DNA of 64,000 bases from Clostridiaceae bacterium (lineage in GTDB: Bacteria; Bacillota; Clostridia; DSM-8532). Below are positions 1-64,000 of the stretch, in pieces. How positions within the stretch are numbered: the first letter of the stretch is position 1; the number at the start of each line of letters is the position of its first letter. The stretch is taken from the NCBI GenBank assembly GCA_012840245.1, contig DULR01000055.1, positions 32,877-96,876 on the forward strand, written 5' to 3'. The translations under genes and the position numbers were made by a program. Below the pieces are notes generated by a model that saw only the letters and a program-made list of their open reading frames with translations, made no database searches and was not told the origin of the DNA.

Positions 1-202
1 CTACGCAAATAATAAAATCCGAGTCCTTGAAAAGTGTCGATGATTCGATTACCGGAAGTCCCGCGCAGGAGGAACCACCCGGTGGTACCATGACCTTGAA
101 GCCTCTATTCAGAAGCTTTTCTATAATCAGCTTTGTATGTTCATATTCGGTATCTTTATTCCTGCCGACAACTACACCTATTACTTTCAAGCCATATTCC
201 AC
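1..202 (-). CDS. NAD kinase-like protein, N-terminal part (runs off window)
   Basis: Reverse-strand frame from GTG at 202: VEYGLKVIGVVVGRNKDTEYEHTKLIIEKLLNRGFKVMVPPGGSSCAGLP..., resembling the NAD-kinase N-terminus; open to the window edge. Confidence 0.45.
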   Translation of the reverse strand, partial: MEYGLKVIGVVVGRNKDTEYEHTKLIIEKLLNRGFKVMVPPGGSSCAGLPVIESSTLFKDSDFIICV

Positions 203-410
203 CTAATTCAAATGTATCTTTATTATACATAAGTTTTGCATATTAATACAAGTGAGTATTGGCGTGTGCACAGGAAGTTATTTATGCACATTTCATACAT
301 GAAGGGCAAATTACCGGTTTGAATTCCGATGATGAATGATTTATAATTTTTCTGATAATATAATCCTATAATCCTATTTTTATTATTTCGTACCTGACAG
401 GAATAAAGGC

Positions 411-1202
411 ATGATAAGACAAGTTGCTGAAATAGTCCGTGAAGCCGGCAAGTTAATGCAGAACCGTGATTTTTCAGTATCAAAAAAAGGAAACATATCG
501 AACAATGTCACCACAGTTGATTATACAGTACAGGAGTATTTGAAAAGTCGGCTGGTCCCGCTGATAAGCGGTTGTGCATTTGTTGGGGAAGAAAACTTCA
601 ACGAAGAATCAATGGAGTCTGATCTCTGCCGATGGATAGTTGATCCCATAGACGGTACGGCCAATTTTATCCGGGATATGGCTTTGAGCGCTATATCAGT
701 AGGGCTTGTAAAGGACGGAAGATCTGTCCTAGGAGTCGTATATGATCCTTACAGGGACGAAATGTTCCATGCTGAAGAGGGAAAGGGCGCTTTTCTGAAT
801 AATGAACCCATAAGAGTATCCGACCGGAGTTTTGAGCAGTCGATTTTTTGTACGGCTTTCAGTTTATATAACAAGGATTATGCCAAACCCTGCATCAATA
901 TATTGGAAAAAGTCTATGCTGAATGCGATGATATGCGCAGATTAGGTTCGGCAGCACTGGAGCTGGCCTATCTCGCATGCGGCCGGGTAGATCTGTACTT
1001 TGAAATGCGTGTTTTCCCCTGGGACTTTGCCGCTTCCGATATAATAGTAAGAGAAGCGGGTGGATACATAGGTACCATTGGTAATAAAAAGACCGTTTTC
1101 AATCGTCCGATACCATTGATCTGCGCAAATACAAAGGAAAACTATGAACACCTGATGCGCATTGTATATGATGAAATCCCCGTTATTCCGTACAGCAGAT
1201 AA
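411..1202 (+). CDS. inositol monophosphatase family protein
   Basis: 263 aa; GEEN and WIVDPIDGTANF motifs and a C-terminal WDFAASDIIVREAGG motif. Confidence 0.93.
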   Translation: MIRQVAEIVREAGKLMQNRDFSVSKKGNISNNVTTVDYTVQEYLKSRLVPLISGCAFVGEENFNEESMESDLCRWIVDPIDGTANFIRDMALSAISVGLVKDGRSVLGVVYDPYRDEMFHAEEGKGAFLNNEPIRVSDRSFEQSIFCTAFSLYNKDYAKPCINILEKVYAECDDMRRLGSAALELAYLACGRVDLYFEMRVFPWDFAASDIIVREAGGYIGTIGNKKTVFNRPIPLICANTKENYEHLMRIVYDEIPVIPYSR

Positions 1203-1246
1203 GGGTATATACTCTTCAGATAAGCTTGAAATATGGAGGCAAGTGT

Positions 1247-1519
1247 ATGTCAAATTATAAGACTTACATAGTCGATGATGATCTCTATAATGCGAAGAAA
1301 GATTTAAGGCTCGACAAGACTTATGAAATCTGTGTGAACGAATTGGGGCTTCAGCAGACAAAAAGAGATCAGATCATAGCTTTCTACATAGCAATTATCA
1401 GTTTCGTGATACCTGGAATTCTAAATATGAATATTACTGAAATTGCAAAATCGGCCGGCTTTATTGCTTTAATTGACTTCCTACATGTGGTAATCTCCAG
1501 CCGCTTCAGGCTGATATAA
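1247..1519 (+). CDS. small membrane protein, possibly 3'-truncated
   Basis: Start MSNYKTYIVDDD after ggagg; one hydrophobic segment; its last codons lie antisense to the neighbouring GNAT-Rnk gene. Confidence 0.45.
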   Translation: MSNYKTYIVDDDLYNAKKDLRLDKTYEICVNELGLQQTKRDQIIAFYIAIISFVIPGILNMNITEIAKSAGFIALIDFLHVVISSRFRLI

Positions 1520-2407
1520 AATTTTCTTTACATGGATTTTCATGACGCCGGCAGGTACTTCCCATTCAATCATATCACCTTCGCTGTATCCAAGTATGGC
1601 CGTGCCCACAGGAGAAAATATCGACAGCTTTTTATTTTCCAGATCGGCATCTTCAGGGTAAACCAGAGAAACCTCCATCTCCTCGCCGTCAAGATGCAGA
1701 AGCACACGTGAATTCATCGTTATAACATCACTGGAGATCTGTTTTGAATCAACTATTACTGCTCTGTTGATTTCGTTTTCAAGATCCCTGACCGTTTCAT
1801 CAGACATTTTCCCGCAGTTCAGCACGGATTCGATATTCTTTTCGATCCTTTCCTTATCTGTTTCAGTAATATAGATCCTGGCAGCCAAAACAGTATTCCC
1901 GTTAATTGACATCAAATACTGATCCATAGTTATTGTGAAAGTCTTAAGGGAATCGCTTTCCCTTTCAGCTTTGAAACCATTATTGACGAATGCCCGGATC
2001 GACCGTGTATTCTCTTTGTGTATTTTTGCGATGATTTTTTGCGCTCTGAAATCAAAGAAAGCGATTTTCATGCTCTCTTTAATAGCTGCAGTACCTAATC
2101 TTTTTCCCCAATTGTTCCGGTCTCCGATCACAATAACTATTTCGTAATCGCTGTCTTTTTTCACCAGCCTGACAAACCCGACCGGAATGCTATGCTTGTT
2201 GTAAATCATATAAAACCGGCCGTTGCGATTGAACAGGTGAGTCAATACCGGCAGGGTGGTCCTCTGAACCACCTGTTCAATACTATCTGAAACACTTTGG
2301 GGATCACTGAGGTATTTTGTGACTTCGTTGTCTTTCATCCATTTGACTAATGTCAACGCATTCTCTCTCGTTATCTCAGAGCGCAAAAAAATAAAAGGCT
2401 CTTTCAT
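1481..2407 (-). CDS. GNAT acetyltransferase fused to a Rnk/GreA-C-like domain
   Basis: N-terminal about 165 aa GNAT-like (GDRNNWGKRLGTAAIKESMKIAF, ENTRSIRAFVNNGFKAE); C-terminal about 130 aa Rnk-like (IYITETDKERIE...VITMNSRVLLHL...LVYPEDAD...SIFSPVGTAILGYSEGDMIEWEVPAG...YQPEAAGDY). Confidence 0.85.
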   Translation of the reverse strand: MKEPFIFLRSEITRENALTLVKWMKDNEVTKYLSDPQSVSDSIEQVVQRTTLPVLTHLFNRNGRFYMIYNKHSIPVGFVRLVKKDSDYEIVIVIGDRNNWGKRLGTAAIKESMKIAFFDFRAQKIIAKIHKENTRSIRAFVNNGFKAERESDSLKTFTITMDQYLMSINGNTVLAARIYITETDKERIEKNIESVLNCGKMSDETVRDLENEINRAVIVDSKQISSDVITMNSRVLLHLDGEEMEVSLVYPEDADLENKKLSIFSPVGTAILGYSEGDMIEWEVPAGVMKIHVKKILYQPEAAGDYHM

Positions 2408-2717
2408 TTTTTACCACATCCAGTCGTAAAGAAATTAAAAGCCTTTCATAGATTCTAAAAACTATGACGGTTCTTTTATCAATATATGGGACGGGATTTT
2501 CCCGCACTGTTACATCAAGTATATATGATAACCCCGCCAAAAGCAAGCCCGGAATAAAAAGGATGGTACTTCTGCCCGTATGGCTTGTGACAAGGCCTGA
2601 TGACAGAATTTCTGACACAAAATTCATCAAAGGATAGTGATTGAAGAAGTAAATTACCAGGGGGACGGTTCTTGTGGTCAATAATCCGTAGCGAGCTCAG
2701 AGCGCTGATGCTTTATA

Positions 2718-2966
2718 AGATCAACTTTGCTACCATTTCTTCCGACTCTTCATTTATACCGATCTCTTTAAAACCAAATTTAGCATATAAGCGCCTTGCT
2801 GCCTCATTTTCCGGAGCATATGAAATATAAACAGCTTTCGCTTCTCCCTGCGGAAAGGTCCGGATATACTCAAGAGCTCTTTGCCATCGAAATCGAACAT
2901 ATGACCGGGAAGCTGGTCAGGGAGAAGTAAAGTGATGTAAATAGGGAATTTCACTGTACTGATCAA
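2718..2966 (-). pseudogene. GNAT acetyltransferase remnant
   Basis: Reverse-strand frame reads ...RALEYIRTFPQGEAKAVYISYAPENEAARRLYAKFGFKEIGINEESEEMVAKLIL*, a GNAT C-terminus without an intact N-terminus. Confidence 0.6.
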
Positions 2967-3008
2967 TGAAACCCCCTATTTAAAAAACTATTAGTTCCTT
3001 TTAATACT

Positions 3009-3788
3009 CTAATATTTTACCTCGACGGGCATACGCGTTCTTGCAGACTCCATGATAGCAAGTATAGCCAGTGATGTGTTGGCAGCATCATAGATTGTAA
3101 CAGGAAAATCAGAACCATCCAAAATACAATCAACAAAACAGCGTATGCTCTCAAAGGCGAAGCCTTTTGGTTTGCCAAAGATTGAATTTTGCACAATTAT
3201 GTCGGGTACTATCACCTTATTATCACTAAATATTTGTATCATTCTGTGATTACTGGCATCAATCTCAATCATTCCTTTGGTCCCTAAAATATTAAATTTG
3301 ATATCATTGATGCAAGGGTTGGCATTAGGTGTGATCCAACCGTTTTCCTTCTGAGCGATACCACCATTTCTGAATTCCAGGGTTGTCAGGTATTCATCAA
3401 CAGTGTCAACTCCCAAACTCTTAAGGATCCCATCACGGCTGACGCAATAAACCCTCTTGACTTCATCCTGGAAGAACCAGCGTAAGGTATCCAGGCTGTG
3501 GCTGCCAAGAAACCACAGAATTGATGATTTTGAAGCCCATGGCAGCATATCGGTAGCAACCCATTTAATATCATTCAGGCGAAAATATGCACTATAAACT
3601 TCCCCTAAATCACCTCGTGTTACTGCCTGATAAGCTTCATTGAACGGTGGACTCCACCGATTATGCAGATCGACCATAGCCCGTACTTTATTGCTTTCTA
3701 CGGCATCCAATATACGAAATACATCTTCGCGGGTTGTAGCCAAAGGCTTTTCTATTAAAAACTCTTGAAAAATAATGTATTGAACCAA
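3009..3788 (-). pseudogene. Gfo/Idh/MocA oxidoreductase lacking the N-terminal Rossmann part
   Basis: Begins at ...FLIEKPLATTREDV (EKP motif) without the GxGxxG N-terminal segment; 5' end overlaps the AraC ORF out of frame. Confidence 0.7.
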
Positions 3789-4584
3789 ATTTCAATATAT
3801 CTGCAATTTGAGTAAAACTGTATTTCCCCTCGCTTATTAACCGTTTTGCTTCGTTTACTTTTATTTGGTTGAAGTACTTCATGATTCCAATACCCATATT
3901 TTTTTTGAACAGCATCTCCAAATAACTTTTTGAGAAGGAGAGCCTTGCTGCAATCTCATTAAGGCTTATAGTGCCATAAACATTATCTACCAATAAAGCA
4001 ATTATGGTATCAACAACATGCCGCTCATTTAGCAGTTGTGTTTTTGTCGTCTGGGTAACTGTATTTCCAGTGTTGGAAGCATTACGGTAGAGACTAATTA
4101 AAAGCTGCTCCAGTTGCATTTTAATCATCTGCTCAGCACCAAACACCGTGTTTGGTTTTCTGATCAGTTCTGTCTGATCCATGATATCAAAAGGCTCTGT
4201 AAAAACAAGTTTTCCTTCACGCAGGATCCCGGCAATTAGGTCTCTCTCTGAATTATTAAGTGTCAAGACTTTATGATTAAAAAACTGCATTGCTTGATTA
4301 AAGCAATCAAAGCTTATTATAAAAACACTTGCAAAATCCCCTGTGGCATAAATATTGTGAAATTCCCATGGACAATGAAAAATTGCTTGCCCCTGGCGCA
4401 AAATCAAGCTGTCCTCACCAGCAACAACTTCAATTTCTCCAAAATCAACATAAACCATTTCCCAAAAATCATGGCTTTCACCAATCCCTATAAAATCTTT
4501 AACGTATTCAAAGTAATGCAGAGAGACAATATCCCTGATTTCTATTACGCTATTTAGAATTGTTTTTACATAAGCTCTTCCCAT
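3688..4584 (-). pseudogene. AraC-family regulator with aberrant C-terminus
   Basis: Cupin-like N-terminus and HTH; after FGSIHYFSRVF the expected C-terminal helix is replaced by NRKAFGYNPRRC..., which is the Gfo reading region in another frame. Confidence 0.7.
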
Positions 4585-4711
4585 TTTAACCTCCTACATT
4601 CCCAAAGACCTCTCTATAATTTATATAAGATAAGAACTATTTTATCATTTAGCCTCACCCACCTGTCGTATAGCTGCCGTTAACGATACAAATACTTTTT
4701 TCAAATTAATA

Positions 4712-4738
4712 AAAATGCGAGGGCTCATCTCGCATTTT
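4712..4738 (-). terminator. intrinsic terminator-like hairpin
   Basis: AAAATGCGAG-GGCTCAT-CTCGCATTTT, downstream of the response regulator on the minus strand. Confidence 0.6.
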
Positions 4739-4802
4739 ATTGATAAAAATAAGTATACTGTTTAAACATGACCTTAAATCACATATCGTCTGTTCTTTTT
4801 AA

Positions 4803-5543
4803 TCACACTCTTTCTCTGTACTGTTTGGGAGACATTCCGGTCAGGGAGCGGAACACTTTTGAAAAGTATGCGATATCACTGTAGCCTACATTTCTTGATA
4901 TCTCATATATTTTCAGATTAGTTTCCTTCAAATATCTCTTGGCGTGCTCTATCCTGATTTTGTTCAGGATATCGACAAAATTCATATCGGTGTGTTTCTT
5001 GAAAACCCTGCAAAGATGCCATGTGCTTATGTACAGGTAATCGGCAAGCTGCTGCAGGGTAAGCTTTTCGGCATAGTGCTCGTTTATATAGTTCATGGCA
5101 CGGTTCACGATGAAGCTGCCTTCACTGTCATCTTCCTCATTGCCGATGGGTGGGCTTTCCAGCGGTACTCCCGAGAGCTTCAGCATTGCAGCATTCAACG
5201 CCTCATATATATCCTCCATCTTGGAAGGCTTGAGAAGGAACCTGAGAACTCCAAGCTGAATCGCCGTCTGAGCGTATGAAAAATCACGATATCCGGACAG
5301 AACTATTATCTGCATGTTCGGAAATTCTCCGGTAAGCTCCTTCAGCATTTCCAGACCATTCAGATACGGCATTCTGATATCGGTAAAAACGATATCCGGT
5401 TTATGCTTTCGGATAAGCGCCATACCGTCCTTGCCGTTGGTTGCAGTTGCCACTACCTTGCATTTGTATCTGTCCCACGGAACAGTGGACTGGAGCCCCT
5501 CCAGTATGGTATCCTCATCGTCCAGCAAAATAACTTTGAACAC
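4803..5543 (-). CDS. YesN-type response regulator (REC + AraC HTH)
   Basis: MFKVILLDDEDTILEGL...DIVFTDIRMPYLNGLE; C-terminal AraC motif IAYFSKVFRSLTGMSPKQYRE. Confidence 0.93.
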   Translation of the reverse strand: MFKVILLDDEDTILEGLQSTVPWDRYKCKVVATATNGKDGMALIRKHKPDIVFTDIRMPYLNGLEMLKELTGEFPNMQIIVLSGYRDFSYAQTAIQLGVLRFLLKPSKMEDIYEALNAAMLKLSGVPLESPPIGNEEDDSEGSFIVNRAMNYINEHYAEKLTLQQLADYLYISTWHLCRVFKKHTDMNFVDILNKIRIEHAKRYLKETNLKIYEISRNVGYSDIAYFSKVFRSLTGMSPKQYRERV

Positions 5544-5638
5544 TTTTACACCGCCTTATCAACATCGATCGATTTTATCAATATCTGTGTGTTGTCATAA
5601 AAACACGGGCATTGTGGTTTACTTTAATTATACAATAA

Positions 5639-6532
5639 TCAGCCTTTTATTGCACCTGCTGTCAAACCCTTCATGATATTTTTCTGCAGGATCAGATATA
5701 CGATAAGGACAGGAATTACCACAATGGTAGTGGCAGAGCACATCAACCCGAAATCAGTGCCGAACTGGGAACTAATCTCGTTCAGCAGTGCCGAAACGGG
5801 ATAAGATACTCTTTTTCTCAGTATGGACATCTGGAGAAACAAATCATTATACGACCACAGGAACGTAAAAATCCCCACTGTGGCGAATGCGGGCTTCGTT
5901 ACGGGCAGAACTATCCTGAAAAAAACCGAAAAAACACCGTAACCTTCCAGATATGCAGCTTCTTCAATCTCTGTGGGAAGATTTTTGATAAACCCCATCA
6001 GTATGATTATTGCAAACGCAAGATTTACCGCTGTCTGTGGAATGATAACTCCTATCGGGTTGTTTACAAGACCTATTTCCTGGATCATCCTGAATACAGG
6101 TACGATAAGCGTATAGGCAGGAAACAGCAGGCTTCCTGCAAATATAAAGTTAAGGACTTTTTTAAACCTGAAAGAGTATCTGGCCATGGCATAAGCGGCA
6201 AGCCCGCCCAGGATGGTCACGCATATCACCGTAGATCCTGATATTATGAGGCTGTTCAGATATGCCCTTCCGATGCTCATGTTTTCTTCCCTGCTCAGCC
6301 GTCCGAAGGCTGTTCTGTAATTCTCGGCGGTAGGGTTGGTGACTAATGAGAAGGAATCGTTCAAGATCTCGGACCTTTCCCTGAACGAATTGTTTACGAC
6401 CCAAAAAAGCATATATATACTGATAAAAGCCCAAAGAACGAGGACCGAATAAACCAGGACCATGGATAAAGTGTTTTTCAGCTTTGATTTTGATACCTGC
6501 TTTTCAAATGCTGTCTCTGTAATGTCCATCAT
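5639..6532 (-). CDS. CUT1 carbohydrate ABC permease (MalG-like)
   Basis: EAA-loop motif EEAAYLEGYGVFSVFFRIVLPVTKPA; about 6 TM. Confidence 0.93.
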   Translation of the reverse strand: MMDITETAFEKQVSKSKLKNTLSMVLVYSVLVLWAFISIYMLFWVVNNSFRERSEILNDSFSLVTNPTAENYRTAFGRLSREENMSIGRAYLNSLIISGSTVICVTILGGLAAYAMARYSFRFKKVLNFIFAGSLLFPAYTLIVPVFRMIQEIGLVNNPIGVIIPQTAVNLAFAIIILMGFIKNLPTEIEEAAYLEGYGVFSVFFRIVLPVTKPAFATVGIFTFLWSYNDLFLQMSILRKRVSYPVSALLNEISSQFGTDFGLMCSATTIVVIPVLIVYLILQKNIMKGLTAGAIKG

Positions 6533-7416
6533 ACATCCTCACTGTAAAAAAATGCTTTGCTTCTGATCAGCTTCATAACCGCATATGAGATCAAAAGACC
6601 AAGAATGACGACCAGTACGGCGATTGCCGAGCTGTATCCCACAGTCTGGGAAAAAAATGTGGTCTGGTATAAATAAGTACCAAAGAAATGTGTCAGGCCT
6701 TTTGGTGCTCCATACGGGGCAATTACCCATGCCATATCGAATATTTTCAGTGATCCCGTTATCCCCAGAACAAAACATGCCTTCAGGACATCCCAGACCA
6801 GCGGGAGAGTGATATACCAAACTCTTTTCAGCCCCCTGACTCCATCCATATAGGCATGTTCATAGATATCTTCCGGGATGCTGTTAAGTCCCGTAAGGAT
6901 AATCACGAAATAAAAGCCGACATATTGCCACACGATGGGCAGGGCTATCATGTATATTGCCTTGTCATCAGAAAGCCACAATACCGGATCCAGTCCCAGC
7001 TTCTCAAGGATCTGGTTGAACAGTCCCCCGTTATAGGCGTAAAAAAGATTGAACATCAGACCAATGGCTGTAGCTGAAATAACTATGGGGAAAAAAAACA
7101 CTGTCCGGAAGAATTCAGCGCCTGTTTTGATGCTGTCGACCATGATAGCCAGAACCAAAGCTGTTCCGATTTCGAACACGATGGTGAACACTATCATCAT
7201 ACAGGTATTTTTCAATGCCTGAAGGATGGTCTTATCCTTCAGAAGCTGCCTGTAGTTTTCAATCCCGACATATGTTTTGGTCACAGCGCCGAAGCCGTTT
7301 ATTTCATAAAAGCTGTCGGCGAAGTTCTGTAAAAACGGATAATACAGAAATATGCCCATTACCAGCAAAGCAGGCGCCAGAAATATGATCAGCGGTCTTT
7401 TGTCTCTATACAGCAT
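6529..7416 (-). CDS. CUT1 carbohydrate ABC permease (MalF-like)
   Basis: EDIYEHAYMDGVRGLKRVWYITLPLVWDVLK EAA loop; overlaps the next gene by 4 nt. Confidence 0.92.
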   Translation of the reverse strand: MLYRDKRPLIIFLAPALLVMGIFLYYPFLQNFADSFYEINGFGAVTKTYVGIENYRQLLKDKTILQALKNTCMMIVFTIVFEIGTALVLAIMVDSIKTGAEFFRTVFFFPIVISATAIGLMFNLFYAYNGGLFNQILEKLGLDPVLWLSDDKAIYMIALPIVWQYVGFYFVIILTGLNSIPEDIYEHAYMDGVRGLKRVWYITLPLVWDVLKACFVLGITGSLKIFDMAWVIAPYGAPKGLTHFFGTYLYQTTFFSQTVGYSSAIAVLVVILGLLISYAVMKLIRSKAFFYSEDV

Positions 7417-7485
7417 GATAATCCCCGTTTCAGAGCCAGCCAGGAAGAACATATACTGCAGTATTTATTTCCGATGCAAAGCCCA

Positions 7486-8766
7486 TTATTTATTCTTCTT
7501 CACTACTTCATTCAAGAGTGCTTCAGGAGTAATCTGGCCATCTGCAAGGGAACCGATCTGTGATACGAAATAGGTCCATGCCTCCTTGCTCAGTCTTGAG
7601 TCGATGGGCATGGCGAGTCCCTTCGCTATTTTGCTCATATCAAGCCCCATTATCATAACCCTGTTGTGGCCTGCCACCGGTCCTATATCTGCCGCAGGAA
7701 TGCCCCCCACCTTTGCGTAAGCCGCGATCGATTCATTTGATGTAAGAGCCTTTACCAGCAATACCGCGGCATCACGCTTGGCAGGATTGTTCCATGCCTT
7801 TGTGGATATGTAGAAACCGACAGTGAAACCACCGATTATATCAGTAGGATCCTTCTTCCCTTCCGGTGTGGGAGGAAATGGCAGAATCACAGTGGTGTCA
7901 GGATATTTTATGCTTCCGATCGACCAGGATCCTTCAACTATCATTGCAGCCTGTTTATTATAGAAAAGGTTTGCCGCTATGTCGTTTTTCGTTGCGTTCA
8001 CATCGACCGGAAATGCTCCCATATCCTTAAATTTCTTAAAGTAGCTTATACCCTTTGCCCAGCTTTCCGGATAAGTCACCTTCGGATTTATCGAGTGATC
8101 TTCTATACCGCCCTCAGCCAGAATAAAGTGTTCTATCAGGTAGTGGGGCACATCCGAAAAACTGGCTGCTATAGGCACCACCCCTTCTTCTGCAAACCTC
8201 GTTATTGCGGTCTCAAGCTTTTCCCAGTCGGTAGGCAGATCCAGACCGTATTTTTCAAACAGATCCCTGTTGCAGAAAAGCCCTTCATAAAAACCTCTTA
8301 CAGGCACTCCATAATGCTTTCCGTCGTATTCTTTCATGTAGGACATGGCTTCATCGGAAATATTCCCGGCGTAATCAGGATATATCTTTTTTATTTCCTC
8401 GATAGCCACAACCTTGTTGTTTTCAATCAGGATTCGCGCGTCAGGCCCATTGAAATACTGCACCACATCAGGATCATTACCGGATGAAAAATCAGTCGTC
8501 ACACGTGCTTTCCAGGATTCATCGGCTGTATTGGACTCATTGACGACAGTTATGTACGGGTAAGTATCGGTAAACTTCTTAAGTATCTCATCAAAAATAG
8601 GAGTCGTCGGGTCTGTGCCTCCAAATTGTCCGATAAATCTGATCTCTACCGGCTCAGGTGCAACTACAGGGGGTGTCGACTCTGCTGGACCAACTGGACT
8701 TTCGCAGGAAACCAGAATGCCTGCCGAAACCGCAAGTGCCAGTGCAATAGCAAGAATCCTTTTCAT
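7486..8766 (-). CDS. extracellular sugar-binding lipoprotein (CUT1)
   Basis: Lipobox-like ALAVSAGILVSC; solute-binding fold; adjacent to permeases. Confidence 0.93.
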   Translation of the reverse strand: MKRILAIALALAVSAGILVSCESPVGPAESTPPVVAPEPVEIRFIGQFGGTDPTTPIFDEILKKFTDTYPYITVVNESNTADESWKARVTTDFSSGNDPDVVQYFNGPDARILIENNKVVAIEEIKKIYPDYAGNISDEAMSYMKEYDGKHYGVPVRGFYEGLFCNRDLFEKYGLDLPTDWEKLETAITRFAEEGVVPIAASFSDVPHYLIEHFILAEGGIEDHSINPKVTYPESWAKGISYFKKFKDMGAFPVDVNATKNDIAANLFYNKQAAMIVEGSWSIGSIKYPDTTVILPFPPTPEGKKDPTDIIGGFTVGFYISTKAWNNPAKRDAAVLLVKALTSNESIAAYAKVGGIPAADIGPVAGHNRVMIMGLDMSKIAKGLAMPIDSRLSKEAWTYFVSQIGSLADGQITPEALLNEVVKKNK

Positions 8767-8874
8767 GGGGCGATTCCTCCTGATATCTGTTTTTATATTA
8801 CTTCAACACAAAGCTTTATTGAATGTGTTGTCCTTGTTAGATTTTGCACTTTATTGCCTTCATTGGACCATCGG

Positions 8875-10632
8875 CTATACTATGTACGGAATGGTTATGG
8901 TGGCTAGGGTGCCGCCGGCAGGAGCCTTCTCCAGAGTAAGCCCGTACTCGTCGCCATATATAATCTTTATGCGTTCGTGGACATTTCTTACTCCAATGCC
9001 TGTGGAGCTTTTTATACGGTTGGGCAGACCTTTGAAGAGCTTGTCGAACTCGGCCAGATCCTCATCCGATATGCCTACGCCGTTATCTTCCACCGATATG
9101 TTCAGTCTTTTGTTTACCAGGCTTACCGTAAGTTTTATACGACCTCCTCCGACAGGCTCCACCCCATGGCCCACCGCATTCTCCAGAAGCGGCTGGATTA
9201 TGAGTCTGGGGATAGTCCCGTTAAGCAGGGATTCATCTATTTCCTTGACGAATTCAAGTCTTTTGCCGAACCTTTTTCCCATGATGAACATGTATGAGTC
9301 TACAAGTCTTATTTCATCCTTTAATGTTGAAACAGTCCTTCCGCCTTTGTTCATCCCCGCATCCAACAGGGTTCCCAGGGCTTCTATCATCTCAGACAGT
9401 TCGTTGTTTCCGTTGATCCTGGCTTTCCAGTTCATTATTTCAAGCGTATTATACAAAAAATGCGGATTAATCCTTGCCTGCAGTGCCGCCAGCTGGGCTT
9501 CTTTCCTGGCAAGCTCCTCTTTATACACGACATCGAACAGATGCTTTATCTCATTGGACATGTTATTGAAGGAATCAAATATGAATTTGAATTCGTCATT
9601 CTTTCTCCTGTCGGCCTGTACGCCCAGATTACCTTCCTCCAGCTGCTTCATCAGTCCGACAAGCTCTTTTATGGGCTTCCAAATTGCATTTGCCAGTGGA
9701 ACGGCCATCAATATCATTGCAATGGCCACCGCCACGGTAAGGATGATCAATAACCGAACCGCGCTGTTATACTTGTCCATGATCGTTCTGGTCGACATTA
9801 TCACTCCGTAACGCAGGGTTATATTGTCCAGATTTATGCTGCTGGTCAAAATTTCATAGGGTCTTATGCTGAATCTGTTCTCATCAGGCTGTGTCCCGTC
9901 ATGTATCTTTTTCATCACTTCGGATCTCAAATCTTCTGAGATCTGGCCCTGTTCGAATATGCTGGCTCCGTTATATGTCAATATAAAGCCTGAACTGTTC
10001 TGGAAATTTTCTCTGAAATAACCGAGCATATAATTCTTGTCCACTTTTATTACAACGTTTCCGTATTGCCTGAAGGTGTACCGGTCTGTCATTTTGCGGA
10101 TGAGGTAAAACTCGCCGTCATCGGAAATATAATATCCGAACTGCTCCTCCCCCAATTTTGAAGCAAATTCAACAACGATAGGGTGTATGGTGTTTATGTA
10201 CCGGCTGTATGAGTTGTCTGACTGGACCATATATACTACCTGGCTGTTATCGGTGAAGAAAAAGGACAGGGCGTCTATTTCCTGGTTTGAATAGAATTTT
10301 GAATTGAGATATTCGTTGATATTCTTGAACAGGTCGCTTTGGCTTATCTCGCCGTTTTTTTTCTGAACATAAAGCTCGTTGAGGGTTCCGTCATAAGGCA
10401 TCATCATTGCAAAGCGTTTCGCCTGTTCGAATCTTTCAGTGGTAAAATCATTTACACGCTCTATTCTCTGATCCAATGAATTTATGATCTCTTTTCTGAT
10501 ATCAACTGCGTATTTGAAATATCCGAAAAAGACGACTATCAGAACAGGATACAGAATAAAAACCGCAAACAGAAGCGTAAGCTTCTGCCTTACAGTGGAG
10601 TTGACAAAAAAGCCCTTTATCTTGCCCAGCAC
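8875..10632 (-). CDS. YesM-type sensor histidine kinase
   Basis: LQARINPHFLYNTLEIMNW (His_kinase motif), HAMP, PLLENAVGHGVEP and GIGVRNVHERIKIIYG. Confidence 0.95.
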   Translation of the reverse strand: MLGKIKGFFVNSTVRQKLTLLFAVFILYPVLIVVFFGYFKYAVDIRKEIINSLDQRIERVNDFTTERFEQAKRFAMMMPYDGTLNELYVQKKNGEISQSDLFKNINEYLNSKFYSNQEIDALSFFFTDNSQVVYMVQSDNSYSRYINTIHPIVVEFASKLGEEQFGYYISDDGEFYLIRKMTDRYTFRQYGNVVIKVDKNYMLGYFRENFQNSSGFILTYNGASIFEQGQISEDLRSEVMKKIHDGTQPDENRFSIRPYEILTSSINLDNITLRYGVIMSTRTIMDKYNSAVRLLIILTVAVAIAMILMAVPLANAIWKPIKELVGLMKQLEEGNLGVQADRRKNDEFKFIFDSFNNMSNEIKHLFDVVYKEELARKEAQLAALQARINPHFLYNTLEIMNWKARINGNNELSEMIEALGTLLDAGMNKGGRTVSTLKDEIRLVDSYMFIMGKRFGKRLEFVKEIDESLLNGTIPRLIIQPLLENAVGHGVEPVGGGRIKLTVSLVNKRLNISVEDNGVGISDEDLAEFDKLFKGLPNRIKSSTGIGVRNVHERIKIIYGDEYGLTLEKAPAGGTLATITIPYIV

Positions 10633-10710
10633 CTTACTACCCCCATAATGCCAGTCTCAATGATAATTATATAACATATTTGACGGACAGGATAACAACA
10701 GTTCGACCCG

Positions 10711-11589
10711 TTACAGGTGGAATTTCCTGATCAGATATGCTTTCAGTTCGTCATTCCCGTTTACAATAAACAGAAAAACAGAGGTGGGAACAAGAACGGC
10801 TGCAGATATCGGTGACCATATCAGTTTCAGTCCGGAGACATACAGGTTCACAGTCGCATCTATCACCGTAAAAACAGCAGCAGCGATCAGCATTGCTGTT
10901 CCGGATGCAAGCAGAGGTTTGGCTCTGAACAGGCCTCTCATCAAAACCCCGATGATACCTGCTAAAAACAGCGCGGCGATCATTGGGCAGGCCAGCTGGA
11001 AAAACCAGTCCCTTCCCCCGGTCAGCAAGTCGATGGCCAGAAGGAATCCGGAAGTACCAATAAACCATATGCTCAGGACCAGATAAATCCTCTTCCAGGA
11101 AAAAAGCATCGGTCCCGCAAGCCATACCCAGACTAAAAGCAAGGAAAGAGCGGGATAATGGGACCATTCAGGAAAAGTCCCCGAATACAGATCCAGCGAC
11201 ATCAGGAATACTGATATTGAAAACAGGTCCATGGTTATGATCTGGAAAAAGGTGCAGCCTTTGAGCATTGCAGGATAAGCTATGAGTATCCATAAAAGAA
11301 CCAGCGATGTAATGGGGTAAAATGACCAGGTTATCTTCCGGTTTACTGTAAAGTCAACGATAAGTGTTACGAGTATTGGCAAAAGTATAATAAATGTAAC
11401 AAGGAAAAGGAATGAACGGCTCGGTGCTATTTCCATCCTGGGACGCTCGCGCCGCGGCATTCGGTCTGAGAACAGCATCACCCTTTCGGAAGAATCCTGT
11501 TCATCAGGCAGTATTACTTCTGTTTTGCAAAGAGGACATTCTTTCAGGCCTTTTTCCAGTTCCACTCCGCAACGTACGCAGTATGCCAT
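10711..11589 (-). CDS. zinc-ribbon multi-TM protein (DUF6320-like)
   Basis: MAYCVRCGVELEKGLKECPLCKTEV zinc ribbon followed by about 7 hydrophobic segments. Confidence 0.7.
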   Translation of the reverse strand: MAYCVRCGVELEKGLKECPLCKTEVILPDEQDSSERVMLFSDRMPRRERPRMEIAPSRSFLFLVTFIILLPILVTLIVDFTVNRKITWSFYPITSLVLLWILIAYPAMLKGCTFFQIITMDLFSISVFLMSLDLYSGTFPEWSHYPALSLLLVWVWLAGPMLFSWKRIYLVLSIWFIGTSGFLLAIDLLTGGRDWFFQLACPMIAALFLAGIIGVLMRGLFRAKPLLASGTAMLIAAAVFTVIDATVNLYVSGLKLIWSPISAAVLVPTSVFLFIVNGNDELKAYLIRKFHL

Positions 11590-11649
11590 ATAAACCTCCA
11601 GCCAGAATTTTATCTTATCGTCAAACTGTCTTCCTGATCAGTAGTATGA

Positions 11650-11673
11650 TTCTTCGCTTCGCTCAGAATGACA
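11650..11673. repeat. REP-like motif
   Basis: tcttcgcttcgctcagaatgacat. Confidence 0.55.
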
Positions 11674-11786
11674 TGTGCAAGCGTGAATCAGCGGTATCAG
11701 ATCATTGTGCCTGCATGTCATATTCCCGGTCATCACATGAATGACATGCTTCAGGAAGGAAGCAAAGGAACCGTACCCTTGCTTCC

Positions 11787-13115
11787 CTAATAGCTATAGT
11801 TTGTATCTATTTTAACATGAATACCCATTTTCACCAACCTGGTGAAAAACAGCCTTTCAACATCGGCTTCATGTATGTTTCTCGAGAAGTTCACCACAAG
11901 CTTGTCGCCAAAGCTGCAGACGGCGCAGCCTACCTTGTTTATGGGATTGGTGGCGAGGATGAAATCGATCTGCTCCACTTCCTTTGCCATCCCCTCGGGC
12001 AGCTTTACAAGACCTAAATTGGACAATGTACCGGAACAGAGATTTTCTCCCATTCTTGTATACAGAAACGGCATCAGAAGCTTTTTGAAAAACAGCGGTA
12101 TTATTCTGACAAGCCAATTGCGCTGTCCTCCGACGTTTCTGGCCAGATATCTGCTTATGGCTTTTTCATTTGTCTGTGTGATCAAAGTCTCGCGGACTAT
12201 CTGCAGTATTTCATCGAAGCTGTATTTTCCGAGTCTTGGGTCGATCTCGGGAATTACGAAAAGCGAGAAGTTCCTCAGTGTTTTGCTGGGATAGATCGAC
12301 CTCATATTTACAGGGACCTGCACAGCCACAGGACGCTTTTTTGGGTTCCTGGAAACGTATGTGTCCTGAAGTTCCTGAAGCGCATCGATGTATACGGCGA
12401 CAAGGAGGGTAGTCAGTGAGACGTTCCTCTTCTTCGCCTCTTTAAGTATCGATTCAACAGGTATTACGCCTCTGGTGATGCGAATGGCTCCCGGGCGAAG
12501 GAGTTTTCCCCTGATGTGAAAGGCCTTTCTTCCCTTGTCGGGCAATGGAAGAGGACTTTTGTAAAAACGGTTATACGCATCCTCTGCAGCTTCGTCGGGA
12601 AGCATTCCTGCGGGGATATCGCCCGGATCGCCGACATCTTTCCCCAAACGTATCAAATAATCATACACCAATGCTTTCAGAAACGTCATCCCGCCGGTGC
12701 CGTCAGTCAACACATGACAGAATTCCACGGCAATCCTGGACTGCCAGTACCGGACACGGAACAGAAACCGCGTACCGAGCCTCGGATGCAGCCTTCCAAG
12801 AGGATATCGCACATCCCTCTCAACACGGGGCAGCTTGGGATTATGCTCAAGATAATACCAGAAGAACCCCCTTTTGAGCCTGACACGATAAAACGGGAAG
12901 TTTTTTATGACCTCTTCGAGGGATTTCTGCAGTATCCTGGGATTGACCGTCTCCTTTAATGTCATTGAAATACGGAACATGGTGGTAATCCTGTCGGACT
13001 GTATTGATGGGTATATCAAAGCCGCATTGTCCAGTCTGTACCAGTCATGCTGTTCGGCATTTATATTATGTTTTTTCTCTTTTCGTCCTTTGCCCACCTG
13101 GCTATCCCCTTCCAA
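11787..13115 (-). CDS. condensation-domain-like / alcohol acetyltransferase-type acyltransferase
   Basis: HHxxxDG-like motif CHVLTDGTGGMTFLKAL; lengthwise similarity in style to condensation/WES acyltransferases. Confidence 0.7.
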   Translation of the reverse strand: MEGDSQVGKGRKEKKHNINAEQHDWYRLDNAALIYPSIQSDRITTMFRISMTLKETVNPRILQKSLEEVIKNFPFYRVRLKRGFFWYYLEHNPKLPRVERDVRYPLGRLHPRLGTRFLFRVRYWQSRIAVEFCHVLTDGTGGMTFLKALVYDYLIRLGKDVGDPGDIPAGMLPDEAAEDAYNRFYKSPLPLPDKGRKAFHIRGKLLRPGAIRITRGVIPVESILKEAKKRNVSLTTLLVAVYIDALQELQDTYVSRNPKKRPVAVQVPVNMRSIYPSKTLRNFSLFVIPEIDPRLGKYSFDEILQIVRETLITQTNEKAISRYLARNVGGQRNWLVRIIPLFFKKLLMPFLYTRMGENLCSGTLSNLGLVKLPEGMAKEVEQIDFILATNPINKVGCAVCSFGDKLVVNFSRNIHEADVERLFFTRLVKMGIHVKIDTNYSY

Positions 13116-13140
13116 GACCAGAATATAAGAAACGCATGTC

Positions 13141-13167
13141 AGATCCTCCGCTTTGCTCGGAATGACA
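13141..13167. repeat. REP-like motif
   Basis: agatcctccgctttgctcggaatgaca. Confidence 0.5.
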
Positions 13168-13175
13168 CATAAGTG

Positions 13176-14147
13176 TTAAATGAAACAGGAATCAAGATTG
13201 TCAAAGAGCTGGCTCAATGAATCCCTGTTGTGGATTATACCCACTGCTTCTGCAAACAACTGGGCAACAGACACCACTTTCACTTTTGGATGCTCGAAAG
13301 CCTTTTGATTCTCTACCGTATCGGTAACTATCAGCTCTTCTATCTCACTGCTTTCAAGAGCTTTTAGCCCTTTATCCCCCAACAGTGCATGAGTTACGCA
13401 TGCATATATTTTTTCCGCGCCATGTTCTTTTAAAACACGCGCCGTGTCAATCAGCGTACCGCAGGAGATGGTAAAGTCATCGACTATGATCGCATTTTTC
13501 CCTTTGACGTCACCGATGATCTCGAGTACTTCAGCCTTTTCATCATGGCAGCTGCGGGTCTTGTCCCCTATTGCCACGGGAGCCTTGAGAGCTGTTGCAT
13601 ATTTCCTCGCATTCTTCGCAAACCCTGCATCTGGCGAGACCACAACCATGTTCTCAATATTTTTTGACATTATATATCTGCACAGGATCGGCATTCCGTA
13701 CAAATGATCCACCGGTTTTTTAAAGAAGCCCTGGATCTGTGGGCTATGCAGATCCATAGTGATTATCCGGTCCACTCCGGCTGTTTCAAGGCAGTCAGCG
13801 CATACCCGGGCTCTGATCGACACTCTCGGCTCATCCTTCTTATCTCCCTTTGCATAGCTGAAATAAGGTATTATGGCTGTTACAGAACTTGCGCTCGATC
13901 TTTTGAAGGCATCGATCAAAAATATCAGTTCCATAAATTCGTCATTTGGATGCAGTCCGATGGTCTGAACGATATATACATCTTTATCTCTTACTTTTTC
14001 CAGAATCTTTACGAAGGTATTGCCCTCAGAAAATCTTATGGTTTGTGATTGTCCGATCTCAGTTCCAAGGTGTTTGCACATTTTATCGGCAAAACTCAGG
14101 CTTGCGCTCCCGGCGAATATTTTTATCTCTGTTTTTTCCTGAGACAT
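13176..14147 (-). CDS. prs: ribose-phosphate pyrophosphokinase
   Basis: MDLHSPQIQGFF, VVSPDAGFAKNARKYA and PRPP motif NAIIVDDFTISCGTLIDTA. Confidence 0.93.
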   Translation of the reverse strand: MSQEKTEIKIFAGSASLSFADKMCKHLGTEIGQSQTIRFSEGNTFVKILEKVRDKDVYIVQTIGLHPNDEFMELIFLIDAFKRSSASSVTAIIPYFSYAKGDKKDEPRVSIRARVCADCLETAGVDRIITMDLHSPQIQGFFKKPVDHLYGMPILCRYIMSKNIENMVVVSPDAGFAKNARKYATALKAPVAIGDKTRSCHDEKAEVLEIIGDVKGKNAIIVDDFTISCGTLIDTARVLKEHGAEKIYACVTHALLGDKGLKALESSEIEELIVTDTVENQKAFEHPKVKVVSVAQLFAEAVGIIHNRDSLSQLFDNLDSCFI

Positions 14148-14453
14148 TGATAAGCGCCCCTTTCATTTAAATAAATGGATATACTTATTCTTACCAACTT
14201 TTCGGTAACTTTTTTGATTGTTATATTATCCTCTCTTCCGCTGCTCTGTAGTGTTACGGGTGTCAAAACGCAACTGTTGCCTATCAACATACTTAAATGA
14301 TACTATTATTTATGGATTTTGTCTTGCTGATAAATAAGATCAATTTCTCAATTTCAAATCTATCGCAGAGTATTGCTCACCATTTGGCAGCCGGGATATA
14401 TGTATACTCAGAATAACAGATTCAGCCATTCCTGAACGGGAGGTAACCAGCTG

Positions 14454-15362
14454 ATGTACCGGAAGGAAAATACCTGTCTAAAGACCAAATATGTTGAAAT
14501 AACCTATAACCTTGAGGATTATGAAGAAGAGGATTATCCCGTTATAATCGGTGAGACCATCGGTATAGATAAAGAAAGCATTATGCTTCATTGTCACAGG
14601 CATATAGAAATATGTTATGTCAGGCATGGGACAGGAAATTATCTGATTGATGGAAAGGACTATTCTTTTAAAGCCGGTGATATTTTTGTTATCAATGATA
14701 ATGAAATACACCTGGCTTATAATGATAAGGATGTTATTATGCAGGTCATTCTGTTCAGCCCGACCCTTCTTTGGAACGGCGCGGGGCATACTTTTGAGAT
14801 GGACAGCCTTCATACTATACGGGAAATAAGCCGGCGGGGCAAAAACAAAATTGTTCCATCGGATAAATATTATGACTTGTTGGTTGCCACCATAAAAGAA
14901 ATTTTCACAGAAAACCATTTCAGGTATGACGGCTACAAGCTGGCAGTAAAAGCATCCCTGATAAAACTGACTGTATTATTGCAGCGTTGTTTCAGCTTCG
15001 ATCATAATTCCGGATCAAAGCACATGGAAAAGAACACTTATCTGCTCCTCCCGGTATTTGAATATATGAAGGAAAATTACGAAAAGAAAATCAAGCTGAA
15101 GGAGCTCGCTGATATTGTCAGTATGAGTACATCCAATTTCAGTCTCGTTTTTAAGGAATCGGTAGGATCAACGCCCATCGAGTACCTGAATAAGATCCGT
15201 ATAGTCAAAGCATCTCAGCTTTTGCTCCAAACAAATGATAAAATAGTGGATATTGCCTGCAACTGCGGATTTTTGAGCCTGCCTCATTTCATCAATACTT
15301 TTAAAAGGTATACCGGGAAACTGCCGAGAGATTTCCGAAAATCTTATCAATATATCAATTGA
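14454..15362 (+). CDS. AraC-family transcriptional regulator
   Basis: Cupin N-terminus, two HTH; FLSLPHFINTFKRYTGKLPRDFRK. Confidence 0.92.
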   Translation: MYRKENTCLKTKYVEITYNLEDYEEEDYPVIIGETIGIDKESIMLHCHRHIEICYVRHGTGNYLIDGKDYSFKAGDIFVINDNEIHLAYNDKDVIMQVILFSPTLLWNGAGHTFEMDSLHTIREISRRGKNKIVPSDKYYDLLVATIKEIFTENHFRYDGYKLAVKASLIKLTVLLQRCFSFDHNSGSKHMEKNTYLLLPVFEYMKENYEKKIKLKELADIVSMSTSNFSLVFKESVGSTPIEYLNKIRIVKASQLLLQTNDKIVDIACNCGFLSLPHFINTFKRYTGKLPRDFRKSYQYIN

Positions 15363-15507
15363 TTTTGGAAAATACATAAATTTTTCAATAATATATATTA
15401 AGAATAATCCCCCCTGTACTTGTATTATTTAATCATGGAACATCCAGCTTCGGACACTGTACAGATAAATTCCATGAAATAAAATTTGTAACTTGTGGGG
15501 TTTAATT

Positions 15508-15579
15508 ATGCGTAAATCAATATTCTGGAATGCAGCAGCAGTTGCTGCAGCTCTTCTTTGCGCCACAGCAACCGGCTGA
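15508..15579 (+). pseudogene. vestigial secreted-protein 5' end (signal-peptide stub)
   Basis: ATG-initiated MRKSIFWNAAAVAAALLCATATG* then stops; looks like a signal peptide with no mature protein. Confidence 0.35.
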
Positions 15580-15761
15580 ATCCTTACATCCATAATGTGA
15601 AAAACTCAGATCCTTAACAAAGCTCCAAATGACAAAAGCAACAGAACCGTTGAAAGACTACATGATCCGGGCAGGTCAATGCCAGTTTTGTCGTGCCCAA
15701 AAACAAAGCTATATCGCATTTCATGCTTAACATATATCAACTTTCAGATTGGGGGATTAAA

Positions 15762-16736
15762 ATGACAACGCAAAGCGCTGCTGTGAGAAAGGAAAAAACC
15801 AGAAAAAAAGAGCGGTATGGCAGGGATCTGTCCCTTGGCAGAAGATTGCTTAACCAATGGGATATTCAACTCATGGTGATTCCTGCAATCATCTACATCT
15901 TTATTTTTTGTTACATACCCATGTACGGCTTGCTCATGAGCTTTCAGGACTTCAGTATATTTAAGGGTTTCTGGAAAAGCCCCTGGGTTGGTTTGAAGCA
16001 TTTTAAAGCATTCCTTGCCGCTCCTGATTTTTGGAACATAATGCGCAATACTGTCGTTATCAGCCTTTTAAGAATCTTTTTTGGTTTCCCGGCGCCCATT
16101 ATACTCGCTTTAATGCTAAATGAGGTGAGAAACCGGACGTTCAAGAGGGTAATTCAAACAGTAAGCTATTTGCCCCACTTCCTCTCCTGGGTTATTGTAT
16201 CAAGCTTTGTATTCTCCATCCTTTCTGTAGAAAACGGAAGCCTTAATCTTTTACTGCTAAAGCTTAATATCATCAAAGAGCCTATCAGCTTTCTGGATGA
16301 GAATAAATATTTCTGGAGCATAATTGTTACCACCGGAATATGGAAAGAGATCGGTTTTGGCTCCATAGTCTATTTGGCGGCCATTGCAGGTATTGATCCT
16401 CAATTATATGAGGCTGCGTCCATGGACGGTGCCAGCAGAACAAGGCAAATATTCCTGATTACTATTCCGTGTATCCTGCCAGTTATTATTCTTTTCCTTA
16501 TACTGGCAATCGGTGACCTCCTGAGCGCAGGGTTCGAGGATCTGCTGCTTCTTGGCAGCAACCCAATCCAGCGTCCAGTAAGTGATGTCATAGATACATA
16601 TGTATACCGGCATGGCGTTAAAACACAGAGATTTTCCTATGCAACGGCTGTCGGAATGTTCAAGGCGGTTATCAGTATTGGGTTGCTGGCAGGCGCGAAC
16701 AAGCTTGCCAAGAAAACAGGCAACAGTCTGTGGTAA
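15762..16736 (+). CDS. LplB-type ABC sugar permease
   Basis: YIPMYGLLMSFQDF...GSIVYLAAIAGIDPQLYEAASMDGASRTRQIFLITIPCILP; start chosen after gggggatt. Confidence 0.93.
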   Translation: MTTQSAAVRKEKTRKKERYGRDLSLGRRLLNQWDIQLMVIPAIIYIFIFCYIPMYGLLMSFQDFSIFKGFWKSPWVGLKHFKAFLAAPDFWNIMRNTVVISLLRIFFGFPAPIILALMLNEVRNRTFKRVIQTVSYLPHFLSWVIVSSFVFSILSVENGSLNLLLLKLNIIKEPISFLDENKYFWSIIVTTGIWKEIGFGSIVYLAAIAGIDPQLYEAASMDGASRTRQIFLITIPCILPVIILFLILAIGDLLSAGFEDLLLLGSNPIQRPVSDVIDTYVYRHGVKTQRFSYATAVGMFKAVISIGLLAGANKLAKKTGNSLW

Positions 16737-16752
16737 TAAGGGGGATTCTCAG

Positions 16753-17646
16753 ATGAAACCATCAACCGGTGATAGAATTGTGTCAGTTATTATACATATC
16801 CTTTTAATTATTATTGGTTTTGTATCAATATACCCGTTCTGGAATGCAGCAGTGATCTCTTTCAATAATGGCATAGACGCGCTAAAAGGCGGAATAACCT
16901 TCTGGCCCAGAGAATTCACATTGGATAACTACAAGTTTGTTTTTAAAGATAAGCGCCTGATAAACGGATTTATCATATCTGTTTTAAGAACAGGCCTGGG
17001 AACAGCCGGAGCTATACTGTGCACATCAATATTCGCATATGGCATGTCAAAAAAGGAGCTCATCGGAAGAAAATTCTATATGGGAATGGCTGTCTTTACC
17101 ATGTATTTCAGCGGAGGCCTCATTCCGTCCTATTTGCTGATACGGGATCTGGGGTTGGTCAATACATTTTGGGTAATGGTTATACCTGGTTTAATCAGTG
17201 TATGGAACATGATTGTCTTTCGCACCTTCTTTAAGAGCTTACCGCCTGGTCTTGAGGAATCGGCAAAAATTGACGGTTGCACAAACTGGGGTGTATTTTT
17301 TAGAATTGTCTTTCCGCTATCGGGACCCGTAATGGCTACAATCGCGTTATTTACCGCTGTTTACCACTGGAATGACTGGTTTGCCCCCGGTCTGTACATA
17401 AACAATCCCGATTTACTTCCCATTCAGACAAAGCTGCAGCAGATTATGAACTCCAATATTATGACTGAACAACTTAAACAGATGGATAGTGCGGCGGCTG
17501 CCCATTTAAGCAGTCTGCGCTCGGTTACAACCAAATCCTTAACTATGGCTACAATGATGGTCGCCACTTTTCCAATTCTCTTAGTATATCCCTTTTTGCA
17601 AAAGTACTTTGTTAAGGGAGTAATGATAGGTTCCATAAAGGAATAG
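16753..17646 (+). CDS. LplC-type ABC sugar permease
   Basis: MKPSTGDRIVSVIIHILL...EESAKIDGCTNWGVFFRIVFPLSGP; the longer ORF from 16600 overlaps the upstream gene and is not needed. Confidence 0.93.
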   Translation: MKPSTGDRIVSVIIHILLIIIGFVSIYPFWNAAVISFNNGIDALKGGITFWPREFTLDNYKFVFKDKRLINGFIISVLRTGLGTAGAILCTSIFAYGMSKKELIGRKFYMGMAVFTMYFSGGLIPSYLLIRDLGLVNTFWVMVIPGLISVWNMIVFRTFFKSLPPGLEESAKIDGCTNWGVFFRIVFPLSGPVMATIALFTAVYHWNDWFAPGLYINNPDLLPIQTKLQQIMNSNIMTEQLKQMDSAAAAHLSSLRSVTTKSLTMATMMVATFPILLVYPFLQKYFVKGVMIGSIKE

Positions 17647-17718
17647 ATGCGGTGGGAAGCCGTGACCTTGCGTCACGCTTAACCATAAATAAAAAGTATC
17701 AGGAAGGAGAAATAAAGA

Positions 17719-19380
17719 ATGCGACTATTGAAAAAAGGCTTATCAATTGCGCTTATAATGGTGATGGTGCTGACCTCATTATTGACCGGATGCGGTGGAA
17801 AGGACAACACGCCTGCAACAGTCGGAGACAACAATACTCCGAAGGCAAGCGATGGACAACAGCCATCTGCATCAGCCTGGGAGTTGGGATCAGAGGAGCT
17901 TGAGTTTTCCTATTACCATCATTACAGCTGGTACACCATGCCAAACTGGGGTGAGGATCCCGCCAGCAAATGGATTCTGGAAAACAAGAAGGTAAAAATC
18001 AACGCTATAAGCTCTGGTGGTGACGCAGAGGCAAAAATGAGCACTATACTCATTTCCGGCGAACTGCCAGACGCAATCTGGATGGAGCGCGGCGCTGAGG
18101 TAGAAAAGCTTCGTTCCGAAGGCCTGCTCGTTCCCCTTGATGACTACATAGAAAAATACCCAAATTATAAGAAATGGGTTATGTCACTTGAGAACATAGA
18201 CATGCTTCGCTCACCCGACGGGAAGCTTTATCAGATTCCAAACTGGTATACTTCCCAACCCAACGGTAATACAGGATATGTTGTAAACAAAAAGATTTAT
18301 GAAGCCCTCGGTTCACCTAAACTTGAGACAACCGATGATCTGTACAATTATCTCGTTGCTGTAAAGGAGAGATTCCCGGATGTTACCCCGCTTGAAGTCG
18401 GAGAGGGCGGCGATGGCATTGAATACTTGCTGTCAGCCTTTAAAGAAAACCGCTCCGGTGTATTTTATGGGTCAAACTACATGGCAATACCGCAAGACGG
18501 CAAGTTCGTATCACTTTTTACCGACCCTGCGTACAGAGAAGGTATGCAATTTGTGTCCAGGCTGTTCAGGGAGAAGCTGATATCACCTGATACTTTCACA
18601 CAGCTAAAAGAAGAAGTTGACAGAAAGGTGCTGACAGGTAAGGTAGCTGTGTACATTACCTCCAGCCCCACCGAGATGGGCTCCCAGGGAGACATGGAGC
18701 TTAAAAAGCAGGATCCCAATGACGGATATTTCATGATATGGCCTATTGCAAAACCCGGATTAGACAGAAACAAGATATATACTGGTGACTATAAAGAACT
18801 CGGCTGGAATGTCACCGTCATTACAAAGGCAGCTAAGGACCCAGAAAAAATCTTTGCTTTCTTCGACTGGCTTACAGGTCCCGAAGGGCAGTGCACAGTC
18901 ATGTGGGGACCTCGCGGACTGTATTGGGATGGATTTACCGAAGATGGTTGGGCTAAGTTTACAGATGCATATGCCAATGACCCTGCTGGCCGTGATGAAA
19001 TGACCAGCCAGACCGAACCAATAAACTGGGCCGGCAATACAGTGTTTGTCGATGTATCAAAAGCCCAGTACGAAGCTAATCTCCCCGTGGAGAAGCAAAA
19101 CTGGCAGACTCGCTTCCAGAGGGAAATAACCTGGAAGACCCAGCAAAATACTACCGAGTTTATTAATATCAATCCGGCAGGCGACTCTGATGAAGGTATT
19201 ATAAGACTTACTATCACTGATATATTCGAGCAGGCAAGGGCCTCGGCCATCCAAACTGCAAAGAGCGACGCAGAGGTCCTCGCCATCCTGGATGAAGCAG
19301 AAAGACAGGCTCAGGCCGCAGGTTATCAGATACTGCTCGACTATATGACAGCAAGATGGCAGGAAAATCTTAATAAATAA
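17719..19380 (+). CDS. LplA-type extracellular solute-binding lipoprotein
   Basis: Lipobox SLLTGCGGK; 553 aa. Confidence 0.93.
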   Translation: MRLLKKGLSIALIMVMVLTSLLTGCGGKDNTPATVGDNNTPKASDGQQPSASAWELGSEELEFSYYHHYSWYTMPNWGEDPASKWILENKKVKINAISSGGDAEAKMSTILISGELPDAIWMERGAEVEKLRSEGLLVPLDDYIEKYPNYKKWVMSLENIDMLRSPDGKLYQIPNWYTSQPNGNTGYVVNKKIYEALGSPKLETTDDLYNYLVAVKERFPDVTPLEVGEGGDGIEYLLSAFKENRSGVFYGSNYMAIPQDGKFVSLFTDPAYREGMQFVSRLFREKLISPDTFTQLKEEVDRKVLTGKVAVYITSSPTEMGSQGDMELKKQDPNDGYFMIWPIAKPGLDRNKIYTGDYKELGWNVTVITKAAKDPEKIFAFFDWLTGPEGQCTVMWGPRGLYWDGFTEDGWAKFTDAYANDPAGRDEMTSQTEPINWAGNTVFVDVSKAQYEANLPVEKQNWQTRFQREITWKTQQNTTEFININPAGDSDEGIIRLTITDIFEQARASAIQTAKSDAEVLAILDEAERQAQAAGYQILLDYMTARWQENLNK

Positions 19381-19413
19381 CTTAGATAAATTTTAATCAA
19401 AGGAGAGAACGCA

Positions 19414-20400
19414 TTGAACTACTATTTGGGTGTTGACGGCGGCGGAAGCAAGACCATTGCAGTGGTTTCAGATTCGAAAGGGCAGATACTCGGTTGGGGA
19501 AAAAGCGGCTGCGGAAATCATCAGATAGATCCCGGAACAGCCGGGCACAGTATTACCGAGGCAGTCAGGGCTGCTTTGGAACAAGCCTCTCTTGATAAGT
19601 CCGATATTACGTTTGCATTGTTCGGACTTGCCGGTGCCGACAGAGAGGAAGACTATCAAATACTGACCCCGATGATTACTAAGCTGGGATTCCGAAATTT
19701 CGACATAGTATGTGATACTGTAATAGGCCTGCGCGCGGGAACCAGGCAGCCATACGGTGTTGTTGTCGTTTGCGGCAGCGGGACCAACTGCTATGGAGTC
19801 AACAGGGCAGGAGAAGATCTCCAGGTCGGAGGATTCGGCTATGTTTTCGGAGATTTCGGCGGCGGCTACAGCCTTGCCGAAGAAGTATTCCGGGCCGTCA
19901 TCCGGTCATGGGAAGGAAGAGGAGCTCCCACTTTGCTGACTGATGCAACCATCCGGGCTCTTGGCTTCAGCTCAGTTGAAAGTATGTTCAATGCGTTCCT
20001 CAATGAAAAAAGAAATATACCTCACGAACTGGCCAGGCTGCTGTTTGATGTGGGGAGCGATGATGAAGTCGCACTCTCGATCCTTGAAAAACAGGGAATT
20101 GAGCTTGGCCTGGCGGCCTGTGCGGTAATAAAGCGGCTCCGCATGGAGCAGGACAGCTTTGATGTCGTCCTGGTCGGCAGCATACTGACCCGAACAGATA
20201 ACCAGTTTCTCATATCGGTCATTGAGCAGACTGTAAAGTCTGCAGCACCGAATTGCACCTTGCGGAAGCTTAAGGTTGAGCCGGTTATGGGTTCGGTCCT
20301 GCTGGCAATGGAACGCTCAGGAAAAACAATTGAGGATTCGGTGTACAAAATGCTTGAAAAGCATTTAGCTTTAGATATCATGGGGGGCGAATTCAAGTGA
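19414..20400 (+). CDS. BadF/BadG/BcrA/BcrD-type kinase (GlcNAc kinase-like)
   Basis: TTG start; YYLGVDGGGSKTIAVV phosphate-1 motif; VVVCGSGTNCYG; FGDFGGGYSL. Confidence 0.85.
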   Translation: MNYYLGVDGGGSKTIAVVSDSKGQILGWGKSGCGNHQIDPGTAGHSITEAVRAALEQASLDKSDITFALFGLAGADREEDYQILTPMITKLGFRNFDIVCDTVIGLRAGTRQPYGVVVVCGSGTNCYGVNRAGEDLQVGGFGYVFGDFGGGYSLAEEVFRAVIRSWEGRGAPTLLTDATIRALGFSSVESMFNAFLNEKRNIPHELARLLFDVGSDDEVALSILEKQGIELGLAACAVIKRLRMEQDSFDVVLVGSILTRTDNQFLISVIEQTVKSAAPNCTLRKLKVEPVMGSVLLAMERSGKTIEDSVYKMLEKHLALDIMGGEFK

Positions 20401-21695
20401 GCAGAAAATTGAAGGTAGCTGTTATAGGAGGAGGATCATCATATACTCCGGAGTTGATAGAGGGCTTTATTTTAAACTACAGGACATTTCCCGTATCTGA
20501 AATCGTGCTTGTTGATGTTCCTGAGGGACAGCACAAACTGTCGGTCGTCGGTGGACTTGCACAAAGAATGGCAGCCAAATCCGGCTTTCCCATTAAAGTG
20601 TGGATGACCACTGACCGCCGCCAGGCACTGGATGGAGCAGATTTCGTTACAACACAGATACGTGTAGGTCGTCTTGAAGCCCGCAAATGGGACGAAACCA
20701 TTCCTCTGCATTACGGGATGATCGGACAGGAAACAACGGGACCGGGCGGTATGATGAAGGCATTAAGAACAATTCCTGTTTTGCTTGATATAGCCAGGGA
20801 TATGGAGGAATTATGTCCCGATGCCTGGCTTCTCAATTTCACCAATCCGTCAGGTATGGTCACCGAGGCGGTCAGCAAATACTCAAAAATCCGCTCCATA
20901 GGGCTGTGCAACTCCCCTATCGCTGCATATAAATGGATCTCAGAATTATACTCTGTACCAATTGAGGATATATATTGTGAATTTGTGGGACTCAACCATT
21001 TACACTGGATTAGCCGGATCGAAATCAAGGGCGAATCAAAGCTTCCCGAGCTTCTTAACAATAATGACGGATACTCGGCTAAGAATGTTCCGCAGTATAA
21101 CTGGAATCCCACGTTATTACAAAGCCTTGGTGCGATTCCCTCATACTATCTGAAATATTACTACATGACCCGTGAGCTTCTTGCAGAGCAGCAGGAAGCT
21201 GCAGCTCGCGGGGAAACTCGTGCTGAAACAGTAAGGAAACTGGAGGAAGAGCTTTTCCGTATTTACGAAGATCCCGGGCTGAAGGAGAAACCCAGGCAGC
21301 TGGAGTCACGTGGTGGCGCTTATTACTCCGAAGCAGCGGTCCGCCTTATGAATTCTCTTTATAACGACAGCGGGGATATTCAAACTGTTAATGTAGCCAA
21401 CAACGGGATACTTGATTTCCTTCCCGATGATGCATTTATTGAAGTGAATTGCCGTATTAAAAAGAGCGGCCCTGTTCCTGTACCAGTGAAGGTCGTTCCC
21501 GAAGCAGTCAGGGGCCTTATCAGTGCTGTAAAAACATATGAGCAGCTTACTGTCAACGCAGCTGTAACCGGAGACAGAGGTACGGCATTGCTGGCTTTGG
21601 CACATCATCCTCTCGTCACATCTGTCAATGACGCTGAAAAAATGCTTGAGGAAATGCTGCTGCAGAACAAGATGTATTTATCAAGATTCTTTTGA
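20397..21695 (+). CDS. GH4 family 6-phospho-glycosidase (LicH/CelF-like)
   Basis: KLKVAVIGGGSSYTPELIEG, NFTNPSGMVTEA, IGLCNSPIAA, EFVGLNHLHW; GTG start overlaps the upstream stop by 4 nt. Confidence 0.92.
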   Translation: MSRKLKVAVIGGGSSYTPELIEGFILNYRTFPVSEIVLVDVPEGQHKLSVVGGLAQRMAAKSGFPIKVWMTTDRRQALDGADFVTTQIRVGRLEARKWDETIPLHYGMIGQETTGPGGMMKALRTIPVLLDIARDMEELCPDAWLLNFTNPSGMVTEAVSKYSKIRSIGLCNSPIAAYKWISELYSVPIEDIYCEFVGLNHLHWISRIEIKGESKLPELLNNNDGYSAKNVPQYNWNPTLLQSLGAIPSYYLKYYYMTRELLAEQQEAAARGETRAETVRKLEEELFRIYEDPGLKEKPRQLESRGGAYYSEAAVRLMNSLYNDSGDIQTVNVANNGILDFLPDDAFIEVNCRIKKSGPVPVPVKVVPEAVRGLISAVKTYEQLTVNAAVTGDRGTALLALAHHPLVTSVNDAEKMLEEMLLQNKMYLSRFF

Positions 21696-21699
21696 GTTT

Positions 21700-21935
21700 T
21701 GGTGAGTTTTGGGGACGGAGACTCTGACTCATTCTTGATAAATGTCATCCTGAACGAAACGCGGAAATGTAGCCCAGCACTAGTGGTGGGCTACCAGATA
21801 TCAGACTTTGCTACGTTCGGAATGACATTTTCAGCAAATGGATCATATTGACGTAGATGCTTATAGGTGAACAGAGCGAGATCTCTGCTGTTGTAAAAGA
21901 AAATGAGTCAAAGTCTCCGTCCCCTAAACTCACCA
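21700..21935. mobile_element. MITE-like element with 34-bp terminal inverted repeats and nested REP
   Basis: TGGTGAGTTTTGGGGACGGAGACTCTGACTCATT (21700-21733) vs reverse complement of 21902-21935; 2 mismatches in 34. Confidence 0.75.
21743..21827. repeat. REP/BIME-like palindrome nested inside the MITE-like element
   Basis: TGTCATcCTGAACG...CGTTCgGAATGACA arms around GTAGCCCAGCACTAGTGGTGGGCTAC. Confidence 0.65.
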
Positions 21936-21978
21936 TATTATGGTATAATTAAACTATCTTTTTTAGAAAGGGATCAAG

Positions 21979-23913
21979 TTGAATATGGCAAAGCAGTACA
22001 CTGATTCAATTAATATTTCGATTATAAATAATAACCCTACTATTGTATTTTCAGCTTCAGAACTAAAAAAATACCTTAATAGAGCAAAGATTGGAACAGC
22101 CAGTGAGACAGATGTATCGGCTTCGTCTGAAGATGTAATCAAATTAGGGCTTTATTCCGATTTTGACATCACACCAAATGTTAAAGACATCACATTCGAC
22201 GACTCATATAAAATTGAAGTTTACAACGGTACCGGATATATAGCCGGCGTCAACCCGCGGAGCGTGCTTCTCGGAGTATATCGCTTCCTTTATGAACTGG
22301 GTTGCCGGTGGATAAGGCCGGGCGAGGATGGCGAAATAATACCCGAAATGGCCGGTAAAGATCTGACCGTATCTCTTGAAAGCGCGCCGTCCTACAGGCA
22401 CAGGGGCATATGCATAGAAGGCGCAGTAAGTTATGAGAATGTTTATGACATAATAGACTGGGCTCCAAAGCTTGGATTCAATTCATACTTTATTCAGTTC
22501 AGGGAAGGATACGCGTTTTTTGAAAGATGGTACAACCACCTGAAAAATCCGTATAAAACCCCTGAGGGATTCAGTGTTGAAAGATCAACTGAAATTGTTC
22601 GCTCTCTGGAAAAGGAAATCAAGAAAAGGGGCCTCCTATATCAGGCTGTAGGCCATGGCTGGACCTGTGAGCCTTTTGGCATACCTGGCCTTAGCTGGGC
22701 TCAGAGAGTTGATGAAGTTGACCCTGAAACCGAGAAATATCTCGCCATGGTCAACGGCAAAAGGCAGATCTGGGGCGGTGTACCTCTCAACACCAACCTC
22801 TGCTACTCCAATCCCGAAGTCAGGAAAATTGTCATAAACAGTATCGCCGATTACCTGACCAGGCATAAGGCAATCGATGTTTTGCACTTCTGGCTTGCAG
22901 ACGGATGCAACAACCAATGTGAGTGCAAAAACTGTGTAAAGCATTCACCTACTGATTTTTATGTCCTTATGCTTAACGAACTGGATGAGCTTCTGACCGA
23001 AAAGGGTATCGACACTAAAATCGTCTTCCTGCTTTATTTCGAGCTGTTATGGCCTCCCGTGGAATTCAGAATCAATAATCCGGACAGGTTCATCCTTATG
23101 CTGGCCCCCATTACCAGAACCTATAGCCAGTCATTTTCAGCAGACTATATTCCCGATACCATTCCGGAGTATAAGAGGAACAATATCAGCTTTCCATCAT
23201 CTGTAGCGGAGAATCTGGCTTTCCTCAACAAATGGAGGGAAGTCTTCAAAGGTGACAGCTTTGATTTTGATTACCATTTCATGTGGGACCATTATTATGA
23301 CCCAGGCCAGTTCGAAACGGGAAGGATCCTGAATGAAGATATAAAAAAGCTGGTATCGATCGGCCTGAACGGTTTCATAAGCTGTCAGGTTCAAAGATGC
23401 TTTTTCCCGAACGGTCTCGGAATGACAGTATTGGGTAAGACCTTATGGGACAATTCTCTGGCATTTGAAGATATCGCTGATGAGTATTTCAGGGTTGCTT
23501 ACGGAGCAGATGGCGACAAGGTAAAAGAATATCTGCGCAGGATATCGGCAATGTTCAATCCTCCCCTGTTAAGAGGCGATGCGGACAGATCCGATAAAAT
23601 GGCTCATGAAACCTACAGTCAGATAGAAGACTTCGTAAGGTCCTTTGAACCTGTCATCAAAAGCAATATGAACCACAGTGACCCTGCTTTGGCCAGATCA
23701 TGGGATCACCTGGATTTCCACAGTGAATTCTGCATCAGGTATTCAAAAGTGATCGAAGCAAGGCTGTCGGGAGATATTGAAAAAACCCGCAAACTATGGA
23801 CTGAACTCAAGGATTTCATGTGCAGAAACGAAGACAGGATACAGCCTGTATTCGACATATATGAGTTCTTCGAAACCTTCGACATAATGACCACCTGGCT
23901 TTTGGACCGCTGA
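21979..23913 (+). CDS. DUF4838 / alpha-glucuronidase-like domain protein
   Basis: TTG start; LLGVYRFLYELGCRWIRPGEDGEIIP (GH67-N-like), FWLADGCNNQCECKNCVKHSPTDFYV (DUF4838-type). Confidence 0.8.
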   Translation: MNMAKQYTDSINISIINNNPTIVFSASELKKYLNRAKIGTASETDVSASSEDVIKLGLYSDFDITPNVKDITFDDSYKIEVYNGTGYIAGVNPRSVLLGVYRFLYELGCRWIRPGEDGEIIPEMAGKDLTVSLESAPSYRHRGICIEGAVSYENVYDIIDWAPKLGFNSYFIQFREGYAFFERWYNHLKNPYKTPEGFSVERSTEIVRSLEKEIKKRGLLYQAVGHGWTCEPFGIPGLSWAQRVDEVDPETEKYLAMVNGKRQIWGGVPLNTNLCYSNPEVRKIVINSIADYLTRHKAIDVLHFWLADGCNNQCECKNCVKHSPTDFYVLMLNELDELLTEKGIDTKIVFLLYFELLWPPVEFRINNPDRFILMLAPITRTYSQSFSADYIPDTIPEYKRNNISFPSSVAENLAFLNKWREVFKGDSFDFDYHFMWDHYYDPGQFETGRILNEDIKKLVSIGLNGFISCQVQRCFFPNGLGMTVLGKTLWDNSLAFEDIADEYFRVAYGADGDKVKEYLRRISAMFNPPLLRGDADRSDKMAHETYSQIEDFVRSFEPVIKSNMNHSDPALARSWDHLDFHSEFCIRYSKVIEARLSGDIEKTRKLWTELKDFMCRNEDRIQPVFDIYEFFETFDIMTTWLLDR

Positions 23914-23963
23914 TGGCTGCAGTCAGTCAGCAGGCTTTTATCAAAAGCTCATAATGTATATGT

Positions 23964-24158
23964 TTGAACAATAATTATTACAGCGTTTGTTTCGCCGCTC
24001 CGTTCATGGCAGCATCTATTGTGGATGAGGGGCATCAGGATTTTCTGAATGCTGGCTGGCATCTTCTGACCAAAGTCCAGCAGGGCTATTACGGAGACTC
24101 CATTGCCCTTCTGTGCATGCTCCTTGTTTCGGGAAACTGGTGGCCGCCTGAAATATGA
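23964..24158 (+). pseudogene. C-terminal fragment of a GH8 endoglucanase
   Basis: NNNYYSVCFAAPFMAASIVDEGHQDFLNAGW...YYGDSIALLCMLLVSGNWWPPEI resembles the GH8 C-terminus; no upstream catalytic part. Confidence 0.65.
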
Positions 24159-24182
24159 TCGGCATTCGTACCGAACCTTTTT

Positions 24183-24210
24183 AAGAGGGTGCTTGCTGCC
24201 CTCTTTTTTT
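24183..24210 (+). terminator. intrinsic terminator
   Basis: aagaggg-tgcttgctg-ccctctttttttt. Confidence 0.65.
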
Positions 24211-24311
24211 TGATTTCAAAAGTGCAAATTTAATGCAAAAAATGCTAAATCAATTTTTGATGTAATGTTTTAATTTAAAGATGTAGAAAACGCAAAAAGG
24301 AGCTGACTGAT

Positions 24312-25232
24312 ATGGACAAACCGGTATTGGTCATAATGGCAGCGGGAATCGGAAGCCGTTACGGCGGGCTGAAGCAGATCGATCCGATAGACGACCATAA
24401 CCACCTTATAATAGACTTTTCTATCTATGACGCCATCAGGGCCGGTTTCGAAAAGGTCGTTTTCATAATAAAACATGAAATTGAGTCAGATTTCAGGGAA
24501 CGCATCGGTGACCGGATCGAAAAGCATATCCAGGTCGAATATGTATATCAGGATCTGAACAATCTCCCCGCAGGATTTGCAAGGCCAGAAGGAAGATCCA
24601 AGCCATGGGGCACCGGTCATGCCGTATTGAGCTGTCTTGGGAAAGTGAATGGCCCCTTTGCGGTTATCAACGCTGATGATTATTATGGTCAAAGAGCTTT
24701 TAAACAAATATATGAAATGCTTTCAGACATTCAAGATGATGAGAAATACCGCTACTGCATGGTAGGTTACGAAATCGAAAACACTCTCACAGACCATGGA
24801 CATGTGGCAAGAGGAGTCTGCAACGTAAGTCCTGACGGATATCTCCTTGGCATAAAGGAAAGGACACGGATCGAAAAGCTGGACAACAGGCCTGCCTACA
24901 CCGAGGATGACGGAAAAACCTGGACATACATCCCGAAAGGCTCGATCGTATCGATGAACCTGTGGGGCTTTACAAAAAGCATATTGGATGAACTGGACAA
25001 CAGATTCGCAAAATTTCTTGCTGAAGGTCTTATCAAAAATCCGCTCAAATGTGAGTATTTCCTGCCCGATGTCGTCGGGGAACTGCTCAGTGAAGGAAAA
25101 GCGACCGTCCGGGTTCTGAGATCGCCGGATAAATGGTATGGCGTTACATACAAAGAGGATAAGGAAGTTGTGGTCTCGGCAATTGCAAGGCTTAAGGAAA
25201 ACGGCATTTATCCTGAAAAGCTCTGGGAGTAG
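24312..25232 (+). CDS. sugar-phosphate nucleotidyltransferase (UTP-hexose-1-P uridylyltransferase type)
   Basis: LVIMAAGIGSRYGGLKQIDPI; AVINADDYYG. Confidence 0.9.
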   Translation: MDKPVLVIMAAGIGSRYGGLKQIDPIDDHNHLIIDFSIYDAIRAGFEKVVFIIKHEIESDFRERIGDRIEKHIQVEYVYQDLNNLPAGFARPEGRSKPWGTGHAVLSCLGKVNGPFAVINADDYYGQRAFKQIYEMLSDIQDDEKYRYCMVGYEIENTLTDHGHVARGVCNVSPDGYLLGIKERTRIEKLDNRPAYTEDDGKTWTYIPKGSIVSMNLWGFTKSILDELDNRFAKFLAEGLIKNPLKCEYFLPDVVGELLSEGKATVRVLRSPDKWYGVTYKEDKEVVVSAIARLKENGIYPEKLWE

Positions 25233-25259
25233 CAGAAGTATATTAGGGGGTGTTTATCC

Positions 25260-26375
25260 ATGATGAGGGAACAAGCCTGTGCGAAAATCGATGAGGCTAT
25301 CAGCCGGATGAATTACGAAGGGACGGTTATCGAGCATTACAGATACGGCAGCGGACATATCAATGATACTTTTGTGGTCGTCTGCAGACTCAACGGCAAA
25401 ACCACCGTAAAGTATCTGCTTCAGCGTATGAATCATGAGATCTTCAAAAATCCGGATCGGCTTATGAAAAATATCGCAGGAGTCACATCTTTTTTAAGGG
25501 ATAAGATCATTATAAACGGCGGTGATCCCAAAAGAGAGACTTTGAATGTGGTACCCACCAAAGACGGGTACAGCTATTATGTCGACAGCATCGGAAGCTA
25601 CTGGAGAAGCTATCTGTTTATTGATGACACAGTCAGCTATGATCTTGTCGAAAGGACGGAAGATTTTTATTTGAGTGCCGTTGCCTTCGGAAAATTCCAA
25701 AGGCTTCTGGCTGATTATCCTGCTCATACTCTGTACGAGACCATAAAAGATTTCCATAACACAAGGGTTCGATTCGAAAATCTTAAGAAGGCCATCGACA
25801 AAGATATTTGCGGCAGAGCCAAATATGTAAAGGACGAAATAGAGTTTGCCCTGGCAAGGGAGGCTGACGCCGGTATCCTTGTCGGCATGCTTGAAAGAGG
25901 GGAACTGCCTCTGAGGGTCACTCACAATGACACCAAGCTCAATAATATCCTGTTCGACAAGAAAACCAACAGGCCTGTTTGCATAATCGATCTGGACACC
26001 ATAATGCCGGGGCTTTCGGTGTATGACTTCGGTGACTCCATAAGATTCGGGGCATCTACCGGGGCCGAGGATGAGAAGGATTTGTCTAAAATCAATTTCA
26101 GCCTTGAATTATATGAAGCCTATGTAAAAGGCTTCCTTGAAGGCACTGCGGGAAGCCTGACCAAAAATGAACTTGACATGCTTCCCATGGGTGCAAAGAT
26201 TATGACCTATGAATGCGGTATCCGCTTCCTTACCGATTATCTTGAAGGAGACAGATATTTCAGGATCCACAGGGAAGACCATAATCTAGACAGATGCCGC
26301 ACTCAGTTCAAACTTGTTTCCGATATGGAGGAAAAGTTTGATATAATGAAGGAAATCGTCAGTAAGTATTCATAA
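25260..26375 (+). CDS. N-acetylhexosamine 1-kinase-like (APH-fold phosphotransferase)
   Basis: YGSGHINDTFVV; RVTHNDTKLNNILFD; CIIDLDTIMPGLSVYDFGDSIRFGAS. Confidence 0.85.
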   Translation: MMREQACAKIDEAISRMNYEGTVIEHYRYGSGHINDTFVVVCRLNGKTTVKYLLQRMNHEIFKNPDRLMKNIAGVTSFLRDKIIINGGDPKRETLNVVPTKDGYSYYVDSIGSYWRSYLFIDDTVSYDLVERTEDFYLSAVAFGKFQRLLADYPAHTLYETIKDFHNTRVRFENLKKAIDKDICGRAKYVKDEIEFALAREADAGILVGMLERGELPLRVTHNDTKLNNILFDKKTNRPVCIIDLDTIMPGLSVYDFGDSIRFGASTGAEDEKDLSKINFSLELYEAYVKGFLEGTAGSLTKNELDMLPMGAKIMTYECGIRFLTDYLEGDRYFRIHREDHNLDRCRTQFKLVSDMEEKFDIMKEIVSKYS

Positions 26376-26475
26376 TGTCATTATGAGCGCAGCGAAGGAT
26401 CTGACACCGTCATCCTGATCAAAGCGAAGGATCTTAAAGATTCTTCACTACGCTGGCGCTTCGTTCAGAATGACA
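26376..26475. repeat. REP-like imperfect palindrome
   Basis: TGTCATTATGAGCGCAGCGAAGGATCT ... CGCTTCGTTCAGAATGACA. Confidence 0.6.
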
Positions 26476-26598
26476 AATTAGAGTTAATGCGCTTACTTCA
26501 GAATGACAAAAGTCAGATTGTCTTTCTGAGTGAAATGAAGAACATACGGAGTTTTTCTTGGCTCAGTATGATAAATTCAATATTAAGGAGGGTTATAC

Positions 26599-27612
26599 AT
26601 GGCTGTATTAGTCACCGGCGGAGCCGGATATATCGGAAGCCACACATGTGTGGAGCTTTTGAATGAAGGATATGATGTAGTAGTTATAGACAATTTGAGC
26701 AATTCCTCAGAAAAATCACTGGAAAGAGTCCAGGAAATAACGGGCAAGAAGCTGACCTTTTACAAAGCTGATCTGTTGGACAGGGAAGCCGTTGAAAATA
26801 TCTTCAGGAACGAGAAAATAGATTCGGTCATCCATTTCGCGGGGCTCAAGGCGGTAGGAGAATCGGTTTCAAAACCCCTTGAATATTACTACAACAACAT
26901 TACGGGTACATTGATACTGTGCGACACCATGCGCAAATACGGAGTAAAGGACCTGGTATTCAGCTCCTCTGCCACTGTTTACGGAAATCCTCAGACCGTG
27001 CCTATTAAGGAGGATTTTCCCCTTTCGGCAACCAACCCTTACGGCAGGACAAAACTGATGATAGAACAAATCCTGGGGGATCTGTATGCGGCAGACGATA
27101 CATGGAGCATAGTCCTTTTAAGATACTTCAATCCTGTCGGCGCCCACAAGAGCGGCCGGATCGGAGAAGATCCAAGGGGCATCCCAAACAATCTTGTCCC
27201 CTACATCACTCAGGTTGCCGTTGGAAAGCTTGAATTCCTGGGTGTTTTCGGCAACGATTATGATACACACGACGGAACAGGGGTGCGGGATTACATCCAC
27301 GTGGTGGATCTGGCAAAAGGGCATATCAAAGCACTGGAAAAGCTAAAGGGCAGCAAAGGCATATTCACATACAACCTGGGGACCGGCAAGGGCTACAGTG
27401 TCATGGAGATGCTGAAGAGCTTCGAAAAGGTATGCGGAAAACCCATAAAATACAAAATAATGCCCAGAAGGCCGGGCGATATTGCAGTCTGTTATGCGGA
27501 TCCGGCAAAAGCGAAGGAAGAGCTTGGCTGGGTTGCTGAAAAAGGACTTCAGGAGATGTGCGAGGATTCCTGGAGATGGCAGGAGAACAATCCAAATGGA
27601 TATGAAGAATAA
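26599..27612 (+). CDS. galE: UDP-glucose 4-epimerase
   Basis: [44 protein letters not shown]; full length. Confidence 0.95.
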
Positions 27613-27622
27613 AAGATCCTTC

Positions 27623-27660
27623 GCTTCTTTCAGAATGACACATGTCATTCTGAAAGAAGC
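27623..27660. repeat. near-perfect palindrome (REP core), likely also galE transcription stop/stabiliser
   Basis: GCTTCTTTCAGAATGACAcATGTCATTCTGAAAGAAGC. Confidence 0.65.
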
Positions 27661-27742
27661 AGGCTGCCAAAAAGTTGCATGCGACTTAATAATCTTAAAA
27701 TGCTCATCACTATAATTCTTTTTGATCTGAATCATAATATTC

Positions 27743-28660
27743 TTATGGCAATGAGCTCAACCGTTCCCTGGAAATCTCGGAACGGTTTTTTACTGATGTG
27801 GCATATTCCGAGGGAGTCATCCCCGTCACCTTCTTGAAATACCTTGAAAAATAATGGATGGATGAATACCCGAGAAGTTCGGAGATCTCGGTGAAATTGT
27901 ATGTATCTTCCCTTATATACCGTTTTGCCATATCTATTTTCATTTTATGATAATACTCGATCACGCCCGTACCTTTTCTTTGGCGGAACAGCTTCTGCAA
28001 AAATGAACTGCTGACCTGATTGTCCCTGCAAACATCCTTCATGGTAACATCCTTATTGATATTTGCTTCAAGGTACATGATGACTTTATTCAATATATCC
28101 AGATCTGTTTGCTCCTTGATCGACGAAGTCGGCCTCACCCTTGCCCAGTCTGTAGCGCCTTTGCGATAAAACTGTATCAGCATGCGCTCGAGGCTCAGCT
28201 TGATCATCTGCTCAGCGCCGAACGACGCACCTTCCCTGCGTTCAAGCCTGTTCAGATAAGGATCGTTCAAGGGTGACGAAAAAGCATCCAAAGCCTCGCT
28301 GATAATGCTTGCAAGCAGATTTTTCTCACTGTCGCTTACTCTCAGTATTTTTTTCTCAAAATATGCCATAGCAGGGCTATGGCATTCAAATGCTACCACA
28401 ACAAGGTTTGGAGCAACGATGCCGTTTGCGACGACATTATGGAACTCCATAGGTTTATGGAATATTATATCCCCGCTTTTCAGAACATGGCAGGAATCAT
28501 CGGTGTGGACCGTGACCTCGCCTTTGTCGACATAAAGGAACTCCCAAAAATCATGGGTCTCACCGGGAAAATAAAACTTGCTCGTATATTCAAAATAATG
28601 AACTGTTACCAGTTTTTCAACTATTATATCCTGAGTCAGTAACGTACTTTCATAACCCAT
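27743..28660 (-). CDS. AraC-family transcriptional regulator
   Basis: ETHDFWEFLYVDKGEV cupin; YSSIHYFSRYFKKVTGMTPSEYATS. Confidence 0.93.
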   Translation of the reverse strand: MGYESTLLTQDIIVEKLVTVHYFEYTSKFYFPGETHDFWEFLYVDKGEVTVHTDDSCHVLKSGDIIFHKPMEFHNVVANGIVAPNLVVVAFECHSPAMAYFEKKILRVSDSEKNLLASIISEALDAFSSPLNDPYLNRLERREGASFGAEQMIKLSLERMLIQFYRKGATDWARVRPTSSIKEQTDLDILNKVIMYLEANINKDVTMKDVCRDNQVSSSFLQKLFRQRKGTGVIEYYHKMKIDMAKRYIREDTYNFTEISELLGYSSIHYFSRYFKKVTGMTPSEYATSVKNRSEISRERLSSLP

Positions 28661-28841
28661 ACAGAAACCTGCCTGCCCGGATAACCGGTTTTTAATCCAA
28701 ACATAAATGATACTTATATAATAATATATACCTCAACGGCAACGAATTAAATAAGCATAATCATTTTTAACTTTTTCTTGACCTTTTACCCGGGCAGAGG
28801 CTGTATCCTGGATTATAATGACTTGCTTTTGGTCATATACT

Positions 28842-30731
28842 TTATGCATAGCGATCCATAAGGATCCTTATGAATAAGCCACCCTGAACGCTCCTGTGCT
28901 GGAATCCGACCTGTTTTGCTGTTACAGTATCGTACCAGTCGGTGAGCGGTACTCTTGATTCGGATTCATTGTAAGCGTTCCATAAGGGTTCGATGAATCT
29001 CTCGAAATCTTCCTTTTTCATCATGGACCCACACCATACCAGCCAGTCGGATTTAGTGTAGCTTGCTCTGTTGTCCAGCGGCATACCGTAGCGGTTCATA
29101 CGATCCAGATAGCTGTTGAGCTCGGTTTCCATAACCTCCTGCGGGAAGATATTTGTCCTGAAGATCCTGTCCCATACGAGATTATATTTCATACTCCAGG
29201 TACCCGGCTGATCGAATGCAAGCCTGAATGTTCCGTCCTGATTTCTGGCCCTGTCGATCCAGCTTTTTGCCATTTTTCTCGCAGTTTCGAAATAATATGA
29301 ACTTTGTTCAGGTCCAAAAAGATTCTCTGCTATGATGCCGAAGCCTGCGATCCCCATGATGGCTTTTACAGAAAGATTACAGTTATGCGCAAGATGTCCG
29401 GCAAAATCATCGGTACACAGCTGGTTCTGAGGATCTTCACCATGCTCGGCAAGATATTCTGCCCATTTCTTCAGTGTCGGAAGATACCTGCCGGCAAAAT
29501 CAAAATTATTCTCTGCCAATGAAAGGGCAGCTACTGTTATCAATATATTGCCGCATTCTTCAATGGGCATCTGATTCTCCGGGTTTGTGCCGCCGCTGTA
29601 TACCTGCCCGTTGAGCAAGGGATAGGTCCCTACGTCATGGGGGGCAAAGTCAAAGGGCCATGCCTCGGAATCGGCAAATCTCATAACAGGCCTTAGCATG
29701 CCTTTGATCAGTTCAGGATTGTATAACAGGAAAAGCGGTATGGAAGGATATGTAACATCCACTGTAGCCGCGCAGCCATTGCTGAAACATTCTTTTGAGA
29801 TAAAGATGATCTCTCCGTTTTTATCCTCGCAGAGCTTATGTGCCGCTATGACATGGCGGTATGCCAGCATCAGAAGCTCGGCGTATTTTTCGCCGCCGCA
29901 TTTAAGAGCTGACTGGTATAATTCAGCAGAAAACCCTGAGCATCGGCCGGAGATCTCATCATATTCGTCAAATGCCCTTCTTATGATCACTCTGATATCA
30001 TCGGATTCTTTTGTCCAGTAACCCTTCAGGTTATCACCGAAATATTGGAGGCTGAACAAATCATCATAGGCAAAAGCAAACAATGCCTGGTTCCCGCTGT
30101 CTGTGTCCAGTTCCGCGTCTGCTTCCAGTTGTGTGGCGGTGCCGTTTTTGACGACCCTAACCGAGCCATGCCTGGTTGCAAGATAGAAATAGCCCCAATC
30201 TATACGGACGTCATCGCCGGCCTTATTAAGCACCTTCTGGCAGGCATTGCCCATTCGGGCACATGCGATATCATCTCCGGCATGCACCATCTCGCCTTCG
30301 GTCTCATGTTCTCTTCGCTTGTCAAGACAAACATCATCTTCGACACGAAGTCTTATCCTGACCTTGCGGGGCTGTCGGTCCAGTCCGCGGACTTCGGCCT
30401 TCAAATAGGAAACAGGCCGGGCCATGATCTTAAGGTCATCAATAAGAAGCGGAGATGTAAAAGTAAGCTTCAGCTCGACAGAACCCGTTTCAAAAGTATA
30501 GATGGTGGATAAGGCATCGATCTCGCAGCTCGTTTGGGCCATTTTCTCCATGTCGTCATTATGACCCATGAAAAGATAATCCTCATCCCCCACGCTCAAA
30601 ATCCCGGTGATGGCATTGGGCTTGCCTGTCCAGTGGACAGTTTCCCCGGAGTTAAGCGTATCATGAAATGACCAGATGCTGAAATAAGGATCGACGGTTA
30701 TAAGTGGTGTTGCAGGTGCCCTTAATTTCAT
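28842..30731 (-). CDS. DUF4965/DUF5127 (glutaminase A-like) protein
   Basis: APATPLITVDPYFSIWSFHDTLNSGETVHWTGKPNAITGIL; QMPIEECGNILI; LAHNCNLSVKAIMGIAGFG. Confidence 0.85.
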   Translation of the reverse strand: MKLRAPATPLITVDPYFSIWSFHDTLNSGETVHWTGKPNAITGILSVGDEDYLFMGHNDDMEKMAQTSCEIDALSTIYTFETGSVELKLTFTSPLLIDDLKIMARPVSYLKAEVRGLDRQPRKVRIRLRVEDDVCLDKRREHETEGEMVHAGDDIACARMGNACQKVLNKAGDDVRIDWGYFYLATRHGSVRVVKNGTATQLEADAELDTDSGNQALFAFAYDDLFSLQYFGDNLKGYWTKESDDIRVIIRRAFDEYDEISGRCSGFSAELYQSALKCGGEKYAELLMLAYRHVIAAHKLCEDKNGEIIFISKECFSNGCAATVDVTYPSIPLFLLYNPELIKGMLRPVMRFADSEAWPFDFAPHDVGTYPLLNGQVYSGGTNPENQMPIEECGNILITVAALSLAENNFDFAGRYLPTLKKWAEYLAEHGEDPQNQLCTDDFAGHLAHNCNLSVKAIMGIAGFGIIAENLFGPEQSSYYFETARKMAKSWIDRARNQDGTFRLAFDQPGTWSMKYNLVWDRIFRTNIFPQEVMETELNSYLDRMNRYGMPLDNRASYTKSDWLVWCGSMMKKEDFERFIEPLWNAYNESESRVPLTDWYDTVTAKQVGFQHRSVQGGLFIRILMDRYA

Positions 30732-30767
30732 AGTAATAAACGCCTCCGAATTCTTTTCAGTATTCTA

Positions 30768-31688
30768 TTGAACATGTTTTTCTTTTATTATATTATTGCA
30801 TCAATGAAGATTTTAATGGATTTTATGCGCAATCAGGTGAGGAATATTAACATGAATGAAGATTTTATCTATTGTCCTTCGGTAAACTGCACCGATATGC
30901 TGTGGATCGATCTTGCGGGAACATCTTACTGTGACGGCAGCTATATCATCACCCGAAGTAAATCCAAAATCTATGTTCTGGAATATGTACTGGAGGGTAC
31001 AGGCACCATAATCCACAACGGCCGCAAATACACAGCATCTGCCGGAGAAGTATATATACTCCATAAGGGTGCGGACCACAGGTATTATTCCTCCAAAGAC
31101 TACCCATGGGTGAAGATCTGGATCAATCTTAAGGGGACCCTTATCGAGCATTTACTGGAGGTTTACGGAATTGATCAGGTGGTATATCCGGGAAGCCAGC
31201 AAATCCTGGATTATTTCAGGGCTTTCCACAATGAGCTTGCATCAGAAAACCAGCCCTGGGAACTCCAAAACAAGTGCGCCATCCTGCTTCATAAAATAAT
31301 ATCTTCGGTTTACTTCAACTCGCAGGCGTTATATCGGCGTCAGCCCGATGATGCCTCCAGGATCAAAAGATACCTGGATCAGCACGCTCTCGATTCTGTG
31401 TCCCTTGAAGAGCTTTGCCGTTGTTTTTATAAATCCAAAGCACAAATCATCAGGATATTCAAAAAGAAATATGGCATCACTCCTTACGCTTATTTGTTGA
31501 AAATAAAGATCGAGTACGCGAAGAAGCTACTTGCCCATACGCAGGTCCCTGTAAAGGAGATAGCGGCAAGGCTGAATTTTGCTGACGAGCATTACTTTTC
31601 AACCTATTTCAGACAAGTCGAGAAAGTTTCTCCCACAGCCTACCGGATCAGTTACGGGGCTGACCTGCCCGAACCCGTCCAGCAATGA
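30768..31688 (+). CDS. AraC-family transcriptional regulator
   Basis: Divergent from the DUF4965 gene; FADEHYFSTYFRQVEKVSPTAYR. Confidence 0.92.
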   Translation: MNMFFFYYIIASMKILMDFMRNQVRNINMNEDFIYCPSVNCTDMLWIDLAGTSYCDGSYIITRSKSKIYVLEYVLEGTGTIIHNGRKYTASAGEVYILHKGADHRYYSSKDYPWVKIWINLKGTLIEHLLEVYGIDQVVYPGSQQILDYFRAFHNELASENQPWELQNKCAILLHKIISSVYFNSQALYRRQPDDASRIKRYLDQHALDSVSLEELCRCFYKSKAQIIRIFKKKYGITPYAYLLKIKIEYAKKLLAHTQVPVKEIAARLNFADEHYFSTYFRQVEKVSPTAYRISYGADLPEPVQQ

Positions 31689-31698
31689 TCAGGCTGTA

Positions 31699-31748
31699 AA
31701 AAAGGAACCCAGGTAAGGTTTAAGTCCTTATCCCGGGCTCTGTTTTTT
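31699..31748 (+). terminator. terminator-like hairpin
   Basis: gaacccaggtaagg..tccttatcccgggctctgttttttt. Confidence 0.5.
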
Positions 31749-31788
31749 TATATGTAGTTATAGATTAATCGAAGCAGTATTCATGAAG

Positions 31789-33809
31789 TCAATAATTTAT
31801 GAAGCATCTGTGCTGCCTCCACTGGATAGAGAAGGGCTGTCCCGGGTGTTTGAGACAGCCCAAAAGCTCGTTATTGTCTGTATCCAGGTACAGTATATTT
31901 ACGGTGCTCATGGAGAAATTCCCATAGACATCAAGTCTGGCATACAGGTTTCCGTTGCCCGATTCCAGCGTCAATGCCTTTGCGTCACCGCTTCCTCCGC
32001 CCATATCCTGCGCATCGGTGGCATAAGCCGTAATGCCCGACCAATCACTGAAATTGCCGTCGATAGTAATGCTTCCTTCTCCGCCTTCGTCTTCCTGTGG
32101 GAGGGTTGTGAACGTATAGTTCGTGCTTGTTGCAGTGCCATTGGCATTCGTGGATTTGACCCTGTAGTTGTAAGTGGTGTTGGGCGAAAGGTCTGTCAGG
32201 GTTATACTGTGATTTGTGACCTGAGCTGAATTGCTCCTGCTGCTTCCGTAGGATGTAGTCGTTCCATACTCCACTACGCTGTTTGAAGGCTGGTTGGTGA
32301 TCCATGTGATGGTAGCTCCGTCAGAAGTGATGTTGCTGACCTGAATGTTCGATATTACCGGCGGTGCCGTGGAATCAGTCGTAGTGAATGTATAGTTGGG
32401 GCTTACCGAGGTCCTTCCATCGCTGTCGGTGGACTTTACTCTGAAATTATACGTGGTACCTTTGGTAAGGCCGGTAAGTGTAACACTGTGATTTGTTACA
32501 TTGCCGGTTCCTGTTTTCGAATTTCCATAGGCAGTGGTAAGACCGTATTCAACGACCGTACTGGATGGAATATCGGTCGTCCATGTTATGAGCTGACTGG
32601 TATCCGAAATGCTCGTTGCCTGGACATTTGTTATGGAGGGACCATTGGGAGGAACGTTGAATTTTACTGATGAACCGCCGAAATTTGCCTGCCTGAAGTA
32701 TACCCAGATCTCCTTGTTCCAGTTTTCCTGTCCGAAAATATATTCCTTCCTGAACTCGATTTCACACTTGTTGCCATTCTGCACCATCCTCACAGGCCAG
32801 CCTCTGTTTGCCGGTGAGTTTGGACTGTCGAATTTGAAGGTCTCTCCCGGACCAAGGTAAGGAAGCAGATATGCCTGGCTGGTCGTTTCAAAATAAATCC
32901 TGGCATCGGGTGACACAGGCCAATATGGCTGCCAGCCTGAAGGACCGTCCTGATCGAAGTCGAACAGGATCTGCTCCTGTGCCATATTGAGAGTATTCTT
33001 GCTCTCGATCATCATAAAGAATTTATCGTTGACGAATTTCGCATATATCTTCGTTATGCCTTTTCCATTGTTCCCCGAAGGATCGCTGAAAATAGGGGTC
33101 TCACCCGTCCACTCGCTGAAGTTGCCGTCTACGAGGAATCCTCCGTGATCGTCGGTCTCATGGAAACCGGCGAGACTTGGGCTTTGATATCCTTTCGAAT
33201 CCAGCCAGTTCTTTGCGTCATTGTATATGTTGGAATTAAAGTGAGTCGAGCCGCTGACATTATAGCCCAGATATCCGCTGTTTACCACTACCTCGTTCAT
33301 CCATTTGTCTGTGCCCGATGCCGGAACCATGAAGTCAATGATGGCGATGTTGAAGCCGTCAGACATGTTGGCCTGAGCATTCATATAATCCTTCCAGAAC
33401 CCTCCGAAATTATCCCTGTTTCTGTAGCCGGGAGAAGACGGATCTGTGTTCCAGTTGGCTTCAAAGCCGGAGCTCGTATCGTAGAATCCCGGAATGTAGC
33501 AATTATAATACCAGCTTTCTGTTATGAACATGTTTATTGCGTGTCTGTATCTGTCTGCAAACTGGGAAGTCCCTTCATCAGGATTGAAATACCAGTAACC
33601 TCTGTTGGATGCCACCACCTTAGTGGGATCGACAGCTTTGATCTTTTCCACAAGCTCGACCATTCCCTTGGCTGTCCAGCCGAAGTTTCCGCGTGGTCCC
33701 CACGATATATGCGGTCCTACGCCTCCGATGGGATATAGGTAACTAAAGAAATGATCATTGCAAGTGTCAGGATATACGCTAAGACCTTGCCGGTTTTTTT
33801 ATTAACCAT
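31789..33809 (-). pseudogene. secreted GH114-like protein with DOMON-like and tandem FN3 domains, frame-disrupted and N-truncated
   Basis: Signal peptide MVNKKTGKVLAYILTLAMIISLVTYIPSEA* (33809-33717) is out of frame with GGVGPHISWGPRGNFGWTAKGMVELVEKIK...; the rest has two FN3 repeats and two DGNFS(E/D)W modules. Confidence 0.7.
31834..31861. repeat. 28-bp inverted repeat at the 3' end of the FN3 gene (possible IS scar)
   Basis: GGGCTGTC-ccgggtgtttga-GACAGCCC. Confidence 0.5.
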
Positions 33810-33918
33810 TCCAAATAACTCCTTTCATGATTTGATGGTCAGAAAAAGGCAACAGCAACATAAGGGTTCATATCTGAACACTCAGATAAACCAATTATTG
33901 TTTTATATCAATATATCC

Positions 33919-33956
33919 AAAAGGAGCTGCCGCATAAATGCAGCGAGCTCCTTCTT
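33919..33956 (-). terminator. intrinsic terminator of the 34-38 kb ABC operon
   Basis: Minus strand GAAGGAGCTCGCTGCATTTATGCGGCAGCTCCTTTT. Confidence 0.65.
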
Positions 33957-33970
33957 ACAGAGGTAAAAAT

Positions 33971-35392
33971 TTATGGTTTCAATGATTCGAACATATCATT
34001 TATAGCGGTATCCAGTCTTTCAAGTGTTTCCATCTTGAATTCAGGATCCCTCATTATGATCTGGTTCAGATAATCGTTGCCGACCAGCCAGTTCACATCT
34101 CCTATTCCTATTACCTTGGGTACCGGGCAGGGATTATTGAATGCCTTGATCATTACGCGCTTGGTTGCCTCAGTGCCTGGAGCGTCGGACATGAAGATGG
34201 TCTCGTTGATCTCATCGATTGCCGACATGCCGCTTCCGCTGGCTGCAACCTTGCCTGCCATGTCTTTTCCTGCTATGAATTTGATGAATTCCCATGCAGC
34301 TTCAGTGTTCTTTGTATTCGAGTAAATACATATGGCCTTTGACTGAACCGCGTTGAAACGTTTTCCGCTGTCGCCCTTGGGAAGCTCGAAGCACTCGAAA
34401 TTGACCGGAACCTTGTCATCGCCGCCTGCATAGCTGAACAGCCAATAGGAAGGAAGCACACTCATGGCGCATTTGCCCTGGGCAAACAGGTCGTTTGAGA
34501 ACCATGAACCGCCGGTGATGTCAAAATTCGGGCTCACATTGTACTTCCAGATGAGGTCATGCCAGTATTTGATGGATTTGACCGTGCCGTCGCTCAGGAT
34601 GTTGGATTTTCCGTCATCAGTATAAGAAGAACCGCCGTTGGAATAGAACATTGGGTCCATGAATCCGTCGAGATAGTCCGATACGTTCGCGATACCCCAC
34701 TGTACTATGTTGTCCTTGTCAAATCCGGGCTCTGTGGAATTCTTTCCGTTAGCGTCCAGAGTAAGCAATTTAGCTGCCTCAAGCAGGTCATCCCATGTCC
34801 AGTCATCATTCGGAGGATTTATGCCTGCCTTCTGGAACATGTCGACATTGTAAGCCATTACAATAACGTTCATATCCTGAGGGAGGGCCTGGACCTTGCC
34901 GCCATAGGAGCAGAGCTCGATGGCTGCCTTGTTGTACATTCCGATATCGAAGCTGTCGTCGTTCTTGTCGAGTTCCCCGACGTCCTTCAAAAAGCCGAGA
35001 GATGCAAAGTAGGAGAGGAATGCGGTCGTTGACATCGCAAAGGTGTCAGGAGCCTGGCCACCTGCCGATTCGGTTCTGAGCTTTTCCCAGTATGTACCCC
35101 AGTCAGAAGCGTTTGCCACGACATTTATTCCGGGATACTGAGCCTTGAACTGCTCGATTTGCTTATTGATCGCTTCCAGCTGAGATGCGTCGCCCCAGAA
35201 ATTATACTTTATCTCTCCTGTAATTTCTTTGGCCGGAGCCGGTGAGTCGTTGCCGCTTGTCTGGGGTCCAGCAGACTGGCTCGGAGTTGATGAATCTACC
35301 GGTTTATTTCCGCCACAACCGGTAACCAGTGTAAGCATCAGTGCAAGACAGATCACAGTTGCAAGGATTTTTTTGAGAGTTGGACTTTTCAT
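33971..35392 (-). CDS. extracellular sugar-binding lipoprotein (CUT1)
   Basis: LALMLTLVTGCGGNK lipobox; adjacent permeases. Confidence 0.94.
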   Translation of the reverse strand: MKSPTLKKILATVICLALMLTLVTGCGGNKPVDSSTPSQSAGPQTSGNDSPAPAKEITGEIKYNFWGDASQLEAINKQIEQFKAQYPGINVVANASDWGTYWEKLRTESAGGQAPDTFAMSTTAFLSYFASLGFLKDVGELDKNDDSFDIGMYNKAAIELCSYGGKVQALPQDMNVIVMAYNVDMFQKAGINPPNDDWTWDDLLEAAKLLTLDANGKNSTEPGFDKDNIVQWGIANVSDYLDGFMDPMFYSNGGSSYTDDGKSNILSDGTVKSIKYWHDLIWKYNVSPNFDITGGSWFSNDLFAQGKCAMSVLPSYWLFSYAGGDDKVPVNFECFELPKGDSGKRFNAVQSKAICIYSNTKNTEAAWEFIKFIAGKDMAGKVAASGSGMSAIDEINETIFMSDAPGTEATKRVMIKAFNNPCPVPKVIGIGDVNWLVGNDYLNQIIMRDPEFKMETLERLDTAINDMFESLKP

Positions 35393-35453
35393 GTTCTTCC
35401 TCCTTAACTAAATATTTTTGATAATCTATCTAAATATTTAAATAGATCCGGGA

Positions 35454-36308
35454 TCAACCCTTAACTGCTCCTACTGTCAGTCCTCCGATGAAGTATTTCT
35501 GTGCGCTGAAGAAGATAATGAGTGAAGGGATGGAGGTTATTACGGTTACCGCAGCCAGCCAGTGGGCATTTGATCTTCCTGAAACTACCGTGCTGTTGAT
35601 AAAGGCCAGACCAATTGAAATGGTGAACTTTGCCGGAGTCCTGAGGAAGATCATTGGCGTGAAGTAATCTCCCCAGGCAGCTACGAATGCCAGTATGGCT
35701 ACGGCTGCAATGGCAGGTTTCAGCATTGGGACTATAACCTGGGTGAATATCCGCAGATAGCCTGCCCCGTCGATCAGGGCAGCCTCATCATAATCTCTCG
35801 GTATGGTAAGTATGAACTGTCTGAATAAAAACATGTATATGGCACTTCCGAAGAACGGTTCGACGATCAGAGCAAGGAAGTTGTCTACAAAGCCAAGTTT
35901 GCCGTATATAACATATGTAGGTATGATCTTCGCATAAATCGGGATGAACATGGTACACATTATGGCCGAGAACCAGAAATTTTTTCCCTTGCCGTTGAAC
36001 CGGGCAAAGCCATAGGCAATGAAGCTGCAGGATACTATTATTCCGATCACTATCATCGATGTCGTGAATACCGTGTTCAATATCCACCTTACAAGCGGTA
36101 TGTCCATCTTGTTCCATATATCGATGTAATTTTTCCACTGAGGTATCTTGGGAAGCAGCTTAGGAGGGATCTCCTGGGTCTCCCAATAGGTCTTGAGGGA
36201 GTTCCCTATGATCTGGGCAAAGGGCATTACATACACTATGGCTAGCAGTATGAGGAACAAGTATAACAGAATCTTGCCGGTTTCTTTCTTCAAAATTTTG
36301 CTGTTCAT
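35454..36308 (-). CDS. CUT1 ABC permease (MalG-like)
   Basis: YDEAALIDGAGYLRIFTQVIVPMLKPA. Confidence 0.94.
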   Translation of the reverse strand: MNSKILKKETGKILLYLFLILLAIVYVMPFAQIIGNSLKTYWETQEIPPKLLPKIPQWKNYIDIWNKMDIPLVRWILNTVFTTSMIVIGIIVSCSFIAYGFARFNGKGKNFWFSAIMCTMFIPIYAKIIPTYVIYGKLGFVDNFLALIVEPFFGSAIYMFLFRQFILTIPRDYDEAALIDGAGYLRIFTQVIVPMLKPAIAAVAILAFVAAWGDYFTPMIFLRTPAKFTISIGLAFINSTVVSGRSNAHWLAAVTVITSIPSLIIFFSAQKYFIGGLTVGAVKG

Positions 36309-37186
36309 TACCTGGTCCCTCCCTCATAGTAAACCCATGATTGTGAGCTCTTCATTGAAAGCAAGGTGAAGAATATCATGATGAAGAAAAGTATCACCGC
36401 CTGAGCAGAGGCGTAACCGAGCTTCGAATGCCTGAATCCGTCGGTATATAGTTTATACACATAGAATGTGGAAGCGCCTTCGGGTCCGCCCTTGGTTATG
36501 ATGTGCGAAGGCGTGAACAACTGGAATATGAATGTTGCTTCGATTATCATGTTGTAGAGGATCGACGGAGTGATGAGAGGAAGTGTTATCCTGAAAAATT
36601 TCTGTATAGACCTTGCTCCGTCAATATCGGCAGCTTCGTAATACTCGGGTGATATACCCTGAAGATTCGCCAGATAGATGACCATGCCTCTTCCCACAGA
36701 CCATAAACCTACCAGTATCAGTGAGAACTTTACTACCTTAGGATCGAACAGCCAATCGACAGGCTTTAGTCCCATCAGCACCAGCGCCCTGTTCAGCAGA
36801 CCATAATTATTGCTCAGCAAAGTCATGATTATTATGGAAGCTGCCACCTGTGGCAAAAGCGTGGGGATATAATATATGGTCCTGAACAATCCGATGCCTT
36901 TCAGCTTACGGTTCAGAAGGACAGCCATCAACAGAGCCACTACAAGGTTCAGCGGAAGCTGGAAAACCAGCATATATAAGGTGTTGCCCAGCGCCTGCCA
37001 GTAGCCTTTGTCTTTGAACATGTTGATGTAGTTTTCCAAACCGATATATTGTGGGGGCGTGAACCCGTTGAACTTGTACAGGCTGAGCACAAAGGCATAA
37101 ATTATGGGAGCCAGCTGGAAAACGAGGAATCCCAGTATCCCCGGCCAGATAAACATATACAGATATTTCGTGCTTTTCTTCTCCAT
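36308..37186 (-). CDS. CUT1 ABC permease (MalF-like)
   Basis: PEYYEAADIDGARSIQKFFRITLPLITPS. Confidence 0.94.
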   Translation of the reverse strand: MEKKSTKYLYMFIWPGILGFLVFQLAPIIYAFVLSLYKFNGFTPPQYIGLENYINMFKDKGYWQALGNTLYMLVFQLPLNLVVALLMAVLLNRKLKGIGLFRTIYYIPTLLPQVAASIIIMTLLSNNYGLLNRALVLMGLKPVDWLFDPKVVKFSLILVGLWSVGRGMVIYLANLQGISPEYYEAADIDGARSIQKFFRITLPLITPSILYNMIIEATFIFQLFTPSHIITKGGPEGASTFYVYKLYTDGFRHSKLGYASAQAVILFFIMIFFTLLSMKSSQSWVYYEGGTR

Positions 37187-37226
37187 GAAACCCACCCTCA
37201 AACAAACAGTCGATTTACGATAAGCC

Positions 37227-38327
37227 TCAGCAGAATTCGGACAAGTCGATTATCCTGCCTTCCTCAATTGACTTTTCCGCAGCAAAAGCTGTAATTAAGG
37301 CATCGTATGTTTCATTTATACCCGCATAAGGTTTTTTGCTATTTTCGATGCATTCAAGGAATTCTAACCTCTGTGTCTGACAGCCGATGTGTCCGAATTG
37401 TCCTCCGTCATCTGCAGGGCTCTGGATATAGATCGTGCCGTCGCAGCGCTCTCCGCCGAAGATCCCGAACTCCTCATCCCTGCGGGCGATGAGCTGTTTC
37501 CCATTTGAGCCTATGAAGCCTATTTCCAGACCGTCACCCGACACGTTCATCGGTCGTAAATACATGCACAGATTCAGATTGGCTTTTGCTCCGTTCTCGT
37601 ACTCGATGGCTACTATGGCATGATCTACGATGCTTATGTCATTGATCACCTTGGGTTCACTGAGAGAATAGTTGCAGTCGATCAAACAACCGGCTTTGTC
37701 CTTGTAGACATGCTGTCCGCCCATGGCAAATACTTTTTTGGGTTTTGATCCGATGACCCAGTTGAAAATATCGAAGTGATGGCAGTTTTTTTCAACTATT
37801 GCCCCCCCGGATTTATTTTTGTCATAGAACCAGTCCTCCTGAGGGAAGCATTGCCTGTACTCTTTGCACCATGCAAGCATTACGTCGCCAAGCTCTCTTT
37901 CTCCCCTGAGCTTTTGCGCTATTGTTCTGTAAAAACGCGAATACCTGTAAACCAGTCCGATTTGAATAACACGATCACTGTTGTCAGCCGCATGTTTCAT
38001 GCGTTTGAAGCTTTCATAATTTATCGCAACAGGCTTTTCCAGCAAAACATGCTTGTTTGCCCTGATGCATTCCATGAAAACTTCTTCATGCAGATATCCT
38101 GGCACAGCTATAACAACAGCCTCAACAGATTCATCCTGCATTACATCATGATATGTACTGTAGTAAACCGGTTTATTGTTCTTAAGCTGCTTAATCGCCT
38201 TTTCCGCTGCAAGCGGATTGCTGTCGCAAACCGCATGGATTCGGGCATTTTCAAGGACATCAAAGCCTCTCAGATGTCCTGTCCCCATATCCCCCAGACC
38301 TATGATCGCAATGTTAATCTTACTCAT
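37227..38327 (-). CDS. Gfo/Idh/MocA family oxidoreductase
   Basis: INIAIIGLGDMGTGHLRG; HVLLEKPVAINYE. Confidence 0.93.
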   Translation of the reverse strand: MSKINIAIIGLGDMGTGHLRGFDVLENARIHAVCDSNPLAAEKAIKQLKNNKPVYYSTYHDVMQDESVEAVVIAVPGYLHEEVFMECIRANKHVLLEKPVAINYESFKRMKHAADNSDRVIQIGLVYRYSRFYRTIAQKLRGERELGDVMLAWCKEYRQCFPQEDWFYDKNKSGGAIVEKNCHHFDIFNWVIGSKPKKVFAMGGQHVYKDKAGCLIDCNYSLSEPKVINDISIVDHAIVAIEYENGAKANLNLCMYLRPMNVSGDGLEIGFIGSNGKQLIARRDEEFGIFGGERCDGTIYIQSPADDGGQFGHIGCQTQRLEFLECIENSKKPYAGINETYDALITAFAAEKSIEEGRIIDLSEFC

Positions 38328-38366
38328 TTTATCCCCCTGAGTTGCAAGGAATTGTGAAATATCAAT

Positions 38367-38399
38367 AAACGTTTACTGAACCGTTTTACTAGGTTCAGT
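38367..38399. promoter_or_regulatory. LacI-type operator region
   Basis: AAACGTTT followed by ACTGAACCGTTTTACTAGGTTCAGT (8-bp perfect outer arms). Confidence 0.55.
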
Positions 38400-38513
38400 A
38401 TAGCATCAATTCTATACAATGTAAATAGTTTTTTGAAAAATATTTTTGATTTTTTAAAGCATTTTACTATAAGATAAAGCATATTATATATTTCTTTTAC
38501 TATAGTATTTTAC

Positions 38514-38525
38514 TAAACCGTTATA
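38514..38525. promoter_or_regulatory. LacI-type operator-like site
   Basis: TAAACCGTTATA; shares AAC-C-GTT core with neighbours. Confidence 0.4.
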
Positions 38526-38657
38526 TTTTTCAGGCCTGATGTCCTGATTTTACCGTTTTTCGGCAGGATCTATCAGAGCCACGCACTGTGCTTTATACAA
38601 GAAGATATAGTATTTACTTTTCAAAACAGGATATTGTATAATAAAGATAAAATGTTA

Positions 38658-38670
38658 TGAAACCGTTTTA
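38658..38670. promoter_or_regulatory. LacI-type operator-like site (upstream of the lacI-family gene)
   Basis: TGAAACCGTTTTA. Confidence 0.5.
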
Positions 38671-38702
38671 CCGTTAACATAAAACTTTCTGGAGGATTTG
38701 TA

Positions 38703-39743
38703 ATGGCAACAATAAAAGACGTGGCAAAAAAAGCCGGAGTTTCACCAGCCACCGTATCAAGGATAATAAACGGAGACAAGACGTACAAAACTACTGATGA
38801 AACACGGGAAAGAGTTTGGAAAATCGTCCGTGAACTCAATTATGTCCCCAATCAGGCTGCCAAGAATCTATCCTTCCAAAAGGGCAGGAGTTCCCCATTC
38901 CAGGATTATAAAATCGGCTGTATTCTCTGCGTTACCACCGAGAAATATTCCGATCCTTATTATATGGCCATTCTGTCCGGTCTTGAGGCAAGGCTGTCAC
39001 AGGAAGGTCTGTCCCTCTCATTGCTGAGAACCACAAGTGAGCTTGAAGATAAAACAGTTTTCCTGAATCTCCTGAGCCAGAAGCTTACGGGCATGATCAT
39101 AATGGAAAGCCTTCCGGAAGACATGTACAGGCAGATCAAAGAAAATGTCCAACACCTGGTGGGCATAGACACCATTCACAAAGATATCGACAACATCTGC
39201 TACGACAGGTTCGAGGCCGCTGAGAAGGCCGTTTCCTATCTGATCGAGAAAGGCCACAGGAGGATCGGATATCTTGGATCATGCTCTTCAGGCGACATTC
39301 GCAAAGAGAAGAGGTACAGAGGCTATCTGAGCGCACTTACCGAGGCAGGCATCGAAGAGGATTTGAGCATTGTCAAGGATACCAGGTGGAGCCGGAAGCA
39401 ATGCTATAATGCCACTCTTGAAATACTTGAAAGCGGGAATCCCCCCACCGCTATATTTGCCGCCAGTGACCTGATGGCGCTTGTGGCCATAAATGCAATA
39501 TACGAAAAAGGATTGTCTGTCCCTGACGATATTGCCGTTATCGGCGTGAGCAATATCGAGATGGCTAAATACAGCAATCCGCCTTTGAGCACCATCGACG
39601 TACCCAAGAAAGAAATGGGAGCAGCGGCTGCCGAACAGCTTCTGTACAGAATGAAGGGTAATGATTCCCCTCCCCGGACCATTATCCTTCCCACCTCTCT
39701 CATTGTCCGTGAGTCAACCGAAAAGAAAAATCAAAAAGCTTAA
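38703..39743 (+). CDS. LacI-family transcriptional regulator
   Basis: ATIKDVAKKAGVSPATVSRIING. Confidence 0.96.
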   Translation: MATIKDVAKKAGVSPATVSRIINGDKTYKTTDETRERVWKIVRELNYVPNQAAKNLSFQKGRSSPFQDYKIGCILCVTTEKYSDPYYMAILSGLEARLSQEGLSLSLLRTTSELEDKTVFLNLLSQKLTGMIIMESLPEDMYRQIKENVQHLVGIDTIHKDIDNICYDRFEAAEKAVSYLIEKGHRRIGYLGSCSSGDIRKEKRYRGYLSALTEAGIEEDLSIVKDTRWSRKQCYNATLEILESGNPPTAIFAASDLMALVAINAIYEKGLSVPDDIAVIGVSNIEMAKYSNPPLSTIDVPKKEMGAAAAEQLLYRMKGNDSPPRTIILPTSLIVRESTEKKNQKA

Positions 39744-39821
39744 GTCATTCTCATTTGCGCGAATACCTCAAACTTAGTCCCATTTGTCTATAAATCAAAT
39801 CGTAGAAAAGGAAGTGGGCTA

Positions 39822-41234
39822 ATGTTTAGGAAAAATCCATTTTTACTCTTGTTATTCGTTTTTCTGGGCATATCCGTATTGTTTGCAGGCTGCGGCGCGA
39901 AAGAAAAGAAGCCCTGGGACGAAGTAACCAGCTATGTTTGCTACTATGGCCGTTTCAATAAGGATATGAAGAAATTTGACGTCGCCATTCTGGAATCGGC
40001 CAATCTGAGCGTATCTGAAATCAGTGAGCTTAACAGAGCAGGAGTATATACGATAGCATATCTTTCCATCGGCGAAGAAAAAGATCTCAATAAAGGCGAC
40101 GGGAAAGGCCCCGGAGGATATGCATCATATTATTTCGGGAACAGTGAAGGAAAGCCTGCTCAGAATCCCAACTGGGGGTCGTACTATACAAATGCGTCAA
40201 GTCCTGCATGGCAGGAAAGAGTCATTCAAAAAGCAAAGGAAATAATAGACAAGGGCTGTGACGGGCTGTTCCTGGATACGATAGACACCGTTGATCTGTA
40301 TCCTGAAACCTTTGACGGGATGATCGAGCTGATCAGAAAACTGCATGAGACATATCCCGATATAAAGCTGGTGGCAAACAGGGGATTCTCCATACTGAGC
40401 GCAATAGCCCCTTACATATCGGGCATTATGTACGAAAGCTTCACATCACATTACGATTTTCTGAACAAGTGTTATGACAAGCAGCTTCCCAGCCAGCTCA
40501 AAACCAGCGGGAACCTTGGTGCATATACCATAAACACAGCCAGGAAAATAAATGATTTTAAGGTCTTTGCGCTGGACTACGCGCTTCCCGAATCAAAGGA
40601 TGATATCCAGTATTTTTATGACAGAGCGTGGGAATATGATTTCATACCCTATGTTTCAACGATTCTGCTGGATAACGTTTATGTCCACGATATAACCCCA
40701 AAATCCGAAAGAGGAGCCAAAAAGGACATAGGAGAAAACGCAGTCTGGATCGACGATCCCAGATTACCTCCTCCGAATGATGATCCCAATAATTTCGCCC
40801 TTGCATCCAACGGAGCCGCAGTGCTGGTGGACAGCTTTTTTCCCGGCTATGCACCGAGGCCTTTGAATGACGGCTACCTCAACGACAGAAGGCTGGACTG
40901 GACGAAAATCGCATGGGCGAGCGCCGAAAACAACCGTGACCATTGGGTCATCATAGATTTCGGTGAAGAGAAAGAGATAAGCCAGATAAAGATATACTGG
41001 GCTTTGGACGCCAATAAATTCTGGGCTTCCCGTAACTTTTCCATCCAAATACCCGAGAATGATGACTGGGCGGATATAAAGACGATCACAGACAATCCTC
41101 AGGGAGAAGAACTGACTGTCATCGATCTGGATGAAAAGATCAGGACCCGTCAGATCAGAGTATTCCAGGCTAAGGGCAATGGGCCCGATCCTAGACCAAA
41201 TCTCATGTGGATAGCCGAAATCGAAGTATATTGA
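39822..41234 (+). CDS. GH114-like (polygalactosaminidase/TM1410-type) lipoprotein with C-terminal F5/8-type (CBM32-like) domain
   Basis: Lipobox LFAGCGA; VTSYVCYYGRFN...IAYLSIGEEKDL...GCDGLFLDTIDTVDLY...; C-terminal discoidin-like HWVIIDFGEEKEISQIKIYW...RTRQIRVF. Confidence 0.8.
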   Translation: MFRKNPFLLLLFVFLGISVLFAGCGAKEKKPWDEVTSYVCYYGRFNKDMKKFDVAILESANLSVSEISELNRAGVYTIAYLSIGEEKDLNKGDGKGPGGYASYYFGNSEGKPAQNPNWGSYYTNASSPAWQERVIQKAKEIIDKGCDGLFLDTIDTVDLYPETFDGMIELIRKLHETYPDIKLVANRGFSILSAIAPYISGIMYESFTSHYDFLNKCYDKQLPSQLKTSGNLGAYTINTARKINDFKVFALDYALPESKDDIQYFYDRAWEYDFIPYVSTILLDNVYVHDITPKSERGAKKDIGENAVWIDDPRLPPPNDDPNNFALASNGAAVLVDSFFPGYAPRPLNDGYLNDRRLDWTKIAWASAENNRDHWVIIDFGEEKEISQIKIYWALDANKFWASRNFSIQIPENDDWADIKTITDNPQGEELTVIDLDEKIRTRQIRVFQAKGNGPDPRPNLMWIAEIEVY

Positions 41235-41242
41235 CACAAGAA

Positions 41243-41301
41243 CACAAGGGAACGGTTCTTCTGTGTACTCATCTTTGACCCAGAAGAACCGTTCCCTTGT
41301 G
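41243..41301. repeat. 59-bp element with perfect 21-bp inverted repeats
   Basis: CACAAGGGAACGGTTCTTCTG ... CAGAAGAACCGTTCCCTTGTG. Confidence 0.8.
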
Positions 41302-41311
41302 CACCACTGAT

Positions 41312-41407
41312 TGTCATCCTGAGCGAAGCGAAGGATCTTTATCTGAACTATACTAAAAAGCCTGTTCTGTAAAAGATTCTTCGGCCATTATATGGCCTCA
41401 GAATGAC
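41312..41407. repeat. REP-like imperfect palindrome
   Basis: TGTCATCCTGAGCGAAGCGAAGGATCT ... AGATTCTTCGGCC..GGCCTCAGAATGACA. Confidence 0.6.
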
Positions 41408-41438
41408 ATATCCCGCGTTTCGGGACAGCCGCGTTTTT

Positions 41439-42290
41439 TTATTTTAACATCTTTCCGACTTTGTCTTCGACGTTCTTTTTGAATTCGTCTATATAGCCTG
41501 TTACATACTTGATTATATTAAGGCTGTCATCCTCAGCCAGAGGAGTCAGATCCATGCCATAGCTCAGGGCTTCGTACTTATCTACGCCGTGGGATTCGGA
41601 GAATGTGGCATTGGCCAGCCTTCTTCCCTGATTCGCAAGGTCATAGCGTTTGCCGCCGCAGATCTGGGAATCATGGACTGCCAGTACCGCGGCTGCTATA
41701 TTCTGGTGACCTGAGACATCCATCATCACCTTCTTGTCATCAGCCAGCCAGTCCAGATTGCGCCATACCTCGCAGCCAATGATCTTTTTGGGACGAAGCT
41801 CCTTCGGAAGGCTTCTTACCGCTTTGATGACCTTTACGGCAGTTGCCACATGAGTATCATGCTTGTCGGCCAGATTGTGGGTGTAAAGTATCTCGGGCTG
41901 AGCCTTTCTGATGATCTCGGCAAGTTCGCTCACTACCTCCTGATTATTGGGATTCTTGACCTCGCTGCTTGTGTAGTACAGCATTGCGACTCCTGAGTAT
42001 TCTCCTACAAAGGCGGCCTTTTTCTGCTCAATTTTTCTGATCGCCTTCATATCTTCATCGGTATAGTCCTTGTAGATATCGTCCCTCGGGCTTCCTGCTC
42101 CATCTGTAGCGACCACTCCGAAGAACCATTTGTCCTCCTGGCCGAAACAATTTAAAATTCCATGGTAAGCCATTATTTCGATATCGTCCTGATGCGCTGA
42201 AATAGCCATGTGCGTAGTTCTTTTCAAAGCAGTTTCCACATCGGCATTATCCGGAATATATATCTCCGCACCCTGCTTATTGAGTTTCAT
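41439..42290 (-). CDS. PIG-L/LmbE family deacetylase
   Basis: AISAHQDDIEIMAYH; TDGAGS; YTHNLADKHDTHVA. Confidence 0.88.
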   Translation of the reverse strand: MKLNKQGAEIYIPDNADVETALKRTTHMAISAHQDDIEIMAYHGILNCFGQEDKWFFGVVATDGAGSPRDDIYKDYTDEDMKAIRKIEQKKAAFVGEYSGVAMLYYTSSEVKNPNNQEVVSELAEIIRKAQPEILYTHNLADKHDTHVATAVKVIKAVRSLPKELRPKKIIGCEVWRNLDWLADDKKVMMDVSGHQNIAAAVLAVHDSQICGGKRYDLANQGRRLANATFSESHGVDKYEALSYGMDLTPLAEDDSLNIIKYVTGYIDEFKKNVEDKVGKMLK

Positions 42291-42328
42291 ATGATCATCT
42301 CCTATTTATTTTTAATAGCTGCTCCCTT

Positions 42329-42457
42329 GTCATTCTGAGGAGCTAAGCTCTTTGTCATTCTTCTTCCCTTCTGTCATTCTGAGGAGCGCAGCGACGAAGA
42401 ATCTTAAGCTCCACCGGTATGGCGGTTATTAGTTGCCTCATACCCATCAGGATGACA
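42329..42457. repeat. REP-like cluster
   Basis: Repeated TGTCATTCTGAGGAGC motifs and terminal AGGATGACA. Confidence 0.55.
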
Positions 42458-42487
42458 GATTAAGATCCATGTGCACATACTTCTAAA

Positions 42488-42518
42488 AATGAGTCAAAGT
42501 CTCCGTCCCCTAAACTCA
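42488..42518. repeat. solo copy of the MITE terminal repeat seen at 21902-21935
   Basis: AATGAGTCAAAGTCTCCGTCCCCTAAACTCA; identical over 31 nt to 21902-21932. Confidence 0.8.
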
Positions 42519-42535
42519 TTCGAAGACCCCGACCC

Positions 42536-43933
42536 CTATTTTATGCTCGGCAGGCTGGCTGCTGCTATGGACTGTCCTACACGGCGATCGGACTCATCGG
42601 GGAGCTCCAGTTTTATCTTCCTTGAGAGTTTGGGGAACTCTTCCATTAATACTTCTTTGGCTGTTTCAACTATCTGAGATCCGCCCCTGCCGGATGTCAC
42701 GCGGCCTAAAACAAGCACATGATCGATATCATAAAAGCTTGCGTAATGAGCCAGCGTATATCCAAGATAGCAGCCGATTGTCCGGAATATTCCTTCGGCT
42801 CTTTTATCTCCCTGCTCGTTGAGCTTCTGGACCACCTTTAGCTTTTCGGCCGGGGAGAGGTTTTCATCGAGCTCTATACCCGCTCTTGGAGCCAGTTTTA
42901 TTACCGCATCCTGTGAAAAGTACTTAACGCCGCATCCATAGTCGCCTGACCATTCATCCACCATGGATTCAGGATTGTAATCGGCCGGCACGAAAGCCAG
43001 TTCATTGAGCCAGCCGGTTATATTTCCGCTGCTGTCCACATAACCGCCTGCCTCGCTGGTTCCCATTGCTATTCCCAGCACATTGCCGCTGTTCAGGTCC
43101 ATTGCCCCGGCCAAAGCCGTCACATCACCGTCATTGGCGACCACAAGAGGAACATCTCCGATTTCCTTTGCAGCTCTTATATAGATGTCTCTTACCTTTT
43201 CCCTGAACAGATCCTCGGGCACTTTCAGAAAGAGGGAAGCGACCTTTACTTCGTTGTTCACATAGATACCCGCTGAACTGACGCCTATGGCATCCACTCT
43301 TGGCATATGGGAAGCCGCTGTTTTGAATGCAGTCACGATCCCTTCATAGTGGTAATCCGGGTCGCTGTTTATTTTTGGGTGCCAGACGACTTCTTCGCTG
43401 TAGACCACCTGGCCGTCGATGACAGCAGAGACCTTCCTGTCACTTCCTCCGGCATCGAAACCGATCCTGCAGCCGTCCATATGCCTGCCTGCCGGGACAG
43501 GTTTTTCATTTTCTGCAGGAACCTTGTAATAATCAGTGACCACCACCTCAAAAGGATTATCATAAACCCTTGCCATGAACTCAGCATCAAATGCACGCAA
43601 TCCTCCCGGGGCATAGGCCTTTTTCAGATACTCTCCAAGATATTGCGGTCCTCCGAATATCACTCTGAACCCGCCCTTGATCCATAAAAGAGCTTTTACC
43701 AGGCGTTCGATATAAAGTATGTTCTTGTCCTCTTCCCGGCAGGATTCATCAAATACTTTGGTTTTGTAAACCGAAATAAGTCCGTCGTTCCTTTCTATCC
43801 CGACAGCGACCGGAACTCCCTTGCCCGACTTTTCCACGGCCTCCAGAAATGCCTTGTTGAAAAGTGCGGCAGGATAAAAACCGGGATCATATACCGGATT
43901 GACGCTTAACTTAAGATCGAATGGTTTCTTCAT
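42536..43933 (-). CDS. divergent ROK-family protein with about 150-aa N-terminal extension
   Basis: CRIGFDAGGSDRKVSAVIDG (phosphate-1) at about residue 150; VANDGDVTALAGA; LGIAMGTSEAGGYV. Confidence 0.8.
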   Translation of the reverse strand: MKKPFDLKLSVNPVYDPGFYPAALFNKAFLEAVEKSGKGVPVAVGIERNDGLISVYKTKVFDESCREEDKNILYIERLVKALLWIKGGFRVIFGGPQYLGEYLKKAYAPGGLRAFDAEFMARVYDNPFEVVVTDYYKVPAENEKPVPAGRHMDGCRIGFDAGGSDRKVSAVIDGQVVYSEEVVWHPKINSDPDYHYEGIVTAFKTAASHMPRVDAIGVSSAGIYVNNEVKVASLFLKVPEDLFREKVRDIYIRAAKEIGDVPLVVANDGDVTALAGAMDLNSGNVLGIAMGTSEAGGYVDSSGNITGWLNELAFVPADYNPESMVDEWSGDYGCGVKYFSQDAVIKLAPRAGIELDENLSPAEKLKVVQKLNEQGDKRAEGIFRTIGCYLGYTLAHYASFYDIDHVLVLGRVTSGRGGSQIVETAKEVLMEEFPKLSRKIKLELPDESDRRVGQSIAAASLPSIK

Positions 43934-43947
43934 AAATTACCTCCCTG

Positions 43948-45006
43948 CTACCTTGTATATGTAACCTTTGATAATCCTCTTGGAGCATCAGGATTGAGCC
44001 CCTTCAGAGCAGAAAGATTACAAGCGAATATCTGAGCCACCATAGCATTGATGAAAGGGCTGACAAAATCGCTTACATTGTCAGCGATCTCAATGGAGCG
44101 ATCACCCATGGCCAGAGTTTCAGGATCGTTTGATACAACAAGGATATCCGCTCCCGCATTCCTTAATTTTTCAAGCATCTCCCTGTTGTCCTTAAGGCTT
44201 TCCCCCTTGGGCGCATATACGATGACCGGCATATTTTCGCCTACCATGGCAAAGGGGCCGTGATGGAAATCGGAAGTGGCATAGCCTCTTGCGCGCACAT
44301 AACAGGTTTCCTGGATCTTAAGGGAAGCCTCGAGCGCAATGGCGTAATTGGTTCCTCTTGCCAGAACAAAGCACTCATTCATAAAACGATATATCCTGAC
44401 TATATTTTTGATCTGTTCTGCCGATTCAAGGGTCTTTGACAATAAGGAAGGAACTCCGGCCAGCTCGTTCTTGAAGCTTTCGTCCCGGCTCCATGCGGCC
44501 ACCAGCTGTGCCAGAAGATATATCTGTGCCATGAAGGTCTTGGTGGCGGCTACACTTTTCTCTTCTCCTGCTCCGCAGAACAGATGGAATTCAGCTTCGG
44601 TTGCCAAAGGTGAATCCTCAAAATTAGTTATTGCGACAGTAGGCGCACCCTGCTTTCTTGCCGATCTTATGACTTCGAGCGCATCTGCGGCACGTCCGGA
44701 CTGGGAAATGGCGATCACCAGACTGTCGGACATATCCACGTTTTTATCGTAAATAGTGAATACTGACGGAGCGGCCAGCGATACGGGGATCCCCTTCTTT
44801 ATCTCAATGATGTACTTCCCGTAAATACCGGCGTGATCCGATGTGCCTCTTGCAGCAATGATCACATTGCTGACAGCCTTATTTTCCAGACGGGCTACGA
44901 TCGCATCGATGGTCTTTCTGTTAAGAGAAAGGCAATTCTCGATTACCTCGGGCTGCTGCGTTATTTCCTGCCACATTAAACTCATCACTACATCACCTTG
45001 CTTCAA
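43948..45006 (-). CDS. double-SIS-domain aminosugar isomerase/deaminase-like protein
   Basis: VIIAARGTSDHAGIYGKY; AISQSGRAADALEV; FVLARGTNYAIALEASLKIQET. Confidence 0.9.
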   Translation of the reverse strand: MKQGDVVMSLMWQEITQQPEVIENCLSLNRKTIDAIVARLENKAVSNVIIAARGTSDHAGIYGKYIIEIKKGIPVSLAAPSVFTIYDKNVDMSDSLVIAISQSGRAADALEVIRSARKQGAPTVAITNFEDSPLATEAEFHLFCGAGEEKSVAATKTFMAQIYLLAQLVAAWSRDESFKNELAGVPSLLSKTLESAEQIKNIVRIYRFMNECFVLARGTNYAIALEASLKIQETCYVRARGYATSDFHHGPFAMVGENMPVIVYAPKGESLKDNREMLEKLRNAGADILVVSNDPETLAMGDRSIEIADNVSDFVSPFINAMVAQIFACNLSALKGLNPDAPRGLSKVTYTR

Positions 45007-45079
45007 TTTTCTAAGTGGTCTATACCACTATCAACAGTATAATATTTATGCAGTGAGTTTACAAGATGGATTTAAAAAT

Positions 45080-45838
45080 TTATCTGGGTTCTCTGGTAAG
45101 AAAAATACGTGCGTTGTAGGAGTATTGGTCTCCCCTGTAGACATCCCTCTCAAAAGAGAACTTGCGTCCGCCCGAAATGTAGCTGACCCCGGTGATCCTC
45201 AGGACCGGGGTGGAAGTGCCTGTCTTAAGAAGCTTTCTTTCTTCGGCCGTAGTGACCGAAGCCTCTATGATATTGTCCATATAATCTATTTTTATGCCGT
45301 ATTTGTCGTTTATCAGCTGGTACAGCGAAGCCTCGAGCTGATAGCTTTCAAGGCCGGGACAGTAGCTGACGGGAATATAGACATGCTCAAGACCTACAGG
45401 TACTCCGTTTGCCAATCTGAGACGCTTTACCACATAGACCTGCTCATCCTTCGAAATGTTGAGGATGCCCGAAATATCATCGCCGGCTGTCTCTTTTCTG
45501 AAATAAAGAACCTTTGTTGAAGGGACCATGCCTTTGGCGCGAACAGTCTCCGAAAAGCTGCTGATATTCTTCTGCTGTATTTTGCGCTTGGCGACAAAAG
45601 TTCCCCTGCCCTTTTCCCTGACCAGAATGCCTTCGGCCACCATTTCGTTCAGAGCCTGGCGCACGGTCATCCTGCTGATGCCGAAATTTTTAGCCAGATC
45701 CCTTTCCGAGGGTATACTTCCGCCTTCAGCATACTCGCCGTTTTGTATCCTTTTGCTGATTATTGCTTTCAGCTGGCTATAGACAGGTATGGGACTGTTT
45801 CTGTCGAGAATCATCGTATTAACCCCAATCTGATTCAA
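45080..45838 (-). CDS. GntR/UTRA transcriptional regulator
   Basis: PVYSQLKAIISKRIQNGEYAEGGSIPSERDLAKNFGISRMTVRQAL. Confidence 0.95.
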   Translation of the reverse strand: MNQIGVNTMILDRNSPIPVYSQLKAIISKRIQNGEYAEGGSIPSERDLAKNFGISRMTVRQALNEMVAEGILVREKGRGTFVAKRKIQQKNISSFSETVRAKGMVPSTKVLYFRKETAGDDISGILNISKDEQVYVVKRLRLANGVPVGLEHVYIPVSYCPGLESYQLEASLYQLINDKYGIKIDYMDNIIEASVTTAEERKLLKTGTSTPVLRITGVSYISGGRKFSFERDVYRGDQYSYNARIFLTREPR

Positions 45839-45882
45839 AAAGTACCTTCAAGATTTAAGTGTATTCATTTACGGCCTGAAAG

Positions 45883-47106
45883 TCAAAGCTTATTGTTATC
45901 AGACATTAAAACATGAAGGGGATTTTTGACCTTTTTCCTTGTCATCTCAACCAGACCAAGCTTCGTCATCCCCAAAACAGTGGTCTTGATCCTGTCGTTC
46001 TTAACATGGCTTTTCAGGGTCCGGACCACCTGATCCCTATGCTCGTCCCGCTTCATGTCTATGAAGTCGATTATGATGATACCACTCAAGTTCCTGAGCC
46101 TGATCTGTTTCGCTATTGCTTCAGCCGCCTCCATATTAATGCTGAAGGCCGTTTCTTCCGGATCATTATTGCTTGACAATTTCCCGCTGTTCACATCAAT
46201 GACCGTAAGAGCCTCAGTGTAATCAAAAACCAGATATGCTCCGCTCTTCATCCATACTTTCCTCGAAAGGGCTTCTCTTATGGCGCTTTGGACATGGTAG
46301 TATTCAAACATGTCATAATCTTTGGAGTACAGTTCCACCTTCGCCTTAAGTCCGGGCTCTGCAAGCTCCAGTACTGAGATTATCTTATCATAAATCTCTT
46401 TATCGTTTACGATGATTTTGTTTATGCCGGATGTCAGATGCTCCCTTACAGCCTGCTCCAGACTCCCCGGTCCGCTGTAGAGGAGCCTGGGTACCCTTCC
46501 CTTCTCCTCAAGCCGTTTTACATTGCTCCATATGTTCAAAAGATTTTTTATCTCTTCGGAAATAGGGACGTCATCAGCATCCTGAGCCGCTGTTCTGAGA
46601 ATGAGGCCGCAGTTATCAGGTTTCAGACCGGCTGCTGCTCTCTTCAGCCTTTTTCTTGCTTCCTTATCCTCTATTTTCTTTGATATCCCGCATACATTGC
46701 AGCCAGGCATAAGAACCGCATACCGGCCGGGAAAGGATAATTTGGCTGTGACTCTGGGACCTTTTGATCCTGAAGCATCCTTGGTGACCTGGACCGAAAT
46801 TTCGTTGCCCTGACGCAGAAGGCCCGATATGTCGGGATATGTGTCCTTTCCCGAAGAATCGTCCAGTGATTCGAAATCCCAGGGTATCAGATCCTTTACG
46901 CTCAGGAAAGCATTTTTGTCAAGACCGATATCCACAAAGGCCGACTGTATGCCAGGCATGACCCTCATTACCTTGCCTCTGTAGATGTTCCCGACAAGGC
47001 TCTTCCCATCATTTCTTTCAATATGGACCTCTGCCGGTTCGCCGTTTTCCAGCACAGCAAGACGAAACTCATCGCCATTTGCATCTATGAGAACATCCTT
47101 AATCAT
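45883..47106 (-). CDS. rng: ribonuclease E/G family protein
   Basis: VGNIYRGKVMRVMPGIQSAFVDIGLDKNAFL (S1-like); GIIIIDFIDMKRDEHR; start at MIKDVLIDA. Confidence 0.92.
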   Translation of the reverse strand: MIKDVLIDANGDEFRLAVLENGEPAEVHIERNDGKSLVGNIYRGKVMRVMPGIQSAFVDIGLDKNAFLSVKDLIPWDFESLDDSSGKDTYPDISGLLRQGNEISVQVTKDASGSKGPRVTAKLSFPGRYAVLMPGCNVCGISKKIEDKEARKRLKRAAAGLKPDNCGLILRTAAQDADDVPISEEIKNLLNIWSNVKRLEEKGRVPRLLYSGPGSLEQAVREHLTSGINKIIVNDKEIYDKIISVLELAEPGLKAKVELYSKDYDMFEYYHVQSAIREALSRKVWMKSGAYLVFDYTEALTVIDVNSGKLSSNNDPEETAFSINMEAAEAIAKQIRLRNLSGIIIIDFIDMKRDEHRDQVVRTLKSHVKNDRIKTTVLGMTKLGLVEMTRKKVKNPLHVLMSDNNKL

Positions 47107-47800
47107 GGGATACCTCGAAAGGATTTTTCCACTCGTTATAGGTCGATGCATACAGGGCTTTTCTGTGGATGGATATCACACGTGCCTCTATGCCGAACTC
47201 ATGGCAAAATGCTTCAAGCAGAAGATCTGCGCGCAGATTGTTCTCTTTCCCTGCGCTTAAGAACGCTTCCAGTACGAATACGCTGATATCCTTCTTATAT
47301 GCTGAAAGAGAATAGATAAGCGGCCTTATATTGACAGGGCGCATGCCTTTTTTGGTCTTCTTGGAAACAACGATCTCTTCCTTCCCGAGAAAATCATGGA
47401 CATGGCTGTCTATTTCAAAATGGCTCATTGGCCTGTTGGTTTCGAAGATTATTTCATATCTGGCCGCGGTTATCTGGTTCATGATATTATCCTTTGCAGT
47501 ATGTTCCACGGCTTTGTCAACTCTTATACCATCGGGAAGATATTTGTTCATGGTCTCCACGAATGCATCGGGATCCATATCTTCTGCAAGCTCGATATCG
47601 GCGTATTCGGAGTCACTGGTAAGACCAATGGACATGGGCAGCCCAAAGACGATCTTTTGCCTGGGGTTGAAGCCCTGAGTATAGGCAACAGGCAACTGAG
47701 CCCGCTTTATTGCGCGCTCGAACAGCCTCAGCATATCCAGATGCGCTATATATTTAAGTCCCTCTCCCCGGGAAAATCTGAACCTTAACGTTTTTGCCAT
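47099..47800 (-). CDS. TIGR03936 (DUF2344) radical SAM-associated protein
   Basis: LRFRFSRGEGLKYIAHLDMLRLFERAIKRAQLPVAYTQGFNPRQKI. Confidence 0.92.
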   Translation of the reverse strand: MAKTLRFRFSRGEGLKYIAHLDMLRLFERAIKRAQLPVAYTQGFNPRQKIVFGLPMSIGLTSDSEYADIELAEDMDPDAFVETMNKYLPDGIRVDKAVEHTAKDNIMNQITAARYEIIFETNRPMSHFEIDSHVHDFLGKEEIVVSKKTKKGMRPVNIRPLIYSLSAYKKDISVFVLEAFLSAGKENNLRADLLLEAFCHEFGIEARVISIHRKALYASTYNEWKNPFEVSHD

Positions 47801-47804
47801 AGTT

Positions 47805-49670
47805 TTAACCCCGCTTCGATTTTATGCATATACCCGTTTTATATCCCTGCGCTCCGCACAATGAACAGCCCACGGCGCAGTTTTTCGTAAGGTCACCTTC
47901 ATAAGCCTTTTCGCTTTCCTTCTTCAGAAACTCTTTGGATATGCCCATATCGATATGGTCCCATGGAAGGACCTCTGTATAGTCCCTTCTTCTGTTGGCA
48001 TAGAACTTGGGATCCAGTCCGCATTCCGAAAAAGCCTCCATCCACTTTTCAAAGGAGAAAAACTCGTCCCAGCCGTCAAACTTGCAGCCTTTTTGCCATG
48101 CTGTGTAAATGACCTTTCCTATCTTTCTGTCCCCTCTTGCCAGGACTGCTTCCAAAAAGCTCAGTCTGGCATCATGATAGTTGTATTTGATTTTCCTTGT
48201 ACGCTTTTTTATACGATCCTTCAAATGGTACTGTTTGTTCATAAGGCTTTCGATGTCATCCATGGGTTCCCACTGGAACGGAGTGAAAGGCTTCGGAACA
48301 AAGCATGAGGTACTCAGCGTGATGTTGAGGGATTTATTGTATTCGCCCGGCAGCTCTCTGCAAGACTCAATCAGGGTTATACCAAGGTTGGCTATCCCTT
48401 CAACGTCCTCAATGGTTTCGGTGGGCAATCCTATCATGAAATAGAGCTTGACCTGGGTCCACCCTCCTGCCACTGCAAGCTTCACCGATGCTATGAGATC
48501 CTCGGTGGTTATTCCTTTGTTGATCACGTCTCTGAGTCTCTGGGTCCCGGCTTCGGGAGCGAATGTAAGGCCGCTTTTTCTGACCTTCGACACCTTTTCC
48601 ATAAGCCCCAGTGAGAAATTATCGACCCTTAATGACGGAAGCGAAAGGCTGACCTTCTCAGCTTCGGTAAATTCGATCAGGTTATCGCAAAGCTCAGGCA
48701 GCGCCGAATAATCGCTGGTGCTCAGCGAAACCAGTGATATTTCTTCGTATCCGGTCTTTTCCACAGAGGATTTTGCAAGCTCCGAAAGTTTTTCATGGCT
48801 TCTTTCCCTCACCGGACGGTAAATAAAGCCCGCCTGGCAAAAACGACAGCCCCGGATGCAGCCTCTGAAGACCTCCAGCATTATCCTGTCATGGACTGTT
48901 CCTATATATGGCACTATTATGTCATCAGGAAAATCGACCGAATCCAGATTTTTTACTATGCGTCTTCTGACGGTATCGGGAACATCGGGAGAAACAGGCA
49001 GTATATCCATTATCGTGCCATCTTCGTAATAATACACGTTATACAATGACGGAACATAGACGCCCTCGATTCTGGAAGCCCTCTTTAAGAATCCATCCCT
49101 TTCTTCACCGGCATCTTTCCATGCAATGTATTCATCGATTATTTCATTGATTACTTCCTCTCCCTCGCCTATGACGAAAAGATCGATAAAATCGGCCAGG
49201 GGCTCGGGATTTACGGCGCACGGCCCGCCTGCTATGACAAAGGGCATGCCCTTTTTACGATCATTTGCGAAGATCGGGATGCCGCCCAGATCCAGCATGT
49301 TGAGTATATTGGTATAGCTCATCTCATACTGAAGGGTGAAACCCACAAAATCGAACTCCGAAAGCGGAGTATAGGTTTCAAGTGTGTAAAGCGGAATGTT
49401 CCTTTCCCTCAGCTTCTCCTCCATGTCCGTCCATGGTGCGAAAGCTCTTTCGCAATAGGTATCTTCCCTTTTGTTCATTATATGATACAGTATCTTCATG
49501 CCCAGATGGGACATTCCGATTTCGTAATCATCAGGAAAGCAGAAGGCAAAACGGACCTTGACGTCATCAGGGTCCTTCTTTACCATGTTCCACTCATTGC
49601 CCGTATATTTGGCGGGTTTTTCAACATTTAAAAGTATACTTTCATCTATTTTCAAACGCATCGCAATCAA
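47805..49670 (-). CDS. TIGR03960 B12-binding-like radical SAM protein
   Basis: FRGCIRGCRFCQAGFIYRPVRERS (CxxxCxxC); FAPEAGTQRLRDVINKG. Confidence 0.94.
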   Translation of the reverse strand: MIAMRLKIDESILLNVEKPAKYTGNEWNMVKKDPDDVKVRFAFCFPDDYEIGMSHLGMKILYHIMNKREDTYCERAFAPWTDMEEKLRERNIPLYTLETYTPLSEFDFVGFTLQYEMSYTNILNMLDLGGIPIFANDRKKGMPFVIAGGPCAVNPEPLADFIDLFVIGEGEEVINEIIDEYIAWKDAGEERDGFLKRASRIEGVYVPSLYNVYYYEDGTIMDILPVSPDVPDTVRRRIVKNLDSVDFPDDIIVPYIGTVHDRIMLEVFRGCIRGCRFCQAGFIYRPVRERSHEKLSELAKSSVEKTGYEEISLVSLSTSDYSALPELCDNLIEFTEAEKVSLSLPSLRVDNFSLGLMEKVSKVRKSGLTFAPEAGTQRLRDVINKGITTEDLIASVKLAVAGGWTQVKLYFMIGLPTETIEDVEGIANLGITLIESCRELPGEYNKSLNITLSTSCFVPKPFTPFQWEPMDDIESLMNKQYHLKDRIKKRTRKIKYNYHDARLSFLEAVLARGDRKIGKVIYTAWQKGCKFDGWDEFFSFEKWMEAFSECGLDPKFYANRRRDYTEVLPWDHIDMGISKEFLKKESEKAYEGDLTKNCAVGCSLCGAQGYKTGICIKSKRG

Positions 49671-49711
49671 TTGGCTGTCTCAAACATATCGGCGACCGGT
49701 CACGGTCGTCT

Positions 49712-49772
49712 TGTCATTCTGAGACCATATAATGGCCGTAGAATCTTTATAGGATCCTTCACTCAGGATGAC
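49712..49772. repeat. REP-like imperfect palindrome
   Basis: TGTCATTCTGAGaccatataatggccgtagaatct...cactcaggatgac. Confidence 0.5.
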
Positions 49773-49908
49773 GATCTGATTTTAAACAGCCTCCACCTCC
49801 TGGACAAAATATGTAAAAGCTGTATTTTTTGAATCTTTTTTGCCACTATACATCATAACCCAAGACATCCTAAAAGGCAAGGAATGAAACAACTTATTTG
49901 ACTGAAAA

Positions 49909-49937
49909 GGGCATAAGGTCAGTTTACCCTTATGCCC
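49909..49937 (-). terminator. intrinsic terminator of the 50-58 kb operon
   Basis: GGGCATAAGG..ACCCTTATGCCC, followed by TTTT on the minus strand. Confidence 0.65.
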
Positions 49938-49975
49938 ATAAAATTAATTGATTATCCCTTTTTATTTTCCCGGAG

Positions 49976-51076
49976 TCATCTGCAGTAAAATTTTACACAT
50001 ACGGGAGTAGGCACCTTATGATCCGACAGAAAGCTCAGTCTTCCGGTAGCGCTGTCAATTGCGAATACTGCGATATTGTCGGTATCCTGATTGCAAACCA
50101 GCACAAACCTTCCTGTAGGATCAACGGCAAAATTCCTCGGGGTTTCACCTCCGCAGTATATGCTGTCCACGAATGACAGTCTTCCCGTCTGCTTATCTAT
50201 CGAATAGGCAACTATACTGTTCTGGCCGCGATTCGAACCGTATAAAAACCTGCCGTCAGGAGTGATATGTATATCAGCGCTTATATTTTCGCCTTCGAAC
50301 GAACCATAAATAGTCGTGATTTCCTGTATCTCGTCGAATGCTCCGATTTCAGGCTCATACCTAAGGACTGATATCGAGCAGGATATCTCATTGATCAGAT
50401 AACAATAGTTACCGTAAAATTCGCAGTGTCTCGGACCGGAACCGGGTCTGACCTTATGGCAGGGGATTTCTCCGGGGACAAGCTTTCCGTTCTCAAAATC
50501 GGTTTTATATATCATAAGCTTGTCTATCCCAAGGTCAGGAACAAAAGCCCTTTTGTTATCGGAGTCGAATATCAGGGAATGAGCATGAGGTGAAGACTGG
50601 CGCAGCTTGTTTATACTTGATCCCTCATGCTGGATGAAGCAGCTTGCCTCTCCCAGGGAACCATCCCTGTTTATTGGAAATACACATATGCTGCCACTCA
50701 TGAAGTTGCTCACAAAAACATGGGTATTTCCATTATTGACTTCTACATGGCAAGGATCGGTCCCTCCGGTAGGCTGTGTGTTCAGATAAACGATATCCAT
50801 AGTCTCAGGCACGATCCTGTACGAACTCACACTGCCGCAGGCCATACCTTTATACTCTTTCAGTTCGTTAACAGCATAAAGATACTCTCCGGACGGATTT
50901 ATTGCCAGATACGAAGGATTCGGCGCTTCGGCCACCAGACCGTCGTCAGTCAGTTCTCCTGAATCAGCATTAAACCTTAACCTGTAGATTCCGCTGCCCT
51001 TGCCGTCCAAAATTTGCCCGGTCCCGAATCTGATGGGCTGGGTATATGTTCCCACAAATATGTAATAATCCTGCAT
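49976..51076 (-). CDS. beta-propeller lactonase family (Pgl/YbhE-like)
   Basis: YIFVGTYTQP; GTDPCHVEVNNGNTHVFVSNF; GPRHCEFYGNYCYLINE; TPRNFAVDPTGRFVLVCNQ. Confidence 0.9.
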   Translation of the reverse strand: MQDYYIFVGTYTQPIRFGTGQILDGKGSGIYRLRFNADSGELTDDGLVAEAPNPSYLAINPSGEYLYAVNELKEYKGMACGSVSSYRIVPETMDIVYLNTQPTGGTDPCHVEVNNGNTHVFVSNFMSGSICVFPINRDGSLGEASCFIQHEGSSINKLRQSSPHAHSLIFDSDNKRAFVPDLGIDKLMIYKTDFENGKLVPGEIPCHKVRPGSGPRHCEFYGNYCYLINEISCSISVLRYEPEIGAFDEIQEITTIYGSFEGENISADIHITPDGRFLYGSNRGQNSIVAYSIDKQTGRLSFVDSIYCGGETPRNFAVDPTGRFVLVCNQDTDNIAVFAIDSATGRLSFLSDHKVPTPVCVKFYCR

Positions 51077-51120
51077 AATGTGCCCTCCATAGATGAATAA
51101 AACTAACTGATAATCAAATC

Positions 51121-52149
51121 TTAAAATACAATGACGGTCCTGCCGAGGGATTTTCCTTTCTTAAGGTCTTCCATGGCAATATTTATCTCGTCAAGAGTAT
51201 ATGTTTTGTATATAAATGGATCTATGACCCCTTTTTCTACCAGACGGATGGTTTCTACCAGGTCTCTGCGGTTGCTGCCTCGTATGCCGATGATCTCCTT
51301 CTCCTTCAGTGCTGTGCTTTGAAGCTCTGCATGGAATATATCCTCCGTATAACCTACCATGATCACCTTTCCTCCCGGGCGGCATATGTCAAGGCTGGTT
51401 TGGATCGAAGAACCGATTCCTATATTGTCAAAAACAACATCGCACATCTCACCTGACGTTATATCTCTTACAGCATCATAAAGGTTTTCCCTTGACGTGT
51501 TTATAACATGATCAGCTCCGTATTCTTTTGCGATCTCGAGCTTTTCGTCATTCCGACTGGTGCAGAAAACCTCGGCTCCGAAATGCTTCGCTATCTGAAT
51601 ACCCTGAAAGCCAAGACCTCCTAAGCCCAATATGCATATCCTGTCAGTCGCCCTGACCTGACCTTTGTTTTTGATAGCATGGTACATGCAGGCCACTGCG
51701 TCAGGTATTACAGCGGCTTTTTCAAATGGCACGTGATTTCCTATTTTCAGCAGATTAGCCGCCGGAGCGACCATATATTCTTCATGCCCGCCGTTACGTT
51801 CAAAGCCCAGGCGTATCAGCCTGAAGCAGAGATTGCCTCTGCCCGTTGTGCAAAACCGGCATGTATTGCAAAGTATATCTATTGCGACGATGACCCTGTC
51901 GCCTTTTTCAAAACCTGTGACCCCTTCGCCCAGCTCCCATACCTCTCCTGCTGTTTCATGTCCGGGCACATAAGGAACTTTGACAGTAGGCAGACGCCCT
52001 TCCTGGATATGTAAATCAGTACCGCAAAGACCGCTCGCTCTGACTTTGATCAGAACTTCGCCCGGCCCCGGGACAGGTATGGGGATCTCTCTAATTGTCA
52101 GGTCATGGTTAAACTGCTCCAAAACTGCAGCCTTCATTGTTCTGTTCAT
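51121..52149 (-). CDS. zinc-dependent MDR alcohol/polyol dehydrogenase
   Basis: GLCGTDLHIQEG; PGHETAGEV; CRFCTTGRGNLC; ILGLGGLGFQGIQIAKHFGA. Confidence 0.92.
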   Translation of the reverse strand: MNRTMKAAVLEQFNHDLTIREIPIPVPGPGEVLIKVRASGLCGTDLHIQEGRLPTVKVPYVPGHETAGEVWELGEGVTGFEKGDRVIVAIDILCNTCRFCTTGRGNLCFRLIRLGFERNGGHEEYMVAPAANLLKIGNHVPFEKAAVIPDAVACMYHAIKNKGQVRATDRICILGLGGLGFQGIQIAKHFGAEVFCTSRNDEKLEIAKEYGADHVINTSRENLYDAVRDITSGEMCDVVFDNIGIGSSIQTSLDICRPGGKVIMVGYTEDIFHAELQSTALKEKEIIGIRGSNRRDLVETIRLVEKGVIDPFIYKTYTLDEINIAMEDLKKGKSLGRTVIVF

Positions 52150-52185
52150 ACTAACCACCATAATAAAGCTATTTTCAGGATCAAA

Positions 52186-53220
52186 CTATTTTTTCTTGAT
52201 ATATTTCTTGGTGTCAATGACAACGGCAATAAGAATTATGGCGCCCTTCACGAAATATACGAGATAAGGATTCACCTGTATGAATACAAGGCCGTAGCTT
52301 ATTACCTGGAACAATAGAACACCTGTAATGATGCCCTTGATGGTACCAATACCGCCGCGCATCGATACGCCGCCCACAACACATGCCGCGATGGCATCCA
52401 ATTCGTAGCCCTGACCCAGAGCATTGGTCGCGCTGCCGGTACGGGCAACCTCGAGAGCTCCGCCAAATCCATAGAGCAGGCCTGCCATGACATATATGGC
52501 AAGCATATTGAATACGATATTTACACCTGACACATTGGCTGCTTCAATATTTCCACCGATAGCAAACATGTTCTTGCCTAATTTGGTCTTGTTCCAGATG
52601 AACCAAACCAGAGCTACGACCACAACAGCATATAAAATTATGTACTGAAGTCTGAAACCTAGTATTGTGATACCGTTTTGCGCAAAGCCGGTGAACTTTT
52701 CATCAAGCACTCCTATAGGGGCCGAATCGCTTACAGCATCGAAATAGACCGACATCAGGCCATATACTACCAGCTGCATGCCAAGAGAGGCAATAAAAGG
52801 CGCTACCTTTTGCTTTGCTACCAGGAAACCATGAATCAGCGAAAATAAAGCGCAAATTATCATGGCAAGCAATATGGGGATCCAGATCGGCAGACGCGGA
52901 AGATTCGGAAACACTCTTGCAGTATAATCAGGAGACTGCAAAAGCGAAGCAGTGATCAATCCTGCCATGCCTATCAGGCGTCCGGCCGAAAGGTCTGTAC
53001 CGCCTAATACAATAGGTCCTGCGATCGCGCATGCAAAAATCATTCTTGTAGCCGACTGGCTTAAGATAAATCCGGCATTTTTTAAACTCAAAAAAGACGG
53101 ATCAATTAACACTATCGTCAAAAACAGAAAAAACAGCACGATATAAATGGCGTTATTGATGATCACATCCTTTATGCTGTGCTGCTTAAGCAGTTTTGAT
53201 GGTGAAATAAATGTCTTCAT
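52186..53220 (-). CDS. CUT2 ABC permease (MglC-like)
   Basis: VLGGTDLSAGRLIGMAGLITASLLQS; YELDAIAACVVGGVSMRGGIGTIKG. Confidence 0.9.
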   Translation of the reverse strand: MKTFISPSKLLKQHSIKDVIINNAIYIVLFFLFLTIVLIDPSFLSLKNAGFILSQSATRMIFACAIAGPIVLGGTDLSAGRLIGMAGLITASLLQSPDYTARVFPNLPRLPIWIPILLAMIICALFSLIHGFLVAKQKVAPFIASLGMQLVVYGLMSVYFDAVSDSAPIGVLDEKFTGFAQNGITILGFRLQYIILYAVVVVALVWFIWNKTKLGKNMFAIGGNIEAANVSGVNIVFNMLAIYVMAGLLYGFGGALEVARTGSATNALGQGYELDAIAACVVGGVSMRGGIGTIKGIITGVLLFQVISYGLVFIQVNPYLVYFVKGAIILIAVVIDTKKYIKKK

Positions 53221-53234
53221 AGTTTCATCCTCTC

Positions 53235-54758
53235 TTACAGGTATTTTGAAGCAAGCCTCAGCAGTTCTTCCTGGGTAGTGGTCTTTGCGTCAACTATGCC
53301 GGCTACGCGTCCGTTGCTCATTACCATGATCCTGTCGGATATCCCAAGCAGTTCGGGCATTTCAGAAGAAATGAATATTATGGCATTGCCCTTTTCCGCA
53401 CATTCGATAATAAGCTGATATATATCATATTTAGCGCCTACATCCACACCTCTGGTCGGTTCGTCAAGAAGCATGATCGTTGGTTCTGTCAACAACCAGC
53501 GCCCCATTATGACCTTTTGCTGGTTTCCGCCCGAAAGATTCTGTATCTTTGCCTTGCAGCCGGGTGTCTTCACACTGAGAGCATCTATGACCCATTTTGT
53601 ATCTTCAGCTATTTTTTTCTCATTCAAGACGCCCAGTTTATTTGTGTATTTATCTATATTGGCGATCATGCTGTTGAAGGTTATATCCAAAGTTGGAAAT
53701 ATACCAGTTTGCCGCCGTTCTTCAGTCAATAGCGCAAAACCGTTCGATTTTGATTCCCGCGCATTGTTGTTTTCAATTTTCTTGTCATTGAGCTTTATGT
53801 TTCCGCCTTTTCTCTTGCGGATACCAAAAAGAGTCTCTACTGTCTCTGTCCTCCGGGAGCCCATAAGACCGGCAACCCCCAAAATTTCTCCTTTTCTCAG
53901 TTCAAAGGAGGCATCGACTACTGTGGGCATATATTCGCCCGATAAATTTTCAACACGAAGAATCACTTCTTCTGAAGGCTGAATCCTTTTGGGAGGGAAT
54001 CGATTGTTAAGCTCCCGTCCGACAATGAGCGTGATGAGCTTGTCTATCGTAAGGCCTTCACATTTGCCAGTATAAACCCATTTGCCGTCACGCAGTACAG
54101 TCACTTCGTCCGCTATTTCAAGGATTTCCTCCAGTTTATGCGATATGTAGATAATGCCGCAGCCATCATCACGAAGTTTGTTTATTATCCTGAACAGATG
54201 TCTTACCTCAACTTCGGTAAGAGAGGAAGTGGGTTCATCGAACACTATGATCTTTGCATGGCACGATACTGCCTTCGCTATCTCAACCATCTGTCGCTGA
54301 GAAACTGACAATGTGCCGATTATGGCTTCAGGATCTAAATTGATGGACAGATCCTCAAAAATCTTTTTCGTGTCATTGTACATCTTCCTGCTGTCCACTA
54401 TTATGCCCTTCATGGGGAATCTGCCCAGCCATATGTTTTCCATTACGCTTCGATCCTGAACCTGATTGAGCTCCTGGTGAACCATGGATACGCCATAGTC
54501 CAGGGCTTGCCTTGGATTTGAAAAATGGACACGCTGTCCGTTAAAGATAACTTCGCCGGCGTCTTCCTCGTAAATTCCAAACAGACACTTCATAAGAGTG
54601 GATTTTCCTGCGCCGTTTTCACCCACAAGAGCATGGACAGAATATGGCCGTATCTTAAGATCGACTCCGTCCAAAGCCTTGACGCCCGGGAAGCTCTTGC
54701 ATATTCCATTCATTTCCAATAAATAGGTCTCAGGGTTATTCATTTCTTGTTGCCTCAT
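53235..54758 (-). CDS. CUT2 ABC ATPase (MglA/RbsA-like, duplicated NBD)
   Basis: [69 protein letters not shown]. Confidence 0.95.
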
Positions 54759-54787
54759 TTTTTATCACCCTATAGTCAATCAACCAG

Positions 54788-54825
54788 CGCATAGGCCGCG
54801 TTGGCAGCCTATGCGCTTTTATCTG
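54788..54825 (-). promoter_or_regulatory. strong intergenic hairpin between binding-protein and ATPase genes
   Basis: AGCGCATAGGC-cgcgttggca-GCCTATGCGCT. Confidence 0.6.
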
Positions 54826-54841
54826 CTTCCAAATATCTGAC

Positions 54842-55948
54842 TTACTTATTCAGTGCCTTGGCATACATTTCTTCAGCAACGTTCACATTATCTTTGCTGA
54901 TGGGGATGTAGGGAACACGAATAGCCTTCATATCATCAGGCTTTATTTCAACGCCCTCATAAACATCCTTGCCTGTCGCAACGTTATAAGCCATGGTGAA
55001 GATATTCAGTCCTTCAGAATATGCATCGGACAGTATTGAACCGATTATGGTGCCGTCCTTTATGGCGGGGAGAATCTCAGGGAGAGCATTGATTCCTATA
55101 GCTCCCATTACCTTGCTCGCGTCGCCGCTGAAGTAACCTTCTGCTTTAGCTGCTTCTATAGCGCCTAAAAGCATAGCATCATTGTTGGAAAGGATCATCT
55201 CGATCTTGTCGCCGAATTTGCCCATCCAAACATCGGTCACGTCTTTTGCTGTCTGGGTTTTGAAGTCACCGGGCTGCACGTCGAGAAGCTCAGTCTTGAA
55301 TCCTGCATTTGCGAATGTTTCCTGAACTGCATTCGTTCTTGCTTCGGCATCAGGATGTCCCAATGTACCCTTCAGGATGACATACTGGAGGACTCCGTCG
55401 CCGTTCTTGTCGAACTTCGAATCGTTTTTGAAAGCTTCCATAGCCATTTCTGCCTGCATTCTGCCTGAATCTTCAGGAGTTGTTCCTACATACCAGCATT
55501 TGTCGTAGCTGAGCATATCTTCTTTTGAAGGGCTCCTGTTGAAGAATATGATCGGTACATCGGCTGCCTTGGCCTTGCTGATGATGGTCGAAGCTGCCTT
55601 GGGATCAACGGCGTTCACACAGAGAACATCAACACCCTTGCTCAGAAGGATATCGATTTGTTCAACCTGTTTTGCCTGGTCATTCTGGGCATCGACCATC
55701 TGAATATCCGCCTTGTCTCCTCCGACTGACATTATGGAGTTACGGATATATGTCACATAGTTATTGGAATAGTCAAATATTGCGACTCCAATTACAGGCT
55801 TCTTTTCATTCGCCGGCTTGGTTGGTTCAGCCGACTGCGATGCTGATGGTGTTGACGACTGTGACGGTCCAGGTTTATTGCCGCTGCCGCAAGCTGCTAA
55901 TGAAAGCAACATTACACAGACCAGAATAACAGATAACAATCTTTTCAT
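54842..55948 (-). CDS. periplasmic-type sugar-binding lipoprotein (MglB-like)
   Basis: MLLSLAACGSGNK lipobox; substrate-binding fold; adjacent MglA/C. Confidence 0.93.
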   Translation of the reverse strand: MKRLLSVILVCVMLLSLAACGSGNKPGPSQSSTPSASQSAEPTKPANEKKPVIGVAIFDYSNNYVTYIRNSIMSVGGDKADIQMVDAQNDQAKQVEQIDILLSKGVDVLCVNAVDPKAASTIISKAKAADVPIIFFNRSPSKEDMLSYDKCWYVGTTPEDSGRMQAEMAMEAFKNDSKFDKNGDGVLQYVILKGTLGHPDAEARTNAVQETFANAGFKTELLDVQPGDFKTQTAKDVTDVWMGKFGDKIEMILSNNDAMLLGAIEAAKAEGYFSGDASKVMGAIGINALPEILPAIKDGTIIGSILSDAYSEGLNIFTMAYNVATGKDVYEGVEIKPDDMKAIRVPYIPISKDNVNVAEEMYAKALNK

Positions 55949-56014
55949 TTTACTTATCCCCTTTCGATTCTCCTTTTATATTCTTTAAAGCAAATGCTTT
56001 AAATACTTAATTGA

Positions 56015-57109
56015 TCAGATTTCTCCGTTGGGCAGTATAACTACCTTCACGGCATTTTCTTTCCTGTTGACAAAAGTATCAAGGGCATCCGCGAAATTTT
56101 CCAGCGGGAATTTATGAGTGATCAGATCCTTGACATTGAGCTGACCTGTGGCCATTAGGTTCAAGACCTTCCAGCTCACGTTGGGATTGGCTCTTGACCC
56201 GAATATGGCTATTTCATTATGTGTTACATATTTGAACGGAAGCTCTTCGACCACATCGTCGGTGGCAACGCCCAGAAGGACGACCTTCCCGCCTTTGCGC
56301 ACCATTCTGACAGCCTGATTGAATGTTCCTTTGGCTCCCGAGCATTCAAATGCCTCGTCAACACCAAGGCCGCCGGTTATTCTGCGGACCGCTTCAACAG
56401 GATCCTCCTTCGTAAAATCAACGCAAATATCTGCGCCCAGCTTTTGCGCCGAACTCAATCTTGAGCCGCGGCCTATAACGATTATCCTTGCAGCTCCCAT
56501 GGCTTTTGCAAGTCTCATGGCGCAAAGCCCAATAGGTCCGGGGCCGATGATCGCCACCGTACCTCCCGGGGTTATTCCTGACAGCTCAAGGCCGTGCAGG
56601 GCTACACCTGCGGTATCACACATTGCCGCCTCTTCAAAGCTTACTGGATCAGGAATTTTCGTGATGCTTCTGATCGAGTATGTCTGATACTGTCCATAAG
56701 CTCCGTTGACTATGAAGCCATAATGCTCATGTCCGGTTTCGGTTTTCCCGTAGTTGAGACAGATCGTATATCTGCCTTTCTTGCAATTATCACAATAGCC
56801 GCATCCTTTATGTGCTTCCCCGGCAACACGGTCACCGACATGAAACTCTGTCACGCCTTCGCCTACAGCAACAATTTCCCCCGCCCACTCGTGGCCTGCA
56901 ACAAAGGGATATGCCGGTGGCCATGTTCCTGCCAGGTCCCCCCTGAATATCTCCGGATCGCTGCCGCAAATTGCTACTGCCCTGATTTTGCACAGGACTT
57001 CATGTTTGCCCGGCAGCCTGACCTCAACATCATCTCTTATCTCGAACCGTCCAGGTTCTGTCAGAACGCAAGCTTTTGCATACTTTGGAATATCGTATCT
57101 GTTTGGCAT
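56015..57109 (-). CDS. zinc-dependent MDR dehydrogenase (sorbitol/iditol dehydrogenase-like)
   Basis: AICGSDPEIFRGD; PFVAGHEWAGEI; CGYCDNCKKGRYTIC; AIIGPGPIGLCAMRLAKAMGA. Confidence 0.92.
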   Translation of the reverse strand: MPNRYDIPKYAKACVLTEPGRFEIRDDVEVRLPGKHEVLCKIRAVAICGSDPEIFRGDLAGTWPPAYPFVAGHEWAGEIVAVGEGVTEFHVGDRVAGEAHKGCGYCDNCKKGRYTICLNYGKTETGHEHYGFIVNGAYGQYQTYSIRSITKIPDPVSFEEAAMCDTAGVALHGLELSGITPGGTVAIIGPGPIGLCAMRLAKAMGAARIIVIGRGSRLSSAQKLGADICVDFTKEDPVEAVRRITGGLGVDEAFECSGAKGTFNQAVRMVRKGGKVVLLGVATDDVVEELPFKYVTHNEIAIFGSRANPNVSWKVLNLMATGQLNVKDLITHKFPLENFADALDTFVNRKENAVKVVILPNGEI

Positions 57110-57133
57110 TCTATTGATCCCTTCCTTTCGGAT

Positions 57134-58081
57134 TTATTGTCTCCCATTATTCGATCCTATTTTCTTAAGTGCATGGACAATAAAATCATTTCTTTTCTTA
57201 ACAAGGGCATCCATGTCCTTTTGGGACCAGTCGTAAAAACCTTTTCCTGTTTTATAGCCCATGTCCCCGTTTTTCAGGAATTTGTCAAACAAAGGCGAAG
57301 CGGTGGTACGGCCTGAAATCTCAGGAAGCACTGTATTCTGAACCGAACTGCATATATCCATTCCGACCGCATCTACATGCTCCAGTGGCCCCCATACTGG
57401 AAATCTTAAGGCCATGCCCATCTTTATTGCGGTATCCACATCTTCTGGAGAAGCTAGTCCTATTTCAACGATATTGACAGCCTCTCTTATGACAGCCTGA
57501 AGTATGCGGTTAGCCAGTTGCCCAGGAAGATCCCTGTTGACGATCACAGGTGCCTTGCCCCAAGATGTTAGTATTTCTTTCATTTCCTCTGCCAGCTTTG
57601 GATCTGATTTGTCACCGATAACTATCTCGACCAACGGAATGAGATGGGCTGGAAGCCAGAAATGCGCTGTCAGAGTACGCTCGGGATGCTTGGTCTTCAA
57701 AGCGATATCTGAGATCCTTAAGCCTGAAGTATTGCTTAATATGGGTATTTCAGCAGGTAACATCTCATCAAGGAGTCTGAATACCTCCTGCTTTATCTCA
57801 AGATTTTCGAATACAGCTTCGATAACCAGTTTTGTTTTTCCGCATGCTTCTTCGATATCATTGGATGTTCTTATCAGTTTCTTCGCCTCATCGATTTTCT
57901 CGGGAGAGTAAAGACCATAATTACAAAGGTCGTTCAGATTTTCATGTACTCTTGATACGGCTTTTTCAAGGACTTGATCGGATTTGTCGTACAATATGAC
58001 CGGGTTGTTTGCCAATGCTGCGCAGCAGCTTATTGCACATCCCATCGTACCGCTTCCGAAAATCAGGACAGAATCTCTCAT
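57134..58081 (-). CDS. 3-hydroxyacyl-CoA dehydrogenase-fold (L-gulonate 3-dehydrogenase-like) protein
   Basis: VLIFGSGTMGCAISCCAALAN; ILSNTSGLRISDIA; RTLTAHFWLPAHLIPLVEIV; GPLEHVDAVGMD; GYKTGKGFYDW. Confidence 0.88.
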   Translation of the reverse strand: MRDSVLIFGSGTMGCAISCCAALANNPVILYDKSDQVLEKAVSRVHENLNDLCNYGLYSPEKIDEAKKLIRTSNDIEEACGKTKLVIEAVFENLEIKQEVFRLLDEMLPAEIPILSNTSGLRISDIALKTKHPERTLTAHFWLPAHLIPLVEIVIGDKSDPKLAEEMKEILTSWGKAPVIVNRDLPGQLANRILQAVIREAVNIVEIGLASPEDVDTAIKMGMALRFPVWGPLEHVDAVGMDICSSVQNTVLPEISGRTTASPLFDKFLKNGDMGYKTGKGFYDWSQKDMDALVKKRNDFIVHALKKIGSNNGRQ

Positions 58082-58141
58082 GAATGTTTCCTCCTGGATC
58101 ATTATGAAGCCTAAAAGCATCTTGACATAATGATTTTCAAT

Positions 58142-58159
58142 AATGTATACGTATTCATT
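58142..58159. promoter_or_regulatory. LacI-type operator upstream of the 58-50 kb operon
   Basis: AATGtATACGTATtCATT, palindromic except one symmetric pair. Confidence 0.55.
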
Positions 58160-58220
58160 CACGAATAAAAAAATATAAATTTATTAAAATTTCCTTAATT
58201 TTTTCGGACTTTTAATAGCT

Positions 58221-58234
58221 AATGAATACGGTTT
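58221..58234. promoter_or_regulatory. LacI-type operator half-site
   Basis: AATGAATACGGTTT. Confidence 0.35.
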
Positions 58235-58323
58235 AAAGAATAAGTTAATTCTACAATGATTTTCTCTTAAAGTCAATAGGGTAAATGTCGGAATTTTGTA
58301 TATTTTGTTCAAAAAATTTTCGA

Positions 58324-59340
58324 TCATGCGCTGTTTCTTTCAACAATTTTACTTGCAAAGAGCTTCAGTCCTTCGCTTACTTCTTCCCCATTCAGCTTCT
58401 TTACCAGATAATCGAATGTTTTATCCAGCATAATGTCGATCTGCTGTTCAAATGTAGTAAGCATATAAGGAGCCCAGGAAGCGGCATCTATATTGTCGAA
58501 GCCAATTACGGAAATATCCTTCGGTATCTTTAATCCGTATTCATACTTGGCTTCATCCATGGCTCCAAGAGCAAGGATGTCACCGGCACAGAAAACCGCA
58601 TTTATATCAGGTTTCTCCTTAAGGATCTCCCTCATCGCCTTTCGTCCGTCTTCATATGTATATGGAACCATCAGTACGGAACAGTCTTCTATACCTTTTT
58701 CATACAGGCAGTCTTTGTATCCTCTGAGACGATCCCGGCTGGTACCCAGAAAGGTTGAGGAACCTATGAACGCAAAGTTTTTCCGCCCTTTTTCATAAAG
58801 ATAATTGGCAGCCAGCCAACCCGACTGGACATTATCGGTACAGACAGTAAAAATATTTTTATTTATGGTATATTTGTTGAATACAACAACAGGGACCTGT
58901 ACTTTCTCACATTCGGCTGCCATATGGGAGGATACCGCAGCCGAAAGCACTATGACCGCATCGACCCGATACTGCAGGACCTGTGAAAATATCTCGTCGA
59001 GATTCTTCTCTTCAGGTGATACAAAGAACAGAGGCTCCTTTCCTATCTCCTGTATTCGGTTGGCCACCTTGTTTATCATAGCATTATAATGCGGGTTTAC
59101 TATATCGATGGATACGATTGCAATGAGATTTGAGCGATTCATGGTCAGGCTTCTGGCAATTGCGTTGGGTCGGTATCCGAGAGCTTCTGCCGCCTGCAAA
59201 ACACGCAGCCTTGTACTCTCCTTTATTTTTGCCTGTCCGCTGAAAACCCTTGAAACAGTTGCCTGCGACACCTTCGCCAAAGCAGCAACTTCCTTTGAGT
59301 TCGCAATTCTGCCATTAGCGCCACTTTTGGGATATATCAT
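58324..59340 (-). CDS. LacI-family transcriptional regulator
   Basis: NSKEVAALAKVSQATVSRVFSGQAKIKESTR; start MIYPKSGANGR preferred over the longer ORF. Confidence 0.94.
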   Translation of the reverse strand: MIYPKSGANGRIANSKEVAALAKVSQATVSRVFSGQAKIKESTRLRVLQAAEALGYRPNAIARSLTMNRSNLIAIVSIDIVNPHYNAMINKVANRIQEIGKEPLFFVSPEEKNLDEIFSQVLQYRVDAVIVLSAAVSSHMAAECEKVQVPVVVFNKYTINKNIFTVCTDNVQSGWLAANYLYEKGRKNFAFIGSSTFLGTSRDRLRGYKDCLYEKGIEDCSVLMVPYTYEDGRKAMREILKEKPDINAVFCAGDILALGAMDEAKYEYGLKIPKDISVIGFDNIDAASWAPYMLTTFEQQIDIMLDKTFDYLVKKLNGEEVSEGLKLFASKIVERNSA

Positions 59341-59383
59341 AACAATCACTCCTGTTTTGGCAAATAGTTTTATATCCATAGCA

Positions 59384-59400
59384 AATGTATACGCTATCAT
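59384..59400. promoter_or_regulatory. LacI-type operator upstream of the lacI-family gene
   Basis: AATGTATACGCTATCAT, similar to the 58142 site. Confidence 0.45.
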
Positions 59401-59696
59401 AATAATAACCCAAATATTCGCCAAATGGAAGGATAATTTATAACCGGAAAATAAAAAGGAAACATATTTCCCAGTATTTCCTCCTTAATATCAGCTTTTC
59501 ATGCGCTTTTTCATATTCTTTGGTACAATTTGCCGCTGCCTGGATAAATACATATAAGATGATCTGTTTTCACTCGGGCAAACCTGCTTGAACAGCACTG
59601 AAGCCGGGCGGAAAAATTCTCCGTTTGACAGAAGACATATTGAAAGTATTCGGACAGAGATATAAGGATCTTGTTATATAAAAGGGGGTAAGAGCT

Positions 59697-60602
59697 ATGA
59701 AAAATGCAAACGTTTTGTACGATTTTGATGCAAACAGGTGTATAGCATCTGAGTATACGCTCAAACAGTCCCCGGAAGAAAGCAATCTGCCAGCCACTCT
59801 GCGAGAATTCGGCCCGTATGATGAAATAATCCTCAATAATATCGCCCATGAGCTCAGAACACCTATAAACGTTGTACTTGGTTCCATCCAGCTGTTTGAA
59901 ATGATGGGTGACGACCTGTTTCTGCTTTATAACCGCAACAAATTCAAGGCGTACAATAACATAATGAAGCAGAATTGCTACAGGCTTCTCAGGGTGGTCA
60001 ACAATCTGATCGATGTTTCCATGATAGATTCGGGCAGATTCTGCCTATTGATTGCCAACCATGATATCGTCAGAATTGTAAAGGAGATCACTGAGAGCTC
60101 AAAACAGTACGCAGCCAAGAAAGGGATTTCGGTCAGGTTCAGATCGACCGTCAGGGAGGTAATAACCGCGATCGATGCGGACAAGCTGTCCCGCGCCTTA
60201 CTGAATCTGATTTCAAATGCCATAAAATTCACTCCTGACGGAGGGCGCATCGGTGTATCCTTAAGAATTAAAACCGATAAGGTTTACATAAGCATAAAGG
60301 ACTCCGGAATAGGGATCCCGGCCGATCAACAGGACGATATTTTCAAAAGGTTCGTCCAGGTGGAAAAAGCCTTGTCAAGGAACCATGAAGGCGGAGGTCT
60401 CGGCCTTTATCTGGCAGATTGCATCGTAAGGATGCACGATGGATCAATAAGCGTAAAAAGCAGTCCGGGAAAAGGCTCAACCTTTACTGTCGAACTTCCT
60501 GTGAAAAGAATAGATAAAACAGAGGCAGGAAAAGAATCAGGAGCAGAGCTCAGCCTCTCTCCCGCCGATAAAGTAAAGATCGAACTTTCTGATCTGTACT
60601 AG
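59697..60602 (+). CDS. orphan soluble sensor histidine kinase
   Basis: NNIAHELRTPINVVLGSIQLFE (H-box), LSRALLNLISNAIKFTPDGG (N-box), DSGIGIPADQQDDIF, GGGLGLYLADCIV; no obvious sensor domain. Confidence 0.93.
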   Translation: MKNANVLYDFDANRCIASEYTLKQSPEESNLPATLREFGPYDEIILNNIAHELRTPINVVLGSIQLFEMMGDDLFLLYNRNKFKAYNNIMKQNCYRLLRVVNNLIDVSMIDSGRFCLLIANHDIVRIVKEITESSKQYAAKKGISVRFRSTVREVITAIDADKLSRALLNLISNAIKFTPDGGRIGVSLRIKTDKVYISIKDSGIGIPADQQDDIFKRFVQVEKALSRNHEGGGLGLYLADCIVRMHDGSISVKSSPGKGSTFTVELPVKRIDKTEAGKESGAELSLSPADKVKIELSDLY

Positions 60603-60603
60603 T

Positions 60604-61077
60604 TTAAATCATATCCCTATATATACCAGGTACCGAATCGGGAATTATCGTCGCATTGACACTTTTGGCATAGAAACCCACAGCATCTTCCGGTCCGCCT
60701 ATGATACCATAGGCATATCCCATTTCCCTCAAGCCCTGCAAAGCCGAAATCAGCAGGGCTTTCCCTATTTTAAGACCTCTGTGGCTTTCAAGAACTCCGG
60801 TAGGACCAAAGAAAGCTTTGCAGGTTGCTTCATAGCACGCAAAGCCCACGATCTCCTTATCGCTGTTTACCGCTATAAAGCAGCTTATGGGGTTATTCCT
60901 GAAGGCTACGTCGCATTCGCTGGCCCAGTGCTCTCCGAAATTTCTGCGTGCAAATTCAAGAACCTTGTGTTTGTTGGGCGCCATAGCCCTGATGATACGG
61001 ATCCCTTTTACTTCCAGCTCCTTAAGAAGCTCTCTGTTATCTGGAAGCTCATAAAGCTTGACAAGCATGTCGGGCAT
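60604..61077 (-). CDS. GNAT-family N-acetyltransferase
   Basis: FFGPTGVLESHRGLKIGKALLISALQGLREMGYAYGIIGGPEDAVGFYAKSVNA. Confidence 0.88.
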   Translation of the reverse strand: MPDMLVKLYELPDNRELLKELEVKGIRIIRAMAPNKHKVLEFARRNFGEHWASECDVAFRNNPISCFIAVNSDKEIVGFACYEATCKAFFGPTGVLESHRGLKIGKALLISALQGLREMGYAYGIIGGPEDAVGFYAKSVNATIIPDSVPGIYRDMI

Positions 61078-61156
61078 AGATCACGATTCCTCCACTATCT
61101 GCTAAATTTCTGAGTACATAAATTATATCATACAGTCAGTTCATCAGCCCATAAAA

Positions 61157-61185
61157 AAACAGCTGTCCAAATGACAGCTGTTTTC
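61157..61185. terminator. bidirectional intrinsic terminator
   Basis: AAAACAGCTGTC-CAAAT-GACAGCTGTTTT. Confidence 0.75.
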
Positions 61186-61241
61186 CTGATGAATTATGGA
61201 AGAAGAACATGTAACGAGCATTATTTTCTCAGGCAAAAGCC

Positions 61242-62327
61242 TTATGAGTTCTTAGCTTCGAATTCCTTCATGAATTCAACAAGAGCTTTGACGCCTTCAA
61301 CCGGCATTGCGTTATAAATACTTGCTCTCATTCCGCCTACTGTTCTGTAGCCTTTGATATTGGCTATTCCTCTTTCAGCGGCTTCTTTTATGAATTTCTT
61401 GTCAAGCTCTTCGCTGCCGGTCACGAAGTTCACATTCATGATAGACCGGTCATATTTCTCTACTGTTCCTTTAAACAGATTTGAATTGTCTATGCAGTCA
61501 TAAAGGAGCTGTGCCTTTTCCTCATTGATCTTCTGGATAGCTGCAACTCCGCCTTTCTTCTTGATCCATTCGAAAACCAATCCGCATATATAAATGGAGT
61601 AGCAGGGAGGTGTATTGTACAATGAGCTGTTGTCGGCATGGATCTTGTACTGGAGCATGGTCGGGATCTGCGGATCAACTTCTCTTATCAGGTCCTCACG
61701 AATTATGACTATGGTCACCCCGGCAGGACCCATGTTTTTCTGAGCACCGGCATAAATAAGTCCGAACTTGGATACGTCATATACCTCAGAAAGAATGTTT
61801 GATGACATATCGGCAACCAGAGGCACGTTATCAAGGCAAACTATGTCCTTGTCCCTTATCCTGGTTCCATAAACCGTATTGTTTGTGGTTATGTGCAGGT
61901 AATCGGCATCACCGCTCAGGCTTTCCCTGCTTATCTTCGGAACATAGGCAAATTGCTTGTCATCGGAAGAAGCAACAACGTTTGCAGTCAGATATTTCTT
62001 AGCTTCCTGGCAAGCCTTCTTGGCCCAATTGCCTGTAACCAGATAATCGGCTTTTCCGTTTTTCTTCAGGTTCAAAGGGATCATGGAAAACTGAAGATGG
62101 GCTCCTCCCTGCAGGAAAAGCACTTTGTAGTTATCCGGAATGTTCATGATCTCGCGAAGGTCGCTCTCAGCCTTTTTCTGAATATTTTCATACCATGAGG
62201 ATCTGTGACTCATTTCCATAACGGACATACCGGAACCTTTGTAATCCAGCATCTCCTCTGCCGCTTGCCTCAAAACCTCTTCGGGCAGCGTCCCCGGACC
62301 GGCCGAAAAATTATAAACTCTTGCCAT
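61242..62327 (-). CDS. serC: phosphoserine aminotransferase
   Basis: VYNFSAGPGTLPEEVL; GSGMSVMEMSHRS; YAGAQKNMGPAGVTIVI; GYRTVGGMRASIYNAMP. Confidence 0.96.
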   Translation of the reverse strand: MARVYNFSAGPGTLPEEVLRQAAEEMLDYKGSGMSVMEMSHRSSWYENIQKKAESDLREIMNIPDNYKVLFLQGGAHLQFSMIPLNLKKNGKADYLVTGNWAKKACQEAKKYLTANVVASSDDKQFAYVPKISRESLSGDADYLHITTNNTVYGTRIRDKDIVCLDNVPLVADMSSNILSEVYDVSKFGLIYAGAQKNMGPAGVTIVIIREDLIREVDPQIPTMLQYKIHADNSSLYNTPPCYSIYICGLVFEWIKKKGGVAAIQKINEEKAQLLYDCIDNSNLFKGTVEKYDRSIMNVNFVTGSEELDKKFIKEAAERGIANIKGYRTVGGMRASIYNAMPVEGVKALVEFMKEFEAKNS

Positions 62328-62480
62328 TCAAGCTCACTCCATTTCTCATCTAATCTGATTCAGAAATAATTTGTTATTATTTTAACATTATTGTAGCACT
62401 TGAAAAATCAAAAGTCTAGGTAGGTATGCAATAATATTTATGATAATTGGGACAATTTTCTGGTGCATTTTTATAGCCTT

Positions 62481-63218
62481 TCAGACCACTATTTTTTCAA
62501 CACCTATGGCAACGACCACTCCATCTTCCGACTCGGCATAAAAACCTACCAGATATCTCTCCGAACTGAATTCGACTTTATATACCATAAGCCAGAGATC
62601 ATCTTCCTCGCTGTAGGTTTTTGAGCACGGCTGTCCGAATATTCTTTCAGCTGTTTTGACAGAATCGCCTATTTTAAAATCCCCAAATCTGTATGGGTCC
62701 CTGACGAATATTTTTATTACCTTCCTGTCTCCCAATTGTGTTATATACGTTATATCGCTGTAAATATATGCATCTGAACCATAAAACACTTCCTGGTGTT
62801 CAGGCTCTCCCATTCTCTCAAAAATCTCATCGATATCCCTGCCAAGATCATTTACAACATTTATGTTGTCAGCACCTGCTACCTTCATTTCATCGAGCTT
62901 CAGAAAATCGCAGGAATCATATTCATCCTCATGAGCATCGTGATCTATGCTGTTATTGATATAGATATCAGATGGGATCGGGTCCCTGGCTTCATCGCCA
63001 TCGGCTGTTGCCGGCGGAGTTTGAATGTCCGAATCAGTTTCTTTTGGGGTTTCCGGAGTGGAAGGAGTGGCCGGAACTGATGCGGAGGTTTGTGTCCCGT
63101 CGGGCTTCTGGACCTTTTCCAGACCCGGATTTGTGATAACATTGGCAATCAAAACCGCTGCTGTAACAACCAGTATTATTCCTGATAGAATAAAGAATGC
63201 AACGTTCTTTTTACTCAT
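62481..63218 (-). CDS. hypothetical single-TM secreted/anchored protein
   Basis: N-terminal TM, Pro/Thr-rich linker, then a globular acidic domain; start preceded by aggagtg. Confidence 0.65.
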   Translation of the reverse strand: MSKKNVAFFILSGIILVVTAAVLIANVITNPGLEKVQKPDGTQTSASVPATPSTPETPKETDSDIQTPPATADGDEARDPIPSDIYINNSIDHDAHEDEYDSCDFLKLDEMKVAGADNINVVNDLGRDIDEIFERMGEPEHQEVFYGSDAYIYSDITYITQLGDRKVIKIFVRDPYRFGDFKIGDSVKTAERIFGQPCSKTYSEEDDLWLMVYKVEFSSERYLVGFYAESEDGVVVAIGVEKIVV

Positions 63219-63504
63219 TTATTTCACTCCTTTTATCGCAAAATCCTAAAGGAGTACACTACAAGAATTTAAGACTGTTTTCTGCTATAAAATTAGATGT
63301 TTCAAACTAATCTCTCCATGATAAAAGAGATATGTTCGGATTAAACATACGACTAAAAAACATTTTAATCATTTCCCTGTATGTGGAAATACTATCATTC
63401 TTAATATAATCATACTATTAAGTATATTTCAATAAAATAAAAAACCGATGTCTAAAATAAGTGTAGAGATCCTGAATACAATACCCACATCTCCTCGGAT
63501 TATG

Positions 63505-63662
63505 TTTTGATCTATTCTCTCCGTTAGGAGAGAGACCCGGCACCCAGGTGCTATTGTCAGAACCACATGATTTTCAATCCACTCTCTCCGTGAGGAGAGA
63601 GACGTTTCTGAGTCTTCATCCTGTCGAACACCGTTGATATTTCAATCCACTCTCTCCGTGAG
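63505..63662 (-). CRISPR. trailer end of a type I-C-like CRISPR array (3 repeats, 2 spacers), last repeat truncated
   Basis: Repeats at 63505-63536 (5 mismatches), 63572-63603 and 63640-63662 (truncated); minus-strand form GTCTCTCTCCTCACGGAGAGAGTGGATTGAAA; spacers 35 and 36 nt. Confidence 0.85.
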
Positions 63663-64000
63663 TGTTATTCACTTGTGATAATGTCACCTTAAGATTCACT
63701 TGAGAAAATGTCACTTTGTATTAAACTAAAAAACATGAAAGAAGGATTAATAACATTGACTCAAAAACAATTGAAAACCTTTAAGGTTATCAACAGTTTC
63801 ATTGACAAGTCTATCACAAGGCAACAAGCCGCAGAGCTATTAGGTCTTTCTACCCGCCAGATCACACGTTTAAAGAAAGACTAACTATTAAAAGTCAAGC
63901 CCTAAAATGAATTATTTTGAATGGACTGCAGAAGTGTATTTCAGAAAAAATTGAACCTTGATAATTGCATGATAAATAGAGCACCCCAAGGAGCTGCTCA
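63663..64000 (+). mobile_element. IS-like element (ISNCY/rve-type transposase N-terminus), truncated by window edge and decayed
   Basis: Begins exactly where CRISPR repeat 3 is interrupted; tandem ATTCACTTGtGAtAATGTCAC / ATTCACTTGaGAaAATGTCAC; ORF MKEGLITLTQKQLKTFKVIN...QQAAELLGLSTRQITRLKKD*. Confidence 0.7.
63735..63884 (+). pseudogene. transposase N-terminal HTH fragment
   Basis: 49-aa ORF ending right after the HTH (RQITRLKKD*), no catalytic domain downstream in any obvious frame. Confidence 0.6.

Follow-up and report, generated by a model that had tools for sequence, protein, structure and literature searches.

Trailer-end remnant of a type I-C CRISPR array, probably orphaned, next to nested insertion elements in a Clostridiaceae genome

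Repeats and insertion elements at the locus

The right-hand end of the window (the whole 64-kb stretch of DNA analyzed) carries a short series of palindromic repeats read on the minus strand. The series stops at the tip of an ISNCY-family element, in the transposase gene of which the end of an IS110-family element is nested. The features are as follows:

63300..63331, minus strand: degenerate I-C repeat, extra copy, 24/32
63363..63394, minus strand: possible, heavily decayed repeat (tentative), 18/32, 63 nt from the copy at 63300
63505..63536, minus strand: degenerate I-C repeat, 27/32 in comparison with the intact copy
63537..63571, minus strand: 35-nt spacer without a convincing protospacer
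63572..63603, minus strand: intact I-C repeat GTCTCTCTCCTCACGGAGAGAGTGGATTGAAA, taken as the reference (32/32), with an 8-bp stem and a 4-nt loop
63604..63639, minus strand: 36-nt spacer without a convincing protospacer
63640..63662, minus strand: cut repeat, the 3' 23 nt exact and the 5' 9 nt gone at the insertion, with unrelated sequence beyond
63663..63875, plus strand: one end of an ISNCY-family element, with the tip at 63663 and subterminal repeats at 63667-63690 and 63694-63717
63708..63884, plus strand: N-terminus of the ISNCY transposase, a broken gene with a 58-codon frame that stops within the IS110 junction
63875..64000, plus strand: end of an IS110-family element situated within the gene for the ISNCY transposase and running up to the end of the contig

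The intact repeat runs from 63603 down to 63572 on the minus strand, and its predicted fold has an energy of -13.3 kcal/mol. The clear copies are spaced 67-68 nt apart, and the whole series consists of one perfect, one cut, two degenerate, and one possible repeat. The initial annotation had reported three repeats with 35- and 36-nt spacers (63505-63536, 63572-63603, and 63640-63662), which are present as described, and had regarded the degeneration of the leftmost one (27/32) as typical of a trailer end, a view which is supported. The left limit which it gave to the array was set too far to the right, however, in view of the further copy at 63300-63331 (24/32) and possibly of that at 63363. 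A score of 24/32 was reached by none of 5000 sequences generated at random with a Markov-1 model of the 286-nt intergenic stretch, their maximum being 20, and in the rest of the window no match on the same strand exceeded 19/32. The copy at 63363 is situated near the expected spacing, and the probability of at least 18/32 occurring by chance within a 13-position slot is about 0.002, for a site picked after the fact. Since 63300 and 63505 lie 205 nt apart, or roughly three times the 68 nt of one repeat-spacer unit, the array probably once continued further to the left, where it is now eroded.

The cutting of the third repeat by an insertion element, as initially proposed, was borne out by the identification of the ISNCY tip: related tips in three other genomes (G051, G053, and G086) share this starting base, and the sequence outside the tip differs in the copies read. 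The broken frame matches positions 1-32 of the 368 positions of NCBIfam NF033594 (E 8e-7, 28.5 bits, in comparison with a cut-off of 250), only the N-terminus being present, and its identity with annotated ISNCY transposases is about 50%. The insertion interrupts the repeat nine bases from the repeat's 5' end. The nine lost bases are too short for a search of their own, and the far ISNCY junction was not located. The flanking 245-aa gene has no orthologue in the relatives, hence no empty-site comparison could be made.

The contig, 96,876 nt in length, ends together with the window, 338 nt past the last repeat. From about position 63875, the sequence is common to two other contigs of the same genome, one of which (C50) has 127 identical nt, while the other (C67) is 98% identical. 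The contig under study and C50 both end at the identical 127-nt run, which looks like the assembler's k-mer overlap. In C67, the shared end comes after the C-terminus of an IS110 transposase, the identity of which with an annotated member of this family reaches 72%; the match with NF033542 (E 4e-6) is partial and below the cut-off because the C-terminus alone is present. Given this position of the shared end in C67, the sequence places the IS110 element within the gene for the ISNCY transposase, and it is at this multi-copy element that the draft contig ends. Both elements belong to known families (ISNCY, NF033594; IS110, NF033542), and each has one end within the contig: a single junction of each can be read, and neither element was read whole.

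Repeat type and orientation

The repeat is about 32 nt long and has the GTC start, the stem-loop, and the GTGGATTGAAA end found in arrays linked to cas8c, and the two spacers are unique, regularly spaced, and within the range of about 33-37 nt typical of I-C arrays. In a genome belonging to the same genus (G013, L031), cas3 (in two frames), cas5, cas8c, cas7, cas4, cas1, and cas2 are followed by an array containing at least 34 copies of GTCTCTCCCTATGTAGGGAGAGTGGATTGAAAT. This repeat shares the GTCTCTC start and the GAGAGTGGATTGAAA end with that in the window, whereas the bases of the stem and loop differ, and G013 has the full operon. When the loop bases were left unspecified, a search for the repeat yielded 14 copies in Lachnospiraceae bacterium AC2031, as well as 4 in a MAG of the Oscillospiraceae. 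In AC2031 (JIAB01000001.1, L043), the array is located about 190 nt past genes assigned by Pfam to Cas3, Cas5, Csd1 (Cas8c), Cas7, and Cas4; its repeat has the same 8-bp stem GTCTCTCTCC-loop-GGAGAGAGTGGATTGAAA, the same tail, and a similar spacing, but a different loop (TCAC in the window). Unlike the AC2031 array, which lies downstream of cas3-cas5-cas8c-cas7-cas4, that in the window has two or three legible repeats and no leader, is cut by an insertion element, and belongs to a genome in which the cas genes were not found. The same kind of stem and tail thus occurs directly downstream of cas3-cas5-cas8c-cas7 operons in G013 and AC2031, and the repeat can be assigned by comparison to type I-C. 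Since in both of these genomes the repeat is oriented with its GTC side toward the cas genes and the leader, the leader side in the window would be to the right. Type and orientation are both those proposed in the initial annotation.

The whole repeat had no match with up to 3 mismatches in 98 related genomes, and its last 30 nt had no exact match in the GTDB collection. Nor was any family matching the repeat, or anything else of relevance, found in Rfam, which would suit a small palindromic repeat family unrelated to CRISPR, the 67-68 nt spacing having arisen by chance; the fact that only three copies are clear, two of which are incomplete or degenerate, points the same way. The sequence, stem-loop, and spacing agree, however, with those of the I-C arrays adjacent to cas genes in the relatives, and the spacers, which are unique, have the length usual in I-C arrays, so that this explanation is extremely improbable.

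In G013, cas3 is split into two frames encoding 418 and 271 aa (L031, 5811-8029): the I-C system of this strain may be devoid of a working Cas3, or there may be a sequencing error at this point. In AC2031, a short Cas4 frame (139 aa; L043, 5847-6266) matches a portion of the profile and is directly followed by the array, without any cas1 or cas2 in between.

cas genes and the fate of the array

The genome is a 2.9-Mb draft consisting of 108 contigs and scored as 99.99% complete. Cas1 (PF01867), Cas7 (PF05107), and Cas8c (PF09709) were not found in this assembly, whereas the same profiles were positive in 4 of the 9 congeners searched in the case of Cas7 and 5 of 13 in that of Cas8c, which was absent in the other 8. 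Neither the effector genes of a functional I-C system (cas3-cas5c-cas8c-cas7, with cas8c as the signature), sought via Cas8c and Cas7, nor the adaptation genes (cas1-cas2(-cas4)), sought via Cas1, were therefore detected in the assembly. The leader would be expected to adjoin the first repeat on its GTC side; the ISNCY tip lies inside the repeat at 63663, and the sequence past the elements is unassembled. Further repeats were sought throughout the genome with three queries, namely the full repeat and its 3' 19 nt, each allowing up to 3 mismatches, and the 5' 14 nt, allowing one mismatch at most; none were found apart from two chance-like matches. One of these, in C57 (GTCTCGCTCCTCAC, one mismatch), was rejected as due to chance, with no insertion-element end adjoining; the other, in C47, showed 3 mismatches to the 19-mer and was also taken to be due to chance, as the reversed control likewise yielded one match.

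The leader and cas genes which the initial annotation had expected to the right are thus not present in the assembly, the contig ending 338 nt past the last repeat. It had also pictured a living array cut in two, and had specified that a lack of further repeats or cas genes would mean an old remnant, which is the outcome at the mismatch levels tested. If a living I-C system had been split in this way, the leader, the newer spacers, and the cas operon would lie beyond the elements and be missing from the draft, and two spacers would have been stranded. The end of the contig at a multi-copy IS110 end, with a terminal run identical to that of another contig, is typical of an assembly break, and several congeners carry I-C operons. 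In a genome with this level of completeness, however, a cas operon of about 7 kb together with its array should form a contig of its own, yet none of the three Cas proteins nor any further repeats were found, and the lack of Cas8c in most of the congeners searched shows that its absence is common in the genus. A split living system is therefore rather unlikely. Since the genome is nearly complete and three separate Cas families are absent, we favor the idea that the cas genes and the leader have been lost from the cell, and not merely from the assembly.

When an I-C system is functional, transcription of the array starts from the leader on the 5' (GTC) side, and Cas5c (Cas5d) cuts the repeat hairpins to give the crRNAs used by the Cas5-Cas8c-Cas7 Cascade and Cas3. 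The present locus is very likely what remains of the trailer end of a type I-C array, now dead, orphaned, and cut by a transposon. The ISNCY-family element has split a repeat at a point nine bases from the 5' end, and the IS110-family element has later landed in the ISNCY transposase gene. The two readable spacers would no longer be transcribed from a leader or processed, no new spacers could be gained, the older repeats would drift, and the locus would be inert. The elements may be what separated the array from its leader, and the cas genes may have been lost either before or after the insertions. Against the idea of a relic, the 108-contig draft breaks exactly here, and an unassembled or unbinned contig could carry the leader, more of the array, and the cas genes. 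A further point against it is the existence of one perfect repeat and of a cut repeat which is exact over its remaining 23 nt, which would suggest a loss of no great age.

The hairpin kept in the perfect repeat might also mean that an array devoid of cas genes has been maintained for use in trans by a mobile I-C system or one shared by the host. No leader adjoins the array, however, its repeats are eroding, no I-C effector was found in the genome, and the search for a matching repeat with up to 3 mismatches in the 98 related genomes was negative, all of which makes such a use highly improbable. It is hardly to be expected either that the spacers are processed by a Cas5 from elsewhere after being transcribed from a promoter in the insertion-element end.

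The search for the two spacers in phage and plasmid collections suggested in the initial annotation gave no match covering at least 80% of either of them, no exact 19-20-mer match was present in IMG/VR, and neither spacer occurs elsewhere in its own genome or in the related genomes. Sub-length matches with E values of 0.4 or worse, in unrelated hosts, were treated as chance. The lack of protospacers is uninformative as to the state of the array.

The orphaned I-C array tail is a known kind of structure and an ordinary relic. The term "orphan" array is in use in the literature (for example in PMC6452270 and PMC8616872), and our literature search yielded only general papers on such arrays. Like other arrays without cas genes, this is an array remnant in a genome where no cas genes were found, and no difference of principle separates it from them; what is particular to the present case is the detail of the nested ISNCY/IS110 cut. 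The species under study has likely lost a type I-C system that some other members of its genus retain; the array tail would be the fossil of this system, can serve as a marker of past CRISPR immunity in the lineage, and has little meaning beyond annotation. The two nested insertion elements at the junction illustrate one plausible route of decay.

Related insertion-element ends

In a congener (G006, L051, 1466-1565), an ISNCY-like end consists of overlapping subterminal repeats between two genes, with no transposase frame nearby, and may be either a solo end or a non-autonomous element of small size. The motif GAAAGAC occurs at the junction before the element end in all three IS110 insertions of the genome under study (63873-63884 in the window; L008, 4657-4670; L009, 347-335 on the minus strand): it could be either part of the element or a common target, and is useful for delimiting the IS110 core and the target of its guide RNA. 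"Plasmid 10" of Monoglobus pectinilyticus (NZ_OY725734.1, L070, 1-1563) is circular, 1563 bp in length, and carries as its sole gene an IS110 transposase, the C-terminus of which is 72% identical to that of the present IS110 element; instead of being a true plasmid, this molecule may represent an IS110 intermediate in circular form that was deposited under that name.
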